NCBI GenBank assembly: GCA_947631995.1
Contig: CANRNT010000003.1
Span: 1-64,000 of the forward strand
From: an uncultured Clostridia bacterium
GTDB lineage: Bacteria; Bacillota; Clostridia; Oscillospirales; Ruminococcaceae
DNA length: 64,000 nucleotides
Direction: 5' to 3'
Below, in pieces: positions 1 to 64,000 of this stretch. A program made the translations under genes and the position numbers. Under the pieces are notes generated by a model. It did not search any database. It was given only the letters and a program-made list of their open reading frames with translations, and was not told where the DNA came from. Each line of letters starts with the position of its first letter. The stretch's first letter is position 1.

Positions 1-230
1 TTACTTTGCTTTATAAGATTTTTTCACTTTGTTTGGCGTTCTCTAAGAGAACGCGGAAAGAGAGCGATATCTTCTCAAAGGAAAATCCCTCTCTTGCAAG
101 GGATTAGCGTTCCCGTTTGGGAACAGCGGTTGCTTGCAGACGCTACACCCCCTGTGACCCTTGGCAGTTGCGAAGCAACTGTAAAAAAGAGGTCAATCGA
201 AAACTTTTCCTTTCTTGACAAGACTTTAAA
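1..230. repeat. Serial-hairpin intergenic repeat, copy I (window edge, composite)
   Basis: tttgctttataagattttttcactttgtttGGCGTTCTCTAAGAGAACGCggaaagagagc... CAGTTGCGAAGCAACTG ...gaggtcaatcgaaaactttt. Confidence 0.8.
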
Positions 231-344
231 GTTAGTGCAAAAGTTGAAGTCATAACATCTTGCTTCTTGCCTCTATCTAAACCGCAGATATAAAAAACTA
301 CCGCAAGGTCGTAAAAACCGTTTCTAACCTCTAACTTCTTACTT

Positions 345-1118
345 CTAACCTCTGGCAGCGTACCTGCGCGCCAGCACCTCATACTCCATCTTCCCTCCGA
401 AGATGTCCAGCGCGGAACCTACCGTAAAATCTACCTTTTCGCCGCCTAATTCGCCGAGCATTTCAATGTCGCTGTACGACGATATCCCCCCTGCGTATGT
501 CACGGGCACATCGCTCGCCGCCAGTATCTTCACAAGGTCGCCGTCAATACCGCGCGACTTGCCCTCCGCGTCAACAGCGTGCACAAGCAGCTCATCGCAG
601 CTGCCCGACAGCCCCTGCACCGTGCGCTCACTCAGCGCCATGTCGCTTTTCACGCTCCAGCGGTCGGTCATAACAAAATATTCTCCGCAAAGCTTCTTGC
701 AGCTAAGGTCAAGCACAATGCGCTCTTTGCCAACTTTCTCTATAAGCCTGCCCAGAGCCTCTGTATCAAGCGCGCCGCTCCTGAACACAAACGACGTCAC
801 TATAACATGGCTCGCGCCTGCGTTCAAAAACTCCGCGGCGTTTTCATCGTCTATCCCTCCGCCGACCTGCAAGCCGCCGGGGTACTCTTTAAACGCCTCA
901 AACGCCTGCCGCTTGTCAGCCTCGTAAAACTCCGTGCCTTTAGCGTTGAGAAGAATAACGTGTCCGCCCGTCAGACCGTCACGGCGGTACATCTTCGCAA
1001 AATGCGCCGCGCCAAGGTCTGAAACAAAATTTTCTGCCGCATTTTCGCCAAGCAGTGTAGAACCCACTATCTGCTTCACCCTGCCGTTGTGTATGTCAAT
1101 GCACGGACGGAACCTCAT
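345..1118 (-). CDS. hisA: Eukaryote-type HisA-like phosphoribosylformimino-5-aminoimidazole carboxamide ribotide isomerase
   Basis: N-terminus MRFRPCIDIHNGRVKQIVGSTL and TIM-barrel-like GGGIDDENAAEFLNAGASHVIVTS resemble the eukaryotic HIS6-type HisA; AGGAG lies ~8 nt before the ATG at 1118. Confidence 0.85.
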   Translation of the reverse strand: MRFRPCIDIHNGRVKQIVGSTLLGENAAENFVSDLGAAHFAKMYRRDGLTGGHVILLNAKGTEFYEADKRQAFEAFKEYPGGLQVGGGIDDENAAEFLNAGASHVIVTSFVFRSGALDTEALGRLIEKVGKERIVLDLSCKKLCGEYFVMTDRWSVKSDMALSERTVQGLSGSCDELLVHAVDAEGKSRGIDGDLVKILAASDVPVTYAGGISSYSDIEMLGELGGEKVDFTVGSALDIFGGKMEYEVLARRYAARG

Positions 1119-1129
1119 ATCTTTCACTC

Positions 1130-3076
1130 CTACTTTGCCTTTGTAACAATCTCCTGCTCCAGCTTTTCAATGAACGCCGCCCTGTCGAGCGCGCCAAGCT
1201 CGCCCTCTTTTCTCGAGCGCACCGAAACACAGCCGCTCTGCATTTCCTTGTCGCCGATTATCACCATGTAAGGTATCCTTTCAAGGCGTGCGCCCTTTAT
1301 CTTCGTGCCGATGTTCTCGTCACGGCTGTCAACAGTTACCCTCATGCCCTTTGCGGTCATGTCCTGCGCCAGCTTGTTTGCGTATTCAAGATGTTCATCG
1401 CCTATCGTCATAATTCTCGCCTGCTCGGGCGCAAGCCACAGCGGCAGTACACCTGCATACTTTTCAAGCATATACGCAAGCGTTCTCTCATAACAGCCCA
1501 GCGACGTCCTGTGTATGATGTACGGCAGCTTCTTCTGACCGTCCTTGTCAACATAGTACATACCGAACCTCTCGGCAAGCAGCATATCTATCTGTATAGT
1601 AACGAGAGTGTCTTCCTTGCCGTATACGTTTTTGTACTGTATGTCAAGCTTAGGGCCATAGAACGCAGCCTCGTCAATGCCTATGTCGTATTCAAGACCG
1701 ATGTCATCGAGTATCTTCTTCATAGCCGCCTGAGCGTGATCCCATTGCTCGGGCGTACCCTCGTACTTGTTGTTCGGGTTTGCAGGATCCCATTGTGAGA
1801 ACCTGAACGTGCAGTCCTCCAGCAGTCCGACGGTATCAAGACAGTATTTTGCAAGCTCCAGACAGCCGCGGAACTCTTCCTCCAGCTGATCGGGGCGCAG
1901 AATGTAGTGACCCTCCGAAATTGTAAACTGCCTTACCCTTATAAGGCCGTGCATTTCGCCGCTGTCCTCGTTTCTGAAAAGGGTAGAGGTCTCGACCAGG
2001 CGCATAGGCAATTCCTTGTAAGAACGCTGCCTGTTGAGGAATACCTGATACTGGAACGGGCAGGTCATCGGGCGCAGAGCAAAGCACTCTTTCTCCTCGT
2101 CGTGCGGGTCGCCCAGTACGAACATACCGTCAAGATAGTGATCCCAATGTCCCGAAATGCGGTAAAGATCGCGCTTTGCAAACAGCGGCGTTTTGGTAAG
2201 CATACAGCCTTTCGACTGCTCCAGATCCTCTATCCACCTCTGCATAAGCTGTATAACGCGCGCGCCCTTGGGCAGCATTATCGGCAAGCCTTGACCGATG
2301 TAATCTACCGTCGTGAAATATTCAAGCTCTCTGCCTATCTTGTTGTGATCGCGCAGTTTCGCTTCCTCCTGCTGCTTCAAAAATTCGTCCAGAAGCGAGG
2401 CTTTCGGGAACGCAGTACCGTATACGCGGCACATCTGCTTGCCGTCCTCAGCTTTGCCCCAGTATGCGCCCGTGCAAGCTGTGAGCTTGAACGCCTTTAT
2501 TGCGCCAATGCTCATAATGTGAGGGCCTGCGCACAGGTCTATAAAATCGCCCTGCTTGTAAAACGACAGCTTCTCTCCGCGGTCGTCGTGCTTTTTGATG
2601 AGCTCAACCTTGTAGTCCTCGCCGCGCTCCTGCATAAGCTTTGTCGCCTCGTCCGCGGAAAGCTCAAAGCGCTCCAGCTCGTAGTCCTCTTTAACAAGGC
2701 GCTTCATCTCTGCTTCTATCTTGGTAAGGTCGTCGGGCGTGAACGGCTTTTTAACGTCAAAATCGTAGTAAAAGCCCGTGTCGGTAGCAGGACCTCTTCC
2801 AAGCTTAGCGTCGGGATACAGGTTCTTCACCGCCTGCGCCATAAGGTGCGAAGCCGTGTGCCTGAAGGTCTCCTTGCCTGCTTTTGAGTCAAAGGTAAGC
2901 ACCTCGAAAGTGCAGTCGCCGTCAATAACGGTGCGAAGGTCTTTCACCTCGCCGTTTATCTTCACGCAGCAAGCCGCCTTGTAAAGTCCCATGCCGATGC
3001 CCTTGACGATCTCGCTTGCAGGCATAGCATTTTCGACAGTTTTCACACTGCCGTCTTTAAGTGTTAAGTTTATCAT
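1130..3076 (-). CDS. thrS: Threonyl-tRNA synthetase
   Basis: 648 aa with TGS domain, HTASHLMAQAVKNLYP, class II aaRS motifs (RPMTCPFQYQVF, GLIRVRQFTISEGH) and anticodon-binding domain. Confidence 0.97.
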   Translation of the reverse strand: MINLTLKDGSVKTVENAMPASEIVKGIGMGLYKAACCVKINGEVKDLRTVIDGDCTFEVLTFDSKAGKETFRHTASHLMAQAVKNLYPDAKLGRGPATDTGFYYDFDVKKPFTPDDLTKIEAEMKRLVKEDYELERFELSADEATKLMQERGEDYKVELIKKHDDRGEKLSFYKQGDFIDLCAGPHIMSIGAIKAFKLTACTGAYWGKAEDGKQMCRVYGTAFPKASLLDEFLKQQEEAKLRDHNKIGRELEYFTTVDYIGQGLPIMLPKGARVIQLMQRWIEDLEQSKGCMLTKTPLFAKRDLYRISGHWDHYLDGMFVLGDPHDEEKECFALRPMTCPFQYQVFLNRQRSYKELPMRLVETSTLFRNEDSGEMHGLIRVRQFTISEGHYILRPDQLEEEFRGCLELAKYCLDTVGLLEDCTFRFSQWDPANPNNKYEGTPEQWDHAQAAMKKILDDIGLEYDIGIDEAAFYGPKLDIQYKNVYGKEDTLVTIQIDMLLAERFGMYYVDKDGQKKLPYIIHRTSLGCYERTLAYMLEKYAGVLPLWLAPEQARIMTIGDEHLEYANKLAQDMTAKGMRVTVDSRDENIGTKIKGARLERIPYMVIIGDKEMQSGCVSVRSRKEGELGALDRAAFIEKLEQEIVTKAK

Positions 3077-3304
3077 AATTTTACCCTCCTAGTGGTACAT
3101 AAAAATATTGACTTGTATTAAATCGCTGCTGTCGCATCGTCTTGTCGGCTTTAGCCTCCAAGCCGCCTGAAAAATCCCTCGCCGCCATAAACGGTCGGCG
3201 GCGCATACCTTGCGGTATGACGGGCTTTTTTCGTTCACCGCTCTACAGTATTTTGGTTTTCTTCTCATTTCGAGTGTGCCAATACGTTCGCGCACTCTGT
3301 ATGT

Positions 3305-3545
3305 TATGAATTTTTCACATTGTATGGCGTTCCATAATGGAACGCGGAAAGAGAGCAATGCGATGCCACTAGGAAAATCCCTCTCTTGCAGGGATTTTCC
3401 TCTTGAAAAACAATCCACCGGATTGTTTTTCAATTCACCTTTTTCGGAGCGCACTCCGTGTGTTTGTGGGGCTCTGCCCCACACCTCGTGACCCTTTTGA
3501 AAAAGGGTCAATCGAAAACTTTCGCTTTCTTGACAGGACTTAATA
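3305..3545. repeat. Serial-hairpin intergenic repeat, copy II
   Basis: GCGTTCCATAATGGAACGC, GGAAAATCCCTCTCTTGCAGGGATTTTCC, ACAATCCACCGGATTGT, GTGGGGCTCTGCCCCAC, GACCCTTTTGAAAAAGGGTC. Confidence 0.85.
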
Positions 3546-3601
3546 GTTTTGCGTACTGTGGGTCAACGTGTGCGCTCCTGCGTACTACAACTACCCTTAT
3601 T

Positions 3602-4042
3602 CTATCCCCTCAGCCACTGTACGAACGCCGTTTTGTCTACGCGGTTGTAGCCTGCCTGTTCGTAAAAATGCAGCGTGCTTTCCTTTTTCGAGCCCGTCAT
3701 CAGCATCATCTTGTAGCAGCCCTCCGCTAAGGCTATCTCTCTGGCATAGTCAAGGCACGCTGTAGCATAGCCCTTGCAGCGGTGCTTTTCATCTGTAACA
3801 ACATTCTCTATAACTGCATATGGGCGCTGCCCGTGCGTAAGATTTGGTATTATAACGCACACGCAGGAAGAAACGATTTCTCCGCCCTCCTCAGCCACTA
3901 TAACATGGTGTTCCTTGTCATTCAGTATCTTGTCCCATACAGCTAAAAGCCCCTCGCCAACATTTGAAAAGCTCTCGCCGTGAAGTTGGGTGTATAGCTC
4001 TAAAACACCTTGCAGATCGCCTTTTTTTGCCTCGCGTACCAT
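3602..4042 (-). CDS. GNAT family N-acetyltransferase
   Basis: VTDEKHRCKGYATACLDYARE acetyl-CoA-binding motif. Confidence 0.85.
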   Translation of the reverse strand: MVREAKKGDLQGVLELYTQLHGESFSNVGEGLLAVWDKILNDKEHHVIVAEEGGEIVSSCVCVIIPNLTHGQRPYAVIENVVTDEKHRCKGYATACLDYAREIALAEGCYKMMLMTGSKKESTLHFYEQAGYNRVDKTAFVQWLRG

Positions 4043-5367
4043 TACAGCCCTCTCTCTTTCAGCCCCTCAACAAGCCCAACGTAAAACTCGCGCACGTCAA
4101 ACCCCTCGATGTTCTCGCGGTTTAAGTCTATCACATCAGCGTGCGATATACCCCTCTTGCCGCCCGGCTGTAAAAACGTGAAGCTCTCGCCCCACTTCAT
4201 CGAATCTTCCGAAACAAGTCCGTCGTTGCTGCCGTCAAACCTCTTTACAAACAGATACGACATATTCAGCGGAAACTGACCGCCCAGCGCGCCCTTGTTC
4301 ACCGAGCCCACGCTCTGATAGTACACGCCCTCGCTGTCGGGGCACTTTTCGTTGAACGCAGCGCAGTTTTCTGCCGTCAGGTCTTTAACCGCCGCCATAA
4401 AATCGGGGTCGCTGTCGCCCAGCAGCTTCATAGCCGCATTGTATTTTGATGACACCGTGTCGCACAGTCCGTCGCTCGCCTTTTCTATAAGATAATCGGC
4501 AAACTTGCAGCCGCGGTGAGGCGTGTTTACCGTCGTCAGCGACGCCACTTTCTCCGCGCACCCGTGCAAAGTTATCGCACAGCGAGAATCCAGTCCGCCC
4601 TTTGAGTGCGCTATGATGTTCACTTTGCCACAGCCCGTTTTCTCAACTATCGCGTTTATCCTGTCTGCAAGTTCTTTTCCGCTGTCGTATACTGCCGCCG
4701 CCGACTGCTGCTCACCGTAGTAAACAACAGCGCCGTTTTTCTCCAGCTCTTCGGGTATCCTGCCCCAGTAGTTAAAGTATTTCAAATCGCGGAAGAACAC
4801 CCCGTGTACCATAAGTATCGGGTACTTCGTTTTGCAAATCTGCCTGCCCTCGCGCTGTTTGTCGAGCTTTATCTTCTCATTTTCAAACTTCAGCTCTTTG
4901 CCCATTATACGCAGCGTTTTTACAAGCACAATAACGTTCAGCGGCGGAATAAAACCGCATATAAGCATGACCGCCCTGTGCTTTATCCCGAGCTGTACCG
5001 AGGTAAAATAACACCTGAGCATTCCTGCCCAGAATATCACAAACAGCATTAACACCGCAAACACTATGTACCACACTATCTCGGAGACTTTCAGCTCGCC
5101 GAGGACAATTATGCACACCGCCGCGGCTATCGAAAGCGCAAGCGTTATCAGAAATATCCACAGCAGCCGCACTCCGCCTGCAAGTATTTTAAGACGTTTT
5201 GCAGGCTGCTTTTTAAATATCGGCTTTGCGCTTATGAATATCACTATTGCCGCCGCCAAAAGGGCGGTAGACACCCTGCCGCCTATGCCGTAAAACGCCG
5301 ATATACCAAGGCAGTTTACGCACGCAAAGCATATCGCCGACTGTATCAAAGCTGCAAGCCAAGCCAT
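4042..5367 (-). CDS. Membrane-anchored alpha/beta hydrolase (triacylglycerol lipase-like)
   Basis: Hydrophobic N-terminus then YPILMVHGVFFRD and NIIAHSKGGLDSR nucleophile-elbow-like motifs. Confidence 0.75.
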   Translation of the reverse strand: MAWLAALIQSAICFACVNCLGISAFYGIGGRVSTALLAAAIVIFISAKPIFKKQPAKRLKILAGGVRLLWIFLITLALSIAAAVCIIVLGELKVSEIVWYIVFAVLMLFVIFWAGMLRCYFTSVQLGIKHRAVMLICGFIPPLNVIVLVKTLRIMGKELKFENEKIKLDKQREGRQICKTKYPILMVHGVFFRDLKYFNYWGRIPEELEKNGAVVYYGEQQSAAAVYDSGKELADRINAIVEKTGCGKVNIIAHSKGGLDSRCAITLHGCAEKVASLTTVNTPHRGCKFADYLIEKASDGLCDTVSSKYNAAMKLLGDSDPDFMAAVKDLTAENCAAFNEKCPDSEGVYYQSVGSVNKGALGGQFPLNMSYLFVKRFDGSNDGLVSEDSMKWGESFTFLQPGGKRGISHADVIDLNRENIEGFDVREFYVGLVEGLKERGL

Positions 5368-5383
5368 TTTACGTTCCCCCGTT

Positions 5384-5728
5384 TCAATTGCCGAAAAGCT
5401 CTTTTATCGAGCCTATGATATTGCCGAAAAAGTATGTGTACTCGTATATGACCCACAGCCATATCACGCAGACCATAAGCAGGCTCACCGTGTACACCGT
5501 TCGCAAGGTTATCCTCGCGCGCTTGCGGAAGATAGCCCTGCCGTCCTTTACTGAGAGCTGGTCGTAAAATGTACCGAGCCATAGTATGACGATAAAGGAG
5601 GGTATGAATATAAGCATAGCGAGCTTTGAATCGGTCGAATACTGCGATACTCTGTACGCTATGTAATCCAGAAACGTGCAGATTATAACGCTGACCGTTA
5701 TACAACTTACAGACAGTATCTTTCGCAT
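5384..5728 (-). CDS. Small multi-pass membrane protein, function unknown
   Basis: 114 aa with several hydrophobic segments, collinear with neighbouring genes. Confidence 0.6.
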   Translation of the reverse strand: MRKILSVSCITVSVIICTFLDYIAYRVSQYSTDSKLAMLIFIPSFIVILWLGTFYDQLSVKDGRAIFRKRARITLRTVYTVSLLMVCVIWLWVIYEYTYFFGNIIGSIKELFGN

Positions 5729-5782
5729 ATCGTCCGCTTGACCGGCAAGCCTTCCTCCTTTCTTATCGCTTTTCCCTGCTGC

Positions 5783-6262
5783 TTATTCTTTCACGAGATA
5801 GCACACCGTAAACGGCAAATGCGGGAAGCTGCGCTTATCTATCTCCGTGTAGCCAAGCTTTTTGTAAAAATCCTTCAATCTTTCATTGGCATCTATTATA
5901 CCCGCGCAAATGCGTCTGTAACCCATTTTTACGGCTTCCTCCGCCGCAAAGGTCATCAGCCGCGTGCCGTAACTCATATTCTGCTTTTCGGGAAGCACGC
6001 AAAGATGCTTTATCTGCACCTCGTTCTCCCTCTTGTCAAGACCTATAAAGCCTATAAGCGCGCCGTCCTCATAGCAGCCGAACATATCAACGCCGTTCTG
6101 AGACTCAAATATCAGCCTTTCAAGCGTAATGAACGCTGTGTAAGTCGGGCAGTTCAGCTCCGTCAGATGAAACTGTCCCGCTACGGGCGCAAAGCTCCTG
6201 CGAATGACTTCAAGACATTCTCCAAGCTGCGATGCTTCTACTCTGCGAATAATGTCAAACAT
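5783..6262 (-). CDS. GNAT family N-acetyltransferase downstream of a T-box leader
   Basis: LCVLPEKQNMSYGTRLMTFAAEEAVKMGY motif; start moved to ATG at 6262 (MFDIIRRVEASQL) because AAGGAG precedes it and the longer ORF overlaps the T-box and terminator. Confidence 0.85.
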   Translation of the reverse strand: MFDIIRRVEASQLGECLEVIRRSFAPVAGQFHLTELNCPTYTAFITLERLIFESQNGVDMFGCYEDGALIGFIGLDKRENEVQIKHLCVLPEKQNMSYGTRLMTFAAEEAVKMGYRRICAGIIDANERLKDFYKKLGYTEIDKRSFPHLPFTVCYLVKE

Positions 6263-6337
6263 AACTATACACTCCTTTGCGTAAGCCGATATACTCTGCG
6301 AAATATCGGAAAGCCGTATCGGAGCCGTCTCCCCGAT

Positions 6338-6582
6338 AAAAAACAAGACCCGAAAAAGCTCGTAAAATGAGCCTTTTCGGGACGTTTCCAAAATAAAACG
6401 CGGTTCCACCCGTATTCAGTACGCGCAAAGCGCCTGCACTCAAAAGCCTGATAACGCTGGCAAAGCGGCGCTGATTGGGCGCGCTCGCGGGGCGGTATAC
6501 GCGAAAATTTTCCGCTGCCCTGCTCGCAGCACACGCAAGGCTCTCTGAAAGCGGCGTCAGCTTGACGCGTCATCCCCGTTCA
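6338..6582 (-). promoter_or_regulatory. T-box leader with intrinsic terminator; probable ACC (Thr) specifier
   Basis: Minus strand reads CGGGG-AUGA-CGCG...AGAGAG...UGCUGCGAGCAGGGCAGCGG...CGCG-UAUACCG-CCCCG (stem I with specifier loop), then AAUACGGGUGGAACCGCG (T-box sequence), then CCCGAAAAGGCUCAUUUUACGAGCUUUUUCGGGUCUUGUUUUUU (terminator). Confidence 0.92.
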
Positions 6583-6598
6583 CAGCTTTTATAAAGAT

Positions 6599-6627
6599 AT
6601 GTTAACACTATTTTCCCTCTTTGTCAA
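6599..6627 (-). promoter_or_regulatory. Sigma-A type promoter for the T-box operon
   Basis: Minus strand TTGACA - 17 nt - TAACAT immediately upstream of the T-box. Confidence 0.8.
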
Positions 6628-6667
6628 GGGCTTTTGAGCGATTTTTCAACTTTTGTACAAAAATTTC

Positions 6668-6696
6668 TTGACACGGAGAGATAATTATTATATAAT
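6668..6696 (+). promoter_or_regulatory. Sigma-A type promoter for rny
   Basis: TTGACA - 17 nt - TATAAT, ~75 nt upstream of the rny ATG. Confidence 0.85.
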
Positions 6697-6769
6697 AGTA
6701 TTATGCATTGATATGCGAATTTGTATCTTTACAATTTTATACTGAATTTTTAAGGAGGAAGGCTACTAT

Positions 6770-8335
6770 ATGGATACACCAATAGTGATCTTGCTCTGCG
6801 TCGTTTGCTGTATAGTTGGCGCTGCTCTGAGTGGAATTATTTCATTCAGACTGGGTATTAAATACAGAAAAAAGTCCGCCGAGGCTGCAATAGGCTCCGC
6901 TGAGGAGGAAGCGGCAAGGATAGTAAAGGACGCAGACAAGGAAGCTGAAAGTCTTAAAAAAGCTGCTCTTGTTGAAGCAAAAGATGAGATACACAAGAGC
7001 CGCAGCGAAGCCGAAAAAGAGATCAAGGAAAGACGTATAGAGGTCTCAAGGCAGGAAAGACGTATTCAGCAAAAAGAAGAAACGCTGGACAAGAAGATCG
7101 ACAATATCGAGAAAAAGGAAGAATCCTTGAATTCCAAACACAAAGCCGCGGACGAAAAGCTCGCCGAAGCGGAGAGGATAAAGAAAAGTCAGCTCGATAT
7201 GCTCGAAAAGATCTCCGAATTTACCAAGGAGCAGGCAAAGGAACACCTCCTCAGTTCGCTCGAGTCGGAGCTGGTGCACGAAAAAGCTGTTAAAATACAA
7301 AGCTATGAGGCACAGCTCAAGGAGGAATGTGAAAGCAAGGCAAGACAGTATATCTCCCTCGCTATCTCGAGATGGTCGTCCGAACAGGTATCCGAAACAG
7401 CGGTATCTGTCGTATCTCTGCCTAACGACGAAATGAAGGGCAGGATAATAGGACGTGAGGGAAGAAACGTCAAGGCCATAGAAACGCTGACGGGCGTTGA
7501 GCTTATAATCGACGACACTCCCGAAGCTATAACGATATCCTGCTTCGATCAGGTAAGACGTGAGATAGCAAGAATAGCCCTTGAAAAGCTCATCAATGAC
7601 GGACGGATCCACCCGACACGCATTGAGGAAATGGTCGATAAGGCAAGACGCGAAGTCGAACAGAGGATCAAAAAAGAGGGAGAAAGAGCTATACTCGAAA
7701 CAAATGTCCACGGTATCAATCCGGAGCTTGTAAAGCTCCTCGGAAGGCTCCGCTACAGGACCAGCTACCGCCAGAACGTTCTCGACCACTCTATCGAGGT
7801 CGCACATCTGGCAGGCATGATGGCTTCGGAACTGGGAGTGGACGCGGCTCTCGCCAGAAGGGCGGGACTTCTTCACGACATAGGAAAAGCGCTTAGCTAT
7901 GAGATCGAAGGCTCTCATGTACAGATAGGCGTAGACGTATGCAGAAAGTATAAAGAAAGCGCCGATGTGCTTCACGCAATTGAAGCTCATCACGGCGACG
8001 TTGAAACAAGAACAGTCGTAGCGGCTCTCGTTCAGGCGGCAGACGCCATATCGGCGGCAAGACCGGGCGCGAGAAGCGAGAACTACGAGAACTACATCAA
8101 GCGTTTGCAGAAGCTTGAGGAAATATGCACATCATATGACGGCGTTGAGAAATCATTCGCTATACAGGCAGGACGTGAGGTGCGCATCATGGTCTCGCCC
8201 GAAAAGGTCAACGATGAGAAAATGGTATTGGTCGCAAGGGATATCGCCAAGCGCATAGAGAACGAAATGGAGTACCCGGGTCAGATAAAGGTACACATAA
8301 TTCGTGAGAGCCGCGCGATCGAATACGCTAAATAG
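6770..8335 (+). CDS. rny: Ribonuclease Y
   Basis: N-terminal TM, long coiled coil, KH domain ([31 protein letters not shown]), HD domain (LLHDIGKAL), C-terminal [13 protein letters not shown]. Confidence 0.97.
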
Positions 8336-8366
8336 ATTTTTATATAAAATCAAAAAGCAAATAATC

Positions 8367-8395
8367 GGGTGGTACGGGGGATCCCCCTGCCACCC
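8367..8395 (+). terminator. Possible terminator hairpin after rny
   Basis: GGGTGGTACGGGGGATCCCCCTGCCACCC inverted repeat followed by a short T-rich stretch. Confidence 0.4.
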
Positions 8396-8487
8396 ATTTT
8401 AGCAACCGGGATCGGAAAAGCTGCTTCGTACTTTCGGTGAATATTTAATATCTGATGTTGAATAGAAAATAATTAAGGAGCGATATT

Positions 8488-10047
8488 ATGGCAGAAAGAA
8501 AACATCTTTTCCATTCAACGGAAAAGAGCGATTTTATCTTGAATATGACAGAGCCGCAGTTCCAGAAAATGGGTCTTATCTACCTTTCTCTGACTGCGAT
8601 AGTCCTGTTCGCAATGAATATCCCCTATTATCTGTCAAAGGGAAAGCTGATATTTGCTTACTCTCAACTCAATATGCTTCAGACGGTCAAGTTTGTGGAT
8701 ATGTCTTTCGTCAACACAAAATGTGCTGACTATATCGCTTATCTGCAAATTGCTCTTTACGCCGCAAGCTTTATAGGTCTGCTGCTGCTTATAATAGCAG
8801 CCACGAAAAAGTATTTCAGGGCAAAGGATAACAAGCTGTTCATGCTGCCCGTGTTATATATGCTTTTCGTGCTGATATCGACTTTTATGGCCTACGATAT
8901 AAGCTCAGCGTTTTTCGGCAAGGATCACCGCTATGCAGGTATGCTAACGTTTTTCTCGTATGTCGCGCTGTTTGTAGCCGCGTCGCAGGTAAATTCCAGA
9001 ATCAGAAGAAAAACATATCTTGATCTGTTCTTGTCAATAGCATTCATTAACGCGGTGTACGGCATAATGCAGACCGTGCCTGCGCTGGTGACCGAGCTGC
9101 CGAATTTCTTCTATGACATATTCTATATCAGCGGCAATACCGCGGACTCATACGAGCATTTCATCGCGGACGGTCTTGTTCAGTCACCTCATGCGCTCGC
9201 AGCGCTCATGACCATGGCTACCGCGATCGCTGCGGCAGGTCTGGTGTACGAAAAAAGCAAAATAAGAAAATGTATTTACGCCGTATGCTGTGCGGTATTT
9301 GCAGCGGCAGGCTTCGCTACCTGTACCGCTCCCGCATTTATCGGCATACCGTTCGTAGTTATCGCTGTGCTTGTTACCGAAATAATAAGATCTGCGTTTT
9401 TCGGAAAGAAAAGCAGTATCGCAAAAACATCGTGGCTGTGGTCACTTGTGTCAATAGCGGCTGTCGCGGCAGTTTTCGGGATAATGCTCCTTATTGACAG
9501 GATACACCTCTATGACGCAAATATCATCTGGACGGACGCCACCTCGCGCCTCGGCAACGCTTTCCCCGAGCCAAGTAATTACAGCGGCCTTAAAATCTAT
9601 CCTAAGCTGTGGAAAGAATGTCTTGCCATGCTCAAGGACACATGGGTGCTCGGCAGCGGGCCGGACTGCATAGGCTTTAAGTATTACGGTACAACAGAGC
9701 TGTTTAATTCATCATTCGGATTTACTACCGACCGATCGTATAACGAGTATTTCGATATTGCCCTCGCCTGCGGCATACCGTGCCTGTTGGTGTATCTGTC
9801 CATGGGCTTTGTGACGATCAAAAAGGGCTGTGCCTGCGTTAAAAAGTTCTTTATGGGCGAGGATAGCTGGACAGCCGTGGCATTGCTCGCCGCAGTTTTG
9901 GGATACGGTCTGCAAGCCAATATCAATATAAGTGTTATAACCGTTACACCGTTCTTCTTTATCTTCGTCGGTATGCTGTGGAACAAGCCGCATACCGAGA
10001 CCGAGACGTCCGCGCCCAAAAAGAAAGAACGCAAGATACGCAAATAG
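8488..10047 (+). CDS. O-antigen ligase / Wzy-like polytopic membrane protein
   Basis: 519 aa, many TM segments, SRLGNAFPEPSNYSGLKIYPKLWKECLAMLKDTWVLGSGPD resembling O-antigen ligase domain. Confidence 0.65.
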   Translation: MAERKHLFHSTEKSDFILNMTEPQFQKMGLIYLSLTAIVLFAMNIPYYLSKGKLIFAYSQLNMLQTVKFVDMSFVNTKCADYIAYLQIALYAASFIGLLLLIIAATKKYFRAKDNKLFMLPVLYMLFVLISTFMAYDISSAFFGKDHRYAGMLTFFSYVALFVAASQVNSRIRRKTYLDLFLSIAFINAVYGIMQTVPALVTELPNFFYDIFYISGNTADSYEHFIADGLVQSPHALAALMTMATAIAAAGLVYEKSKIRKCIYAVCCAVFAAAGFATCTAPAFIGIPFVVIAVLVTEIIRSAFFGKKSSIAKTSWLWSLVSIAAVAAVFGIMLLIDRIHLYDANIIWTDATSRLGNAFPEPSNYSGLKIYPKLWKECLAMLKDTWVLGSGPDCIGFKYYGTTELFNSSFGFTTDRSYNEYFDIALACGIPCLLVYLSMGFVTIKKGCACVKKFFMGEDSWTAVALLAAVLGYGLQANINISVITVTPFFFIFVGMLWNKPHTETETSAPKKKERKIRK

Positions 10048-10057
10048 CAAAAAACTC

Positions 10058-10086
10058 TTGACAAATCAAATTCTTCGATGTATAAT
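10058..10086 (+). promoter_or_regulatory. Consensus sigma-A promoter driving a short RNA
   Basis: TTGACA at 10058-10063, 17 nt spacer, TATAAT at 10081-10086; no ORF follows, only a ~95 nt stretch ending in a terminator. Confidence 0.85.
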
Positions 10087-10092
10087 ATAAAT

Positions 10093-10188
10093 AAAAAAAG
10101 GAGCACCGGCTTAGACTAAAAGTTGGCAACCTTATACATTGGTTAAAAATAACCGTAGTGCTTGGTACGCCGTGCGGTTATTTTTTCA
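10093..10188 (+). ncRNA. Candidate antitoxin RNA of a type I toxin-antitoxin locus
   Basis: Starts ~7 nt after TATAAT and ends at AAAAAUAACCG...CGGUUAUUUUUU; converges on and overlaps the 3' end of a 25-aa hydrophobic peptide gene. Confidence 0.6.
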
Positions 10189-10255
10189 TGTTCTTGATTA
10201 TCTCGTTGATAATAGCAAGAATAATGATTATCAGTATCAAAGATATGTAATCCAT
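10178..10255 (-). CDS. Candidate type I toxin peptide, MDYISLILIIIILAIINEIIKNMKK
   Basis: Read directly from the minus strand: ATG at 10255, TAA at 10178, GGGGG ribosome-binding site ~8 nt upstream; single hydrophobic helix plus charged tail; below ORF-track length cutoff. Confidence 0.6.
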   Translation of the reverse strand: MDYISLILIIIILAIINEIIKNMKK

Positions 10256-10298
10256 AGATATCGCCCCCCTTTTCCTCAGACAGAGGGCAAAAGGAGGG

Positions 10299-10369
10299 GA
10301 AGTTTTATGGTTTTTAGCGGTTCAAAGAACCGCGTAAAATCGCCGACCCTTTGTCGGCGAAATAAAACT
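10299..10369. repeat. Three-way-junction-like palindromic element
   Basis: Outer arms AAGTTTTAT / ATAAAACTT enclosing two hairpins GCGGTTC-AAA-GAACCGC and CGCCGAC-CCTTT-GTCGGCG. Confidence 0.6.
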
Positions 10370-10434
10370 TATAAGCGGCTTCGCAAGAAGACGCTGTTGC
10401 CGCTGCCGTTAAGTCCGGTTCCTACACAAACAAA

Positions 10435-10464
10435 GTCCCTGTTCATGTCATAGTGAGCAGGGAC
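10435..10464. terminator. Hairpin between the acyl-CoA synthetase end and the upstream locus
   Basis: GTCCCTGTTCATGTCATAGTGAGCAGGGAC inverted repeat with T-rich flanks on both strands. Confidence 0.45.
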
Positions 10465-10480
10465 ATTTTTTGTACTCGTG

Positions 10481-12127
10481 TTATCCTTTGTTTTGAGAAG
10501 CGACCAAGCTCTCGCCGCAGTATATCTCGCGAAGCTTCGGCTTTTCAATCTTGCCTGTGGCGTTGCGCGGAATAGCCGCAAATATGAACTTGTGCGGCCT
10601 CTTGTAACGCGGCAAACCGTTGCAGAATTTCTCCATTTCCTCCTCGGTGCACTCGCACTCGGGCTTTATCTCTATTATCGCAGCGGCTATCTCACCCAAT
10701 CGCTTGTCGGGCAAGCCTATAACAGCAACGTCCTTCACCTTGTCGCTCTGACGGATAAAATCCTCTATCTGCACGGGGTAAAGGTTCTCGCCGCCCGAAA
10801 TAATAACGTCCTTTTTGCGGTCAACAAGGAAAATAAACCCGTCCTCGTCCTCCTGAGCCATATCGCCCGTGAGCAGCCAGCCGTCTTTCAGTACTTCGTT
10901 CGTCGCCTTTTCATCGTTGAAGTAGCAGGTCATCACGCCCGGACCTTTAACACACAGCTCGCCTACCTTGCCGCGCTCGACGGTCTCACCGTTTTCGTCA
11001 ATTATCTTTGTCTGCCAACCGTATCCTGCCTTGCCTATCGCGCCAACTTTATGTACGTTCTCAACGCCCAGATGTACGCAGCCCGGACCTATCGACTCGC
11101 TAAGACCATAGTTCGTATCGTACTGATGATGAGGGAACTTCGACAGCCAGCGCGTTATAAGGCTCGGCGGAACAGGCTGTGCGCCTATGTGCATAAGCCT
11201 CCATTGCGAAAGCTCATACTTGCTTAAATCTATGTCGCCCCTGTCAATGGCGTCCAGAATGTCCTGCGCCCACGGCACCAAAAGCCATACTATCGTGCAT
11301 TTTTCTTTGGATACCGTCTCAATTATCATCTCGGGCTTTACGCCGCGCAGCAGCACCGACTTCGCCCCGACAAGGAACGAGCCGAACCAATGCATTTTTG
11401 CGCCCGTGTGGTACAGCGGCGGTATGCAAAGGAATACGTCGTCTTTCGTCTGACCGTGGTGCTTCTGCTCCACCTCGCACGACTGCATAAGGCTTCTGTG
11501 CTTGTGCAAGATAGCCTTTGGGAATCCCGTCGTACCCGATGAAAAATATATCGCCGCAAAGTCGTCGTCCGTAAGCTCTATATCGGGCGAAACGCTCGAG
11601 CAGTTCGCCGCCAACTGGTCGTAGTCCTCAGCGAAAGAGGGGCAAGCGCTGTCAACACCGCCGCCAACGTAAAACAGCAGGCGGTTCTTTATGATGTCGT
11701 CAGCTATCTCCTCGACCCTGCCTATAAACGCAGGTCCGAACACCAGCACGTCGCATTGCGCCAAATCAAGACAGTATTTTATCTCGTCGCTCGTGTACCT
11801 GAAATTCAGCGGCACCGCAAGCGCACCCGTCTTCAGTACGCCAAAGTAAATGGGCAGCCATTCAAGGCAGTTCATCAGCAGTATGCCGACCTTATCACCT
11901 TTTTTTATGCCGCGGCTGAGAAGCAGATTTGCAAAGCGGTTAGCCTTTTCGTTGAATACTCCCCACGTTATCTCGCGGCGGTAGTGACAAAACTCGCCCG
12001 GCTCAATAAGCTCATATTCGCGCCATGTTACGCGCCTTTTCTCCTGTATCTCGGGATTTACCTCAACCAGCGCTGTATCGTTGCCGTACTTAGCGGCGTT
12101 CTGCTCAAGAATTTGTGTGATAGGCAT
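10481..12127 (-). CDS. Acyl-CoA synthetase (AMP-forming)/AMP-acid ligase
   Basis: YFSSGTTGFPKAILHKHRS, YGLSESIG, GWLLTGDMAQEDEDGFIFLVDRKKDVIISGGENLYP; start placed at MPITQILEQ. Confidence 0.92.
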   Translation of the reverse strand: MPITQILEQNAAKYGNDTALVEVNPEIQEKRRVTWREYELIEPGEFCHYRREITWGVFNEKANRFANLLLSRGIKKGDKVGILLMNCLEWLPIYFGVLKTGALAVPLNFRYTSDEIKYCLDLAQCDVLVFGPAFIGRVEEIADDIIKNRLLFYVGGGVDSACPSFAEDYDQLAANCSSVSPDIELTDDDFAAIYFSSGTTGFPKAILHKHRSLMQSCEVEQKHHGQTKDDVFLCIPPLYHTGAKMHWFGSFLVGAKSVLLRGVKPEMIIETVSKEKCTIVWLLVPWAQDILDAIDRGDIDLSKYELSQWRLMHIGAQPVPPSLITRWLSKFPHHQYDTNYGLSESIGPGCVHLGVENVHKVGAIGKAGYGWQTKIIDENGETVERGKVGELCVKGPGVMTCYFNDEKATNEVLKDGWLLTGDMAQEDEDGFIFLVDRKKDVIISGGENLYPVQIEDFIRQSDKVKDVAVIGLPDKRLGEIAAAIIEIKPECECTEEEMEKFCNGLPRYKRPHKFIFAAIPRNATGKIEKPKLREIYCGESLVASQNKG

Positions 12128-12257
12128 TATATATTCTCCTTTTATCGGGGGCTGCCCGCGCTTTAACTTTTTAAAGCTTTTTAGTTTTGCGGCTTTAAAA
12201 GCCCATAAATATATTATGCCACTATTTAAAGAGATTGTCAAGATATATCACGGTATA

Positions 12258-12770
12258 TCACAGCCGAAATTTCCTGCCTGCCAGAAGCTGAGCGGTAATG
12301 CCCGTCAGCAGACCCGTTATCACGGCAAAAAACGTCAGCACGCCGAGGTAGTAAACAACATAAAACGTGCGGTATATCACAACGGCGGCTGATATCTGAC
12401 CGATGTTGTGAAATATCGCTCCAAGCACCCCCGCGAACCAGATATTCCTGCCTTTGGACAGCTTTAAAAACACAGCCATGACCGCAAATGCCAGCACCCC
12501 TCCGCACAGCGAGTATATGAACGAGACCGCCTGTCCCGCAAATATCCCGCCGAGTATTATGCGCATGGCAAGCACCGCAAAAGCGTCAAGCGGCGAAAAC
12601 GCACACAGCATATACAGGGTGATAACGTTCGCAAGACCTATTTTCAGCCCCTGAACGTGTACAGGCAGAGGTATCTGCGCTTCGACGGTGAATATTATCA
12701 GAGCAAAGGCGGTCATGAGCGCAAGTACGCACAACCTCTGCGTTTTTGACCTGAACTCATATCTGCACAT
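12258..12770 (-). CDS. Gx transporter family / heptaprenyl diphosphate synthase component I-like membrane protein
   Basis: VEAQIPLPVHVQGLKIGLANVITLYMLCAFSPLDAFAVLAMRIILGG motif. Confidence 0.8.
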   Translation of the reverse strand: MCRYEFRSKTQRLCVLALMTAFALIIFTVEAQIPLPVHVQGLKIGLANVITLYMLCAFSPLDAFAVLAMRIILGGIFAGQAVSFIYSLCGGVLAFAVMAVFLKLSKGRNIWFAGVLGAIFHNIGQISAAVVIYRTFYVVYYLGVLTFFAVITGLLTGITAQLLAGRKFRL

Positions 12771-13143
12771 CGACATCGCCCCCTCTGTCACGCACAACTA
12801 TCATCAGCCTATGCGGAACACATATTACGGGCATTGCCCCGTCGCCTATAAATCCCGTATCAACGCATATCCTGTCGGGGCAGTCGGCGTCTGTTACGCC
12901 TATCGCTCCGCTGTGCACCTCTACCGTATTAGAGCCGTCCTCGGTATTTATCTCTATCGTATACGGCTCTGTAACGGCATTGAGGTCTATTGTATACAAA
13001 AGCTCGTCGCCATGATAGATATACGCGGTCTTGTCGGCGTTGTTTTTATGATAGGAATACCATGCCGCCGCCCCGCTGACAACAAATATCAGCAGGGTGA
13101 CAAAAGCAAGTATGACGGTGCTTTTTATATGCTTCCTCTCCAT
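12757..13143 (-). CDS. NusG domain II-containing protein
   Basis: N-terminal TM; EVHSGAIGVTDADCPDRICVDTGFIGDGAMPVICVPHRLMIVV. Confidence 0.85.
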   Translation of the reverse strand: MERKHIKSTVILAFVTLLIFVVSGAAAWYSYHKNNADKTAYIYHGDELLYTIDLNAVTEPYTIEINTEDGSNTVEVHSGAIGVTDADCPDRICVDTGFIGDGAMPVICVPHRLMIVVRDRGGDVDVQI

Positions 13144-13146
13144 ATA

Positions 13147-14364
13147 TCAGAAAGCGCTTGCCGATGAAGCAGGCGCGAATATCTTCTGAGCCTGCTCGTC
13201 GGTGAGGTCTATGCCGAAAAGCTCCTTGTAATACTTTTTCGTTTCATCGGTAATGTCTATATCCTCGAATTTTTCGGGGTATACGGTCTTTGCGAGCCAC
13301 AGGAGCGTTATCGGGGTATCTATGCCCGCGGTGTACGAACGGTACATACCCAGCGGCATTTTATATACCTGCTTATCCTTAACCGCAGATATGCCCGACC
13401 AATCGTAGCTTCCGACAGAGTTGCCGTATATATCGTCAGGCTGTGCGGAATTGAAGTTAGTTATAAATATCATCGAAGGGTCCCAAGCGTATATCTGCTC
13501 CAGATCCACCGCCGTTGAATTGTCCGTCTGAAGCTCCTCGCCGACGTTCTTCGCTCCTATTGCGTCAGCCCACCATTGACCGAAAAACAGCTTGCCCGAT
13601 GTTGTTATAGAGCTTTCGCTGTACTGGAAAAGGAAAAACAGCTTTTCCTTTTCGCTGTCGGGTATGTCAGAAACACGCTCCTGCACCGTATCGTATATCT
13701 CGGAGCTGTACTGCTTTGTTATCTCCGTCTTGTCGTTTTCGGGGAACATCTCGCTGAGCAGGGCTATCCAGTTGTCCAGAGTTTCAATAGCGTCGTAATC
13801 CCATTTTGAAGCCGATATAGCAACGGCAGGGATATTCGCCTTGTCAAGCTCCTCCTTTATGCCCTCCGAGCCTGCGCTGTAAAACACAACATCGGGGTCA
13901 AGCTTTATTACCTCTTCTATGTTTATGCTCGTACCGTCTATAAAGCCTGTTTCCGCATTCAGTATCTCGGGATAAAGCTCGCTGAGCAGGCTGTTCTGCG
14001 CCGCCGTCATACTGGGCTGTGCTATGCCAACAAGCTTATCTGCGCTGTCAAAGAAGATAGAAAGCACCGACGGCAGGGGGTACATATCGGCTACAACTAT
14101 CCTGTCTATCTGCTTAGGAACGGTTACGCTGTTTCCTGCGTGGTCGGTCAGGGTGATGGTATCGCCGTTGTCCTGCACCTCGCTGTCAGCCGCGGAAGAG
14201 CTGTCCTGCGCGGACATCTCCGGGTTTTCCGAAGCGCTCGAAGCGCCGCTTGTCTCGCCCTGTGAGCTGCTGTCTGAGCCTGCACAGCCCCCGACAGATA
14301 ATGCAACTGCGATACACACCATAACAGAGGCTATCCTTGTAAGTATTCTTTTCATCTTTTCCAT
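13147..14364 (-). CDS. ABC transporter substrate-binding lipoprotein (FecB/BtuF-like)
   Basis: Lipobox SVGGCAG; DHAGNSVTVPKQIDRIVVADMYPLPSVLSIF; operonic with FecCD-type permease and ATPase. Confidence 0.85.
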   Translation of the reverse strand: MEKMKRILTRIASVMVCIAVALSVGGCAGSDSSSQGETSGASSASENPEMSAQDSSSAADSEVQDNGDTITLTDHAGNSVTVPKQIDRIVVADMYPLPSVLSIFFDSADKLVGIAQPSMTAAQNSLLSELYPEILNAETGFIDGTSINIEEVIKLDPDVVFYSAGSEGIKEELDKANIPAVAISASKWDYDAIETLDNWIALLSEMFPENDKTEITKQYSSEIYDTVQERVSDIPDSEKEKLFFLFQYSESSITTSGKLFFGQWWADAIGAKNVGEELQTDNSTAVDLEQIYAWDPSMIFITNFNSAQPDDIYGNSVGSYDWSGISAVKDKQVYKMPLGMYRSYTAGIDTPITLLWLAKTVYPEKFEDIDITDETKKYYKELFGIDLTDEQAQKIFAPASSASAF

Positions 14365-14378
14365 TGTTGATATCACTC

Positions 14379-15557
14379 CTATAAATTATTGATACGGTCT
14401 GTAATAAAGGATATATCGCTTACCGTATCCGATATCCCGCTTCGGAACATTCTTCCCGAAAAGCCCTCGTGCGGCAGCGATAGAAACTCCCTGCCCAGCC
14501 TTTGGCAAAACGTCTTATAAAGCGGGTCGGCGATAACTATATCAGCGTCCGCGATAAGCTGTGTAAGCTGACTTTCATCTGTCGCCAAGGCGTCTCCCCC
14601 GCAAAGCAGCTTACTGTCAAAGGTCGTTGCCGCCGCAGCAGCCGTTTGCACGCCCGTTTTTTCCGCAAGCGCATATGCCATACTTTCGCAGGCAACGCCC
14701 TCGCCTATCAGCAGAGCTTTTTTGCCGCTGCCTTTTTTTCTTCCCGAATATGCTGTGATACCGCTCTCGCCCGTATCAAAAGCTTTTCTTATATCCTGTA
14801 TCAGCTTTTCGCTAAAGCCGTCGGTCGGTCTGCCTATGACATAAGGCGTGCTAAACCGCTTTTTGAGCGTCTCAGCCGCGCTCATTCCGCCGTAGGATAC
14901 TACAACGTTTGCCCAAGCTGACGAAGCCTTTGCCATATTTTCAAGACTGTCGCCCATTGCCCAACAGCTCACAGTTTCTATGCCGCTGCGCTCAAACAAC
15001 TGCTTCATGCTTTTTATCTGACAGTATATATCGCTTCCCGAAAAGTCCAGCGGAGTTGCGCCGAGAATGTTTACCGACGGTTTTTCGGTACGCTCATACC
15101 GCTCCGTCACGAACCTTTCCGCTATCGCTCCCAGAGCCATATCCACTCCCGAAACATAGCTGTTCATTCCGTTCGTGGCAAACCCAAACGACGGTATCCC
15201 CGTTCTTCGCTCCGTTTCCAGCGCAATGGCTTTGAAGTCAGTACCTATCATCATAGGGATAGGCGTTCCCGCTATCGCTATGAAAGACGGGGCAAGCTCC
15301 TCTGCCGCCGCGGCTATGTCGCCTATGAGCTTTTCGTCGTCACCCATAATGGCTTGTGTCTCCGTAAGTCCGGATATAAAAACATAGCTGTCCATATATG
15401 ACCAGCGCGGTTCGTCGTGGGTCGTGTACGTTGAATTACAGCCGGAGGCGTCGTGAACGACTACCATTCCGCCTAGCTCGTACAGCGCGGAGCATACGCC
15501 CGATGAGTCCGCCGCATAGGTGGATATAAACCTTGCCGTACCGATATTTCCGCTCAT
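14379..15557 (-). CDS. Nitrogenase component 1-like protein (NifD/NifK superfamily), subunit B
   Basis: SSGVCSALYELGGMVVVHDASGCNSTY, IAGTPIPMMIGTDFKAIALETERRTGIPSFGFATNGMNSYVSG; start at 15557 gives a 4-bp ATGA overlap with the upstream gene. Confidence 0.85.
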   Translation of the reverse strand: MSGNIGTARFISTYAADSSGVCSALYELGGMVVVHDASGCNSTYTTHDEPRWSYMDSYVFISGLTETQAIMGDDEKLIGDIAAAAEELAPSFIAIAGTPIPMMIGTDFKAIALETERRTGIPSFGFATNGMNSYVSGVDMALGAIAERFVTERYERTEKPSVNILGATPLDFSGSDIYCQIKSMKQLFERSGIETVSCWAMGDSLENMAKASSAWANVVVSYGGMSAAETLKKRFSTPYVIGRPTDGFSEKLIQDIRKAFDTGESGITAYSGRKKGSGKKALLIGEGVACESMAYALAEKTGVQTAAAAATTFDSKLLCGGDALATDESQLTQLIADADIVIADPLYKTFCQRLGREFLSLPHEGFSGRMFRSGISDTVSDISFITDRINNL

Positions 15558-16879
15558 ACGCAGCCGCACCCCATTCCTTTTATCTGTATCAAGGACAGCA
15601 TATCCTTTTCGTTCAGCCATGCGTCTCTTATCAGCCCGCACAGCTTTTGTATACCCGTAAATCCGTAAAAGCCGCCGCTCTCTATGATGTTTACAAAGTA
15701 GCCGCTTCCGCTGAAGTACGCGGCTTTCTGACCTATCGCAAGAGTTTTGACGTTTCGTTTTCTTTCTATATCCCTCATACTCACGTCCATAGTCGGGTAA
15801 AGATATATGTCCGGATAATTGGACTTCAAAAACTCAAAGTCGCCCTGCTCAATGCCGCTTATGCTGTCGCAGTACAGCGCGGTGACGTTTATCCCGTGCG
15901 TGAGCAGCAAGCGGGCAAGCGAAAACGGGCGCAATACGGCGGTGTAGTCTATCTCTACGGGCGCGCCGTCAAGGAGCTTTGCAGTTTCTGAGAGAGCCTC
16001 CTCGCATTTGCTTATTCCCTCCGAGCAGTCATACGGCTCTGCGCCTACATATCCGCACAGCTTGTCAAGCTGCTTTGAAATCTCGTCATACGAATAACTC
16101 AGCGGCAGAAACAAAGCCTTTTGAGAAAGACGCTTCTCCAGCTCTGCGGCAGCCGCGGCAGCCGTTGTATCGTAATATATATTTGCCGAAGCTTCGCCCA
16201 TTTTCTGATAATCGTCATAGCTTTTGCAGTCCTGTATAACAGTAAGCTCATATCCTGCCGAGCGCGCTGTCAAGTAAAGCTCGCTTTCCTTGTCCGCGGG
16301 CAGATTGCTGCCTATGATATTTATTCTTTTCACATCTTTTTCCCTCGGCTTTATCAAACTGTATATCTGCCTGCGCATAGTCTGATCGGGAGTAAGACCG
16401 CTCTTTCGCATTATGGGATCCATATAGCAGTCGGTGAAGTCTGTATCGGGGAAGCGTCTGCGCAGAATATCATAGCACATCTGTATATCGCACCCCATAA
16501 AGTGATGTATGCAGCTTGTGTACACCAAGACCGCTCTGGGCTTATAGCTCAGCCCGTTCAGGATATCCGTAACTCCCTCTGTTATCATCTGCTCCATGCC
16601 GCCGACGAGAACATCGTTCTCCCGTATCTCGATAGTTGAAAAATTCTCCGAGCGGCCCATTTCAGCCGCCGTCAGGACTACTCCCCTGAGACAGCCTGCC
16701 GCGCAGACGAATATCTCATGGCATTGCGGAACAAGAAATCCCGTGTGTACTATGTTCCATGTTCCGCGAGCCGCACAACTGTATTCCAGACCGCCCTTGA
16801 ACGGCGACGGGAACGCCGCTTCGGCTATCCTTACACCGCGGCTTTGGCTGTCCTGCCTGCCGCCCATACGGATAAGCAT
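15554..16879 (-). CDS. Nitrogenase component 1-like protein (NifD/NifK superfamily), subunit A
   Basis: Cys-containing PQCHEIFVCAAGCLRG and VLVYTSCIHHFMGCDI segments in NifD-like spacing; C-terminal GMGCGCV. Confidence 0.85.
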   Translation of the reverse strand: MLIRMGGRQDSQSRGVRIAEAAFPSPFKGGLEYSCAARGTWNIVHTGFLVPQCHEIFVCAAGCLRGVVLTAAEMGRSENFSTIEIRENDVLVGGMEQMITEGVTDILNGLSYKPRAVLVYTSCIHHFMGCDIQMCYDILRRRFPDTDFTDCYMDPIMRKSGLTPDQTMRRQIYSLIKPREKDVKRINIIGSNLPADKESELYLTARSAGYELTVIQDCKSYDDYQKMGEASANIYYDTTAAAAAAELEKRLSQKALFLPLSYSYDEISKQLDKLCGYVGAEPYDCSEGISKCEEALSETAKLLDGAPVEIDYTAVLRPFSLARLLLTHGINVTALYCDSISGIEQGDFEFLKSNYPDIYLYPTMDVSMRDIERKRNVKTLAIGQKAAYFSGSGYFVNIIESGGFYGFTGIQKLCGLIRDAWLNEKDMLSLIQIKGMGCGCV

Positions 16880-16900
16880 ATTATATTTCTCCTTTACGGT

Positions 16901-17677
16901 TTATTTTGTATCTTCAGATATTGCCGCTTCGGCGGCCGCGAGGACTTTTTCGGCAAGCTCTCTGTAACAGCTCGCCATATCGCTCTGCGGCATGGCTTCA
17001 ACGACCGTCTTGCCAAGCTCCTCCGCTTCCAGTACAGTATCGCTGCGTGGGAGCGTACCTATTATACTGCTTCCTATGTCGCCGCACAGCTCATTTACCT
17101 TTTCTTCCTCGTTTTTCACGTTGCGTTTGTTCAGTATTATGCCGCCGAGCCTTGCGTATCCTCTGCCGCGGAAGCCTTGTACAGCCATTGCGATGTTTGC
17201 GGCAGCGTGTATAGCCATATTCTCGCCCGAGGTCACTATGAATACTGCGTCCGCGTATCCCGAACGCATAGGCATTGAAAATCCGCCGCACACAACATCA
17301 CCGAGGACGTCGTATATCACAACGTCCGGCGAATATACCTCATACGCGCCCTTTTCGGCAAGCTTTTCAAGCGCCGCGATAATGCCTCTTCCCGCACAGC
17401 CCATTCCGGGAGTAGGGCCGCCCGCCTCTACGCATATCACTCCGCCGTACCCGGTCTTTACCATATCTTCAAGTCCGAAGTCGTTCTTTCTCTCCCTCAC
17501 GAGGTCCAGCACCGTGCACATTTTTTCCGCACCGCGCAGCAGCATGGTGGAGTCTGCTTTCGGGTCACAGCCTATCTGCATGACCTTCATGCCCTTTTCA
17601 CTAAGCGCGGCCGCAATGTTGGATACCGTTGTGGATTTTCCAATGCCGCCTTTGCCGTATACGGCTATCTTTATCAT
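16901..17677 (-). CDS. NifH-like iron-sulfur ATPase
   Basis: [21 protein letters not shown]-loop, GCDPKADST, cluster cysteines in GMGCAGRG and [10 protein letters not shown]. Confidence 0.95.
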
Positions 17678-17724
17678 AAATATCTCTCCTTGACTAATGA
17701 GTTTTGCACTTTGTAAAACAAATA

Positions 17725-18783
17725 TCATTCGGCGCAGGTAGCCTTTACCGCAACTCCCTTTATCGCCGAAAGCTCCCCCACCAGCGAAGCTATCTCCTCG
17801 TCGGGGGCTTCAAGGGTAACGTTTATAACGTTAGCTATGCTGACTCCTCCCTTGCGGTAAGGTATGCCCATTCTGCCTATTGTATACTTTCCGTACTTAT
17901 GGAGAATGGCGTTTATCCTGTCAGCCTGCGAAAAGCCGTTCGCTATAACGGATACCACCGCTATGCCGCACGGTTTCCTTTCGTTTTGCGTATCTGCGCC
18001 GTCGGACAGGGATACGGGCGTGACCGTGCGGAACACTCTGCTTTTAGTTTCCGCCTCGCTTATCAGCGCCTTTACTCCGAATGCGCGCTCTATCCCTTCT
18101 TCGGTCACTACCCTTGCCGTATCTCCGAACACGCCTTTGCCGTCCTTGCCCAGTATCAAAGACTTATTTGCTCTTCCAAGCGCGTGCTCGGGATAATGAG
18201 TGTTGAATATGCAGGTAATTCCCTCTGCCGATAGCTGTGACAGCGTTTCAAGCACAATAAGCTGATTGCGGAAATCGAGGTTCGACTCCGGCTCATCGAG
18301 TATAAGTATCTGCGGCTGAGCCGCCAGCGCGCGCGCTATCAGCGACATCTGAAGCTCTCCTCCGCTTATCCTGCGGCAGCTCTTATCCGCAAGATGTGAT
18401 ATCTTCAGCCGCTCCAGTATCTCGCTGACCTTGTCTGTATCCTCTTTTTTCGGCTGTGAAAATGTGCCTATATGACTGTTTCTGCCGAGCAGTACCGTTT
18501 CAAACACCGTCGCAGACGAAGCCGTACCCTTAGCCTGCGGAACATATGCCAGCTTTTTCCACAGCTCGCGTGCCGAAAGCTTTTTTATCGGTACTCCGTC
18601 TATGAAGCTGCCGCCGCTTTTCCATTTGAGCATACCCGTTATACAGCGCAGCAGCGTAGTCTTTCCCGCTCCGTTAGGGCCTAATATCGCAATAAGGTCG
18701 CCTTTTTCCGCAGTAAAAGATATATCCTCAAAAAGCTGCGTATCGCCGTAACCGAAGCGCCCGTTTTTTACTTCAAGCGTCAT
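17725..18783 (-). CDS. Metal/siderophore-type ABC ATPase with C-terminal TM1266/ACT-like domain
   Basis: Walker [12 protein letters not shown], signature [15 protein letters not shown], Walker [14 protein letters not shown]-terminal ~85 aa ([76 protein letters not shown]) parallels the free-standing 19804-20091 product. Confidence 0.9.
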
Positions 18784-19811
18784 AGGCTGTGACCTCCGCT
18801 CTTTCTCATAAGTATTATAAAGAACGGCGCGCCTATTATTGCTGTCAGCACGGATATCGGTATCTGCGCCGCGGAAATGCTCCTTGCGGCCGTATCAACA
18901 AGCGCCATGAACGCCGCTCCTATGCTTACCGAGGCAGGAAGTATCGCTCTGTGGTCGCTGCCGAACGCCATGCGGCAGATATGAGGTATCAGCAGGCCTA
19001 CCCAGCCTACCTGTCCGCACATGGACACGCAGGAAGCCGTTACAGCCGTTGCGCATATCACCGTGACCGTGCGAAGCAGCTTTATATTTGTTCCCAGCGA
19101 TACGGCTTCATCATCGCCCAGCGGAAGTATGTTCAGCTTCCACCTCAGCGCGTAAAGCACCGCTATACCTGCTATGATTATCGGCGCGCCAAGCCTGAGC
19201 TGTTCGTAGCCTGCGCCCGAAAGGCTTCCCATGAGCCAGTAGGTTATCGCAGGAAGCTGCGTTTCTGTATCGGCGGCGAATTTCACCAGCGACACCAGCG
19301 CCGAAAACAGCGAACCTATCATTATTCCCGCAAGCACGACCGAGCCCAGACCGTTCCTGCCGCTTTTTCCGCTTGCCGCCAGCCATGTCAGCGCGACCGC
19401 CGCTATCCCCATAGCGAACGCCGTTACCTGTATGCCTATCATGCCAAAGCCCCACAGCATTGCCAGAGCCGCCCCGAACGATGTCCCCGAAGCCACGCCC
19501 AGCGTATCGGGAGTTGCGAGAGGATTGGAAAAAAGGCTCTGGAACGCGCACCCCGCAACGGAAAGTCCCGCGCCGCAAAGCAATGCGAGAAGTATCCTCG
19601 GCATTCTTATGTTCCATATAACTACCGCCGTTCCGCTTATCTCCTCGCCCGAAAACCTGTCCGCTATCGCATTGAGTATCTCGCCTATCGGATAACTTAT
19701 CCTGCCGATACACAGCGAAGCCAGCGCGGCGGCTATCGGGAGAACGATAAGCAAAACAGCCGCATACGGTCTTACCGCAAGCCTTTTTGCTCTGCCGTCT
19801 TTCTTACTCAT
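18780..19811 (-). CDS. FecCD-type ABC transporter permease
   Basis: RLPRILLALLCGAGLSVAGCAFQSLFSNPLATPDTLGVASGTSFGAALAML-type motif and GQVGWVGLLIPHICRM; 4-bp overlap with ATPase gene. Confidence 0.93.
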   Translation of the reverse strand: MSKKDGRAKRLAVRPYAAVLLIVLPIAAALASLCIGRISYPIGEILNAIADRFSGEEISGTAVVIWNIRMPRILLALLCGAGLSVAGCAFQSLFSNPLATPDTLGVASGTSFGAALAMLWGFGMIGIQVTAFAMGIAAVALTWLAASGKSGRNGLGSVVLAGIMIGSLFSALVSLVKFAADTETQLPAITYWLMGSLSGAGYEQLRLGAPIIIAGIAVLYALRWKLNILPLGDDEAVSLGTNIKLLRTVTVICATAVTASCVSMCGQVGWVGLLIPHICRMAFGSDHRAILPASVSIGAAFMALVDTAARSISAAQIPISVLTAIIGAPFFIILMRKSGGHSL

Positions 19812-20091
19812 CTGAAATTCTTTCTCCGTTTTTCGATGTAACGTTTGAGTATGCCGCCTTTGCGGAAACTCCGTCCAACCTGCCTATCTTTCCCGAAAGC
19901 GCGCTGATCACGCTCTGCGGAGCGTTTACGGCAACGCTTATTATGCTTATTCCCAGCTCGTGATACGGTATGCCCATTCTGCCTATCATATACTCGCTGT
20001 ACTCATGAAGTATCGCGTTGAGCTTTTCAACGCTGTCGCTGTTCTCGACGATTATGCCGATTATCGCTACTCTGTTTTCCGTACTGTCCAT
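19804..20091 (-). CDS. TM1266-like (iron-only hydrogenase system regulator-type) ACT-like protein
   Basis: [76 protein letters not shown]; start placed at ATG 20091 rather than TTG 20121. Confidence 0.8.
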   Translation of the reverse strand: MDSTENRVAIIGIIVENSDSVEKLNAILHEYSEYMIGRMGIPYHELGISIISVAVNAPQSVISALSGKIGRLDGVSAKAAYSNVTSKNGERISDE

Positions 20092-20118
20092 AGTGTTATC
20101 ATTATCCTTCCAAGATTC

Positions 20119-20263
20119 CAAAAATTAAAGACCGCCTTCACCCACAAAAGGCAAAGGCAGTCTCTGTACCAACTGAACCGCAGCGGTTGATCACGGTTAG
20201 TTGCAAATATTACTGTTCGACTGTTCGCCGCTTTCACCTCAAAACAATTTCGGTGTCAGGTGC
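20119..20263 (-). promoter_or_regulatory. Structured operon leader with intrinsic terminator; orphan riboswitch/attenuator candidate
   Basis: Minus strand ~145 nt between promoter and first gene: CACCU...AGGUG pairing, CAACUAACCG...CGGUUCAGUUG pairing, then AGACUGCCUU-loop-AAGGCGGUCUUUAAUUUUU terminator. Confidence 0.7.
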
Positions 20264-20270
20264 TGATATT

Positions 20271-20299
20271 ATATTATCACATTTTTTCCCGTTTGTCAA
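20271..20299 (-). promoter_or_regulatory. Sigma-A type promoter of the nitrogenase-like/ABC operon
   Basis: Minus strand TTGACA - 17 nt - TAATAT. Confidence 0.8.
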
Positions 20300-20362
20300 G
20301 TATCGTATCAGGAAAAACAAGCTTCGCAGTTTCAAGCAGGCAAAAGCGCCTTGCCAGCCTTG

Positions 20363-23008
20363 CTATTCGGTACGCAGCGCGATAACGGGGTCTTTCTTCG
20401 CCGCAAAGCGAGAGGGTATAAGACCTGCTATCAGCGTCAGCAGCATAGAGATTATCACGAGCGCCGCGCCGCCAACGAACGGCAGCTTTGAAAGTCCGCC
20501 GATGTCGGTAATGTGCTTTATGATGATGTTTATCGGAATGTTCAAAAGTACCGTGACTATTATGCCAATAGCGCCCGCGCCGAAGCCGACTATCAGCGTT
20601 TCAGCGTTGAATACGCGCGAGATGTCCTTCTTTGAAGCGCCTATCGCGCGAAGTATACCGATCTCCTTCGTCCTCTCCAGAACAGAGATGTAGGTGATTA
20701 TGCCTATCATGATAGACGAAACTATCAGCGAGATAGCCACGAACGCAATAAGAATGTAGCTTATCGCATTTATGATAGTCGTAACGCTGCTCATCAGCAA
20801 GCCGATGTAGTCGGTGTAAACTATCTCGTTCTCCTCGCCTACCTCATCATTGTAGCCGCTTATCTTGTCTGTAATAGTCTCTTTCGATTCAAAATCCTTC
20901 GGGTAGATGAGTATGCTCGAGGGCTCGCTCAAGTCCGCAACACCCATTAAAGACAGGTTTCCGTCATAAGTCGCATTCGTCTGAAATTGCTCGCCCGACA
21001 TTTCCACTATCTGCTGTAGGGTCATTCCCATGGCTTCCATTTGTTCAATAGATTGCTCTATCTGCGTACGCTGATCCTCGGGAAGTGTAGCAAGATATTC
21101 CTGAAGCATTTCTTCGGTAAATTCGCCGCCCTCAAACTTCATACCCGTGAATACGTCAGTCTCCGGGTCAGCCTGCTGCTCTTTGACTATCTCGCTCTCG
21201 TTTACCTTTGTAATAAGCCTATCCATAAGCTCGCCGCGGTAGCCTATAACGCCTGCCGCCGATGTAGCAACAGCCTCTTCGTTCGGCTTTATTATACCTA
21301 CAACTTTTATGGTTTCGCAGTCGCCCAGCTTGCTCAAAACATACGCGTCGTCTTTCGACTTATCTACCCACCTGCCGTTCTCCTTGGCAAAGTAGTCGGT
21401 GTTCACCATAAGCTTGAATTCCAGACCGAGTATGTCGTCGAAGCTGTAAGATACCTGTTCTATGTCCTGCTTTTCAATAGGCTTTCCTGCCATGGCGTCT
21501 TTGAGCATCTGCTCTATCTCTGAAAAATCTTTCAGACCCAGCGCATACAAAGCCGTGTCAGCAACGCCGTTGTTCTCGTCAACGATAAACACTACCTCGT
21601 TGTAATTCTCGGGCATTCTTCCTGCAAGAACATCGTACTGATTAGCAAGCAGCTCGTCATTATCGAGCATTTGCGTCCATACGCCCATCTGCGACATAGT
21701 CGAAGAATATACCGAGCTCGCATTGCTTTCCATATTGAAAGAAAGTCCCATAGCCGCATACATATCTTCAAAAAGCGTGGTAGGGTTGACCTTTATAAGC
21801 CCGTTCGATGTGTCGGCATTGTAGATGTTCATCGGCGTTGTGTACCTGTACTGAATATCTGTAACAAGCTCGTCAAATCCGTTTTCATCGCTCTCTAAAA
21901 ACGTCTTGAAATCTTTAAGATTGTTGGTTATGACTTGACTCATCATCGTGTTCATCATCGTGAACATCATATCATTCGAGTATATCCTGTCCGCCTCGCG
22001 CTCCTGCTGAACGGGTGCGTCACCTGCCGCCGTCTGGAACATATCCGTGTAGTCAATGGTCTGCGCATCTATCTGAAGCGGATAGCTCGAAAGCGTGTCC
22101 TCCTGCACCCTGTCAATGTACGACTGTACACCGTGCGACAGCGAAAGTATCAGAGCAATGCCTATAATGCCTATGCTTCCCGCAAACGAGGTAAGAAACG
22201 TCCTGCCCTTTTTCGTCATAAGGTTGTTAAGGCTGAGCGACAGCGCCGTAAAGAACGACATCGAAGTCTTTTTCGGCTTGGGAGCGTTCTTAGCCGCCTC
22301 TTCCTCTTTGAGAGCCTGCTGCTCGTCAATTGTGAACGGCTGTGAATCGCTCGTCACCTTGCCGTCAAGCAGCCTGATAGTTCTGGTGGCGTACTTTTCT
22401 GCAAGCTCGGGGTTATGCGTTACCATTATAATAAGCTTGTCTTTCGATATCTCCTTGAGTATCTCCATTATAGCAACGCTCGTCTCCGAGTCCAGCGCGC
22501 CCGTCGGCTCATCGGCAAGCAGTATATCGGGGTCGTTTACAAGCGCACGCGCAATAGCAACTCTCTGCATTTGTCCGCCCGACATCTGGTTGGGCTTTTT
22601 GTTTATCTGGTCGCCCAGACCAACCTTTTTCAGCGCGTCGATAGCCCTCTGACGCCTCTGCGACTTTGAAACGCCCGAAAGCGTAAGCGCAAGCTCTACG
22701 TTAGAAAGCACCGTCTGATGTGGTATCAGATTGTAGCTTTGAAACACAAAACCTATCGAATAATTGCGGTATGTATCCCAGTCTCTGTCCTTGTATTCTT
22801 TTGTAGACTTTCCGTTTATCACAAGGTCGCCGCTCGTGTATTTGTCAAGACCGCCTATAATGTTCAGAAGCGTTGTCTTGCCGCAGCCCGACTGACCCAG
22901 TATCGCAACGAACTCGCTCTCTCTGAAATCTATGCTTACATCTCTCAGCGCGTGAACGACCTCATCGCCTATCGGGTAGTCCTTGACTATATTCTTCAAG
23001 CTGAGCAT
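20363..23008 (-). CDS. MacB-like ABC transporter, fused ATPase-permease (FtsX fold)
   Basis: ATPase domain GQSGCGKTTLLNIIGGLDKYTSG and MSGGQMQRVAIARALVNDPDILLADEPTGALD; C-terminal FtsX-like TM region. Confidence 0.92.
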   Translation of the reverse strand: MLSLKNIVKDYPIGDEVVHALRDVSIDFRESEFVAILGQSGCGKTTLLNIIGGLDKYTSGDLVINGKSTKEYKDRDWDTYRNYSIGFVFQSYNLIPHQTVLSNVELALTLSGVSKSQRRQRAIDALKKVGLGDQINKKPNQMSGGQMQRVAIARALVNDPDILLADEPTGALDSETSVAIMEILKEISKDKLIIMVTHNPELAEKYATRTIRLLDGKVTSDSQPFTIDEQQALKEEEAAKNAPKPKKTSMSFFTALSLSLNNLMTKKGRTFLTSFAGSIGIIGIALILSLSHGVQSYIDRVQEDTLSSYPLQIDAQTIDYTDMFQTAAGDAPVQQEREADRIYSNDMMFTMMNTMMSQVITNNLKDFKTFLESDENGFDELVTDIQYRYTTPMNIYNADTSNGLIKVNPTTLFEDMYAAMGLSFNMESNASSVYSSTMSQMGVWTQMLDNDELLANQYDVLAGRMPENYNEVVFIVDENNGVADTALYALGLKDFSEIEQMLKDAMAGKPIEKQDIEQVSYSFDDILGLEFKLMVNTDYFAKENGRWVDKSKDDAYVLSKLGDCETIKVVGIIKPNEEAVATSAAGVIGYRGELMDRLITKVNESEIVKEQQADPETDVFTGMKFEGGEFTEEMLQEYLATLPEDQRTQIEQSIEQMEAMGMTLQQIVEMSGEQFQTNATYDGNLSLMGVADLSEPSSILIYPKDFESKETITDKISGYNDEVGEENEIVYTDYIGLLMSSVTTIINAISYILIAFVAISLIVSSIMIGIITYISVLERTKEIGILRAIGASKKDISRVFNAETLIVGFGAGAIGIIVTVLLNIPINIIIKHITDIGGLSKLPFVGGAALVIISMLLTLIAGLIPSRFAAKKDPVIALRTE

Positions 23009-23186
23009 TTAGTCTTACATCCCCTTTTCCCGTCTGATAAAATACACAATAATTATATATCACACAATCGAATATGTCAAGAGAGTTTACGAGCTTTAAA
23101 ATATTTTCGTACCCTGCTATAAAATAATTGTTTCCCGCCGTCACAAAATTGACAAATCGAACATAACGTCATAAACTCGGAAATAC

Positions 23187-23219
23187 AAAAAGGCTCCCTT
23201 TTTTCAGGAAGCCTTTTCA
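23187..23219 (-). terminator. Intrinsic terminator of the 23238-25076 gene
   Basis: Minus strand AAAAGGCTTCCTGAAAAAAGGGAGCCTTTTTG. Confidence 0.75.
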
Positions 23220-23237
23220 TAGCATTTTATTTTACTG

Positions 23238-25076
23238 TCAGGCAGCTTTTGATGAGCTGTCATCAGCCTTGGACGAGCTGTCGTCCGCTTTAGAGGAGCT
23301 GTCATCAGTCTTAGAGGAGCTATCGCTTGAAGCAGCCTTTCCGAAGGATGTGGTCGTAAGCGTCTTTCCTTCAGCCGTATTGCTCTCGGTATTTACATAC
23401 TGCGACAAAAGCTCATCTTTGTTTTCCGATACCGCTATCTCTATGACCCAGTCGTCAATATTCAGCTCTCCGTCTGCAACGTAAGCGCTGTCAGCCATAG
23501 CGAGAACATAGAATGTCTTTGTAGTGCTTGCTCCGTCGATATCGCACGCAGCCTCTACCACCAGGAACTGATACAGAACATTGGAGCTTGAAGCTACTTC
23601 GGAGGGAGCTACAAGATAGCTTTCACCCACGGTCACGGAGTTGATTTTGGATATCTGACCCTTGCCGTAGTCTATTACATGGGCGTTTGCGAGATATTCG
23701 CTTCCAACGCTGTCGTCGATATCCTCTAACAGAGACTCAAAAACAGTATCTACATCCAGGCTCTTTGCGTCCTTTATGTCGTTTATGTAGTGAGGAGCTT
23801 CGTCGCCTATGGTGAATTTCTTGGTCACCTCGTCCGAAGCGAGCTTATAGCCCTCCTCGGCAAGCTCTTCAGCGTACCAGCCAACAGACGCGGTAACTGT
23901 AACGGTGTCGCCAATGTCAAGACCGTATCTGTTGTCTATCTCAAAGTATACATAATCTTGTACGACCTCAGGGCAGTTTTCGGTGTTTGCGGAAACATCA
24001 AGATCAGGCGCAACACCCGAATATTTAAGCTCAAATCCCTCAAACGGATCCAATACTTCAAGACCTGTAAGTCCCTCAACGGTGAACTCCTTGGTAAGAG
24101 AATCCTCGTCATAAGTGTAATACTTGCCGTCAATGGTGAAATAACCGCCCGAGAGGCTGTAATAAGGCTCTGCCGTAACTGTTACAACATCTCCGTTGGA
24201 GAGGTCATCGTAATACCAGTCGGAATAGACATAGAACGCGTCAGATTCAATATCGGTAAGCGCGCTGGTATCCAGCTCCATTTCGCCCATACCGTCAACT
24301 CCGGTGAACTTTACGGTAACATTGCTCAGCGGGTCGAGCACCGTAGGCTCAACGAGTCCCTCAACGGTAACGGTGAACTCTGTATTTGTAAGCTTGATAT
24401 TTCTCTTCTTGAGCTTTTCCTCATCGTACTTTACCTTTACCTTAAAGGTATCGCCGTTTTTCAGGTTCTCAACTTCCTTCTTGTCGACCTTGAACTCTAT
24501 CTCGTCGATGAGCTTGGACTGAGCCTTTTCGATATCTTTCTTGGAGTCGAACTTTGTCCATGCGTCCTTGAAGTCCTTGTCGTCCTTGCTAAGCAGCCAC
24601 TTTGAAGCCAGCGAGTTTACAAATCCATCGTAATCATAATCTTCATAGTATTTTGATTCTCTGAACTTGCTGTCAAACGACGGGTCAGAATAAATGTTTT
24701 CAGGTGTCGCAAGATATACCTGCGCGGTCGCCTGACCGTTTATTCCGTCGTATGCAACAAAGTAAAGCTCCTTGCAGTCTATCTTCTGATACTTTGTCAG
24801 AGATACTATGACAGTTACCGCAACGATTATCAGTATTACCGCCGCAGCGACTATCGCGGAGATGATACCTATCTTTTTCTTCTGCTCGGACGACATAGAC
24901 GAAAGCTTTTCGCCCATTGCGCCTATCGGAGAACCGTCGTTTCCGGGAGCCGCAGGTGTGGTATTTGCTTCGGCATTGGCGTTTGCGGCAGAAACGCTCT
25001 GCTTAGCGCCGCACTCTTTGCAAAACTCAGCGGCGTCATCGAGCTGTGCTCCGCAGTTTACACAAAATTTGCTCAT
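23238..25076 (-). CDS. Zinc-ribbon membrane-anchored protein with repeated extracytoplasmic domains and DDSSSKA tail
   Basis: N-terminal CVNCGAQLDDAAEFCKECG zinc ribbon, one TM, repeated VEGL..LDP modules, C-terminal (DDSSSKA)n. Confidence 0.75.
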   Translation of the reverse strand: MSKFCVNCGAQLDDAAEFCKECGAKQSVSAANANAEANTTPAAPGNDGSPIGAMGEKLSSMSSEQKKKIGIISAIVAAAVILIIVAVTVIVSLTKYQKIDCKELYFVAYDGINGQATAQVYLATPENIYSDPSFDSKFRESKYYEDYDYDGFVNSLASKWLLSKDDKDFKDAWTKFDSKKDIEKAQSKLIDEIEFKVDKKEVENLKNGDTFKVKVKYDEEKLKKRNIKLTNTEFTVTVEGLVEPTVLDPLSNVTVKFTGVDGMGEMELDTSALTDIESDAFYVYSDWYYDDLSNGDVVTVTAEPYYSLSGGYFTIDGKYYTYDEDSLTKEFTVEGLTGLEVLDPFEGFELKYSGVAPDLDVSANTENCPEVVQDYVYFEIDNRYGLDIGDTVTVTASVGWYAEELAEEGYKLASDEVTKKFTIGDEAPHYINDIKDAKSLDVDTVFESLLEDIDDSVGSEYLANAHVIDYGKGQISKINSVTVGESYLVAPSEVASSSNVLYQFLVVEAACDIDGASTTKTFYVLAMADSAYVADGELNIDDWVIEIAVSENKDELLSQYVNTESNTAEGKTLTTTSFGKAASSDSSSKTDDSSSKADDSSSKADDSSSKAA

Positions 25077-25219
25077 CGAATATACCTCCAGTATAAACAT
25101 TTAATTAAATAAGCTTATAAAATTATTTTACAACACCAAATTTGATATGTCAAGTATTTTTACCTCTGTTTTATCATTATTGTATAATCTGACGATACGG
25201 GCGCTGCAAAATGGCGGCG

Positions 25220-26056
25220 TCATGTATTATTATGTCTAAATCTTTCGAGAAATGAATGTTTTTCGCCCATGACCTTATACGACACGAGCGTATCGCAGTC
25301 GGCGGTATGGATACTGTTGAATATGTTCTTTTTCACCTTTGGTTCGTCCTTTTCAAGACATTCTATAAGCTTTTTGACATATGCGCGCTTGGAGGAGCTC
25401 TCGCCGTCAGAAAAGCGGCAGGCGCACCTTAAAAATTCCAGACCGTTGTACTGCGCCCATTTGATTATATGCCGCTCCTGCACCATATATATCGGTCGGA
25501 TAAGCTCCATGCCCTCAAAATGGTTGCTTTTTACCCTCGGCAACATACCTTGTATCTGCGCGCCGAACAAAATACCCATGAGAGTTGTTTCTATAACGTC
25601 GTCAAAGTTATGTCCGAGAGCGATTTTATTGCAGCCTGCCTCCTGCGCCGTCTTGTAAAGCCAGCCGCGCCGCTTGCGCGCGCACACCCAGCACGGAGAT
25701 TTCTCCTTTTGTGACTGCGACTGTTCAAGCACGTCCGTATCGAATATCTTTACGGGTATCTCCAGCTCGGCGCAGTTTTTCTCCAGACGCTCCCTGTTCT
25801 CCCTGCTGTAGCCGGGATCCATAGAGATGAATATCACGCTCACACCGCTGTGTCTTTCGGCGTACTGCTTCATCAGCAGAGCGAGCAGAGCCGAGTCCTT
25901 TCCTCCCGAAACGCAGACGGCTATCCTGTCCCCCTCCTGTATAAGCTCATATCTTTCTATGGCTTCGTAAAAAGGCGTCATCAGCTCGTGCGAGAACCTT
26001 GTCGTTATGCTCTGCATGACCTTCTGCGCCTTTGTCAAAATACGTTTATCTTCCAT
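25220..26056 (-). CDS. TtcA-like tRNA 2-thiolation family ATP pyrophosphatase
   Basis: PP-loop CVSGGKDSALLALLM, CWVCARKRRGWLYKTAQEAGCNKIALGHNFDDVIETTLMGILF. Confidence 0.88.
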   Translation of the reverse strand: MEDKRILTKAQKVMQSITTRFSHELMTPFYEAIERYELIQEGDRIAVCVSGGKDSALLALLMKQYAERHSGVSVIFISMDPGYSRENRERLEKNCAELEIPVKIFDTDVLEQSQSQKEKSPCWVCARKRRGWLYKTAQEAGCNKIALGHNFDDVIETTLMGILFGAQIQGMLPRVKSNHFEGMELIRPIYMVQERHIIKWAQYNGLEFLRCACRFSDGESSSKRAYVKKLIECLEKDEPKVKKNIFNSIHTADCDTLVSYKVMGEKHSFLERFRHNNT

Positions 26057-26744
26057 ACACTATATCCTTTACTATCTCACCCGCTATGACAAGTCCCGCC
26101 GCCGAGGGAACGAACGCGTTGCTTGCGGGTACGCTGCTTTTGCCAGTGACGGGCGTTATCGGCATTTCCTTTGAGTAAACGCATTTGAGCGACTTTACTC
26201 CTCTTGCTCTCAGTTCTCTTCTCATAACTCTTGCCAGCGGACACACGCTCGTATCGTAAATATCCGCGGCTTCTATCGCGGTCGGGTCAAGCTTGTTGCC
26301 CATACCCATACAGCTTATTATCTTCACGCCTGCCTTTTCGGCTCTTACCGCAAGCTCCAGCTTTGCCGTAACGGTATCCACGCAGTCGGCGATATAAGTA
26401 TACTTTTTCAGATCGAAGCCGTCAGCATTTTCGGGCAGATAGAACATATCATACCTTTCCGTCCTGCAATCGGGAGCTATATCCCGCACACGCTCCTGCG
26501 CTGCTTCTGTTTTCAGCTTGCCTACCGTGCTGTGAAGAGCGACTATCTGCCTGTTCATATTGCTGACCGCCACTCTGTCGGCGTCTATCAGCGCAATACT
26601 GCCTATACCGCTCCTCGCCAAGGCTTCTACGACGTATCCGCCAACTCCGCCTATGCCGAACACGGCTACCGAAGCGTTTTTCAGCCTGTTTATCCCCTCT
26701 TCGCCGAACATCATTTCCGTTCTTGAAAGCTCTTCACTTATCAT
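26046..26744 (-). CDS. tcdA: ThiF/E1-like, TcdA-type tRNA threonylcarbamoyladenosine dehydratase
   Basis: VAVFGIGGVGGYVVEALARSGIGSIALIDADRVAVSNMNRQ. Confidence 0.85.
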   Translation of the reverse strand: MISEELSRTEMMFGEEGINRLKNASVAVFGIGGVGGYVVEALARSGIGSIALIDADRVAVSNMNRQIVALHSTVGKLKTEAAQERVRDIAPDCRTERYDMFYLPENADGFDLKKYTYIADCVDTVTAKLELAVRAEKAGVKIISCMGMGNKLDPTAIEAADIYDTSVCPLARVMRRELRARGVKSLKCVYSKEMPITPVTGKSSVPASNAFVPSAAGLVIAGEIVKDIVYGR

Positions 26745-27903
26745 CAGCCGCCGCTTCTCCTTTCCTGTTTGCCAACCTCGAAAGAGCGGAGTATACCACC
26801 GAAAACAGCGGTATAAACACTATCATTCCCAAAACGCCCATCATATCGCCGCCTATTATTACTGCCAGAAGCGTCCAAAGCGGAGGCAGTCCTACCGAGC
26901 CGCCAACTACTCTGGGGTATATGAGATTTCCCTCCAACTGCTGCAAAACAAAGAACAGCACAATGAACCATATCGCTTTTACGGGCGATACCGTTACTAT
27001 AAGCACCGCTCCTACCGCCAGTCCTATAAACGCTCCGAATATCGGTATCAGCGCTGTGACAGTTATCAGCGAGCTGACCACCAGAGCGTAAGGGAAGCGC
27101 AGCAGAGTCATACTGACAAAGAACATCGAACCCAGTATGCAGGCTTCCAGACATTGTCCCGATATAAAGCTTGAAAACACGTCGGATATCCTTTTAAGCT
27201 CGTCAAACAGCCTGTCCAGCTTACCCGTATCTATATGCGCCGCAAGGAATTTCTTTATCTGCGCGGCTATGCGCTCCTTTTCTTTCAGGACGCTCATCAT
27301 TATAATAAGCGCGGCAACGAAGTAATATATCCCCATAAGCGCTGACTTTATCAGCCCCAGAGCCATTCCTACCGCCGTTCCCGAGCCTGCCACCGCCCAG
27401 TTGGCTATCTTCTCCGCGATATCCGAATTATCCCGCTCGAATATATAGTACGCCGCCATAGGCGAGAATTTTTCTATCTCTCCGCGTTTTTCGGCAAGCT
27501 TATCGGGCAGCTGTGAAAGGCTTTCCATCATGCCTTTAAGGCTTCCCGCCAGCTCGGGTATTACCAGAAACATTACAAACGCCACCACCGCGGCTATCAG
27601 AAGCAAAGAAACATTAAGGCTCACTATCCTAAGCAAGCCTTTTTCCCTTTCGGACATATCCTTGTTTTTAGCGCTTTTGCCGTTTTTTCTGACACGCGTT
27701 CTTATCCTGACATACAGCCGCTCCAATGCGCTCATCGGTATGTTTACTATAAAAGCCATTACCAGACCTATAGTTACGGGGAAGAACGCCGACGCCACAA
27801 ATCTGACCGCCGCTGCAGCCTTGTCCGTATGCGTGACACAAAACAGGCATAGCGCCGCAAAAAACGAGATCGCTGTGATCTTTAGCACAACCTCTTTTTT
27901 CAT
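26734..27903 (-). CDS. AI-2E family transporter
   Basis: 389 aa polytopic; PIFGAFIGLAVGAVLIVTVSPVKAIWFIVLFFVLQQLEGNLIYPRVVGGSVGLPPLW. Confidence 0.92.
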   Translation of the reverse strand: MKKEVVLKITAISFFAALCLFCVTHTDKAAAAVRFVASAFFPVTIGLVMAFIVNIPMSALERLYVRIRTRVRKNGKSAKNKDMSEREKGLLRIVSLNVSLLLIAAVVAFVMFLVIPELAGSLKGMMESLSQLPDKLAEKRGEIEKFSPMAAYYIFERDNSDIAEKIANWAVAGSGTAVGMALGLIKSALMGIYYFVAALIIMMSVLKEKERIAAQIKKFLAAHIDTGKLDRLFDELKRISDVFSSFISGQCLEACILGSMFFVSMTLLRFPYALVVSSLITVTALIPIFGAFIGLAVGAVLIVTVSPVKAIWFIVLFFVLQQLEGNLIYPRVVGGSVGLPPLWTLLAVIIGGDMMGVLGMIVFIPLFSVVYSALSRLANRKGEAAADDK

Positions 27904-27911
27904 CTCTTACC

Positions 27912-28505
27912 TTACTTCTCCTCTATCAGCTTCAGAGCGCGCATATTAAGCTCCAGAAACTGCGGCTTTATCAGCTTGCCCACCGCTTTCTCCATATCCT
28001 CTTCGCTTATCTGCGGTATTCCTCCGCTCCTTATCGCCGCTCCCAGAAGCGCCACGTTTACAGCCTTTGAAGTACCCAGCCTTGCGGCCGCTTCGTCCGT
28101 ATCGACAAGAACAAGCCTTTCGACCCTGCTTTTGAGATACTCTGTCATCTGCTCGGCAGAATACTGTATGCCGCCGATAGTTGACGATACGGGCACTATC
28201 GCTCTGCTGCTGACTATCGCAGCTCCGCCCTTTTTCAGATACGGCAGACATCTCACCGCTTCGGCAGGCTCAAAGGCTATCAGCACGTCCGCCTCGCCGA
28301 GCGGTATCTGCGGCGAATGTATATCCTTTCCTACTCTTACATGGCTCGCAACACAGCCTCCGCGCTGTGACATACCTATGGTCTCTGCGGTCTTTACCTC
28401 AAGACCCTTTTCCATGGCAGCCGCAGCTATAAGCTTAGAGGCGAGTACAGTTCCCTGTCCGCCTACTCCGCACAAAAGACAATTAGATATCATAGCAAAT
28501 GTCAT
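27912..28505 (-). CDS. iorB: Indolepyruvate:ferredoxin oxidoreductase beta subunit
   Basis: CLLCGVGGQGTVLASKLIAAAAMEKGLEVKTAETIGMSQRGGCVASHVR; adjacent to iorA. Confidence 0.92.
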   Translation of the reverse strand: MTFAMISNCLLCGVGGQGTVLASKLIAAAAMEKGLEVKTAETIGMSQRGGCVASHVRVGKDIHSPQIPLGEADVLIAFEPAEAVRCLPYLKKGGAAIVSSRAIVPVSSTIGGIQYSAEQMTEYLKSRVERLVLVDTDEAAARLGTSKAVNVALLGAAIRSGGIPQISEEDMEKAVGKLIKPQFLELNMRALKLIEEK

Positions 28506-30349
28506 TCCTTTTCATCAGCTTTAACAGCGCCTATCGCGCCGACAGGGCATATCTGACGGCAAAGTCCGCAGCCGAAGCACAGGCTCGTATCTACGGCAGC
28601 CTTTCCGCCGCTCTTTATTATAGCGGGACAGCCTATCTCGTTTATACATCTCAGACAGCCCACGCATTTCTCTGAATTTACTGCACAGCTTCCCTGCGGC
28701 TTTATCTTCGCGGCGCACGGGCTTCTGAATATCACAGCCCTTACGCCCTTTTCGTCGATGAGGCTCTTTACCGCTTCCGTTGCCTCGCCGAGCTTCAGTG
28801 GGTCGGCGGTCACTATCTTTGATACGCCTATCGCTTCAAGAACTTTTTCTATACTTATCGCAGTTGCAGGCTCTCCCGTAGCGCTTATACCCGTTGACGG
28901 GTTCGGCTGATGACCCGTCATAGCGGTGGTAGAGTTATCTAACACAGCCAATATTATATCATGCCCGTTGTATACAGCGTTTACAACGCCCGTCAGTCCC
29001 GAGGCAAAAAACGTACTGTCGCCTATGAACGAAAAGCAAAGCGTATCGGGGTTAGTGAGCGTCATGCCCTGAGCTATCGTGACGTCCGCTCCCATACACA
29101 GACAGGTGTCGCACATATCGAGCGGCTTTGCGTTGCCGAGAGTATAGCAGCCTATATCGCCGCAGAAAATGCTTTTCCTGCCCTTGACCGCTTTTTTGAC
29201 GGCATAGAATGAAGCCCTGTGCGGACAGCCCGCGCACAGCACGGGAGGTCTTATCGGAAGCTGCGGCACATCGCCTACATTTTTCTCTTCGGGGATATCT
29301 TCTCCCATAAGCCTTGCTACCAGCATTTTTGCGCCCTCTGCGGAATTTTCGCCCGCATTGGGAGTATCGCCGCTGAGCTTGCCTTTTATCCTGACGTTAA
29401 GACCGTATTTGCCGCAGACGTACACCAGAGCCTTTTCTATCATGGGGTCAAGCTCCTCGTAAACGGCGACCTCGTCAAGTCCGCTGAGGAACTCCAAAGC
29501 TTTTTTCTCGGGAAACGGGAAAGGAGTAGACACCTTGAAAAGACATACATCGTCTCTGCCGCCCAAGGCTTCCTTTACATACTCATAGCTTATGCCTCCC
29601 GCGGCTATTCCCTTTCCGCTTTTCCTGCTCCCCTCGACTGTGTTATATTTGCTTTCAGAGAATATATCCGAAAGCTCCCTGTTTCTTTTTTCAATTTTCA
29701 AATGGTTGAGATACGATGTTTTCGGGAATATGACCCAGCGCATAGTATCCTTTTCAAAGCCGCTCACGTCGTTCTTTACGGGCGCTTCGGCTGTCTGCAC
29801 GTCCGCGCAGGAATGGCACACTCTCGTAGTCGGTCTGAAAAGCACGGGAGTACCGTACTTCTCCGAAAGCTCAAACGCGTCCGCGACCATTGAATAAGCC
29901 TCCTGCGGTGAAGAGGGGTCGAACACGGGGAGCTTTGAGAACTCCGCAAACGTTCTTGTATCCTGCTCGGTCTGCGAAGATATAGGCCCGGGGTCGTCGG
30001 CGGAAACGACTATCATTCCGCCCTTTACTCCTACATACGCCAGACTCATAAGCGGGTCGGAGGCGACGTTCAGACCTACCTGCTTCATTGTCACCATAGT
30101 CCGCGCTCCCGAATACGAAGCTCCTGCCGCAAGCTCCAGAGCCGCCTTTTCGTTGACAGACCATTCAACATAAGCGTCGGTCTTTCCGCCTGCCGCCTGC
30201 TTGGCGCAGCACTCCGTTATCTCCGTCGAGGGCGTGCCGGGGTATCCGCAGACGATATTAACGCCCGCGTCGAGAGCTCCCATAGCTATTGCTTCATTGC
30301 CCATAAGAAATTTCTTTGACATATTATCATCATAATGCTTGTCCGACAA
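28502..30349 (-). CDS. iorA: Indolepyruvate:ferredoxin oxidoreductase alpha subunit
   Basis: MGNEAIAMGALDAGVNIVCGYPGTPSTEI, TPP domain, two C-terminal ferredoxin motifs (CVGCLRCINEIGCP, CFGCGLCRQICP). Confidence 0.95.
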   Translation of the reverse strand: MSDKHYDDNMSKKFLMGNEAIAMGALDAGVNIVCGYPGTPSTEITECCAKQAAGGKTDAYVEWSVNEKAALELAAGASYSGARTMVTMKQVGLNVASDPLMSLAYVGVKGGMIVVSADDPGPISSQTEQDTRTFAEFSKLPVFDPSSPQEAYSMVADAFELSEKYGTPVLFRPTTRVCHSCADVQTAEAPVKNDVSGFEKDTMRWVIFPKTSYLNHLKIEKRNRELSDIFSESKYNTVEGSRKSGKGIAAGGISYEYVKEALGGRDDVCLFKVSTPFPFPEKKALEFLSGLDEVAVYEELDPMIEKALVYVCGKYGLNVRIKGKLSGDTPNAGENSAEGAKMLVARLMGEDIPEEKNVGDVPQLPIRPPVLCAGCPHRASFYAVKKAVKGRKSIFCGDIGCYTLGNAKPLDMCDTCLCMGADVTIAQGMTLTNPDTLCFSFIGDSTFFASGLTGVVNAVYNGHDIILAVLDNSTTAMTGHQPNPSTGISATGEPATAISIEKVLEAIGVSKIVTADPLKLGEATEAVKSLIDEKGVRAVIFRSPCAAKIKPQGSCAVNSEKCVGCLRCINEIGCPAIIKSGGKAAVDTSLCFGCGLCRQICPVGAIGAVKADEKE

Positions 30350-30378
30350 GCATTTCTCCTTTCACCATATCTGAGATA

Positions 30379-31017
30379 TTATTCGTCCTTAGGCACAAGG
30401 AACACTATCTTGCCCGTTTTCTTTATATAGTATATTATATCCAGCTTATCGCCGACCGCGGGAATATCGGAGGTCGGGTAATAAACGGTCGTTCTCCTGC
30501 CGCCCTCGCTGTCGGTAAACTCTATATCCGCGCCGAGAACTCCGCTTGTATTCTTCACAGCCGTTATGGTCGCCTGCGCTTTTATTCCTTTTTTCTCCAG
30601 CTTTTTATACTTCCTCAGCTTGCGCAGCAGCCTCATCACCATAGACCAGCCCAAAAACTCAACGAACAGCAGCACGGCGTCGAACATAACTATCATCGAG
30701 CGGCTCGGTATCTGGTACAGCACATCGGTATGTTTTTTCGTCACGAACAGATTGAGCTTATCGCCCGCTTTGGCTTTCTCTTTAAGGACAGCTTTGGCAT
30801 ATATCTCTTCGCCGCTGTCGTTAAGATATATGACCTTTACGTCCTTTGACCCGTCTTCTTCTCCGTCCTTGGTTTCCAGCACCGTTGCAGCCACCATTTT
30901 CCCGTGGAAAATATAATCCGCCTGCTTGTACTGGAATATCACCACTCCTGCCGCAAGTATTATAAGCGCTGCCATAAGCGCCGCGGCAAGCTTTATCAGT
31001 GTCCTTCTGTTGAACAT
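30379..31017 (-). CDS. DUF3592-like membrane protein
   Basis: Two TM segments and repeated beta-rich ATVLETKDG / ATITAVKNTSG modules. Confidence 0.55.
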   Translation of the reverse strand: MFNRRTLIKLAAALMAALIILAAGVVIFQYKQADYIFHGKMVAATVLETKDGEEDGSKDVKVIYLNDSGEEIYAKAVLKEKAKAGDKLNLFVTKKHTDVLYQIPSRSMIVMFDAVLLFVEFLGWSMVMRLLRKLRKYKKLEKKGIKAQATITAVKNTSGVLGADIEFTDSEGGRRTTVYYPTSDIPAVGDKLDIIYYIKKTGKIVFLVPKDE

Positions 31018-31074
31018 TACAGCACCGTCCTCCGAAATAACGTACATACAGCAGCGGTATCCGCCCGCTGCCTG

Positions 31075-32016
31075 TTAATAAACTATCGCGCCGAACTCAT
31101 CGGCTATCTCTTTCAGCTCGTTTTCCTCGATACCGCATTTTGCGTCTACCAGCGCTCTGCCGTTGTAGTATTGCAGAGCCATTCTCAGCGCCTCGGCGTT
31201 GGTGGTAGAGAACATTATCGGTCTGGAAAGATAATGCATATTCTGGCTGAACCGAAAACCGTCGTCAAACGTTTCTATAAGTATGCTGATGACATCGAAC
31301 GACTCGTCCTCAAAATCGACCAGCTCCGAAGCCATATCGCACTCTATATCTATCTGCGGAGAGAAGCTTATTCTCTCGGGGTTAAGGAAGAAAGCCTGTT
31401 CCTCGTTTGCGGCAATAAAAGAAATATCCTCTTTTCTGCTCCTCATGCTTTCAAAGTCCGCTCTGTCGGTCTCTACCTTAACTACCTGCTGCTCTGCGGG
31501 AGATATGCCGCGGCAGTCGAACATCTCAACTCCGCAGGCGATGAACTGTCTTATCTCATTTGCTATTACCTTTCCCGCCTCGGGGCGCACGAAAAGCGGT
31601 ATCCTCGAATAGGGATACAATTGCTTCAAAAGCTCTTTAAGGCACTCCCCGTCCTCAGACCTCAGACCGAACGCCGATACCCCGATATCCTGAAGAGATA
31701 TCAGATAGGCAAGCTCTCTGCCGCCCATTGTATCTATATCCTCGTCCTTTACGTCCAGCATGACCATTATAGGCTTTTCCAGTCTGCGGCAGGCAAGCAC
31801 CGCCGCCCTTATCTCCGCCATGGTATCCATTCCCTCCAGCAAAAAGGCTTCCGCGCCCTCCTCGTCCAAAGCATAAGCCTTGTCATAAAAGACGTCTATC
31901 ATCTTAAAAAAGCTCAATTCCCCAAACGGCTCGCAAGGCTCTCCGAGAGTAGTAAGCTCTCCTATAGTCTGCTCGCCCGTAAGCGATCGCGGTCGTCCGG
32001 ATCGACTGTCGTCCAT
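31075..32016 (-). CDS. MetH-like remnant protein: homocysteine S-methyltransferase-like segment plus truncated pterin-binding-like start
   Basis: GAEAFLLEGMDTMAEIRAAVLACRRLEKPIMVML resembles MetH N-domain; ends RPIMFSTTNAEALRMALQYYNGRALVDAKCGIEENELKEIADEFGAIVY then stop. Confidence 0.6.
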   Translation of the reverse strand: MDDSRSGRPRSLTGEQTIGELTTLGEPCEPFGELSFFKMIDVFYDKAYALDEEGAEAFLLEGMDTMAEIRAAVLACRRLEKPIMVMLDVKDEDIDTMGGRELAYLISLQDIGVSAFGLRSEDGECLKELLKQLYPYSRIPLFVRPEAGKVIANEIRQFIACGVEMFDCRGISPAEQQVVKVETDRADFESMRSRKEDISFIAANEEQAFFLNPERISFSPQIDIECDMASELVDFEDESFDVISILIETFDDGFRFSQNMHYLSRPIMFSTTNAEALRMALQYYNGRALVDAKCGIEENELKEIADEFGAIVY

Positions 32017-32055
32017 TATTTTCCCATATCCTTTCCCGATAATATACTTGCGCCG

Positions 32056-32490
32056 CTATTCCCTTGCGGCGTTTACCGTTACTTTATAATTCCCTGTGAA
32101 GCCGCCTCCGAAGTCTATTGAATACTTAAACTCCAGAAACGCGCCTTTTTCATCTGTATACGCTTTTATTCCCTGCGCCGAAACGGATATCTCCATGATA
32201 CCGAACGGCGTACCGTAATGGCAGATGTGGGTCACGCCGTTTTCGAGTATGAGCTTACCCGAAACGTCACCCTCTCTTTCCATTATGACATACCTGTTAT
32301 CCGTGACCGTGAGCCTTGTGCGTGAATTTTCATAACCGGTATCGGCGTTCTCGTCATACGATATCTCAAATCCGCCGTTCAGTTTTTTAAGTGTACCCTC
32401 GCTTACAAGCTCAACGTTCGAGCTCTCTCCGCCGCACTCCTGCTCGCTCAGCAGCCTCACGATCACCTTTTCAGCGATCTTACCTGACAT
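32056..32490 (-). CDS. DUF1934-like beta-barrel protein
   Basis: SKLILENGVTHICHYGTPFGIMEISVSAQGI-type motif (observed GKLILENGVTHICHYGTPFGIMEISVSAQGI); adjacent to murI. Confidence 0.75.
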   Translation of the reverse strand: MSGKIAEKVIVRLLSEQECGGESSNVELVSEGTLKKLNGGFEISYDENADTGYENSRTRLTVTDNRYVIMEREGDVSGKLILENGVTHICHYGTPFGIMEISVSAQGIKAYTDEKGAFLEFKYSIDFGGGFTGNYKVTVNAARE

Positions 32491-32519
32491 CTTTATACCA
32501 TGCTCCTAAATATCAATGC

Positions 32520-33326
32520 TCACAGCGAGCATTTTTTTATCTCGGCATTTATCCCGCTTCCCAGAAATGCCGCAACGTTCTCGGCGAACAGCTCCTCGCT
32601 GTCGGTACAGTATAGCCTGCACGCTCCGCCGCTGCCGCAAAGCATATCCTTTTCGCCCAGCATACGCGCCGCATATCTTGCAGCCTCCGCGCCCGGCGAT
32701 ATGAGCGTTACTCCGTCACCCAGCACCTTGGCGAACACGCCCTTCAGCAGAGGATAATGCGTACAGCCCATTATGAGCGTATCTATATTTTCGCGCGCCA
32801 TTTCTTCCAGATACTCCTGCGCTATCAGCGTTGTTACCTTGTTGTCGTCGTCCGTATAACCGTTCTCAACGAGCGGCACGAACATCGGGCAGGCTCTCGA
32901 GAAAACCTGTATATCGGTATGTATTGCTTTTAGCGCGCTCGTATAGCAGCCGCTACGTATCGTTGCGGGCGTACCGATAACGCCTATGCGTCCGTTCTTT
33001 GTAGCCTCGCAAGCCGCCTTTACGGCAGGGGATATCACTCCGCTGTAAAGCTCTACGCCGCTCCCCTCGAATATAGGCACCGTTTCCATTACAGAAGATA
33101 CCGTACCGCAGGCAACGAGTATCATCTTAACGTCATATCTTTTCAGAAAGGCTATATCCTGTCTTGCATACTCTGCTATGGTCTCGCGGCTCTTTGTTCC
33201 GTATGGCACTCTTGCCGTATCTCCCAGATAAACTATATCCTCGTTGGGCAAAAGCTCTTTCAGCTCCTTCAGGCAGGTAAGGCCGCCTATGCCCGAATCG
33301 AAAACTCCAATAGGCTGACTGTTCAT
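32520..33326 (-). CDS. murI: Glutamate racemase
   Basis: PIGVFDSGIGGLTCLKELKELLPNEDIVYLGDTARVPYGTKS, LVACGTVSS, MGCTHYPLL. Confidence 0.97.
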   Translation of the reverse strand: MNSQPIGVFDSGIGGLTCLKELKELLPNEDIVYLGDTARVPYGTKSRETIAEYARQDIAFLKRYDVKMILVACGTVSSVMETVPIFEGSGVELYSGVISPAVKAACEATKNGRIGVIGTPATIRSGCYTSALKAIHTDIQVFSRACPMFVPLVENGYTDDDNKVTTLIAQEYLEEMARENIDTLIMGCTHYPLLKGVFAKVLGDGVTLISPGAEAARYAARMLGEKDMLCGSGGACRLYCTDSEELFAENVAAFLGSGINAEIKKCSL

Positions 33327-34393
33327 AGCTCGGTCCTTTCAAACGCAAGACCGATAAGTCTGTCCATTTCCTCCTGCGCTCCTACTCCCGTATTTTCCAT
33401 AAGCTTAGGATACATACTTATCGGCGTATGACCGGGGAGAGTATTTATCTCGTTGAGCACTATCTCACCGTTGTCCGTATAGAAAAAATCCACCCTTGCA
33501 AGGCCCTCACAGCCTATGAGCCTGTAAGCTCTGTCAGCGACATCTCTTATCTTTTCTATCACATCTTTGCCGAAAGTCGCCGGTATCCTCGTCTGCTCCT
33601 GCGCCACCGTATACTTAGCTTCATAGTCGTAAAAATCGTTTGCAGGCATTATCTCGCCAACGGTAGATACCGTCAGCTTATCGTTGCCCATAACGGCGCA
33701 CTCACATTCCGTACCGTTTATACCCTGCTCCACTATTACCTTCGTATCGTGCGAGAAAGCGGTTTTTATCCCGTCTCTGAGCTGTTTTATGTCATAAGCC
33801 TTTGAAATGCCTACGGACGAACCGCACCGCGAGGGTTTTACGAACATAGGAAATTCCAGTTCCTTTGCTATCTCCTCACAGCGTATGTCCAGCTTGTCAA
33901 GGTCGCACAGGCGAACGGGCTTCCATTTAGCCATTTTAATGCCGCCGCTCTCCAGTATGCGATGAGTGAACTCCTTATCCATACAGCAAGCCGAAGATAT
34001 CATATCGCAGCCGACATACGGTATCTGCGACATCTGGAACAGACCTTGTATCGAGCCGTCCTCACCGTTCTTTCCGTGAAGAGCGGGGAAAATGCAGTCC
34101 ACCTTCAGTCTGCTTACCTCGCCGTCAGGCATGGTCTCTATAAAGCCTCTGTCCAGCGGGTCGGGGCTGAGCACGCACGGAACGTTGTCGCAATGGTTTA
34201 CCCACTCGCCGTTTTTTATCATATCCGCGTCGCCGATAAAATGCAGCCACCTGCCCTTTTTGGTTATGCCTATCATGATGACCTCGTACTTATCGCGCGG
34301 TATATTCTCTATGATATACGAAGCCGATATCAGCGATATATCATGCTCATTCGACCTTCCGCCGAATATCACCGCAACTCTTTTCTTTGCCAT
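33323..34393 (-). CDS. ddl: D-alanine--D-alanine ligase
   Basis: KRVAVIFGGRSNEHDISLISA, PALHGKNGEDGSIQGLFQ, ATP-grasp core, NEINTLPGHTPISMYPKL. Confidence 0.97.
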   Translation of the reverse strand: MAKKRVAVIFGGRSNEHDISLISASYIIENIPRDKYEVIMIGITKKGRWLHFIGDADMIKNGEWVNHCDNVPCVLSPDPLDRGFIETMPDGEVSRLKVDCIFPALHGKNGEDGSIQGLFQMSQIPYVGCDMISSACCMDKEFTHRILESGGIKMAKWKPVRLCDLDKLDIRCEEIAKELEFPMFVKPSRCGSSVGISKAYDIKQLRDGIKTAFSHDTKVIVEQGINGTECECAVMGNDKLTVSTVGEIMPANDFYDYEAKYTVAQEQTRIPATFGKDVIEKIRDVADRAYRLIGCEGLARVDFFYTDNGEIVLNEINTLPGHTPISMYPKLMENTGVGAQEEMDRLIGLAFERTEL

Positions 34394-34546
34394 TACAATG
34401 CCTCCGATACTTTGTTTAACATATGTATATTGTTTTTTCTCTTGTCCATATGCTTACATAATCAGATTTAGTATAACACATTACAAAGGAAAAGTCAACC
34501 AATGCGCAAAAGAAAAACCGCCCGACCGACCCTGCGCCGCAATATA

Positions 34547-34579
34547 ACAAAGACCGAAGAATACATCTTCGGTCTTTGC
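34547..34579 (-). terminator. Terminator of the 34612-36258 gene
   Basis: AAAGACCGAAGAATACATCTTCGGTCTTT inverted repeat just downstream of the minus-strand stop. Confidence 0.7.
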
Positions 34580-34611
34580 GTTATACGCGTTATATAAGTC
34601 ACATACGATCA

Positions 34612-36258
34612 TCAGAAATTGAAGTCATTGTCATCGGGGATAGCTGCGGTCGCTCCGTAGTCATCATAATCGAAGTCACCGAAATCGTTGAAATCGTCAT
34701 AGTCAAAATCATCGTCGTAGCCGTAGTCATCATCGTAACCGTAATCATCATAACTGCTGCCGCCTTCGATCAACGCCGAGTACAGCTCATCGCCAAGGGC
34801 GTCCTTGACGTTCTTTTGCAGCTTTTCGGGGTCTATCGTTGCCGCGTACTGTTCCATCTGCTCATCATCGGTAACGTCAAACACCTGTCCGCTCGGTATC
34901 TCAACGTCGCTCGCCTTTGTCTCGGAGCATACTACTGACATTCCGAACAGCTTTTCACCGTTCATCGAAACGCTTCCGCTTACATCGAGCTTTGAAGACG
35001 TTGACTTTGACTCGGCGGTCATGCTCATAGTCTGTCCGTCGCTGTTTATCGAGATATCAAGGCTGCCCGTAAATGCGCCCGAGTCCTCGTCAACGATCAT
35101 AAAATCGTCTATCTTGAAGCTCATGCTTGCCTCGCCGTTTATATCCATCTTCGCCGAAACATCGGTAGCTCCGTTGTCTATCTTCGCGCTGGCAGTCATA
35201 TTAACGCTCTCGTCCGTGTCCGCGGCGGAAACTGCAAGGCTCGCGCACGCAGCCTCTTCCTCAACATACCACAGCATAGAGATGGAGTCACCTTCATAAT
35301 CATACTCCAAGCCTGCAAATTCATCATCCTGATAGTATACGGTAAACGGCACGGTCTCGTCCAGATCATCAGTATCTTCAAGATCCTCTACCATTTCGTC
35401 AATGGCGTCTATGATATCCTGCTTGCTGACCTGCTGCTCATCATAGTACTGTGTGAACATATCGAGCAGCTCGTCGTCAGCCTTCAGCTTGTCGGTTACC
35501 GCAGTTATGATCTTCAGAACATCATTGCCGCTTACTATGTATTCCTTGCTGTCCAGCGTATAGCTTACGCCGTCGACCTCGCCTGTAGCCTTGCCGCTGT
35601 CGGTGCCCTGCGGAGCGTTGTTCTCTATCTCAGCAAAATACTCGTCTATCTTGCCCTCGAGCATTTCAACGTCCTCGTCGGACATTTCCTCGCCGTTCAT
35701 CGTAAGATACGGATCAACAGAAAACATCTCGGTCAAAGGGTAATAACCGATCTCTGTACCGATATCGTCCTCCATTTCGCCGACAGCCTCGTTTATCTCA
35801 TCTCCTGAAATATAGAGATAAGCCGGAGAGAGCTGTTTGCTTTTGAAGTACACATTTCCAGTCGCTTCTTCTCTGATGATATCGGCATCTATGACCTCGT
35901 CCTTGCCGTATTTTAAGCCGAGGATAGTTTCTACATCTCCGCCCTTTGCCTTTACGTCGGAGGTCAGAGTAAGATCCTCTATCTTGTCAACGCCCAACTC
36001 GTCTGCAAAGTCCTTTCCGAAGCTCAAGGTAAGCTCGCCTGAGTACGCCTTATCAGCCTGACCCGTAAACATATCCCTGAGGGTATCGGCGGTATTGCCC
36101 ACAGACTTTACTGCTATTTCAGCGCTCTCTGTGATGTTCTTAGCCTTTACCGGCTTATCGTCCATATCGCCCTCAACGCTTCCGCAGCCCGTCATCATAA
36201 CGGAAGCGGCTATCATTACAGAAGTTGTGAGAGCCAACACTTTCTTTGTAAATCTCAT
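34612..36258 (-). CDS. Secreted lipoprotein with Asp/Tyr-rich C-terminal repeat tail
   Basis: Lipobox MMTGCGS; C-terminus YDDYGYDDDYGYDDDFDYDDFNDFGDFDYDDYG. Confidence 0.75.
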   Translation of the reverse strand: MRFTKKVLALTTSVMIAASVMMTGCGSVEGDMDDKPVKAKNITESAEIAVKSVGNTADTLRDMFTGQADKAYSGELTLSFGKDFADELGVDKIEDLTLTSDVKAKGGDVETILGLKYGKDEVIDADIIREEATGNVYFKSKQLSPAYLYISGDEINEAVGEMEDDIGTEIGYYPLTEMFSVDPYLTMNGEEMSDEDVEMLEGKIDEYFAEIENNAPQGTDSGKATGEVDGVSYTLDSKEYIVSGNDVLKIITAVTDKLKADDELLDMFTQYYDEQQVSKQDIIDAIDEMVEDLEDTDDLDETVPFTVYYQDDEFAGLEYDYEGDSISMLWYVEEEAACASLAVSAADTDESVNMTASAKIDNGATDVSAKMDINGEASMSFKIDDFMIVDEDSGAFTGSLDISINSDGQTMSMTAESKSTSSKLDVSGSVSMNGEKLFGMSVVCSETKASDVEIPSGQVFDVTDDEQMEQYAATIDPEKLQKNVKDALGDELYSALIEGGSSYDDYGYDDDYGYDDDFDYDDFNDFGDFDYDDYGATAAIPDDNDFNF

Positions 36259-36449
36259 AAGAATGACCTCCTTAAAGGTATGATACTGCGGGCGCGGAAC
36301 GTCTCCGCGCACCTACAGTATTTATTAAGGTCATTATAACACCGCCCGCAAAGAATGTCAAGCATTTTTACATACACCTTGCGGACGATTTATACAATTT
36401 CAATATTTTTAACAAAATATCGGGCGTGCTATTAGATAAATCGCTCGTT

Positions 36450-37307
36450 TTACAGCGCCGCGAAAGTATATCCCTGCTCCGTAAGCCTGTCTATCACATC
36501 GCCCAGTATCTCGGCATTCGTCTGCGATACCGAGTGCAGCAGGTATACAGCGCCGCCGTGTGCCGCCGAAACTATCTTCTCCATAGCCTGTGCAAGGTCG
36601 GGCTGCTTGTTGACGTCCCAGTCAGCATATGCGAAGCTCCAAAGCACCGTTTCATAGCCGCACTCTTTGGTATACTCCAGCGAAGCCTCCGAAAACTCCC
36701 CCATAGGCGGACGAAACAGCTTCATCTCATAGCCGTAGTGTTCTTTCACATACTCGTGCAGAGAGTTTATCTCGTCGAAGCATTCTGCCTGTGACAGGTC
36801 GGGCATTGAGTAATGCGACATCGAGTGATTGCCTACCGTATGTCCCTCGTCTATCATGCGCTTTACAAGCTCCTCGTTGCGCTTCGCGTAATCGCCTACC
36901 ACAAAGAACGTCGCTTTTACGCCCTTTTCTTTCAGCGTATCCAGTATGGCTGCGGTGTAGCCGTTCTCGTACCCTTGGTCGAACGTCAGGTATATCACCT
37001 TTTCGTCTGTTTCCTTCAGCGCATACGCTCCGTACTGCGAGTACACCGCGTTAAAGTCCGTCGCCCCGACGGGTCTGTTCTCGCCGTCAACTATTACACC
37101 CTGACCATAGCCGTGCTTCTCTGTGCTCAACCCCACATTGTTGACATTCTCTAAAAAGTCCATAGCTCCGCTGACATAGCTTTCAGCCGCCTGAATATAT
37201 TTCTCACAGCTTTCGTTCCATATCCCTGCACTCTTCGCCGCTCCTGCCGTCATACCTGCAAGCGCCGCCGCTCCAACTATCGCCAAAGCGCTCCTTATTA
37301 TCTTCAT
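36450..37307 (-). CDS. Polysaccharide deacetylase (NodB-like)
   Basis: VIYLTFDQGYENGYTAAILDTLKEKGVKATFFVVGDYAKRNEELVKRMIDEGHTVGNHSMSH, FRPPMGEFSE. Confidence 0.93.
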   Translation of the reverse strand: MKIIRSALAIVGAAALAGMTAGAAKSAGIWNESCEKYIQAAESYVSGAMDFLENVNNVGLSTEKHGYGQGVIVDGENRPVGATDFNAVYSQYGAYALKETDEKVIYLTFDQGYENGYTAAILDTLKEKGVKATFFVVGDYAKRNEELVKRMIDEGHTVGNHSMSHYSMPDLSQAECFDEINSLHEYVKEHYGYEMKLFRPPMGEFSEASLEYTKECGYETVLWSFAYADWDVNKQPDLAQAMEKIVSAAHGGAVYLLHSVSQTNAEILGDVIDRLTEQGYTFAAL

Positions 37308-37430
37308 TTTCAAAACTCCTTTCAAACGCCGTTTTAAATAGTATTTACCGCAGTCGCGAAAATATTAACGTCACGCAAAAAAAGGCCGCATACCCCAATG
37401 GTACACGGTCTGTATACTTTCCGTTTATTC

Positions 37431-37676
37431 TCAATTGTTCAGATAAGACTTTACAAGCGCCTGCAAAAGGTCGTCGCGGTCAATATGGCGGACAAGGCTC
37501 CTTGCATTGTTGTAAGTGGTTATGTATGTCGGGTCCTCCGACAGTATATAACCAACTATCTGATTTATCGGGTTGTAGCCCTTTTCCTTGAGTGCGTCAT
37601 AGATAATAGTCAGCTTTTTCTTCAGCTCGGCTTCCTTATCGTCGCTCACGGAAAATGTCATAGTCTGTTCATGCAC
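37431..37676 (-). CDS. ireB: IreB family regulatory phosphoprotein
   Basis: ALKEKGYNPINQIVGYILSEDPTYITTYNNARSLVRHIDRDDLLQALVKSYL. Confidence 0.93.
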   Translation of the reverse strand: MHEQTMTFSVSDDKEAELKKKLTIIYDALKEKGYNPINQIVGYILSEDPTYITTYNNARSLVRHIDRDDLLQALVKSYLNN

Positions 37677-37835
37677 GGTGTTCGCCCTCCTTTGTCAAAG
37701 CGTTTCAAGATAAATTCCTATTTATATTATAGACTATTTTTAATTAAATAACAAGACCTTTTGAAAAATTTTTGCAAGTTGTATATTTTGAATCTGATAA
37801 TTTTTGCTATATGCACAAATTTCAGGCAGACAAAA

Positions 37836-40250
37836 CTACTCTCTTATCTTTGCGCCAAGCTCGCCGAGCGCTTTCAGCACCTTTTTCATAGCCGCGTCAG
37901 CCTGCTCGTCGGTAAGCGTGCCCTCGTGCGAACGCATTACTATCGAGTACGAAACCGACTTCTTTCCGTCCTCTACTTGCTTGCCCTTGTATACGTCAAA
38001 CAGTTTCACGCTCTCCAGTATCTTGCCCACGGCATTTTTTATAGCCTTTTCAAGACTTGCAACGGGTATGCCGTCGTCACAGACTACCGAAACATCGCGC
38101 GTTACGGCAGGGAACTTAGGCAGCGGCTTGTAAACTCTTTCAGCCGTTGACATATCCATTACCCTGTCAAGGTCTATCTTCGCCGCATAACAGCGCGTGC
38201 CAATGCCGTAATTTTCGCAGCACTTAAAGCTGAGCTCGCCGAAAATGCCTATCGCCTCGCCGTCTTTCTTTGCAACTGCCACTCTGCCCGGGTGGAAAGC
38301 CGAGACCTCGTCAAAACCGCAGCCGACTGTTGCAGCCTCGTACTCAACATCAAAGCAGCCTACCCTGTCAAGCAGCGTTTCTACCGCGCCCTTCAGAGTG
38401 AAGAAATCGTCGCTTCCGTCAGCATTATAGAAACCTATCGTCAGGCGCGGCGGCTCGCTCGGCAGCTCCTCCCCCTCAACGGGTATATACTCGTTGCCCA
38501 GCTCGAACAGATACGCGCACGCATTGCGGTTGCTGTAGTTTTTCGAGAGTATCTCGCACATAGAGGGCAGCGCGGTCGTGCGCATAATGCTGGTGTCCTC
38601 GCCGAGAGGATTTGTAATAGTAACCGCCTTGCGCAGCTTGCTGTCCGTCGGCAGGCATATCTTGTCAAGGTACTTGGGCGATATGAACGAGTAAGTCGTT
38701 ATCTCGTTGTAGCCAAGCGCCGTCATTACCCTCTTTACTTCCCTTTCAAACTTGTGCTTCGGGGTAAGCATAGCCTGCGCCGTGCCCCTTATCACCTGAG
38801 AAGGTATGTTGTTGTAGCCGTAAAGACGCGCAACCTCCTCGGCAATGTCGCTCATGTTCTCTATGTCTATACGGTAATAAGGCGCGTAAGCTCTGCCGTC
38901 TTTCACCGTAAATTCAAGCTTTTCAAGATACTTTATCATGTCTGCTTCTGCTATATCCGTGCCGAGGAACGCGTTTATCTTCTTCGCGTCGAAAGGCGCG
39001 CTTGCAGGGGTGTGGTCGGAGCAGTCGCAGTCAATTATCTCTTTGAGCGGCTCGCCTGCTTTCAGTATCTCAACAAGCTGCAAAGCTCTCATCAGCGCTG
39101 GAACGCATTGCTGCGCGTTCAGACCCTTTTCAAATCTCGCCGAAGCGTCCGTGCGCATACCGAGCTTTTTGGCAGTCGTGCGGACGGAAGCGCCGTCAAA
39201 GCAAGCAGACTCAAATACAACAGTCACCGTGTCGTCCATGATACCGCTGTATTCGCCGCCCATAACGCCTGCAACAGCCGCAGGTTTTTCAGCATCAGCA
39301 ATTACCAGCATTTCCTCTGAAAGCGTCCTTTCAACGCCGTCAAGAGTCATAATGCTCTCGCCCTTTTGCGCGTGACGAATATTTATCTCTCCGCCCTTGA
39401 CATAGCGCAGGTCAAACGCGTGCATAGGGTGACCGTACTCCAGCATAACATAGTTTGTTATGTCAACAAGATTGTTTATAGGTCTAACGCCGCTCGCCCT
39501 CAGTCTTTCTCTCATCCACCGCGGCGACGGCTCTATCTTTACGTTTTTAACAATGCCTGCCATGTATCTTGAACACAGCTTCGGGTCGTGTATCTGCACT
39601 TTCAGATAGTCAGCAATCTTGCCGTCAATGCCGTTGAATACGGGCTCTTTTATATCGAGCTTTTTGTCAAACGTCGCGGCAGTTTCCCTCGCAAGACCTA
39701 TCACTGACATGCAGTCGGGACGGTTCGAGGTTATCTCAAACTCCACCTGCGTGTCGTCAAAGCCTATCGCCTTGCGAATGTCCGTGCCCACAGTCCTGTC
39801 GCAGTCCTCGCCGAGAATGAAAATACCGTCCTCGATAGCATACGGAAAATCGTGCACCGTAAGCCCAAGCTCACTTAGCGAACACAGCATACCGTTCGAC
39901 GCCACGCCGCGCAGTTTGCCGTTTGTTATTTTCACCTGCTTGCCCTCGTGCAGTACGGTCGATTTGTGCTTTGCAACAGGCACATAGTCGCCGACGTTTA
40001 CATTCTGCGCGCCGGTAACTATCTGCAAAGGCTCGCCCTCGCCAACGTCTACCATAGTAATGAACATATGGTCGGAGTCGGGGTGCCGCTCTGTGGACAG
40101 CACTTTTCCCACAACAACGTTGGAGATAAAGTCGCCCTCTTCTCCGTACCTCTCCACCTTCGAGCCCGATATAGTCAGCCCCGAAACAAATTCTTTTATC
40201 GGCATATCGCAGTCAACATAGTCTGCCAGCCACCTCATTGAAAGATCCAT
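37836..40250 (-). CDS. pheT: Phenylalanyl-tRNA synthetase beta subunit
   Basis: tRNA-binding domain, B3/B4, B5 and FDX-ACB domains (VTRDVSVVCDDGIPVASLEKAIK); 804 aa next to pheS. Confidence 0.97.
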   Translation of the reverse strand: MDLSMRWLADYVDCDMPIKEFVSGLTISGSKVERYGEEGDFISNVVVGKVLSTERHPDSDHMFITMVDVGEGEPLQIVTGAQNVNVGDYVPVAKHKSTVLHEGKQVKITNGKLRGVASNGMLCSLSELGLTVHDFPYAIEDGIFILGEDCDRTVGTDIRKAIGFDDTQVEFEITSNRPDCMSVIGLARETAATFDKKLDIKEPVFNGIDGKIADYLKVQIHDPKLCSRYMAGIVKNVKIEPSPRWMRERLRASGVRPINNLVDITNYVMLEYGHPMHAFDLRYVKGGEINIRHAQKGESIMTLDGVERTLSEEMLVIADAEKPAAVAGVMGGEYSGIMDDTVTVVFESACFDGASVRTTAKKLGMRTDASARFEKGLNAQQCVPALMRALQLVEILKAGEPLKEIIDCDCSDHTPASAPFDAKKINAFLGTDIAEADMIKYLEKLEFTVKDGRAYAPYYRIDIENMSDIAEEVARLYGYNNIPSQVIRGTAQAMLTPKHKFEREVKRVMTALGYNEITTYSFISPKYLDKICLPTDSKLRKAVTITNPLGEDTSIMRTTALPSMCEILSKNYSNRNACAYLFELGNEYIPVEGEELPSEPPRLTIGFYNADGSDDFFTLKGAVETLLDRVGCFDVEYEAATVGCGFDEVSAFHPGRVAVAKKDGEAIGIFGELSFKCCENYGIGTRCYAAKIDLDRVMDMSTAERVYKPLPKFPAVTRDVSVVCDDGIPVASLEKAIKNAVGKILESVKLFDVYKGKQVEDGKKSVSYSIVMRSHEGTLTDEQADAAMKKVLKALGELGAKIRE

Positions 40251-40470
40251 CTTAATGTTTCCTCCCGTTTTAACTTTTCATTACGCATTGACCCGTCAAG
40301 CGACTATGCGTGCAAAAAATCCACCAAACTATTTCCAAGTATTTAAATACGCGGCGCAAGCCGCACCTTTTCTATTAACTATTCACTACACGTTGACCTC
40401 CGCAAGCTTCGGTCAAGTGCCGAAGAACCCTCTTTGAGGCTTCTTCCCATTCACTATTCACTATTCACTA

Positions 40471-41061
40471 CTACCGTCTTTGCTCTTGCTCCCATTTTTC
40501 CTGCCGTTTGGCGTTCAGCATATCATCGAACATATACTTGTAGTCTAAGTAGTCTTTCCACTTTTTAACGTAGAACCTGTACTTGTTGTCCTCCTCGTCG
40601 GTAAGGTCTATCCATACAGAATCCTGTATCCCGTTCGTGCTGTGTATAGTAGGCTGAAGCTTTTGTATATCAAGATACTTTATCAAAAGCCTCGCCTTGG
40701 GAATGTACAAATAATCGCTCAAAAAGTAGAATGTCTTGAACATAAAGTCCGCCTGCGAAAGCTCGTATTCCAGCCGCTCGTATTCTTCGGGCGAAATGGC
40801 GTTCGCTTTATCAAGCCGCTTCTGAATAGCCTTGCTTGCTTTCTTCACCCATTTTCTAGCAAACCACGCATAAATTGCGACCGCCGCTAAACCTATCACC
40901 GCGCCTATTATCATGCTCGCCTCGGTCAGAAACATCGCAAGCACTATCGACCACACAGCAAAGAATATCAATATACCCAATAACGCGTAGCCTGTTATCT
41001 TGCCCACAGGCTTTTTGCCCTTCGTCAGGCACTTGTATATAGAACTGTCTTTTAACTCCAT
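40471..41061 (-). CDS. Membrane protein of unknown function between pheT and pheS
   Basis: Two TM segments then soluble domain; collinear, immediately after pheS. Confidence 0.6.
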   Translation of the reverse strand: MELKDSSIYKCLTKGKKPVGKITGYALLGILIFFAVWSIVLAMFLTEASMIIGAVIGLAAVAIYAWFARKWVKKASKAIQKRLDKANAISPEEYERLEYELSQADFMFKTFYFLSDYLYIPKARLLIKYLDIQKLQPTIHSTNGIQDSVWIDLTDEEDNKYRFYVKKWKDYLDYKYMFDDMLNAKRQEKWEQEQRR

Positions 41062-41071
41062 AACTGCCTCA

Positions 41072-42097
41072 TCAGAACTGATCCAAAAATCTTACGTCGT
41101 TTTCGTAGAGCATTCTCATGTCTTTTATCTGGAAATTGCCCATAGCAAGCCTTTCAAGACCTATACCGAACGCGAAACCGCTGTATATCTCGGGGTCGAT
41201 TCCGCAGTTTTCAAGCACCTTCGGGTGTACCATGCCTGCGCCCAAAAGCTCGATGTATCCCTCGTTTTTGCACATAGGACAGCCTGCGCCGTGGCAGTTG
41301 TAGCACATAAGGTCAACCTCGGCTGACGGCTCTGTGTACGGGAAGTGGTGCGGTCTTAAACGAATTTTAGTGTCCTCGCCGTATATGCGTTTCATCAAAA
41401 GCTCCAGCGTGCCTTTCAGGTCAGCCATGGTAACGCCCTTGTCGATGACAAGTCCCTCAACCTGGTGAAACAGCGGCGAGTGTGTCGCGTCTATCGTGTC
41501 CGAGCGGTAAACCCTGCCCGGAGATATTATCCTTATCGGCGGCTTGTTTTTCTCCATAACGCGCACCTGCACCGACGACGTCTGTGTCCTCAGCAGAACG
41601 CTGTCGCTGATGTAGAATGTGTCCTGCGTGTCACGCGCAGGGTGGTGCGGCGGCATATTCAGCGCCTCAAAGCAGTAGTAGTCCTTCTCGACCTCCGGGC
41701 CCTCAACTATCTCAAAGCCCATGCCGAGGAATATCTCCTCCACCTGCTCCAAGGTCTTGTTAAGCGGGTGAAGCTTGCCCACGCGCGGCGCTTTTCCGGG
41801 CATGGTAACGTCGATAGTTTCTTCCTTGACGCGCTTTGCCTCCAGAAGTTCTTTCAGCTGCGCGCCCCTTTCAGAAACGGCGCTTTCAATGTCAGCCCTC
41901 ACCTTGTTTGCCAGCTGACCCATTACAGGGCGCTCCTCAGCCGAAAGTCCGCCCATTTGTTTGAGTATCGCGGTAAGCTCGCCTTTTTTGCCTAAGAATT
42001 TAACTCTCACATCTTCAAGAGTCTTGCCGTCAGCGGCAGCCTCCAAAGCCTCTTTCGCGGCGCTTTCTATCTTTTCCAGATCTTCTCTCATGCCCAT
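41072..42097 (-). CDS. pheS: Phenylalanyl-tRNA synthetase alpha subunit
   Basis: VKFLGKKGELTAILKQMGGLSAEERP, FEALNMPPHHPARDTQDTFYI, GFAFGIGLERLAMGNFQIKDMRMLYENDVRFLDQF. Confidence 0.97.
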   Translation of the reverse strand: MGMREDLEKIESAAKEALEAAADGKTLEDVRVKFLGKKGELTAILKQMGGLSAEERPVMGQLANKVRADIESAVSERGAQLKELLEAKRVKEETIDVTMPGKAPRVGKLHPLNKTLEQVEEIFLGMGFEIVEGPEVEKDYYCFEALNMPPHHPARDTQDTFYISDSVLLRTQTSSVQVRVMEKNKPPIRIISPGRVYRSDTIDATHSPLFHQVEGLVIDKGVTMADLKGTLELLMKRIYGEDTKIRLRPHHFPYTEPSAEVDLMCYNCHGAGCPMCKNEGYIELLGAGMVHPKVLENCGIDPEIYSGFAFGIGLERLAMGNFQIKDMRMLYENDVRFLDQF

Positions 42098-42155
42098 TGT
42101 CTATCCCTCTTATCTTAAAAATATTTTCTTTATATAAATCCGAATTTGTCTGCTA

Positions 42156-42399
42156 TACCTGTTTTTCTTTTGGGGAAAACCTTTCTGAAGAAAGGCTTTT
42201 CCCCATACCCCTTTCCAAAGACTTTTATATTGTTTTTGGCGAGGGGTAATTTGTTTTTATAATCTGCTATATACCATAAATCCTGCGTGTTTTATACAGT
42301 AAAATTACCCCTCGCCAAAAATATATGAGTTTTAGTGAGGGGGCTTGGGGGAAGACCCTTTTCCAAAAGGGTCTCCCCCAATAGCAGAGCAGATATAGC
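42156..42399. repeat. Intergenic palindromic element, copy A (inverted relative to copy B)
   Basis: TACCTGTTTTTCTTTTGGGG...GGCGAGGGGTAATTT...AAATTACCCCTCGCC...ATATATGAGTTTTAGTGAGGGGG...GGGTCTCCCCCAATAGCAGAGCAGATATAG. Confidence 0.85.
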
Positions 42400-42445
42400 A
42401 GATAAATCCTGATTTATCTTAATAGCCCTCTTTTTAGAGGGCGTT

Positions 42446-43171
42446 TTATATTTCAAGTATCTCGTCGATATCGCAGTTTTCTGCAATCATCTCCGAAGTT
42501 CTTATCAGCCTTTCAAAAAGCTCTCTCGGGAGCTTTCTTTTAAGTATCGAAACGCCCTCGTCCATAAGAGCGTAACCGCGTTCTATCCTGTGGTAATCGG
42601 TACCCAGAGCCTGAACGCAGCCGTTTTTTATAAAATTCATACAGCGGCGGCGTTCGCTCATTTTCCTGAGCGAAGTACAGTTTATCTGTCCCAGAACATT
42701 CTCACCTGCCATAAGCTCCGCCACCTCGTCCTCCGTATTTGCGACGAGATATCTTTCCAGATGTGCTATCAGCACCTTTACCCCGCTCATATCGGCAATA
42801 TCGTTCACGCCGTCGTAGATATTCTGTGAGAAGTGTATATAGGGCATTTCCAGCAGAACGAAATCCGTTCCCTCAAGCTTGAGCTTTTCCAGCACGTCCC
42901 TTGTCAGCATACTTCTTGACATAAGCACCTCCGCGCCCATTTTCAGCTTTGGGTGGTTGGGCTTCAAGTGCGTGACCAACCTGCCGTAAGCCTGCTGTCG
43001 CGCGCGGATAAAATCCTCTGCCGACTGTTTATGCGGATAGAAATGCGGAGTACAGTACACCACGTCAACGCCCGTTTTGGACATCATATCGAGTATCTGC
43101 ACGCTTTCCTCAACGTTCTTTGCTCCGTCGTCAATGCCCGGTAAAATGTGTGAATGAAAATCAACTAACAA
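42446..43171 (-). CDS. CpsB/CapC-type PHP tyrosine-protein phosphatase
   Basis: LVDFHSHILPGIDDGAKNVEESVQIL, GTDYHRIERGYALMDEG. Confidence 0.92.
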   Translation of the reverse strand: MLVDFHSHILPGIDDGAKNVEESVQILDMMSKTGVDVVYCTPHFYPHKQSAEDFIRARQQAYGRLVTHLKPNHPKLKMGAEVLMSRSMLTRDVLEKLKLEGTDFVLLEMPYIHFSQNIYDGVNDIADMSGVKVLIAHLERYLVANTEDEVAELMAGENVLGQINCTSLRKMSERRRCMNFIKNGCVQALGTDYHRIERGYALMDEGVSILKRKLPRELFERLIRTSEMIAENCDIDEILEI

Positions 43172-43186
43172 TTCTATTCGCCCCCG

Positions 43187-44002
43187 TCAGGCATCCTTGC
43201 TGTCGCTTTCCCCGTAATAATCGCCGTACTTATATGCGCTGCTATACTTTCCGTACTTACCGTACCTGCCGTATTTGCCGTAATATCCTCCTCTTCCGGA
43301 AGCACGGCATACCGTCTTGATAAATCCGAGCATCTTTCCGTTTGCCATATTTATCTGCGACAGCGCCTGCTGCACGTCGGCATATTTCGTATAATTATCT
43401 CTTAAAACAAGTATAAAGCCCGCCGACATCGGTGCAAGCAAAAGCGCGTCAGAAACGACATTTACCGGCGGCATATCCACGAATATATAATCGTAGTGCG
43501 AGCCGAGTATTTCAAGGAGCTGCTTCATATTGTCGCTTCCCAAAAGCTCAACGGGGTTCGGGGGGATAGGGCCTGCCGTGATAACGTCGAGATTATCCCT
43601 GATGTTGCTGTGGATAGCCTCCGCTACGGTACACATACCGCCCAGCACCATGGAAAGACCCGTATTTTTATCCAGCTTGAACAGCTTGTTTACGAACGGC
43701 TTTCTCATATCGCCGTCTATCAGCAGCACCTTAGCGCCAGTCATGGCGAAGGTTATCGCGAGGTTTACCGTAGTAGTCGTCTTTGCCTCGGAGGGGTTGG
43801 ACGAGGTAACGGTTATCACCTTTTTAGGGCTGGAAGCCAGCGAGAACATTATATTCGTTCTTGCTAATTTGTATGCCTCCGTTATAACGAACTTTGTATT
43901 GTCGCCGAGAATATGCTTTCTGGCGACATGTATAGAAGTTCTTAAAGGATCGTCGCTACTTTTCTTGTTTGGTTTTCTTCCTGTGTTCATCAATGTGCTC
44001 AT
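43187..44002 (-). CDS. CpsD/CapB-type tyrosine-protein kinase
   Basis: EAKTTTTVNLAITFAMTGAKVLLIDGDMRKP, C-terminal Tyr cluster GGYYGKYGRYGKYGKYSSAYKYGDYYGE. Confidence 0.94.
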   Translation of the reverse strand: MSTLMNTGRKPNKKSSDDPLRTSIHVARKHILGDNTKFVITEAYKLARTNIMFSLASSPKKVITVTSSNPSEAKTTTTVNLAITFAMTGAKVLLIDGDMRKPFVNKLFKLDKNTGLSMVLGGMCTVAEAIHSNIRDNLDVITAGPIPPNPVELLGSDNMKQLLEILGSHYDYIFVDMPPVNVVSDALLLAPMSAGFILVLRDNYTKYADVQQALSQINMANGKMLGFIKTVCRASGRGGYYGKYGRYGKYGKYSSAYKYGDYYGESDSKDA

Positions 44003-44014
44003 ATATGCCGCTCC

Positions 44015-44728
44015 TTACTTAATTTCGCTGTCAAAGTCCATGATCTCCGCAATAAGCGGAACGCCGTACATTTCCATAAGGTTATCCGACGGCTTTATCT
44101 TCGTATCGCAGATCTCTATTATCACAACTATCGCGCATATCAGCACGAAGCCGGCAGCAAAGCCGAGAAGCATATTCTTTTTAAGGTCAGGTGAGGACGG
44201 CTCTTCCGGGAACGTGGCCGCCGAGATAGTCTGCACCGAGCCTATCTTGACTATTTCCTTATACACGCTGTCGGCGTTTGTCACGAGAACGGAAGCTACG
44301 AGCTGAGATATCTCTGGGCTTTCGCTCACCGCGTTAACGGTCATGACCTGATTGTTGTCCTCGGAAACTATATTTATCATTTCCTGTATCTCTTTTTCGG
44401 TAAACACATAGCCTGCCTTTGCAAGCTCTTCCTGACATATCTTCATCATGCTGTCGCTCGTGAACACTTTCTGGCACACCTTTACGAGCGAAGCGGAAGC
44501 TGCAACGTCGCTGGAAGATATCGAAGAGTCCTCCGTGGCAGTATCCTTGTTCTGCACGAACATTGTAGCCGTCGAGGTGTACTTATTATCAACAGCCAGT
44601 TTTGTATATATGCCGACCGCCGCCGCGCATATCACCGAAACAAGTATTATCAACCACACTCTGTCCAGCAGACAAAGCAGCAAGGTCTTCAGATCTATCG
44701 TCTTTTCTTCTCTTTCAACATTTTCCAT
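44015..44728 (-). CDS. Wzz/CpsC-type chain-length determinant protein
   Basis: Two flanking TM segments, SPDLKKNMLLGFAAGFVLICAIVVIIEICDTKIKPSDNL; adjacent to cpsD-like gene. Confidence 0.9.
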   Translation of the reverse strand: MENVEREEKTIDLKTLLLCLLDRVWLIILVSVICAAAVGIYTKLAVDNKYTSTATMFVQNKDTATEDSSISSSDVAASASLVKVCQKVFTSDSMMKICQEELAKAGYVFTEKEIQEMINIVSEDNNQVMTVNAVSESPEISQLVASVLVTNADSVYKEIVKIGSVQTISAATFPEEPSSPDLKKNMLLGFAAGFVLICAIVVIIEICDTKIKPSDNLMEMYGVPLIAEIMDFDSEIK

Positions 44729-44816
44729 TAAGAAAAATTCCTCCCACAAAAATATGAAATAACCTGCAATTCATTCTATTTCTTTTTCAAAGCACAGACT
44801 ACCTTATATTATAACA

Positions 44817-45470
44817 TTATCGGTCTCGAATGTCAACAGAAAAATTTGCACATCTTTCGGTAAGAGGACATCTTTCACAATGACATTTCCTTGCCGTGCA
44901 TATATCCCTCCCGAATATGACCAGTCTGTGGCAGAAGTCAGATGACCTCTCCGGAGGAAGTATGCGCCTGAGCTCCTCCTCGGTCGTGCGGGGGTCTTTG
45001 GAGCTGGTAAGTCCCAGCCTGAGACATATCCTTATACAATGGGTATCGGTGACGACTGCCGGCTTGTGGAAAACGTCGCCCATAATAAGGTTGGCGGTCT
45101 TTCTGCCTATGCCCGAAAGCGTAGTGAGCTGTTCTATGCTGTCAGGTATCTCGCCGCCGAAGTCGTCCCTTATCTGCCTGCACATCGTTACTATCGAAAG
45201 CGCTTTTGTCTTGTACAGACCGCACGGCATTATTATGCGCTCTATGTCGCGGACATCGGCGTTTGCAAAGTCGTCTATGCTGCGGTATCTGTCAAAAAGC
45301 TCCTTTGTGACTATGTTCACCCTCGCGTCCGTGCATTGCGCCGACAGCCTCCCCGCTATCATCAGCTCGTGCGGCTTTCGGTATGTAAGAGAACACACCG
45401 CGTCAGGGTACAGCTTCTCTAATTCGTCGCATATCCATATAGCCTTTTCTTTTAGCTTGTCCTTTCCCAT
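44817..45470 (-). CDS. nth: Endonuclease III
   Basis: LTTLSGIGRKTANLIMGDVFHKPAVVTDTHCIRICLRLGL HhH-GPD and C-terminal CHCERCPLTERC 4Fe-4S motif. Confidence 0.96.
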   Translation of the reverse strand: MGKDKLKEKAIWICDELEKLYPDAVCSLTYRKPHELMIAGRLSAQCTDARVNIVTKELFDRYRSIDDFANADVRDIERIIMPCGLYKTKALSIVTMCRQIRDDFGGEIPDSIEQLTTLSGIGRKTANLIMGDVFHKPAVVTDTHCIRICLRLGLTSSKDPRTTEEELRRILPPERSSDFCHRLVIFGRDICTARKCHCERCPLTERCANFSVDIRDR

Positions 45471-45537
45471 TTTTTTTAATACCTCTTCTCTATAATAAAT
45501 GTTGCTGCCTATTACTGCAAAAGCATAGTTTTGTTTA

Positions 45538-45820
45538 CTATATCTGCTCTGCTATTGGGGGAGACCCTTTTAAAAAAGGGTCTTCCCCCAAACCCCCTCA
45601 CTAAAACTCATATATTTTTTGGCGAGGGGTAATTATTCTCTTTTAAAAACAGATAACTTACAATTTATCGCTATTTTATGAAAGGGATTACCCCTCGCCA
45701 AAAAACAATATAAAAGTCTTTGGAATAGGGGTTACTCTTCCTTCGGAAGAGGGGGGGAACAACCTTTCGCAGTTGCGCAGCAACTGTGAGAAAGAGTTTT
45801 CCCCAAAAGAAAAACAGGTA
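45538..45820. repeat. Intergenic palindromic element, copy B (inverted relative to copy A)
   Basis: Reverse complement reproduces copy A ends, the GGCGAGGGGTAAT...ATTACCCCTCGCC palindrome and ATATATGAGTTTTAGTGAGGGGG. Confidence 0.85.
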
Positions 45821-45864
45821 CGGCAAACAAAACCGTGTTTTACAGCAATAAGCAGTATCGCTTA

Positions 45865-46452
45865 TCATAGCACAGATATGACAAGCTTTTCGATTTCCTT
45901 TTTAAGGCGAGCGACGGGCAGACCGACGACGTTAAAGAAGTCGCCGTTTATCCTTTCGACGAACGCGCCGCCAAGGCCCTGTATACCGTAAGCTCCCGCC
46001 TTATCGAAAGGCTCGCCGCTGTCAAGATAGTCGTTTATCTCGCTGTCGGACATCTCATAGAAAGTAACGCTTGTCCGCTGTGAAAAGCTGCGCTCGACGC
46101 CCTTATACTTCAGCGCGACGCCGCTTATCACCTCGTGGGTCTTGCCCGAGAGCATTTTCAGCATACGCAGCGCGTCCGCCCTGTCGGCAGGCTTGCCCAG
46201 TATCTCCCCATCGGCTATAACTACTGTATCGCAGGCTATCACGAGCCCGTCCGAGCTGACAGCCGCCGCTTTTCTTTTTGCCGTATATTCGGCGGCCTTA
46301 TCGGCAGCCATACCTTGGGGTATGCTCTCGTCTATATCGGCGGGCGACACCTCAAAATCATCGCAAAGCAGCCGCAAAAGCTCTCTGCGCCTCGGCGACT
46401 GCGATGCAAGCACTATCTTTATTCCCTCCGCACATTTCATTATACCGCTCAT
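45865..46452 (-). CDS. maf: Maf family nucleotide pyrophosphatase
   Basis: LASQSPRRRELLRLLCDDFEVSPADIDES, AGAYGIQGLGGAFVERINGDFFNVVGLP. Confidence 0.96.
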   Translation of the reverse strand: MSGIMKCAEGIKIVLASQSPRRRELLRLLCDDFEVSPADIDESIPQGMAADKAAEYTAKRKAAAVSSDGLVIACDTVVIADGEILGKPADRADALRMLKMLSGKTHEVISGVALKYKGVERSFSQRTSVTFYEMSDSEINDYLDSGEPFDKAGAYGIQGLGGAFVERINGDFFNVVGLPVARLKKEIEKLVISVL

Positions 46453-46471
46453 TTTTTCTACCTCTTACCTT

Positions 46472-47050
46472 TTACTCTCTTGCCTCTGACAGGTACTCCT
46501 CCAAAGTTATATCTCTGTTTTCTATCCTCTGTGCGTCATACGGACCTACATATCTGTAATGCCACGGCTCATAAATATAACCTGTTATATCCGTCCGACC
46601 CTTTGGGTAGCGCAATATAAATCCGTAATTCGCGGCGTTTCTCTGGAGCCACTCGAACTGCGGCGTATTCTCGAACTCCTCGAACACGTCGTAGTCATCG
46701 GGCGTTACTATATCTGCCGCAAGACCCGTATTATGCTCGCTCTCATAAGGTCGTGCAACATTTATCTCCGTTTCCGCGAGAGCCTCCTCATAGCTCATAC
46801 CGCTGTCCACCCTTTGCCTGACGCTCCTGTCAAATACCTCCTGCTGATATTCGGGGCTTCTGTACCCCGAAAGCAGTTTTAGCTGTATGCCGTCTTTCTC
46901 TGCCGCTTCAAACATCTGGCGGAGCATAAATGCGGCGTTCTTTTCAAGCTGTGTGCCGTATATCTCCTCCAGAGTTATCTCAAGGTCTGCGGGGATAGGT
47001 TTTCCCTTTCCCACGAGCATAAGATATCTGTTATCAGAATTACCGTTCAT
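46472..47050 (-). CDS. M15 family D-alanyl-D-alanine carboxypeptidase (VanY-like)
   Basis: LLSGYRSPEYQQEVFDRSV, RPYESEHNTGLAADIV, EPWHYRYVG. Confidence 0.92.
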   Translation of the reverse strand: MNGNSDNRYLMLVGKGKPIPADLEITLEEIYGTQLEKNAAFMLRQMFEAAEKDGIQLKLLSGYRSPEYQQEVFDRSVRQRVDSGMSYEEALAETEINVARPYESEHNTGLAADIVTPDDYDVFEEFENTPQFEWLQRNAANYGFILRYPKGRTDITGYIYEPWHYRYVGPYDAQRIENRDITLEEYLSEARE

Positions 47051-47097
47051 AGTACCACTCCCGAATATTTTTATATGTTATATAGTATTCGGAAAGT

Positions 47098-47128
47098 GAA
47101 AAAGTCGGAACAAAAATGCTCCGACTTA
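47098..47128 (-). terminator. Terminator downstream of the 47151-47630 gene
   Basis: AAGTCGGAACAAAAATGCTCCGACTT inverted repeat with T-run on the minus strand. Confidence 0.75.
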
Positions 47129-47150
47129 TATATCGGTGTTCGCGCTCACA

Positions 47151-47630
47151 TTACGGAATGGGCGTTGACGATATGTAATCCTTATAGACGTAGCCCTGTT
47201 CTCCCTGATACTCAAGAACATACCAGTCGCCCTCTGTCCTTACGACCTTTGCGCTTTCCTTGACGGGGATTATCGCACCTTTCGTGCTGTTCCAGTCCGC
47301 GGCCGCTCTCAGATAAACAGAGGTATTGAGATAAACCGTCGTACCGCTCGAGCCGTCGGTAGTCGTAGTAGTCTGTGGCTCTTGCGTCTGGCTCGGATCC
47401 TCGGGAGGCGCAGTAGTTACTGCCTGACCGTTGGGATCGGTGACGGGCGCAGGTGTAGTGGACGCCGTATACGACTTACTCGTACCCGTTCCGAGGACGG
47501 TAGTTGAAGACTGCTTGTCGTTAGCGGGAAAGAGCGTCTGCGCGATGAGTACGATTATTATGACCACCACAAGGGTTATTACCGCTACTGCAAGACCGCC
47601 TATCAGTTTGTTCTGATTTACTTTTGCCAT
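47151..47630 (-). CDS. Membrane-anchored SH3-domain protein
   Basis: N-terminal TM, Thr/Pro-rich linker, VYLRAAADWNSTKGAIIPVKESAKVVRTEGDWYVLEYQGEQGYVYKDYI. Confidence 0.85.
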   Translation of the reverse strand: MAKVNQNKLIGGLAVAVITLVVVIIIVLIAQTLFPANDKQSSTTVLGTGTSKSYTASTTPAPVTDPNGQAVTTAPPEDPSQTQEPQTTTTTDGSSGTTVYLNTSVYLRAAADWNSTKGAIIPVKESAKVVRTEGDWYVLEYQGEQGYVYKDYISSTPIP

Positions 47631-47864
47631 GTTGTTCTTACCATCGCCCCGAATTTCAGAGCGTCCTTTCTTTATAATGTTCTTCCGTTTTTATTTCACA
47701 CATATAATTAAATTTATTATAATACATATTAAAATATTTGTCAAGCTAAAAATATACATAAATCAACACGAGATCTTAATACCCGTCATAAAATTCGCTT
47801 GACGTGACATTCAAAAAGCCCGAGTATCCGTCGGGCAATTTGAAAACGTCTTTGATGTCAACGA

Positions 47865-48551
47865 CTATTTCTCCGCTGTCGGCGTCACGAACTGAACGGG
47901 GTCTATCCACTCGCCGTTGCGTTTCAGAGCGAAGTGGACGTGCGGATCAATGGCTATCTCGGCGCTTGCGGTATTGCCCGCAGTACCGATAACGTCGCCC
48001 GAGTCCACCTTGTCGCCCTTAGTGACCGCGAGCTGTGTTGAAAGCCCGTAATAATAGCTCATCACGGAATTCTGATGATCTATCTCTACGCAGCAGCCCC
48101 ACAGCGGATCCTCCCACACATCGGTGACCACGCCGCTCGTCATGGCTACTATATTGCTTCCGTTCGCCGCGGCGATGTCGATACCGTTATGCGTTTCCCA
48201 CGCGCCGAGCGTTGCATTATAGACAAGCTCTCCGTCGCTGAACTTAGTCAATATCTCGCCGCTTGTCGGGAACACTCTCGGCTGCACCTTTGACACCGCT
48301 TCAAGCTCGCTGGTCAGGCTGTCGTCCTTGAGGACGCTGTCGCTCGGGACATTGGCAGGCAGGTCGCTTGACGTACTGCTGTCCGACGGCTTTTTGCTTG
48401 TCAAGCTGCTGTTGAGGGTATCTACGGTCTTGTTATAGGCGTACACTCCCGCGCCGCCCACGGCAGCGATACAAAGCGCAAGGGCAATGAACGTGCCTTT
48501 TCCTTTCAGCGCCGCCGCTGTTTTGGCGATAAGAGTTTTAAATGCCGGCAT
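47865..48551 (-). CDS. M23 family metallopeptidase (SpoIIQ-like)
   Basis: THNGIDIAAANGSNIVAMTSGVVTDVWEDPLWGCCVEIDHQN, HVHFALKRNGEWIDPVQFV. Confidence 0.92.
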   Translation of the reverse strand: MPAFKTLIAKTAAALKGKGTFIALALCIAAVGGAGVYAYNKTVDTLNSSLTSKKPSDSSTSSDLPANVPSDSVLKDDSLTSELEAVSKVQPRVFPTSGEILTKFSDGELVYNATLGAWETHNGIDIAAANGSNIVAMTSGVVTDVWEDPLWGCCVEIDHQNSVMSYYYGLSTQLAVTKGDKVDSGDVIGTAGNTASAEIAIDPHVHFALKRNGEWIDPVQFVTPTAEK

Positions 48552-48749
48552 AAAACCACTTTCCTTTCATTCATCTGATAGAAAATTTTCTGCAAAGCAT
48601 TTTACAATGCTTTCCAATACTATCTTTGACCGTTTGAGTGGTTTTATACATTCAACCGAAGCAAGAGGGAAGAACCGTCCTCGCCGCTCCGACAAGCCGC
48701 CGCGTTTTGCATACCTCGTGCCGCCGCATTATCCGCAGATAATATAAAA

Positions 48750-49190
48750 GAGATACGATCAACACGCTGAGATGTTTTAGCGGTCTCCGCAAATGCGGCT
48801 CGCCGCATTTGGTTCAGAATTGCGAAGCAATTCTTTTTGCGCTTGCCGTGCAAGCGCTGGAGACCGCTTACCTGCGCTGTGTGTTGCAATGATTTTTATC
48901 CGTCCTTTCGTTCTTGCCAAATGCCGTGTGCTATCTTATAGATATTACTTTTGAAAAGTACCCCTGATGGCAGTCACACATACTGCTATCCTACCGCGTC
49001 AGCACACGGCACAAACCGAATTTGTCGATTCCGCATACAAAAAATCGCCGCAAACAAGTTTTTAAGGCGGCGCATTTTTTGAGCGAGGGAGACAAATTCT
49101 TGAACTCTTTTGGTACTTTTCTCTTTCAAGAGAGAAAAGTACAAGAAAGTTTGTTGCAAAGAACATTCCACACTACTTGCCTATATTGTT
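48750..49190. repeat. Tandem noncoding unit, copy 1
   Basis: Near-identical to 49520-49960 at an offset of ~770 bp; contains AGCGGTCTCC...GGAGACCGCT and GCCGTGTGCT...AGCACACGGC multi-hairpin domains. Confidence 0.9.
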
Positions 49191-49519
49191 GGAGAGCGAA
49201 GTAATAATACTTTGCTTGTTATGAATTTTTCATATCTAGTCTCTAGTTATCTTGCCTCCAATACCCGCCCCCACTAACCTCCTGAGGAGAGACGTCTAGA
49301 AGAATATTCTGTCAGTACATACAGTATGGACACAGTTCAGTTTTTTAGGGATATATAGAGTTGGTCACAGCGTAATTATTTACTTGATGTGAGCATGGCT
49401 CTACCGAATAGCGTTATATTGCTGCTTCATATAACCCCTCCCCTAATAACCGCCCGTGGAGAGAGACAGCTGGAAGAATATTCTGCCAACGGCATTTTAG
49501 AGTACTATGATTATATAAA

Positions 49520-49960
49520 AGAGAAAAAATCAAAACGCGGCGATGTTTTAGCGGTCTCCGCAAATGCGGCTCGCCGCATTTGTTTCGAATTGCAAAGCAA
49601 TTCTTGTAGCGCTTGCCGTGCAAGCGCTGGAGACCGCTTATCTGCGCTGTATGTTGCAATGATTTTTATCCGTCCTTTCGTTCTTGCCAAATGTCGTGTG
49701 CTATCTTATAGATACTACTTTTGAAAAGTACCCCTGATGGTAGTTACACATACTGCTATCCTACCGCGTCAGCACACGGCACAAACCGAATTTGTCGATT
49801 CCGCATACAAAAAATCGCCGCAAACAAGTTTTTTAAGGCGGCGCATTTTTTGAGCGAGGGAGACAAATTCTTGAACTCTTTTGGTACTTTTCTCTTTCAA
49901 GAGAGAAAAGTACAAGAAAGTTTATTGCAAAGAACATTCCACACTTCTTAACTATCGTTA
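49520..49960. repeat. Tandem noncoding unit, copy 2
   Basis: As copy 1, with differences mainly in loops/linkers or conserving pairing. Confidence 0.9.
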
Positions 49961-50407
49961 TTTTGCTTCTGATACCCACCCACAGTCCACCCGTTAACAG
50001 AGAGACAACCGGCAGAATATTCTTCCAGACATCTCTCTTTTAGTGGTACGAGGACAGGGCATATTAAAACTTATCAATAATCGTGTAAATCACAGTACAG
50101 ACAAGCCCAAATCTCTTGCTTCAACTACTAGAGGCAAGATAACGAGAAGCAAGAGGTAAGATGTTTGGTTTTGAAAAGACTGCACTAAACTATAAAAAGC
50201 AATTTCTTGCTTCTTGCCTCTTGTAAACCGCAGGAGTGACAAGTTTGCACAAAGACAGAAAAAGACTTTTCTAACTTCTAACTTCTCACCTCTAACCTCT
50301 AATAGCGTCGCGCACGCTGTGTCTTTGTGGGGCGCTGACCGGCGGTCGCTTGCGAACGCTACACCCCGCGAACCTTGGCAGTTGCGAAGCAACTGTAAAA
50401 AAGAGGT

Positions 50408-50582
50408 CGACCGAAAACTTTTATATTCTTGACAAGAATTTTAAATTGCGGCGAAGCCGCTCCTTAACTATTCACTATTCATTATTCACTCTTTCACTAT
50501 TCACTATTTCTTGCTTCTTGCCTCTAAATCTCTTGCCTCTAGCGGCGGAGCGCCTGCCGCGTTTTCGAGGGCGCTGCCCGGC
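50408..50582. repeat. ~175 bp direct repeat, copy 1
   Basis: cgaccgaaaacttttatattcttgacaag...cgttttcgagggcgctgcccggc, repeated at 50867-51041. Confidence 0.9.
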
Positions 50583-50644
50583 AGCTGCTTGCGAACGCGG
50601 CGGCTGTTCGCAGACGCTGCCCCTCGCAGGGAGATACGCAAAAA

Positions 50645-50890
50645 AAATATTACTTTGCTTTATAAGATTTTTTCATTTCGTTTGGCGTTCCATAATGGAA
50701 CGCGGAAAGAGAGCGTTGCGCTACAACTAGGGAACGCCCTCTCTTGCAGGGCGTTCCCTCTTGAAAAACAATCCACCGGATTGTTTTTCAATTCACCCTT
50801 TGCGGAGCGCACGCTGTGTCTTTGTGGGGCGCTGCCCCACGCCCTGCGAACCTTTTGAAAAAGGTTCGACCGAAAACTTTTATATTCTTG
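50645..50890. repeat. Serial-hairpin intergenic repeat, copy III
   Basis: GCGTTCCATAATGGAACGC, GGGAACGCCCTCTCTTGCAGGGCGTTCCC, ACAATCCACCGGATTGT, GTGGGGCGCTGCCCCAC, GAACCTTTTGAAAAAGGTTC. Confidence 0.85.
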
Positions 50891-51041
50891 ACAAGAATTT
50901 TAAATTGCGGCGAAGCCGCTCCTTAACTATTCACTATTCATTATTCACTCTTTCACTATTCACTATTTCTTGCTTCTTGCCTCTAAATCTCTTGCCTCTA
51001 GCGGCGGAGCGCCTGCCGCGTTTTCGAGGGCGCTGCCCGGC
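50867..51041. repeat. ~175 bp direct repeat, copy 2
   Basis: Same sequence as 50408-50582 at an offset of 459 bp. Confidence 0.9.
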
Positions 51042-51138
51042 GGCTGTTCGCAGACGCTACACCCCGTGACCCTTGGCAGTTGCGAAGCAACTGTAAAAAA
51101 GAGGTCAATCGAAAACTTTCAGTTTCTTGATTTGAAAG

Positions 51139-53571
51139 TTAGCGATAATCAAACTTTTTCAGCCTAATCTCTGCTGTGAACACGTCGCCGTCGGGGGTTA
51201 CGGTGAAGCTGCCGCCGCACGCTTGCGTGAAGCTCTTGGCTATCGAAAGCCCGAGCCCGTTGCCCTCGCCTGTTCTCGACTTACTGCCGCGGACGAACCT
51301 TTCGGTTATCTCGTCGCCCGTAAAGTCCATTTCATACGACGCGATGTTCTTGACCGTGATTATCGCTTCGGTCTCACTCTCTGTGAGCGTGAGATAGATA
51401 CGCGTATTTTCGAGCGAATATTTAAGCGCGTTATCAACGACGTTCTGTATTATTCTGTACAGTTTTTTACCCTCACCGATGACCTTGACAGACTGCGGCA
51501 ATATCTCCGAGCGCACGTCTCTGCCATAGCGGTTTATCTTATCTTCCATATCGGCAAGAACCTGACGGACGAGTATTACTGCGTCTAATTCTTCGAGCTT
51601 GACGTCGGTCTCGCTGGTGGCTTTGGCAAGGTCGAACAGGTCGCTTATCATAGCGTTCAGCCGCTCAGTCTTGCGTATGAGAATATTCACATAATCTTTT
51701 GCCTCGTCGGGCAGTTCCTCTTTTGAGAGCAGGTCAACATAGCTCGTTATAGACGTAAGCGGAGTTTTAAGGTCGTGGGATACGTTGGTGACGAGGTCAA
51801 TTTTCATACGCTCGGACTTTATCTGCTCCTCAACGACCTTTGTAACGCTTTCGGAGATATTGTTTAAGTCCTGCTGTGCTTTATAGTTTACGTCCCAATC
51901 TTTGACCTCGGTCACGGAATAATCGCCGTTGCGGACATCCTCAATACGCTTGGTGAGCTTGGCGATAGATACTGCGTCTACGACTTCAAAAAATACATAG
52001 ACGAGTGCGAGCAGTATGCAGGCTACAAGGAACACTTCGGGATCCATAGTGACGAGCAGTATAAAGAACGCTATGATAGCGAGTATGCCGAGCCTTAGCA
52101 GGAAGCGTTTCATAAAGGCGGTATGGGTGGCTCTGCCGAAGGAGAGGAAAGCGTTTCTGACAACTTTGAAAGCCTTTTTTGCGAGCCGCCAAAGGAGCTT
52201 GAGAATTCTGAAAATAAGCGAGTCCTTGATGAAATGCTTGGTCTTGAACTTATTGATTATCGCGCCCGTTACGAGAACGCCTGTTATAGTGGCGGCGCCG
52301 ACGCCTGCCGAGATAGCAATGCGTATGAACATATCATTCAGCAGAGAGTCCGCAAATGCTTCCGTCGCGTAGCTGTACCATTGATTATAATACATACCAA
52401 CGCCGTACAGTATCTCGTCTATCAGCACGACTGCGGCAAATACGAGGAATGCAAATGCTGAGAGGTATATTTCCGTATACATTTTATCGAGGAAAGACAG
52501 CCTATAGCAGCCTTGCTCTAAGTCATAGCCGCAGAACACCCAGTATACAATGGCTATGACGAACGCCGCCGCCAGAATTGCGCACAGGGTTATAATATAG
52601 CGCGCTTCTTTAGTATAATAATCTGCGAGGATATTTTCGTTTGCCTCGTAGTTTTGTATGACTTCTTTGGTAGGTGCGATACATATTCTCATATCGCTGC
52701 GCGTAATGCCGCCTGCTGACTGCGAAAAATATGTGTCGCTGTCTGCTTGCACCTCTATCCATTTATGGGCAGTCTGGTCATACAGGGCTACGGTATTGCC
52801 ATAGTCGTCAACACGGAAAATACGGGCGTCTTCTATATTATTCTGCACTATATTGCCAAGGACAGCAGACAGGTCTGATGTATCGTAAATAAAATAGGGG
52901 GTACAGTCAAGTATGAGGTCGCTGTCTGACGGCATGGGTGTAGAGCCGTCTGTTTTATAGTAATACTTCAGATTATCTTCATAATAATACGGAAGATCGG
53001 TGGTATCAAAATCATACACGTTATAAACGTTATTGTTTACTATATACTGCGTAAGGCCGTATGATGTGGTATAGACATAGCAATCGGGAAGGCCGATATA
53101 TTCGCCTTTTTGCGGATAGGCAGTGCCGTTATACGTTGTCTCAAAAGCATAGCCGGTATTGCACAGATCGTCCGGTGTTTTATCGGTATTTGAAAGGACC
53201 TTGCCATTGCACTCGGCATAATATTCAAGGTTTTCAAAATCGTCTATAACAACTGCGCCGTTTTTGACAATGCCCCATTCTCCGAAGAGTTTTTCCAAAG
53301 CTGCCTGATGATATTTATTCACCGTATATCTGCCGCTGCCGTCGGTGTTGGCAAGATACATATTGGTTGCGACCCAAAGCTGCGTATACAGGGTGGAGAA
53401 GTCGCGCATATGGTCGGAGCTGTATAGATAGTTGTCGTAATTTTGCACGGTTTTTGGGGCGTTTACAGCGATAGTGACAAAGCCGAGCGCGGCGGAAGTG
53501 ACAATTGCAAATATTATCGCTATAAGGACGGCGCGTGATATTCTTTTTTTGAGGACTTTCATAAAATTCAC
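51139..53571 (-). CDS. Membrane sensor histidine kinase
   Basis: VTNVSHDLKTPLTSITSYVDLL H-box, HATPase GEGNGLGLSIAKSFTQACGGSF. Confidence 0.95.
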   Translation of the reverse strand: MNFMKVLKKRISRAVLIAIIFAIVTSAALGFVTIAVNAPKTVQNYDNYLYSSDHMRDFSTLYTQLWVATNMYLANTDGSGRYTVNKYHQAALEKLFGEWGIVKNGAVVIDDFENLEYYAECNGKVLSNTDKTPDDLCNTGYAFETTYNGTAYPQKGEYIGLPDCYVYTTSYGLTQYIVNNNVYNVYDFDTTDLPYYYEDNLKYYYKTDGSTPMPSDSDLILDCTPYFIYDTSDLSAVLGNIVQNNIEDARIFRVDDYGNTVALYDQTAHKWIEVQADSDTYFSQSAGGITRSDMRICIAPTKEVIQNYEANENILADYYTKEARYIITLCAILAAAFVIAIVYWVFCGYDLEQGCYRLSFLDKMYTEIYLSAFAFLVFAAVVLIDEILYGVGMYYNQWYSYATEAFADSLLNDMFIRIAISAGVGAATITGVLVTGAIINKFKTKHFIKDSLIFRILKLLWRLAKKAFKVVRNAFLSFGRATHTAFMKRFLLRLGILAIIAFFILLVTMDPEVFLVACILLALVYVFFEVVDAVSIAKLTKRIEDVRNGDYSVTEVKDWDVNYKAQQDLNNISESVTKVVEEQIKSERMKIDLVTNVSHDLKTPLTSITSYVDLLSKEELPDEAKDYVNILIRKTERLNAMISDLFDLAKATSETDVKLEELDAVILVRQVLADMEDKINRYGRDVRSEILPQSVKVIGEGKKLYRIIQNVVDNALKYSLENTRIYLTLTESETEAIITVKNIASYEMDFTGDEITERFVRGSKSRTGEGNGLGLSIAKSFTQACGGSFTVTPDGDVFTAEIRLKKFDYR

Positions 53572-53595
53572 CTGCTTTTCGGAAAGTACGATATA

Positions 53596-54309
53596 TCAGA
53601 ATTTTTCTATCTTGTAGCCTATGCCCCACACGACCTTTAAATACTTGGGTTCTGCGGGGTTTATCTCGATCTTTTCTCTTATATGGCGGATATGCACCAT
53701 TACAGTATTTTCAACGGCGTAGGACTCCTCTCTCCAGCACTTGGAGTATATCTCCTCGGCTGAAAATACCCTGCCTGCGTTTTCCATAAGCAGCTCGACT
53801 ATTTTATACTCTGTTGCTGTGAGGCGGACGGGTTCGCCGTCTATATACAGCTGCTTGGCGGCTTTGTCAACAGACAGACTGCCGTTTTTTATATCCATAT
53901 TGCCTATATTGCTGCCTGCCGCTCCCAAAGTAAGATATCTGCGCAGGTTGGAACGCACTCTGGCGACGAGCTCCATAGGATTATAGGGCTTTGTAACATA
54001 GTCGTCTGCGCCTATGGAGAGACCGAGTATCTTATCGGTATCCTCCGACTTTGCGGAGAGGACGATTATGGGAATGTTCCTGCTCTGGCGTATCTTCATC
54101 ATAGCCGAGAGACCGTCGAGCTTTGGCATCATAACGTCCATAAGTATGAGCTGGATATCGTTCTGCGCGAGGCAGTCGAGCGCCTGCATACCGTCGTAAG
54201 CTTTTATGGTCTTATAGCCCTCCATTTCAAGCAGCTTGCATATCGCGTTGACTATATCTCTGTCGTCGTCTACGACCAGTATTACGGCGTTTTCAGTGTT
54301 TGGTGTCAT
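53596..54309 (-). CDS. OmpR/PhoB-type response regulator
   Basis: LVVDDDRDIVNAICKLLEMEGYKTIKAYDG, LMDVMMPKLDGLSAM, winged-helix C-terminus; upstream of the kinase gene. Confidence 0.96.
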   Translation of the reverse strand: MTPNTENAVILVVDDDRDIVNAICKLLEMEGYKTIKAYDGMQALDCLAQNDIQLILMDVMMPKLDGLSAMMKIRQSRNIPIIVLSAKSEDTDKILGLSIGADDYVTKPYNPMELVARVRSNLRRYLTLGAAGSNIGNMDIKNGSLSVDKAAKQLYIDGEPVRLTATEYKIVELLMENAGRVFSAEEIYSKCWREESYAVENTVMVHIRHIREKIEINPAEPKYLKVVWGIGYKIEKF

Positions 54310-54739
54310 ATGATGATTCCCTTCTTTTATATAATTTTATAAGATAAATCAGAGTTAGACGAAGAAACATTCTGCACTACTTACCTATCTCGTTGGAGCG
54401 CGAAACCTATGTTTTTAATCTGTCTTTCCGTTCTTGCGTAATGAAGCCTAGAATGAAGAGATAGCGAATTTTCACCACGGCTCTGCGCGTGGATGAGGGT
54501 CGGGTACAGCGTTCGCAAGCGACCGCCTAAGGGGAGCGCTAGGAAAGGGGGGCAAGTTTCGCAAGAAACTTGAAGCGAACGCAAGCGTTCGCTGTAGAGC
54601 AGCGCGCCCTTCCAGTCTTATTTACCCCCTAAGTCCTCTATGGCACACTTCACTTCGTGAAGTGCAGAAGAATTGGGCAAAGCCCAATTCTTTACGCGAC
54701 TGCAAGCAGTCGCTGCCCCTCGCAGGGAGATACGCAAAA

Positions 54740-54985
54740 GAAATATTACTTTGCTTTATAATATTTTTTCACTTTGTTTGGCGTTCCATAATGGAACGCG
54801 GAAAGAGAGCGATAACTTCTCAAAGGGGAGGCTCTCTCTTGCAGAGCCTCCCCTCTCCAGAAACAGTCCACCGGACTGTTTCTGAATTCACCTCTTGCAG
54901 AGCGCACGCTGTGCCTTTGTGGGGCGCTGCCCCACGCCCCGCAAGCCTTTTGAAAAAGGCTTGACCGAAAACTTTTATTTTCTTG
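54740..54985. repeat. Serial-hairpin intergenic repeat, copy V
   Basis: GCGTTCCATAATGGAACGC, GGGGAGGCTCTCTCTTGCAGAGCCTCCCC, ACAGTCCACCGGACTGT, GTGGGGCGCTGCCCCAC, AAGCCTTTTGAAAAAGGCTT. Confidence 0.85.
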
Positions 54986-55068
54986 GCAGGTGCTACAACC
55001 ATTGTAGCATACTTTTCTTAAATTGCAACTATCGGAAGTCTTAAATAATTCTTAATTATCACAAAAAA

Positions 55069-55098
55069 GCAGGGTAGGAGCTTTTACCCGTACCCTGC
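55069..55098 (-). terminator. Intrinsic terminator of glgP
   Basis: GCAGGGTAGGAGCTTTTACCCGTACCCTGC inverted repeat, minus strand followed by TTTTTTGTG. Confidence 0.8.
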
Positions 55099-55115
55099 AT
55101 AAAAATGTGAAAAAT

Positions 55116-57533
55116 TTACTTTGTAAGGCCCCAGATATCGCGCGCGTACTCGGTTACGGCTCTGTCTGCGGAGAATATGCCTGCGCCTGCGATATTGGCA
55201 AGGCTCATCTTCTGCCACTTCATTCTGTCCTCATAGCACTCGGACGCATACCTTTGCGCGTTTACATAAGACTGGAAGTCGCCCAGCGTCATATAGGTAT
55301 CAGTCGTTTTGAGCATAGTGGCTATCTCGTTGAACTCCTGACCGTTTATACCGTACTGGAGGGTATCGACCGCTTTCTTTATAACGGGGTCGTTATTATA
55401 ATAGCTTTGGGGGTCATAGCTGTTCTTGAGGGCGTTTACCTCGTCAACGTTCATACCGAAGATTATGATGTTATCATCGCCGACCGCGTCGTGTATCTCG
55501 ACGTTTGCGCCGTCAAGCGTACCCAGAGTTACAGCGCCGTTTATCATGAGCTTCATGTTGCCCGTGCCGCTTGCCTCTGTGCCTGCAAGTGATATCTGCT
55601 CTGAGATATCGGCGGCGGGCATGAGTATCTCGGACAGCGATACGCAATAGTCCTCAAGGAATATTACCGACAGCTTTTCGGAGAGCTTCTTGTCCTTTTT
55701 CAGCTCCTCGGAGATGTTCCATATAAGCTTGATTATCTGCTTTGCCATATAGTAGCCCGGGGCAGCCTTTGCGGCGAATATATAGGTCTTAGGTGTGAAA
55801 GGCGCGTCGGGGTTCTCTTTAAGATAGTTATACTGCGAGATGATGTGCAGAGCATTCAGCTGCTGACGCTTATACTCGTGCAGTCTCTTTACCTGAACAT
55901 CGAATATCGACTCTGTATTGAGCGTTACGCCGTACTGGTTCTTGACATACTTTGCAAACGCGGCCTTGTTATCCTGTTTTATCTTATAGAGGCTTTCGAG
56001 GACTGCTTTGTCATCTTTAAATACTGTAAGCTTTGAAAGCTCGCTTGCGTCTTTCAAGAAGCCCTTGCCTATCTTCTCTGTAAGAAGCCTTGTAAGACCC
56101 TCGTTAGACTGATACAGCCAACGTCTGTAAGCTATGCCGTTTGTAACGTTCTTGAACTTGGTAGGAGTATCTGCATACTCGTTGGCGAACGTCTCTTTCT
56201 TGATTATATCGGAGTGTATCTTTGCAACGCCGTTGATAGAGTGGCAGGCATGGCAGCAAAGTGTTGCCATTTTGCACTGGTTGTTCTCTATGATAGACAT
56301 ACTTGTTACCTTTGCCTGATCCTCGTATCTCTCCCACAGAGAGCGGCAGTAACGCTCGTTTATCTCAACGATTATCGAGAATATTCTCGGTGTTACGCTC
56401 TTTAAGAGGTTGCAGTCCCATTTTTCGAGAGCTTCAGGCATAACGGTATGGTTCGTATAAGCAAAAGTATTTGTAACGATATGCCATGCCTTATCCCACG
56501 AATAGCCGCAGTCGTCCAGCAGGACTCTCATAAGCTCGGGTATAGCGAGCGTGGGGTGGGTATCGTTTATATGGATAGCTACCTTTTCGTGGAGGTTATC
56601 GAGCGTGCCGTATGCTCTCATATGTCTGTCAACGATATCGCCGATAGAAGCCGCGCAGAGGAAATACTGCTGACGAAGTCTGAGCGATTTGCCCTCGGCG
56701 TGGTTATCGTTGGGGTACAGAACCTTTGTGATAGCCTGTGAGATTATATTCTGACCGAGAGCTTTCTGGTAGTCGCCCTTGTTGAACATATTCATATCAA
56801 ATGACGGGCACTCGGCTCTCCACAGTCTCAAACACGAAACTGCTTTGCTGTCGTAGCCGGAAACCATCATATCGTAAGGAACGGCGAGCACGGTGGTGTA
56901 GTCCTCATGCGTTACGCAATGATACTGGTTATCCCAGTACTCTTTCAGGACGCCGTCAAAATGCACTTCAACGGCTCTGTCGGGGTGAGGGAGCAGCCAT
57001 GCCTGACCGCCCGGCAGCCAGTTATCGGGAAGCTCGGTCTGCCAGCCGTCAACTATTTTCTGCTTGAATATGCCGTACTCATAGCATATGGAATAGCCCG
57101 TTGCGTGGAAGCCCTGCGCCGCGAGCGCGTCAAGATAGCAGGCGGCAAGTCTGCCCAGACCGCCGTTGCCCAGACCTGCGTCTGGCTCCTGCTCGTATAT
57201 GCTGTTGATATTTATACCGTAATCCTTGAGCATATCGGTAGCTTCTTTTACCATTTCAAGGTTATAGAGACTGGTCTTGAGCGAACGTCCCATAAGGAAC
57301 TCCATAGAAAGATAGTACACCTTTTTCTTTCCTGCCGACTCTGTCCTTATGGTGAACTTATGCCTTTTATCTCTCAGCAGCCTTACGACTACGCTTGCGA
57401 GAGCCTCATATATCTGTTTATCCGAAGCCTGCTCGGGGGTCATCTGCATTTCTTCATGAAGATATGTTTCAAACCTCTCCTTCAGCTCTTTTTTTGTAAT
57501 GGTCTTTGACGTGGTCTTAGCGGTCTGTGCCAT
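55116..57533 (-). CDS. glgP: Glycogen/starch/alpha-glucan phosphorylase
   Basis: YYLSMEFLMGRSLKTSLYNL, LGNGGLGRLAACYLDALA, EASGTGNMKLMINGAVTLGTLDGANVEI. Confidence 0.97.
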   Translation of the reverse strand: MAQTAKTTSKTITKKELKERFETYLHEEMQMTPEQASDKQIYEALASVVVRLLRDKRHKFTIRTESAGKKKVYYLSMEFLMGRSLKTSLYNLEMVKEATDMLKDYGININSIYEQEPDAGLGNGGLGRLAACYLDALAAQGFHATGYSICYEYGIFKQKIVDGWQTELPDNWLPGGQAWLLPHPDRAVEVHFDGVLKEYWDNQYHCVTHEDYTTVLAVPYDMMVSGYDSKAVSCLRLWRAECPSFDMNMFNKGDYQKALGQNIISQAITKVLYPNDNHAEGKSLRLRQQYFLCAASIGDIVDRHMRAYGTLDNLHEKVAIHINDTHPTLAIPELMRVLLDDCGYSWDKAWHIVTNTFAYTNHTVMPEALEKWDCNLLKSVTPRIFSIIVEINERYCRSLWERYEDQAKVTSMSIIENNQCKMATLCCHACHSINGVAKIHSDIIKKETFANEYADTPTKFKNVTNGIAYRRWLYQSNEGLTRLLTEKIGKGFLKDASELSKLTVFKDDKAVLESLYKIKQDNKAAFAKYVKNQYGVTLNTESIFDVQVKRLHEYKRQQLNALHIISQYNYLKENPDAPFTPKTYIFAAKAAPGYYMAKQIIKLIWNISEELKKDKKLSEKLSVIFLEDYCVSLSEILMPAADISEQISLAGTEASGTGNMKLMINGAVTLGTLDGANVEIHDAVGDDNIIIFGMNVDEVNALKNSYDPQSYYNNDPVIKKAVDTLQYGINGQEFNEIATMLKTTDTYMTLGDFQSYVNAQRYASECYEDRMKWQKMSLANIAGAGIFSADRAVTEYARDIWGLTK

Positions 57534-58046
57534 ATTTTTTCCTCCTAATATATGCTATATATGCTGTATATGATTGCGACCGATACAAAGCGGTCGAGCC
57601 GCGAATTTAGTTTATCCGATGGCAAAAATACAGATTTATTATACTCTGTTTTTCACTTCAAATCAACAACATTTTATGAATATATCAAAATATTTATCTA
57701 TTTATCCTGCTTACGCGGCGTTCGTATCAACTATGATTATAAAAGGTCGGGAAGTCAAAGTCAACCAAATCTCACGATTTAAAGCACAAATCTACGTTTT
57801 TGCCGAATATCTGCGGCGGAGCGGCTTTGCCGACGGTCAAAATGCACATAAAAAAGTATGCAAAATTGTGCAAGCATACAAAATTACAGCGCGGCAGAGA
57901 TTTTTTCTCGCAATGTTGACCTTTTCGGGTCAACATTTTGGGTTTTGAGGGCTATAGCTGTGGGATATTTCAATCCCACAGTTAAAATGTCGGAGCTTTG
58001 CAAAACGGAAAGGAGGCAAGCTTGCATACAAGGCAAGCGGACAGTA

Positions 58047-58553
58047 TTGGAAAAACAGGACAATAGTGAAATACTCAAAAAGCGCAGAAGATTTGCAGAG
58101 ATATTCGTAAGCTGCCAAGACGCGGAGCTGGCGGCGCTCCTCTCGGGGATAAGCACGGCTTCAACGGCGGCTGAGGAAAGCGTAAAGCTGCTATGCGGAA
58201 AACGTCTGCAAAGGCGCGTTGAAAGGCTGCTGCAAAGCCGTAGAAAGCTCCTTGCAAACGTAAGGACGGGACTGGAAAGGATAGCTTTCAACCGCTGTAA
58301 CGACGCCGTAGCTCTTGCTTTCGCAGACCAGTCGTCGCTCACGCGAAACGCTATCCGTCAAATGGACCTGAGCTGCGTTTCTGCCATAAAGCGCGACAAG
58401 GACGGCGGCGTTGACATAAAGCTGCTCGACCGTCAGAGCGCGCTGGAGGCTCTTATGCGTCTTGACGAGCTTGAAAGCTCCTGCGGCAGCGCGGAGGAAT
58501 TTCTGAACGCTCTCAACGGGGAGGCGGACGGACATCTTGAAAACAGCGACTGA
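58047..58553 (+). CDS. Phage terminase small subunit-like protein
   Basis: FVSCQDAELAALLSGISTASTAAEESVKLLCGKRLQRRVERL; directly upstream of the large subunit; start uncertain (57988 ATG, 58026 ATA or 58047 TTG). Confidence 0.6.
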   Translation: MEKQDNSEILKKRRRFAEIFVSCQDAELAALLSGISTASTAAEESVKLLCGKRLQRRVERLLQSRRKLLANVRTGLERIAFNRCNDAVALAFADQSSLTRNAIRQMDLSCVSAIKRDKDGGVDIKLLDRQSALEALMRLDELESSCGSAEEFLNALNGEADGHLENSD

Positions 58554-59802
58554 ATACCGCTATTCCCAGAAGCAGCTTCAAGTAATGAACTGGTGGCGCA
58601 GGGCGGACAGCAAAAGGTATGACGGCATTATCTGCGACGGCGCGGTGCGTTCGGGAAAAAGCAGCTCTATGTCGCTTTCGTTCGCGCTTTGGGCGATGAC
58701 GCGCTTTCGCGGCGGCAGCTTCGGCATATGCGGAAAGACCGTCACCTCGCTGCGCAGGAACGTGATATCCCCGCTGAAAACACAGCTCGAAAGGCTGGGC
58801 TTTTGCGTAAAGGACACGATATCGCGCAACATACTGCGGATATCTGTCGGCGGCAGAGAGAACACGTTCTATCTCTTTGGCGGAAAGGACGAGAGCAGTC
58901 CGTCGCTGATACAGGGCGTCACGCTTTGCGGCGTGCTTCTTGACGAGGTCGCGCTTATGCCGCGCTCGTTCGTTGAACAGGCGGTGGCAAGGTGCTCTGT
59001 TACGGGTTCAAAGCTGTGGTTCAACTGCAATCCCGATAATCCTTATCATTGGTTCAAACAGGAATGGATAGACAAGGCGCAGGAAAAAAATATGCTTTAT
59101 CTGCATTTTTTGCTGACCGACAACCCCTCTCTCGACCCCTGTATCACAGCCCGTTATCACAGGCTGTATACGGGCGCGTTCTACGAGCGTTTCGTACTGG
59201 GAAAATGGTCGGCTGCGTCAGGCTGCGTATATAGCTGCTTTTCACGCGAACGGCACGTTTTCGACACTCTCCCTGCCGATGTTCGATTTACGCGCTTCGC
59301 GGTAAGCTGCGATTACGGCACGGTCAATCCTTCCAGCTTCGGGCTGTGGGGCATTACCGACGACGGCAAAGGCTACAGGCTGAAGGAATACTACTATGCG
59401 TCAAAGGAAACGGGCATACAGCGCACAGACGAAGAACACTACAAGGGTCTTGAGGAGCTTTGCAGAGGAGTAAACGTAGACACCGTTATATGCGACCCGT
59501 CAGCGCGCTCTTTCATCGAATGTATAAGGCGGCACGGCAAATTTTCCGTTAGGGCGGCAAGGAACGACGTTCTGTACGGCATACGCAGAGTAAGCGTACT
59601 GCTAAGCGAAAACAGACTGTTCTTTTCCTCGTCATGCTCCGACACCCTGCGGGAGTTTTCCCTCTACCGCTGGGACGACGGCTGCCGCTGCGACGCTCCG
59701 ATAAAAGAAAACGACCATGCAATGGACGACATACGTTATTTTGCCGTCGAATGTATGGAGGAAAACGACGGCTTTTACGCATTGTCGGTCGACAGGACGT
59801 AA
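58537..59802 (+). CDS. PBSX-family-like phage terminase large subunit
   Basis: YSQKQLQVMNWWRRADSKRYDGIICDGAVRSGKSSSMSLSFALWAM Walker A-like region; LDEVALMPRSFVEQAVARCS; TTG start. Confidence 0.9.
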   Translation: MKTATEYRYSQKQLQVMNWWRRADSKRYDGIICDGAVRSGKSSSMSLSFALWAMTRFRGGSFGICGKTVTSLRRNVISPLKTQLERLGFCVKDTISRNILRISVGGRENTFYLFGGKDESSPSLIQGVTLCGVLLDEVALMPRSFVEQAVARCSVTGSKLWFNCNPDNPYHWFKQEWIDKAQEKNMLYLHFLLTDNPSLDPCITARYHRLYTGAFYERFVLGKWSAASGCVYSCFSRERHVFDTLPADVRFTRFAVSCDYGTVNPSSFGLWGITDDGKGYRLKEYYYASKETGIQRTDEEHYKGLEELCRGVNVDTVICDPSARSFIECIRRHGKFSVRAARNDVLYGIRRVSVLLSENRLFFSSSCSDTLREFSLYRWDDGCRCDAPIKENDHAMDDIRYFAVECMEENDGFYALSVDRT

Positions 59803-59828
59803 AACGCCGCACAAAGGAGGTAATCATA

Positions 59829-61016
59829 ATAGCGATCAGATTTCGTAAACAGCGCCGTCAGGGCGCAGGAACTTACGCGGGAGATATAACCTCGTCGGAA
59901 AGGAACGGCGAAGAGAGCCTGTTCCGAATCGCTCACAACGAAAATTATCTCGAAAGCTCTCTTTACGAGCAGCTTCGCAGGAACGTCCCCCTGATAGACG
60001 CGGCTATCGGAAAGATAGTGCGTCTGGTGGGAGATTTTCATCTGGAGGCGAGCGACCAAAGATTACAGCCCGCTCTTGACAGGTTTTGCAGGAGCGTTAA
60101 GGTGAACACCTCGGGCGAATCGCTCGGCACGTTCATCGACGCATATCTCGACAGCCTTATCACATACGGCAAGGCGCTCGGAGAGATACTTATTGACAGC
60201 AAGAGCTGCGAGATACTCGGTCTTGCGAACGCCGACAGCACGCTTTTCAGCGTAAAGCGCGGCAAAAGTCCGCTGGAGGCACGTTACTTCTTTTACGACA
60301 ACGCGACCGAGATAAACGTCGCGCACCCCGAAAGGATATTCTGCACCATGCTCGGCGAAAGTCCGAAAGACCCGCAGGGCGTATCAATGCTGAGAGGACT
60401 TCCCTGCTTTTCGGACGTACTGCTGAAAATATACGGCTGCATAGGCAAGAATTTCGAGAGGGTCGGCAACGTGCGCTATGCCGTTACATACAAGCCGACA
60501 GGCGACAGCTTTGACAAGACTGCCGCAAAGGAACACGCCAAACAGATAGCAAAAGAATGGGCGGAGGGCATGAACAGCGCTCGCTACGGAAGAGTAAAGG
60601 ATTTCGTGGCGGTAGGAGATGTTGACATAAAGGTCATCGGCGCCGACAATCAGATAATCGACACCGAAATACCCGTCAGACAGATACTCGAACAGCTCAT
60701 CTCAAAGCTTTCCATACCGCCCTTCCTGCTCGGGCTGAACTGGAGCTCTACCGAGCGCATGAGCACACAGCAGGTAGATATCCTCACCAGCGAGCTTGAA
60801 TATTACAGGCGTCTGCTGACACCCGTCATCAGGCGGATAGGTCTGATGTTCGCCGCTCTGAGCGGAAGCGGCAGCGACATAGACGTGGTATGGTCAAACA
60901 TAAATCTTCAGGACGAAACGGAGCTTGCCAAGGCGCGTCTTTACAACGCTCAGGCGGAAGAAATAGAGCTTCGCAACAAAAAAGTAAAGGAGTGTGATAC
61001 GGCAGATGACAACTGA
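59829..61016 (+). CDS. Phage portal protein
   Basis: ERMSTQQVDILTSELEYYRRLLTPVIRRIGLMF, PPFLLGLNWSSTERM; start inferred at ATA 59829 after AGGAGG. Confidence 0.8.
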   Translation: MAIRFRKQRRQGAGTYAGDITSSERNGEESLFRIAHNENYLESSLYEQLRRNVPLIDAAIGKIVRLVGDFHLEASDQRLQPALDRFCRSVKVNTSGESLGTFIDAYLDSLITYGKALGEILIDSKSCEILGLANADSTLFSVKRGKSPLEARYFFYDNATEINVAHPERIFCTMLGESPKDPQGVSMLRGLPCFSDVLLKIYGCIGKNFERVGNVRYAVTYKPTGDSFDKTAAKEHAKQIAKEWAEGMNSARYGRVKDFVAVGDVDIKVIGADNQIIDTEIPVRQILEQLISKLSIPPFLLGLNWSSTERMSTQQVDILTSELEYYRRLLTPVIRRIGLMFAALSGSGSDIDVVWSNINLQDETELAKARLYNAQAEEIELRNKKVKECDTADDN

Positions 61017-61860
61017 ATTTACTCTTGACGAACAGCTTCTCGAAAAGATAAACCGCTTCAGCAGGAAAAAGCTCACCGAGGAAGAGATATACTGCTTCCC
61101 CGTTATCCTCTGCGACAACGAGATAGACCGCGACGGCGAAAGGTTCTCGGTCGCGGCGCTCAACAAGCTCGCCAAGCTCTTCATAGGCAAAACGGGCATT
61201 TTTGACCACGACCCGAAGGGCAGCAATCAGAGCGCGAGGATATTCGATACCTGCGTTATGGAGGATCCCTCCCGCACGACGGGAGCAGGCGAACCCTACA
61301 CGGCTCTGACTGCGAAGGCTTACATGGTGCGCACATCGGGAAACGCAGACCTCATCGCCGAGATAGACGGCGGCATAAAAAAGGAGGTCAGCGTAAGCTG
61401 CGGCATACGCTCGCGCAAATGCTCGGTATGCGGTTCAACGAAATGCCGCCATGTAAAGGGACAGTCATACGGAGGCGTTATGTGCCACACGATACTCGAC
61501 GACCCTACCGACGCATACGAATGGAGCTTCGTGGCTATTCCCGCACAGCCCAACGCAGGCGTTTCAAAAGCGGCGGCGATATCATCGGGCAAGGCTGAAA
61601 AAGCCGAGCTCCCCGCTGCGGAGGAAACGGTGCGCAGAGAGCTTATAACACAGGTCATGAAAAAGAGCTGGATACGCGAACCGCGGCTCGTTCTCGACCG
61701 CTACCGCGAATATCTGGAAACCCTCGGCACCGACAGACTGGCAGAGCTGAAAAAGTCTCTGGACGACGTCTGCGCTGCTTCGGCGGCAGACGACGCGCCC
61801 TGCATTACGGGCGAATACACGGCAAAATTTTCTGCCGACAACAAAAAATATAAGATATAA
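61006..61860 (+). CDS. Phage prohead protease-like protein (XkdF-like) with Cys/His cluster
   Basis: Between portal and capsid; FPVILCDNEIDRDGERFSVAALNKLAKLFIGKTGIFDHD, CSVCGSTKCRHVKG, DPTDAYEWSFVAIPAQPNAGVSKA. Confidence 0.75.
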   Translation: MTTEFTLDEQLLEKINRFSRKKLTEEEIYCFPVILCDNEIDRDGERFSVAALNKLAKLFIGKTGIFDHDPKGSNQSARIFDTCVMEDPSRTTGAGEPYTALTAKAYMVRTSGNADLIAEIDGGIKKEVSVSCGIRSRKCSVCGSTKCRHVKGQSYGGVMCHTILDDPTDAYEWSFVAIPAQPNAGVSKAAAISSGKAEKAELPAAEETVRRELITQVMKKSWIREPRLVLDRYREYLETLGTDRLAELKKSLDDVCAASAADDAPCITGEYTAKFSADNKKYKI

Positions 61861-61877
61861 CATCAGGAGGTAAAACT

Positions 61878-62849
61878 ATGTACAACGACATAAGACTTGA
61901 AAAATCACTTTACAGCGTAAGCGGAAAAACATTCACACAGGCTCTTGCAGAGCTCGACCCCGACGAGAACTACTCGTCTACCGAGCTTTCGGGACTTGAC
62001 GCGTTTGAAAGACAGCTCAAGCGCTTTGACATCAAAGTAAGCGGCGAAAACTGCGACATGGTAGAAAAATTCTTCATGAACACGCAATCGGCGGTGCTTT
62101 TCCCCGAATTTGTACGCAGAACTATCAAACAGGGCTTGGACGAAGTAAGCATACTGCCCGACATCACCGCCGCAAGAAGCTGCACCGACGGTATAGATTT
62201 CCGCGGTATGAGCATATCGTCAAGCGGCGAGGACACGGCTGAGCAGGGCGCGGCTATCTCTTCAACTACGGTACAGCTTGCTTCAAAAGCAACGGCAGTC
62301 AAGAAGTTTGCGAGAAAGCTCTCCGTTACCTATGAGGCTATCCGCAAGCAGAGGATAGAGGCTCTCGCGGTAGTGCTTCGCGGTCTTGGAGCGGCGGTAT
62401 CAAGAGCAATAAACCTCGAAGCGGTAAAAACTCTTGCCGCCGACGCTTCTTCCTCTGCAATGTCCGGAGCGACCGTCACATATGCAGACCTTGCTTCTTT
62501 CTGGGCAAAGCTTCCCAAGAACGATATGAACGTCATCGTTACCACGCCCGCTATCATGGCAGATATCCTCGCTCTTGACGAAATGAAGTACTGCGTCAGC
62601 GACTTCATGGCAACGGGCAAGGTGAAAACTCCCTACGGCGTGACCCTCATCAAATGCTCGGGTCTGGACACGGAAGAAATGGTCGGTATCGACAGCAAGA
62701 CAGCTCTCGAAGCCGTATTCGCCACCGACGTAGTTGTTGACAGCGACAAGCTCCTCTCCACTCAGTGTGAGGAGATATCATGCAGCATTATGGTCGGCTT
62801 CTCCAAGATAGACGCCGACGCTGCTGCGGTCATGACTGCCGCCAACTGA
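61878..62849 (+). CDS. Phage major capsid protein (HK97-fold-like)
   Basis: Position after protease; SVLPDIT-like and CSIMVGFSKIDADAA C-terminal arrangement; 323 aa. Confidence 0.75.
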   Translation: MYNDIRLEKSLYSVSGKTFTQALAELDPDENYSSTELSGLDAFERQLKRFDIKVSGENCDMVEKFFMNTQSAVLFPEFVRRTIKQGLDEVSILPDITAARSCTDGIDFRGMSISSSGEDTAEQGAAISSTTVQLASKATAVKKFARKLSVTYEAIRKQRIEALAVVLRGLGAAVSRAINLEAVKTLAADASSSAMSGATVTYADLASFWAKLPKNDMNVIVTTPAIMADILALDEMKYCVSDFMATGKVKTPYGVTLIKCSGLDTEEMVGIDSKTALEAVFATDVVVDSDKLLSTQCEEISCSIMVGFSKIDADAAAVMTAAN

Positions 62850-62875
62850 TCTTCCTACGGAAAGGCGGTCACATA

Positions 62876-63256
62876 ATGTACACTATAGATACTTCAAAAG
62901 TAGTGCAGCTTGTCTGCCTTTACGCCCGTTTGCCAAAGAGCAAACAGACATATGCTGCAGAGCTTGCCGAAGCCGCCGCCGAGCACCTCGGCTCAAGGCT
63001 TCTCCGCGAGCCTCGCAGCACCCATGAAATGGCGGCGTGCTGTCATGCCGCCGCCTGCATGGCGGTCTGCGATATAGCAAGGCTCAACGCCGCCGCTCTC
63101 GAGCCTGCGGTAACGGAAACGGGCGTGTTCCAATCAGCGGGAAAGAGCAGCTCAACGTCCTCGGAGGCGCAGAAGCTCCGTGACGAGGCATTAATGCGTC
63201 TGGGAGATATGCTCGACGCTTCCGAGTTCTTTTTTGAAGGAGTTGATACGCAATGA
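62876..63256 (+). CDS. Phage head-tail connector-like protein
   Basis: Small alpha-helical protein directly after capsid; start moved to ATG 62876. Confidence 0.55.
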   Translation: MYTIDTSKVVQLVCLYARLPKSKQTYAAELAEAAAEHLGSRLLREPRSTHEMAACCHAAACMAVCDIARLNAAALEPAVTETGVFQSAGKSSSTSSEAQKLRDEALMRLGDMLDASEFFFEGVDTQ

Positions 63257-63642
63257 CCTTGAAGGAAAGCATAATATCCGCCGCTCAGGACGCGGGATTT
63301 ACGGTAACGGAAAGCTTTGTTGACAACGATCCCGTCACACTTTCCGACGATCTGCTCATATTCATAAGCAGCGAGGGCAGCGAGCTTACCGAGGAATGGC
63401 GCTCGCTGGAGGGGGAAAGCTGTCTGGGGATAAACAGGCGGCTGAAGGCTACCGCGTTCGCTGCCTCTCCTCTGGGCACGGAGGAGCTTCTCAACGCCGT
63501 TGAATATATGCAAAAGCTCTTCACCGCCGACAGCGTCCTTTACGATATAACATTTTCGGTTTCCGCTCCCAAGCGCAACGAGCTGCACAAAAGAGTGCAA
63601 TGCGACATTCACATAACGGCAGCGGAAATGATATCACAATGA
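63253..63642 (+). CDS. Phage head-tail/tail completion-like protein
   Basis: 129 aa, 4-bp overlap with upstream gene, conserved position in a phage morphogenesis module. Confidence 0.5.
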   Translation: MTLKESIISAAQDAGFTVTESFVDNDPVTLSDDLLIFISSEGSELTEEWRSLEGESCLGINRRLKATAFAASPLGTEELLNAVEYMQKLFTADSVLYDITFSVSAPKRNELHKRVQCDIHITAAEMISQ

Positions 63643-63659
63643 AAGGAGCGTGACCACCG

Positions 63660-63998
63660 ATGAACGGCAGAAAGATATCTTTTACCTTCGGCACGATAAC
63701 TCTGGGAGTCAACGACTACAAGATAACGCTTCAGGACAAGCTTGCACAGGTAGCTCTGATAAATGGTACTATCAGGAACATATACGTTGGCAAGGCGGGT
63801 GCGGAGATAACCGTCAGCGGAAAGCTCCCCGCCGGCGACTGCTCTGCTCTTTACACAGCCGCTTCTCCCCTGATAGCGACCGCTGACACGCTTACCGTTG
63901 ACGGCATAAGCTTCACGTCCGCAATGCTGGATAAGCTGGTGATAACGCCCTCGGCAAGCGACGGATTTGCAAAATACGACCTGTCATTCCACATATAA
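63660..63998 (+). CDS. Phage tail-associated small protein
   Basis: 112 aa ORF following head-tail genes, good RBS (gaaaggagcg); ends at window edge. Confidence 0.5.
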   Translation: MNGRKISFTFGTITLGVNDYKITLQDKLAQVALINGTIRNIYVGKAGAEITVSGKLPAGDCSALYTAASPLIATADTLTVDGISFTSAMLDKLVITPSASDGFAKYDLSFHI

Positions 63999-64000
63999 AG

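Follow-up and report, generated by a model that had tools for sequence, protein, structure and literature searches.

The window, that is, the whole 64,000-nt stretch analysed here, comprises the first 64 kb of contig C3 in an assembly of 2.03 Mb and 59 contigs. Dispersed between its genes is a repeat built of serial hairpins (Table 1). The reference copy has 60 matching stretches in its own genome, where 48 oriented copies or part copies were assembled. The sequence-only reading of the window had reported four copies, and all four are real, with the H1, H2, H3 and H5 arms as it quoted them. One of the four had been called rearranged, which it is, although in detail a further hairpin module takes the place of H3 and breaks the H2 3' arm, and another hairpin has been inserted into H5. 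On the plus strand the order of the parts is H1, a short spacer, H2, H3, the linker, H4, H5 and a tail ending in TTGACA. The core conserved across genera consists of H2, H3 and the linker.

Table 1. Copies and parts of the repeat in the window, with positions as read on the plus strand.
Feature	Position	Strand	Remarks or basis
Reference copy	3294..3545	- (proposed RNA sense = minus)	own-genome matches, structure, strand
H1 hairpin GCGTTCC-ATAAT-GGAACGC	3327..3345	.	
H2 hairpin, 11 bp arms	3371..3401	.	invariant loop TCTCTTGCA (TGCAAGAGA on RNA strand)
H3 hairpin, 14 bp arms	3403..3433	.	3-nt loop ACC (GGT on RNA strand)
Linker TTCACC-nn-T-nnn-nn-AGCGC	3434..3452	.	3440, 3441, 3446 and 3447 covary with H2 pairs 4, 5, 10 and 11, parallel register
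H4 hairpin GTGGGGC-TCT-GCCCCAC	3466..3482	.	sequence
H5 hairpin TGACCCTTTT-GA-AAAAGGGTCA	3489..3510	.	
Conserved tail CGAAAACTTT..TTCTTGACA	3514..3545	+	
Rearranged copy	1..230	-	H1 GCGTTCT/AGAACGC, H2 3' arm interrupted, H3 replaced, hairpin inserted in H5
Intact copy	50650..50899	-	H2 GGGAACGCCC, H3 TTGAAAAACAATCC, H5 GAACC
Intact copy	54746..54994	-	H2 GGGGAGGCTC, H3 TCCAGAAACAGTCC, H5 AAGCC
Tail-only fragment	50305..50440	-	linker-side part with H5 insert
Tail-only fragment	51028..51141	-	

The hairpin arms differ from copy to copy. The alternative H1 allele GCGTTCT/AGAACGC is found in 12 of the 37 scored copies, and H5 occurs as GACCC, AAGCC, AACCC or AATCC, each with the matching 3' arm. 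The 252-nt copy folds 7.5-8.2 sd below shuffled sequences on either strand. Its inverted repeats are the internal hairpins H1, H2, H3 and H5 and one further internal pair (71%); when terminal inverted repeats, a MITE trait, were sought in the copy, none was found to join its two ends. Other hairpin modules interrupt several copies at fixed sites, namely the H2 3' arm and the H5 loop, and interrupted and truncated copies are common in the family. Modules inserted at identical sites within H2 and H5 were seen in the window (100-200) and at L033, L042, L043 and L045, as if hairpins target hairpins. Just upstream of the 54.7 kb copy (54400-54745) there is a run of short perfect hairpins, e.g., CACTTCACTTCGTGAAGTG and AAGAATTGGGCAAAGCCCAATTCTT, and the intergenic regions near this copy look like mosaics of hairpin modules. 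A long intergenic stretch of the window also holds a direct duplication with a spacing of approximately 770 bp (48738-49184 and 49509-49955), the pieces of which are 90-97% identical. An outward promoter starting from the tail TTGACA (3525-3545 and other copies) was considered and rejected, as a -10 box with at least 4 matches followed in 66 of 179 cases and in 53 of 179 shuffled ones; TATAAT-like boxes and a ribosome binding site do lie behind the TTGACA in occasional copies, with no overall enrichment.

The family extends well beyond the window. A covariance model of the core, which was run on this genome and its relatives, detected 42 cores in the own 2.03 Mb genome, 90, 73, 69, 57 and 32 in five sister species of the genus, 13 and 1 in two further species, and none in two other species of the genus. 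In the taxonomic family, a pattern with anchored loops and free arms matched 21 of 398 genomes, which belong to 9 of 126 genera; the reversed control pattern had no match in the same set. Ruminococcus flavefaciens XPD3002 and MA2007 are among the named hosts of the repeat. The plasmid, phage and viral collections and contigs that were searched contained no match to the repeat. Contig ends of genome G000 (L011, L012, L014, L015, L020 and L023) hold many copies, so the repeat breaks short-read assembly.

The folded shape of the core is preserved: changes in the H2 and H3 stems come in pairs that keep the stems intact, while loops and linkers hardly vary. In a set of 271 H3 hairpins, collected with the arms left free in the searches, 3736 of 3794 pairs are Watson-Crick (98.5%), the remainder being 31 A.C, 1 G.T and 26 others. 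These hairpins represent 75 distinct arm pairs, 52 of them perfect, and 11 of the 14 pairs have changed on both sides; H2 has 16 perfect arm alleles with 7 of 11 pairs changed on both sides, and its mismatch counts in this set include interrupted copies. The H3 loop is mostly ACC or ACA across the family. In an alignment of 29 divergent cores (A1), 97.5% of the cells pair, 18 of 25 pairs have changed on both sides and the invariant columns fall mostly in loops and linkers. The covariation score of this alignment was 0.413 against 0.145 +/- 0.011 for shuffles, none of 500 being as high, and it did not exceed 0.131 when the partner was slid by one to three columns. In a column-by-column scan the strongest mutual-information signals were the expected H2 and H3 pairs. 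H1 and H5 are too conserved to give strong evidence of covariation. RNAalifold predicted an additional hairpin in the linker, which is unsupported at its variable pair 7-14 since that pair fails to covary (CG 10, CA 7, UG 7, UA 4). That the arms covary had been proposed from the window copies alone, with absence of covariation over many copies named as the refuting outcome. Covariation is present and stronger than first reported, and selection on RNA or cruciform structure, as then suggested, is supported by 160-271 copies from many genomes in which both-side changes are far above shuffles.

Covariation without selection could in principle be produced by mutational bias only, if one arm serves as the template on which the other is repaired by template switching. 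Template switching is known to act on long quasi-palindromes, and the arms of the repeat are almost always perfect. Such a process does not predict loops and linkers that are invariant across genera, nor the strand bias of wobble pairs or the coupling of the linker to H2 across an unrelated hairpin (both described below); it is already disfavoured and we regard it as very unlikely.

The linker that follows H3 coevolves with the H2 stem. The two vary together in parallel register, both within the home genus and in other genera, and the H2-linker signals are the strongest in mutual information after the stem pairs themselves, H2 pair n going with linker base n+3. The matched H2/linker sets are GGGGA/CCCCT, GGGAA/CCCTT, GGAAA/CCTTT and GGAGA/CCTCT and, near the loop, CCC/CGG, CTC/CAG and CCT/CGA. 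Over 59 distinct combinations, Fisher tests for pairs 4, 5, 10 and 11 gave 5e-4, 2e-11 (a5-k8), 4e-11 (a10-k13) and 8e-5, respectively, and 0.025, 2e-7, 2e-5 and 4e-4 without the home genus. One parallel register reached z 9.6, with all remaining parallel registers at 3.6 or below. Antiparallel pairing of the linker with H2 was rejected: its registers capture single columns only, and the best of them (z 7.3) reuses a10-k13. A copy at a contig end with the rare H2 end CTT has AA at the two predicted linker positions, with deviating neighbouring linker bases. Exceptions exist, as 25 copies with G at H2 pair 4 have T in the linker.

Both the stem covariation and this coupling might be mere haplotype linkage if a few ancestral subfamilies had been shuffled by recombination. 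The home genus has only four main H2 alleles and the copies are clearly recombinant mosaics, which speaks for this reading, but H3 alone has 52 perfect alleles. In addition, the linker tracks H2 inside those H3 alleles that are common to several H2 alleles (3.75 of 4 columns) and does so in distant genera, always in one register. Linkage is thus a poor explanation of the coupling, and the subfamily reading as a whole is hardly credible.

Complementarity in parallel register is not Watson-Crick pairing, which cannot explain the coupling of linker and H2, whereas base triples can. The pattern fits a pyrimidine third strand parallel to the purines of the 5' arm (pairs 2-7), continued by a purine strand antiparallel to the purines of the 3' arm (pairs 10-11), with the physical model left open. 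A third strand that changes in step with H2 hints at a rare natural triple helix, for the physical formation of which there are no data. On the minus strand the relation needs mostly purine-motif triples, unusual for RNA, and therefore the physical triple model is uncertain; the pyrimidine-motif triples usual in RNA would suit the plus strand as RNA, which conflicts with the wobble bias of H3. We put forward only tentatively, and without probing or structural data, that the core is a natural triple helix of RNA (or single-stranded DNA) carried by a mobile repeat, in which the linker lies along the whole 11-bp H2 and contacts purines of both arms, an alternate-strand triple kept by selection in dozens of copies and several genera.

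The strand of the RNA was judged from the mismatches. The 74 distinct H3 alleles together have 20 A.C mismatches against 1 G.T on the plus strand (two-sided binomial approximately 2e-5, calculated by hand), and the 29-row alignment read on the minus strand has 11 G.U cells against 3 A.C. What is an A.C mismatch on the plus strand becomes G.U when read on the minus strand; only with the minus strand as the RNA, therefore, are the tolerated intermediates wobble pairs. The mismatches of H2 have no strand bias (12 A.C and 11 G.T by copy) and those of H5 are about equal in number, so the inference rests on H3. This indirect bias, in the absence of expression data, points to an RNA read from the minus strand.

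No copy lies inside a called gene or ORF, in agreement with the earlier description of the window copies as intergenic. The orientation common to the four window copies, also described earlier, is not maintained genome-wide, where both orientations and head-to-head pairs occur. These mixed orientations, the minus-strand wobble bias and the triple covariation of linker and H2 go beyond what had been noticed in the window. Copies are rare between divergent genes (5 of 96, compared with 56 of 229 intergenic regions overall). In the own genome they lie near gene ends, typically within approximately 100 nt; of 45 copies, 31 have a tail-side gene directed into the element and 14 one that reads away from it. 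The thrS leader in the window (3077-3300) has no T-box at the Rfam gathering score, and in the congener G006 a T-box-like sequence, GTGGTTCCACCC, was noticed upstream of thrS (L192). The repeat was also considered as an intrinsic terminator and rejected, there being no consistent U-run after H2. In one Ruminococcus flavefaciens copy (L088:5044-5085) a T run lies behind the RNA-strand H2, which resembles an intrinsic terminator and is not general.

Such positions would suit a host-beneficial 3' UTR element that stabilises mRNA 3' ends or insulates transcription, with the copy being kept for each gene. The avoidance of divergent regions, the closeness to gene ends and the strong fold all speak for this reading. 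It is at odds with the genes that read away from the tail side, with the lack of a regular U-run and with orthologous sites where copies turn over fast, are truncated and swap alleles, and we consider it improbable. Between sister species, the same gene-end positions show turnover of copies and exchange of alleles. Both the thrS and the glgP site, compared among sister species (ThrS 99% identical, glgP approximately 90%), hold between zero and two copies, head-to-head pairs or remnants consisting of the tail alone, and differing H2 and H3 alleles are found at the same place; this variation in copy number and alleles indicates turnover and exchange between copies. The flanks in these presence/absence comparisons are rearranged, and no exact ends, target-site duplication or precise empty site could be resolved.

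The mobiliser was not identified. The Y1 transposase (PF01797) is absent from the six element-bearing genomes of the genus in a search whose control matched 5 of 14 known genomes. Reverse transcriptase (PF00078), the mark of a retro-mobile RNA such as a group II intron or a retron, is likewise absent from all six and is present only in G006, which has no element, and TnpB (PF07282), the mark of an IS605-type RNA-guided element, had no match over the cut-off in the genus. The structure might instead act at the DNA level, the arms forming hairpins or cruciforms and, together with the linker, a triplex resembling H-DNA, in single-stranded or supercoiled DNA that is recognised by a transposase, a nucleoid protein or a topoisomerase. 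The mirror symmetry between the linker and the H2 3' arm is a classical H-DNA signature, DNA accommodates both triple motifs, the H2 mismatches are strand-neutral and both orientations occur at gene ends. Against this, the 20:1 wobble bias of H3 needs a strand-specific RNA, and no single-strand (Y1) transposase was found in the six element-bearing genomes; a DNA structure is in our opinion rather unlikely.

As judged by analogy, the repeat works like REP, BOX and Correia elements and belongs to no family tested here (BOX by anatomy only). The view that no named family matches it has held, and it is not filed under known families since the REP transposase is missing, terminal inverted repeats were not seen and there is no Rfam match. 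Rfam gave no match in the window at the gathering cut-off and no family at relaxed thresholds, where R. flavefaciens yielded sub-threshold matches only. A weak one, to Clostridiales-2 RNA (RF02937, 18.5 bits), concerns upstream hairpins of two R. flavefaciens copies; it is far below the gathering score of 58.6, absent from the window and outside the conserved core. No description of the family was found in the open-access literature, which is weak evidence of novelty given the partial coverage. REP elements carry a GTAG motif and come with a Y1 transposase (PMC8266576). The GTAG-type tetranucleotide stands 5' of a palindrome of 20-40 nt; the linkers of the Ruminococcus repeat have the sequences TTCACC and AGCGC. 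REP/BIME (RAYT, TnpA-REP) are also high-copy palindromic intergenic repeats with serial hairpins, important loops and paired mosaics (PMC8266576), but the genomes bearing the Ruminococcus repeat have no PF01797 match. BOX, RUP and SPRITE of Streptococcus pneumoniae are short, strongly folded, interspersed intergenic repeats, BOX being modular; they are enriched between convergent genes, form 3' extensions of transcripts and have an unclear mobiliser (PMC3049150). The terms "compensatory" and "covar" do not occur in that report (PMC3049150). The likeness lies in short, folded, modular intergenic repeats with an unclear mobiliser, whereas sequence and anatomy differ from BOX, the Ruminococcus repeat having five or more serial hairpins and a core common to several genera. 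We know of no linker-stem coupling in BOX. Correia/NEMIS and ERIC elements, too, are folded repeats scattered between genes, with which they can be co-transcribed (see the summary in PMC3049150). Inverted repeats of 26 bp mark the ends of Correia elements, while those of the Ruminococcus repeat are internal hairpins and not ends. The mobile GC clusters and double-hairpin elements of fungal mitochondria resemble it in that their palindromic modules fuse, become shuffled and recombine, without any enzyme being known for this, but they are organellar and much shorter, and neither covariation nor linker-stem coupling appears in the report on them (PMC4478555).

The best reading is a repeat family homogenised by gene conversion, the core of which is selected as a folded RNA, with mobiliser and function undetermined. 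With transcription inferred and no expression data, we give about an even chance to the specific proposal that the repeat is dispersed and non-autonomous, with a core (linker, H3, H2) that is maintained as a folded RNA from the minus strand and would read 5'-GCUCYGCAARRGGUGAA-H3-G-H2-3'. This RNA would arise mostly by read-through from neighbouring genes, as an extension at their 3' ends, and would fold into two rigid hairpins, the linker presumably docking along the H2 helix as base triples. The structure may be kept because only well-folded copies propagate or persist. The repeat would spread via an unidentified mobiliser and gene conversion among copies, which would shuffle alleles, while new alleles would need paired changes. 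If selection acts on spreading and not on each locus, interruptions and truncations should be frequent, as they are. Effects at the level of genes, such as mRNA 3' end protection or shaping of read-through, would then be incidental.

Although many intergenic repeats fold, the reason why they keep their fold is rarely established. The dozens of natural variants present in each genome serve here as a mutational experiment that reveals the paired positions, a pointer to the transcribed strand and a third strand. If the triple is true, it would be a rare case found by covariation alone and testable with short oligonucleotides. The family spans many Ruminococcus-type gut genomes and breaks their assemblies, and naming it helps annotation.
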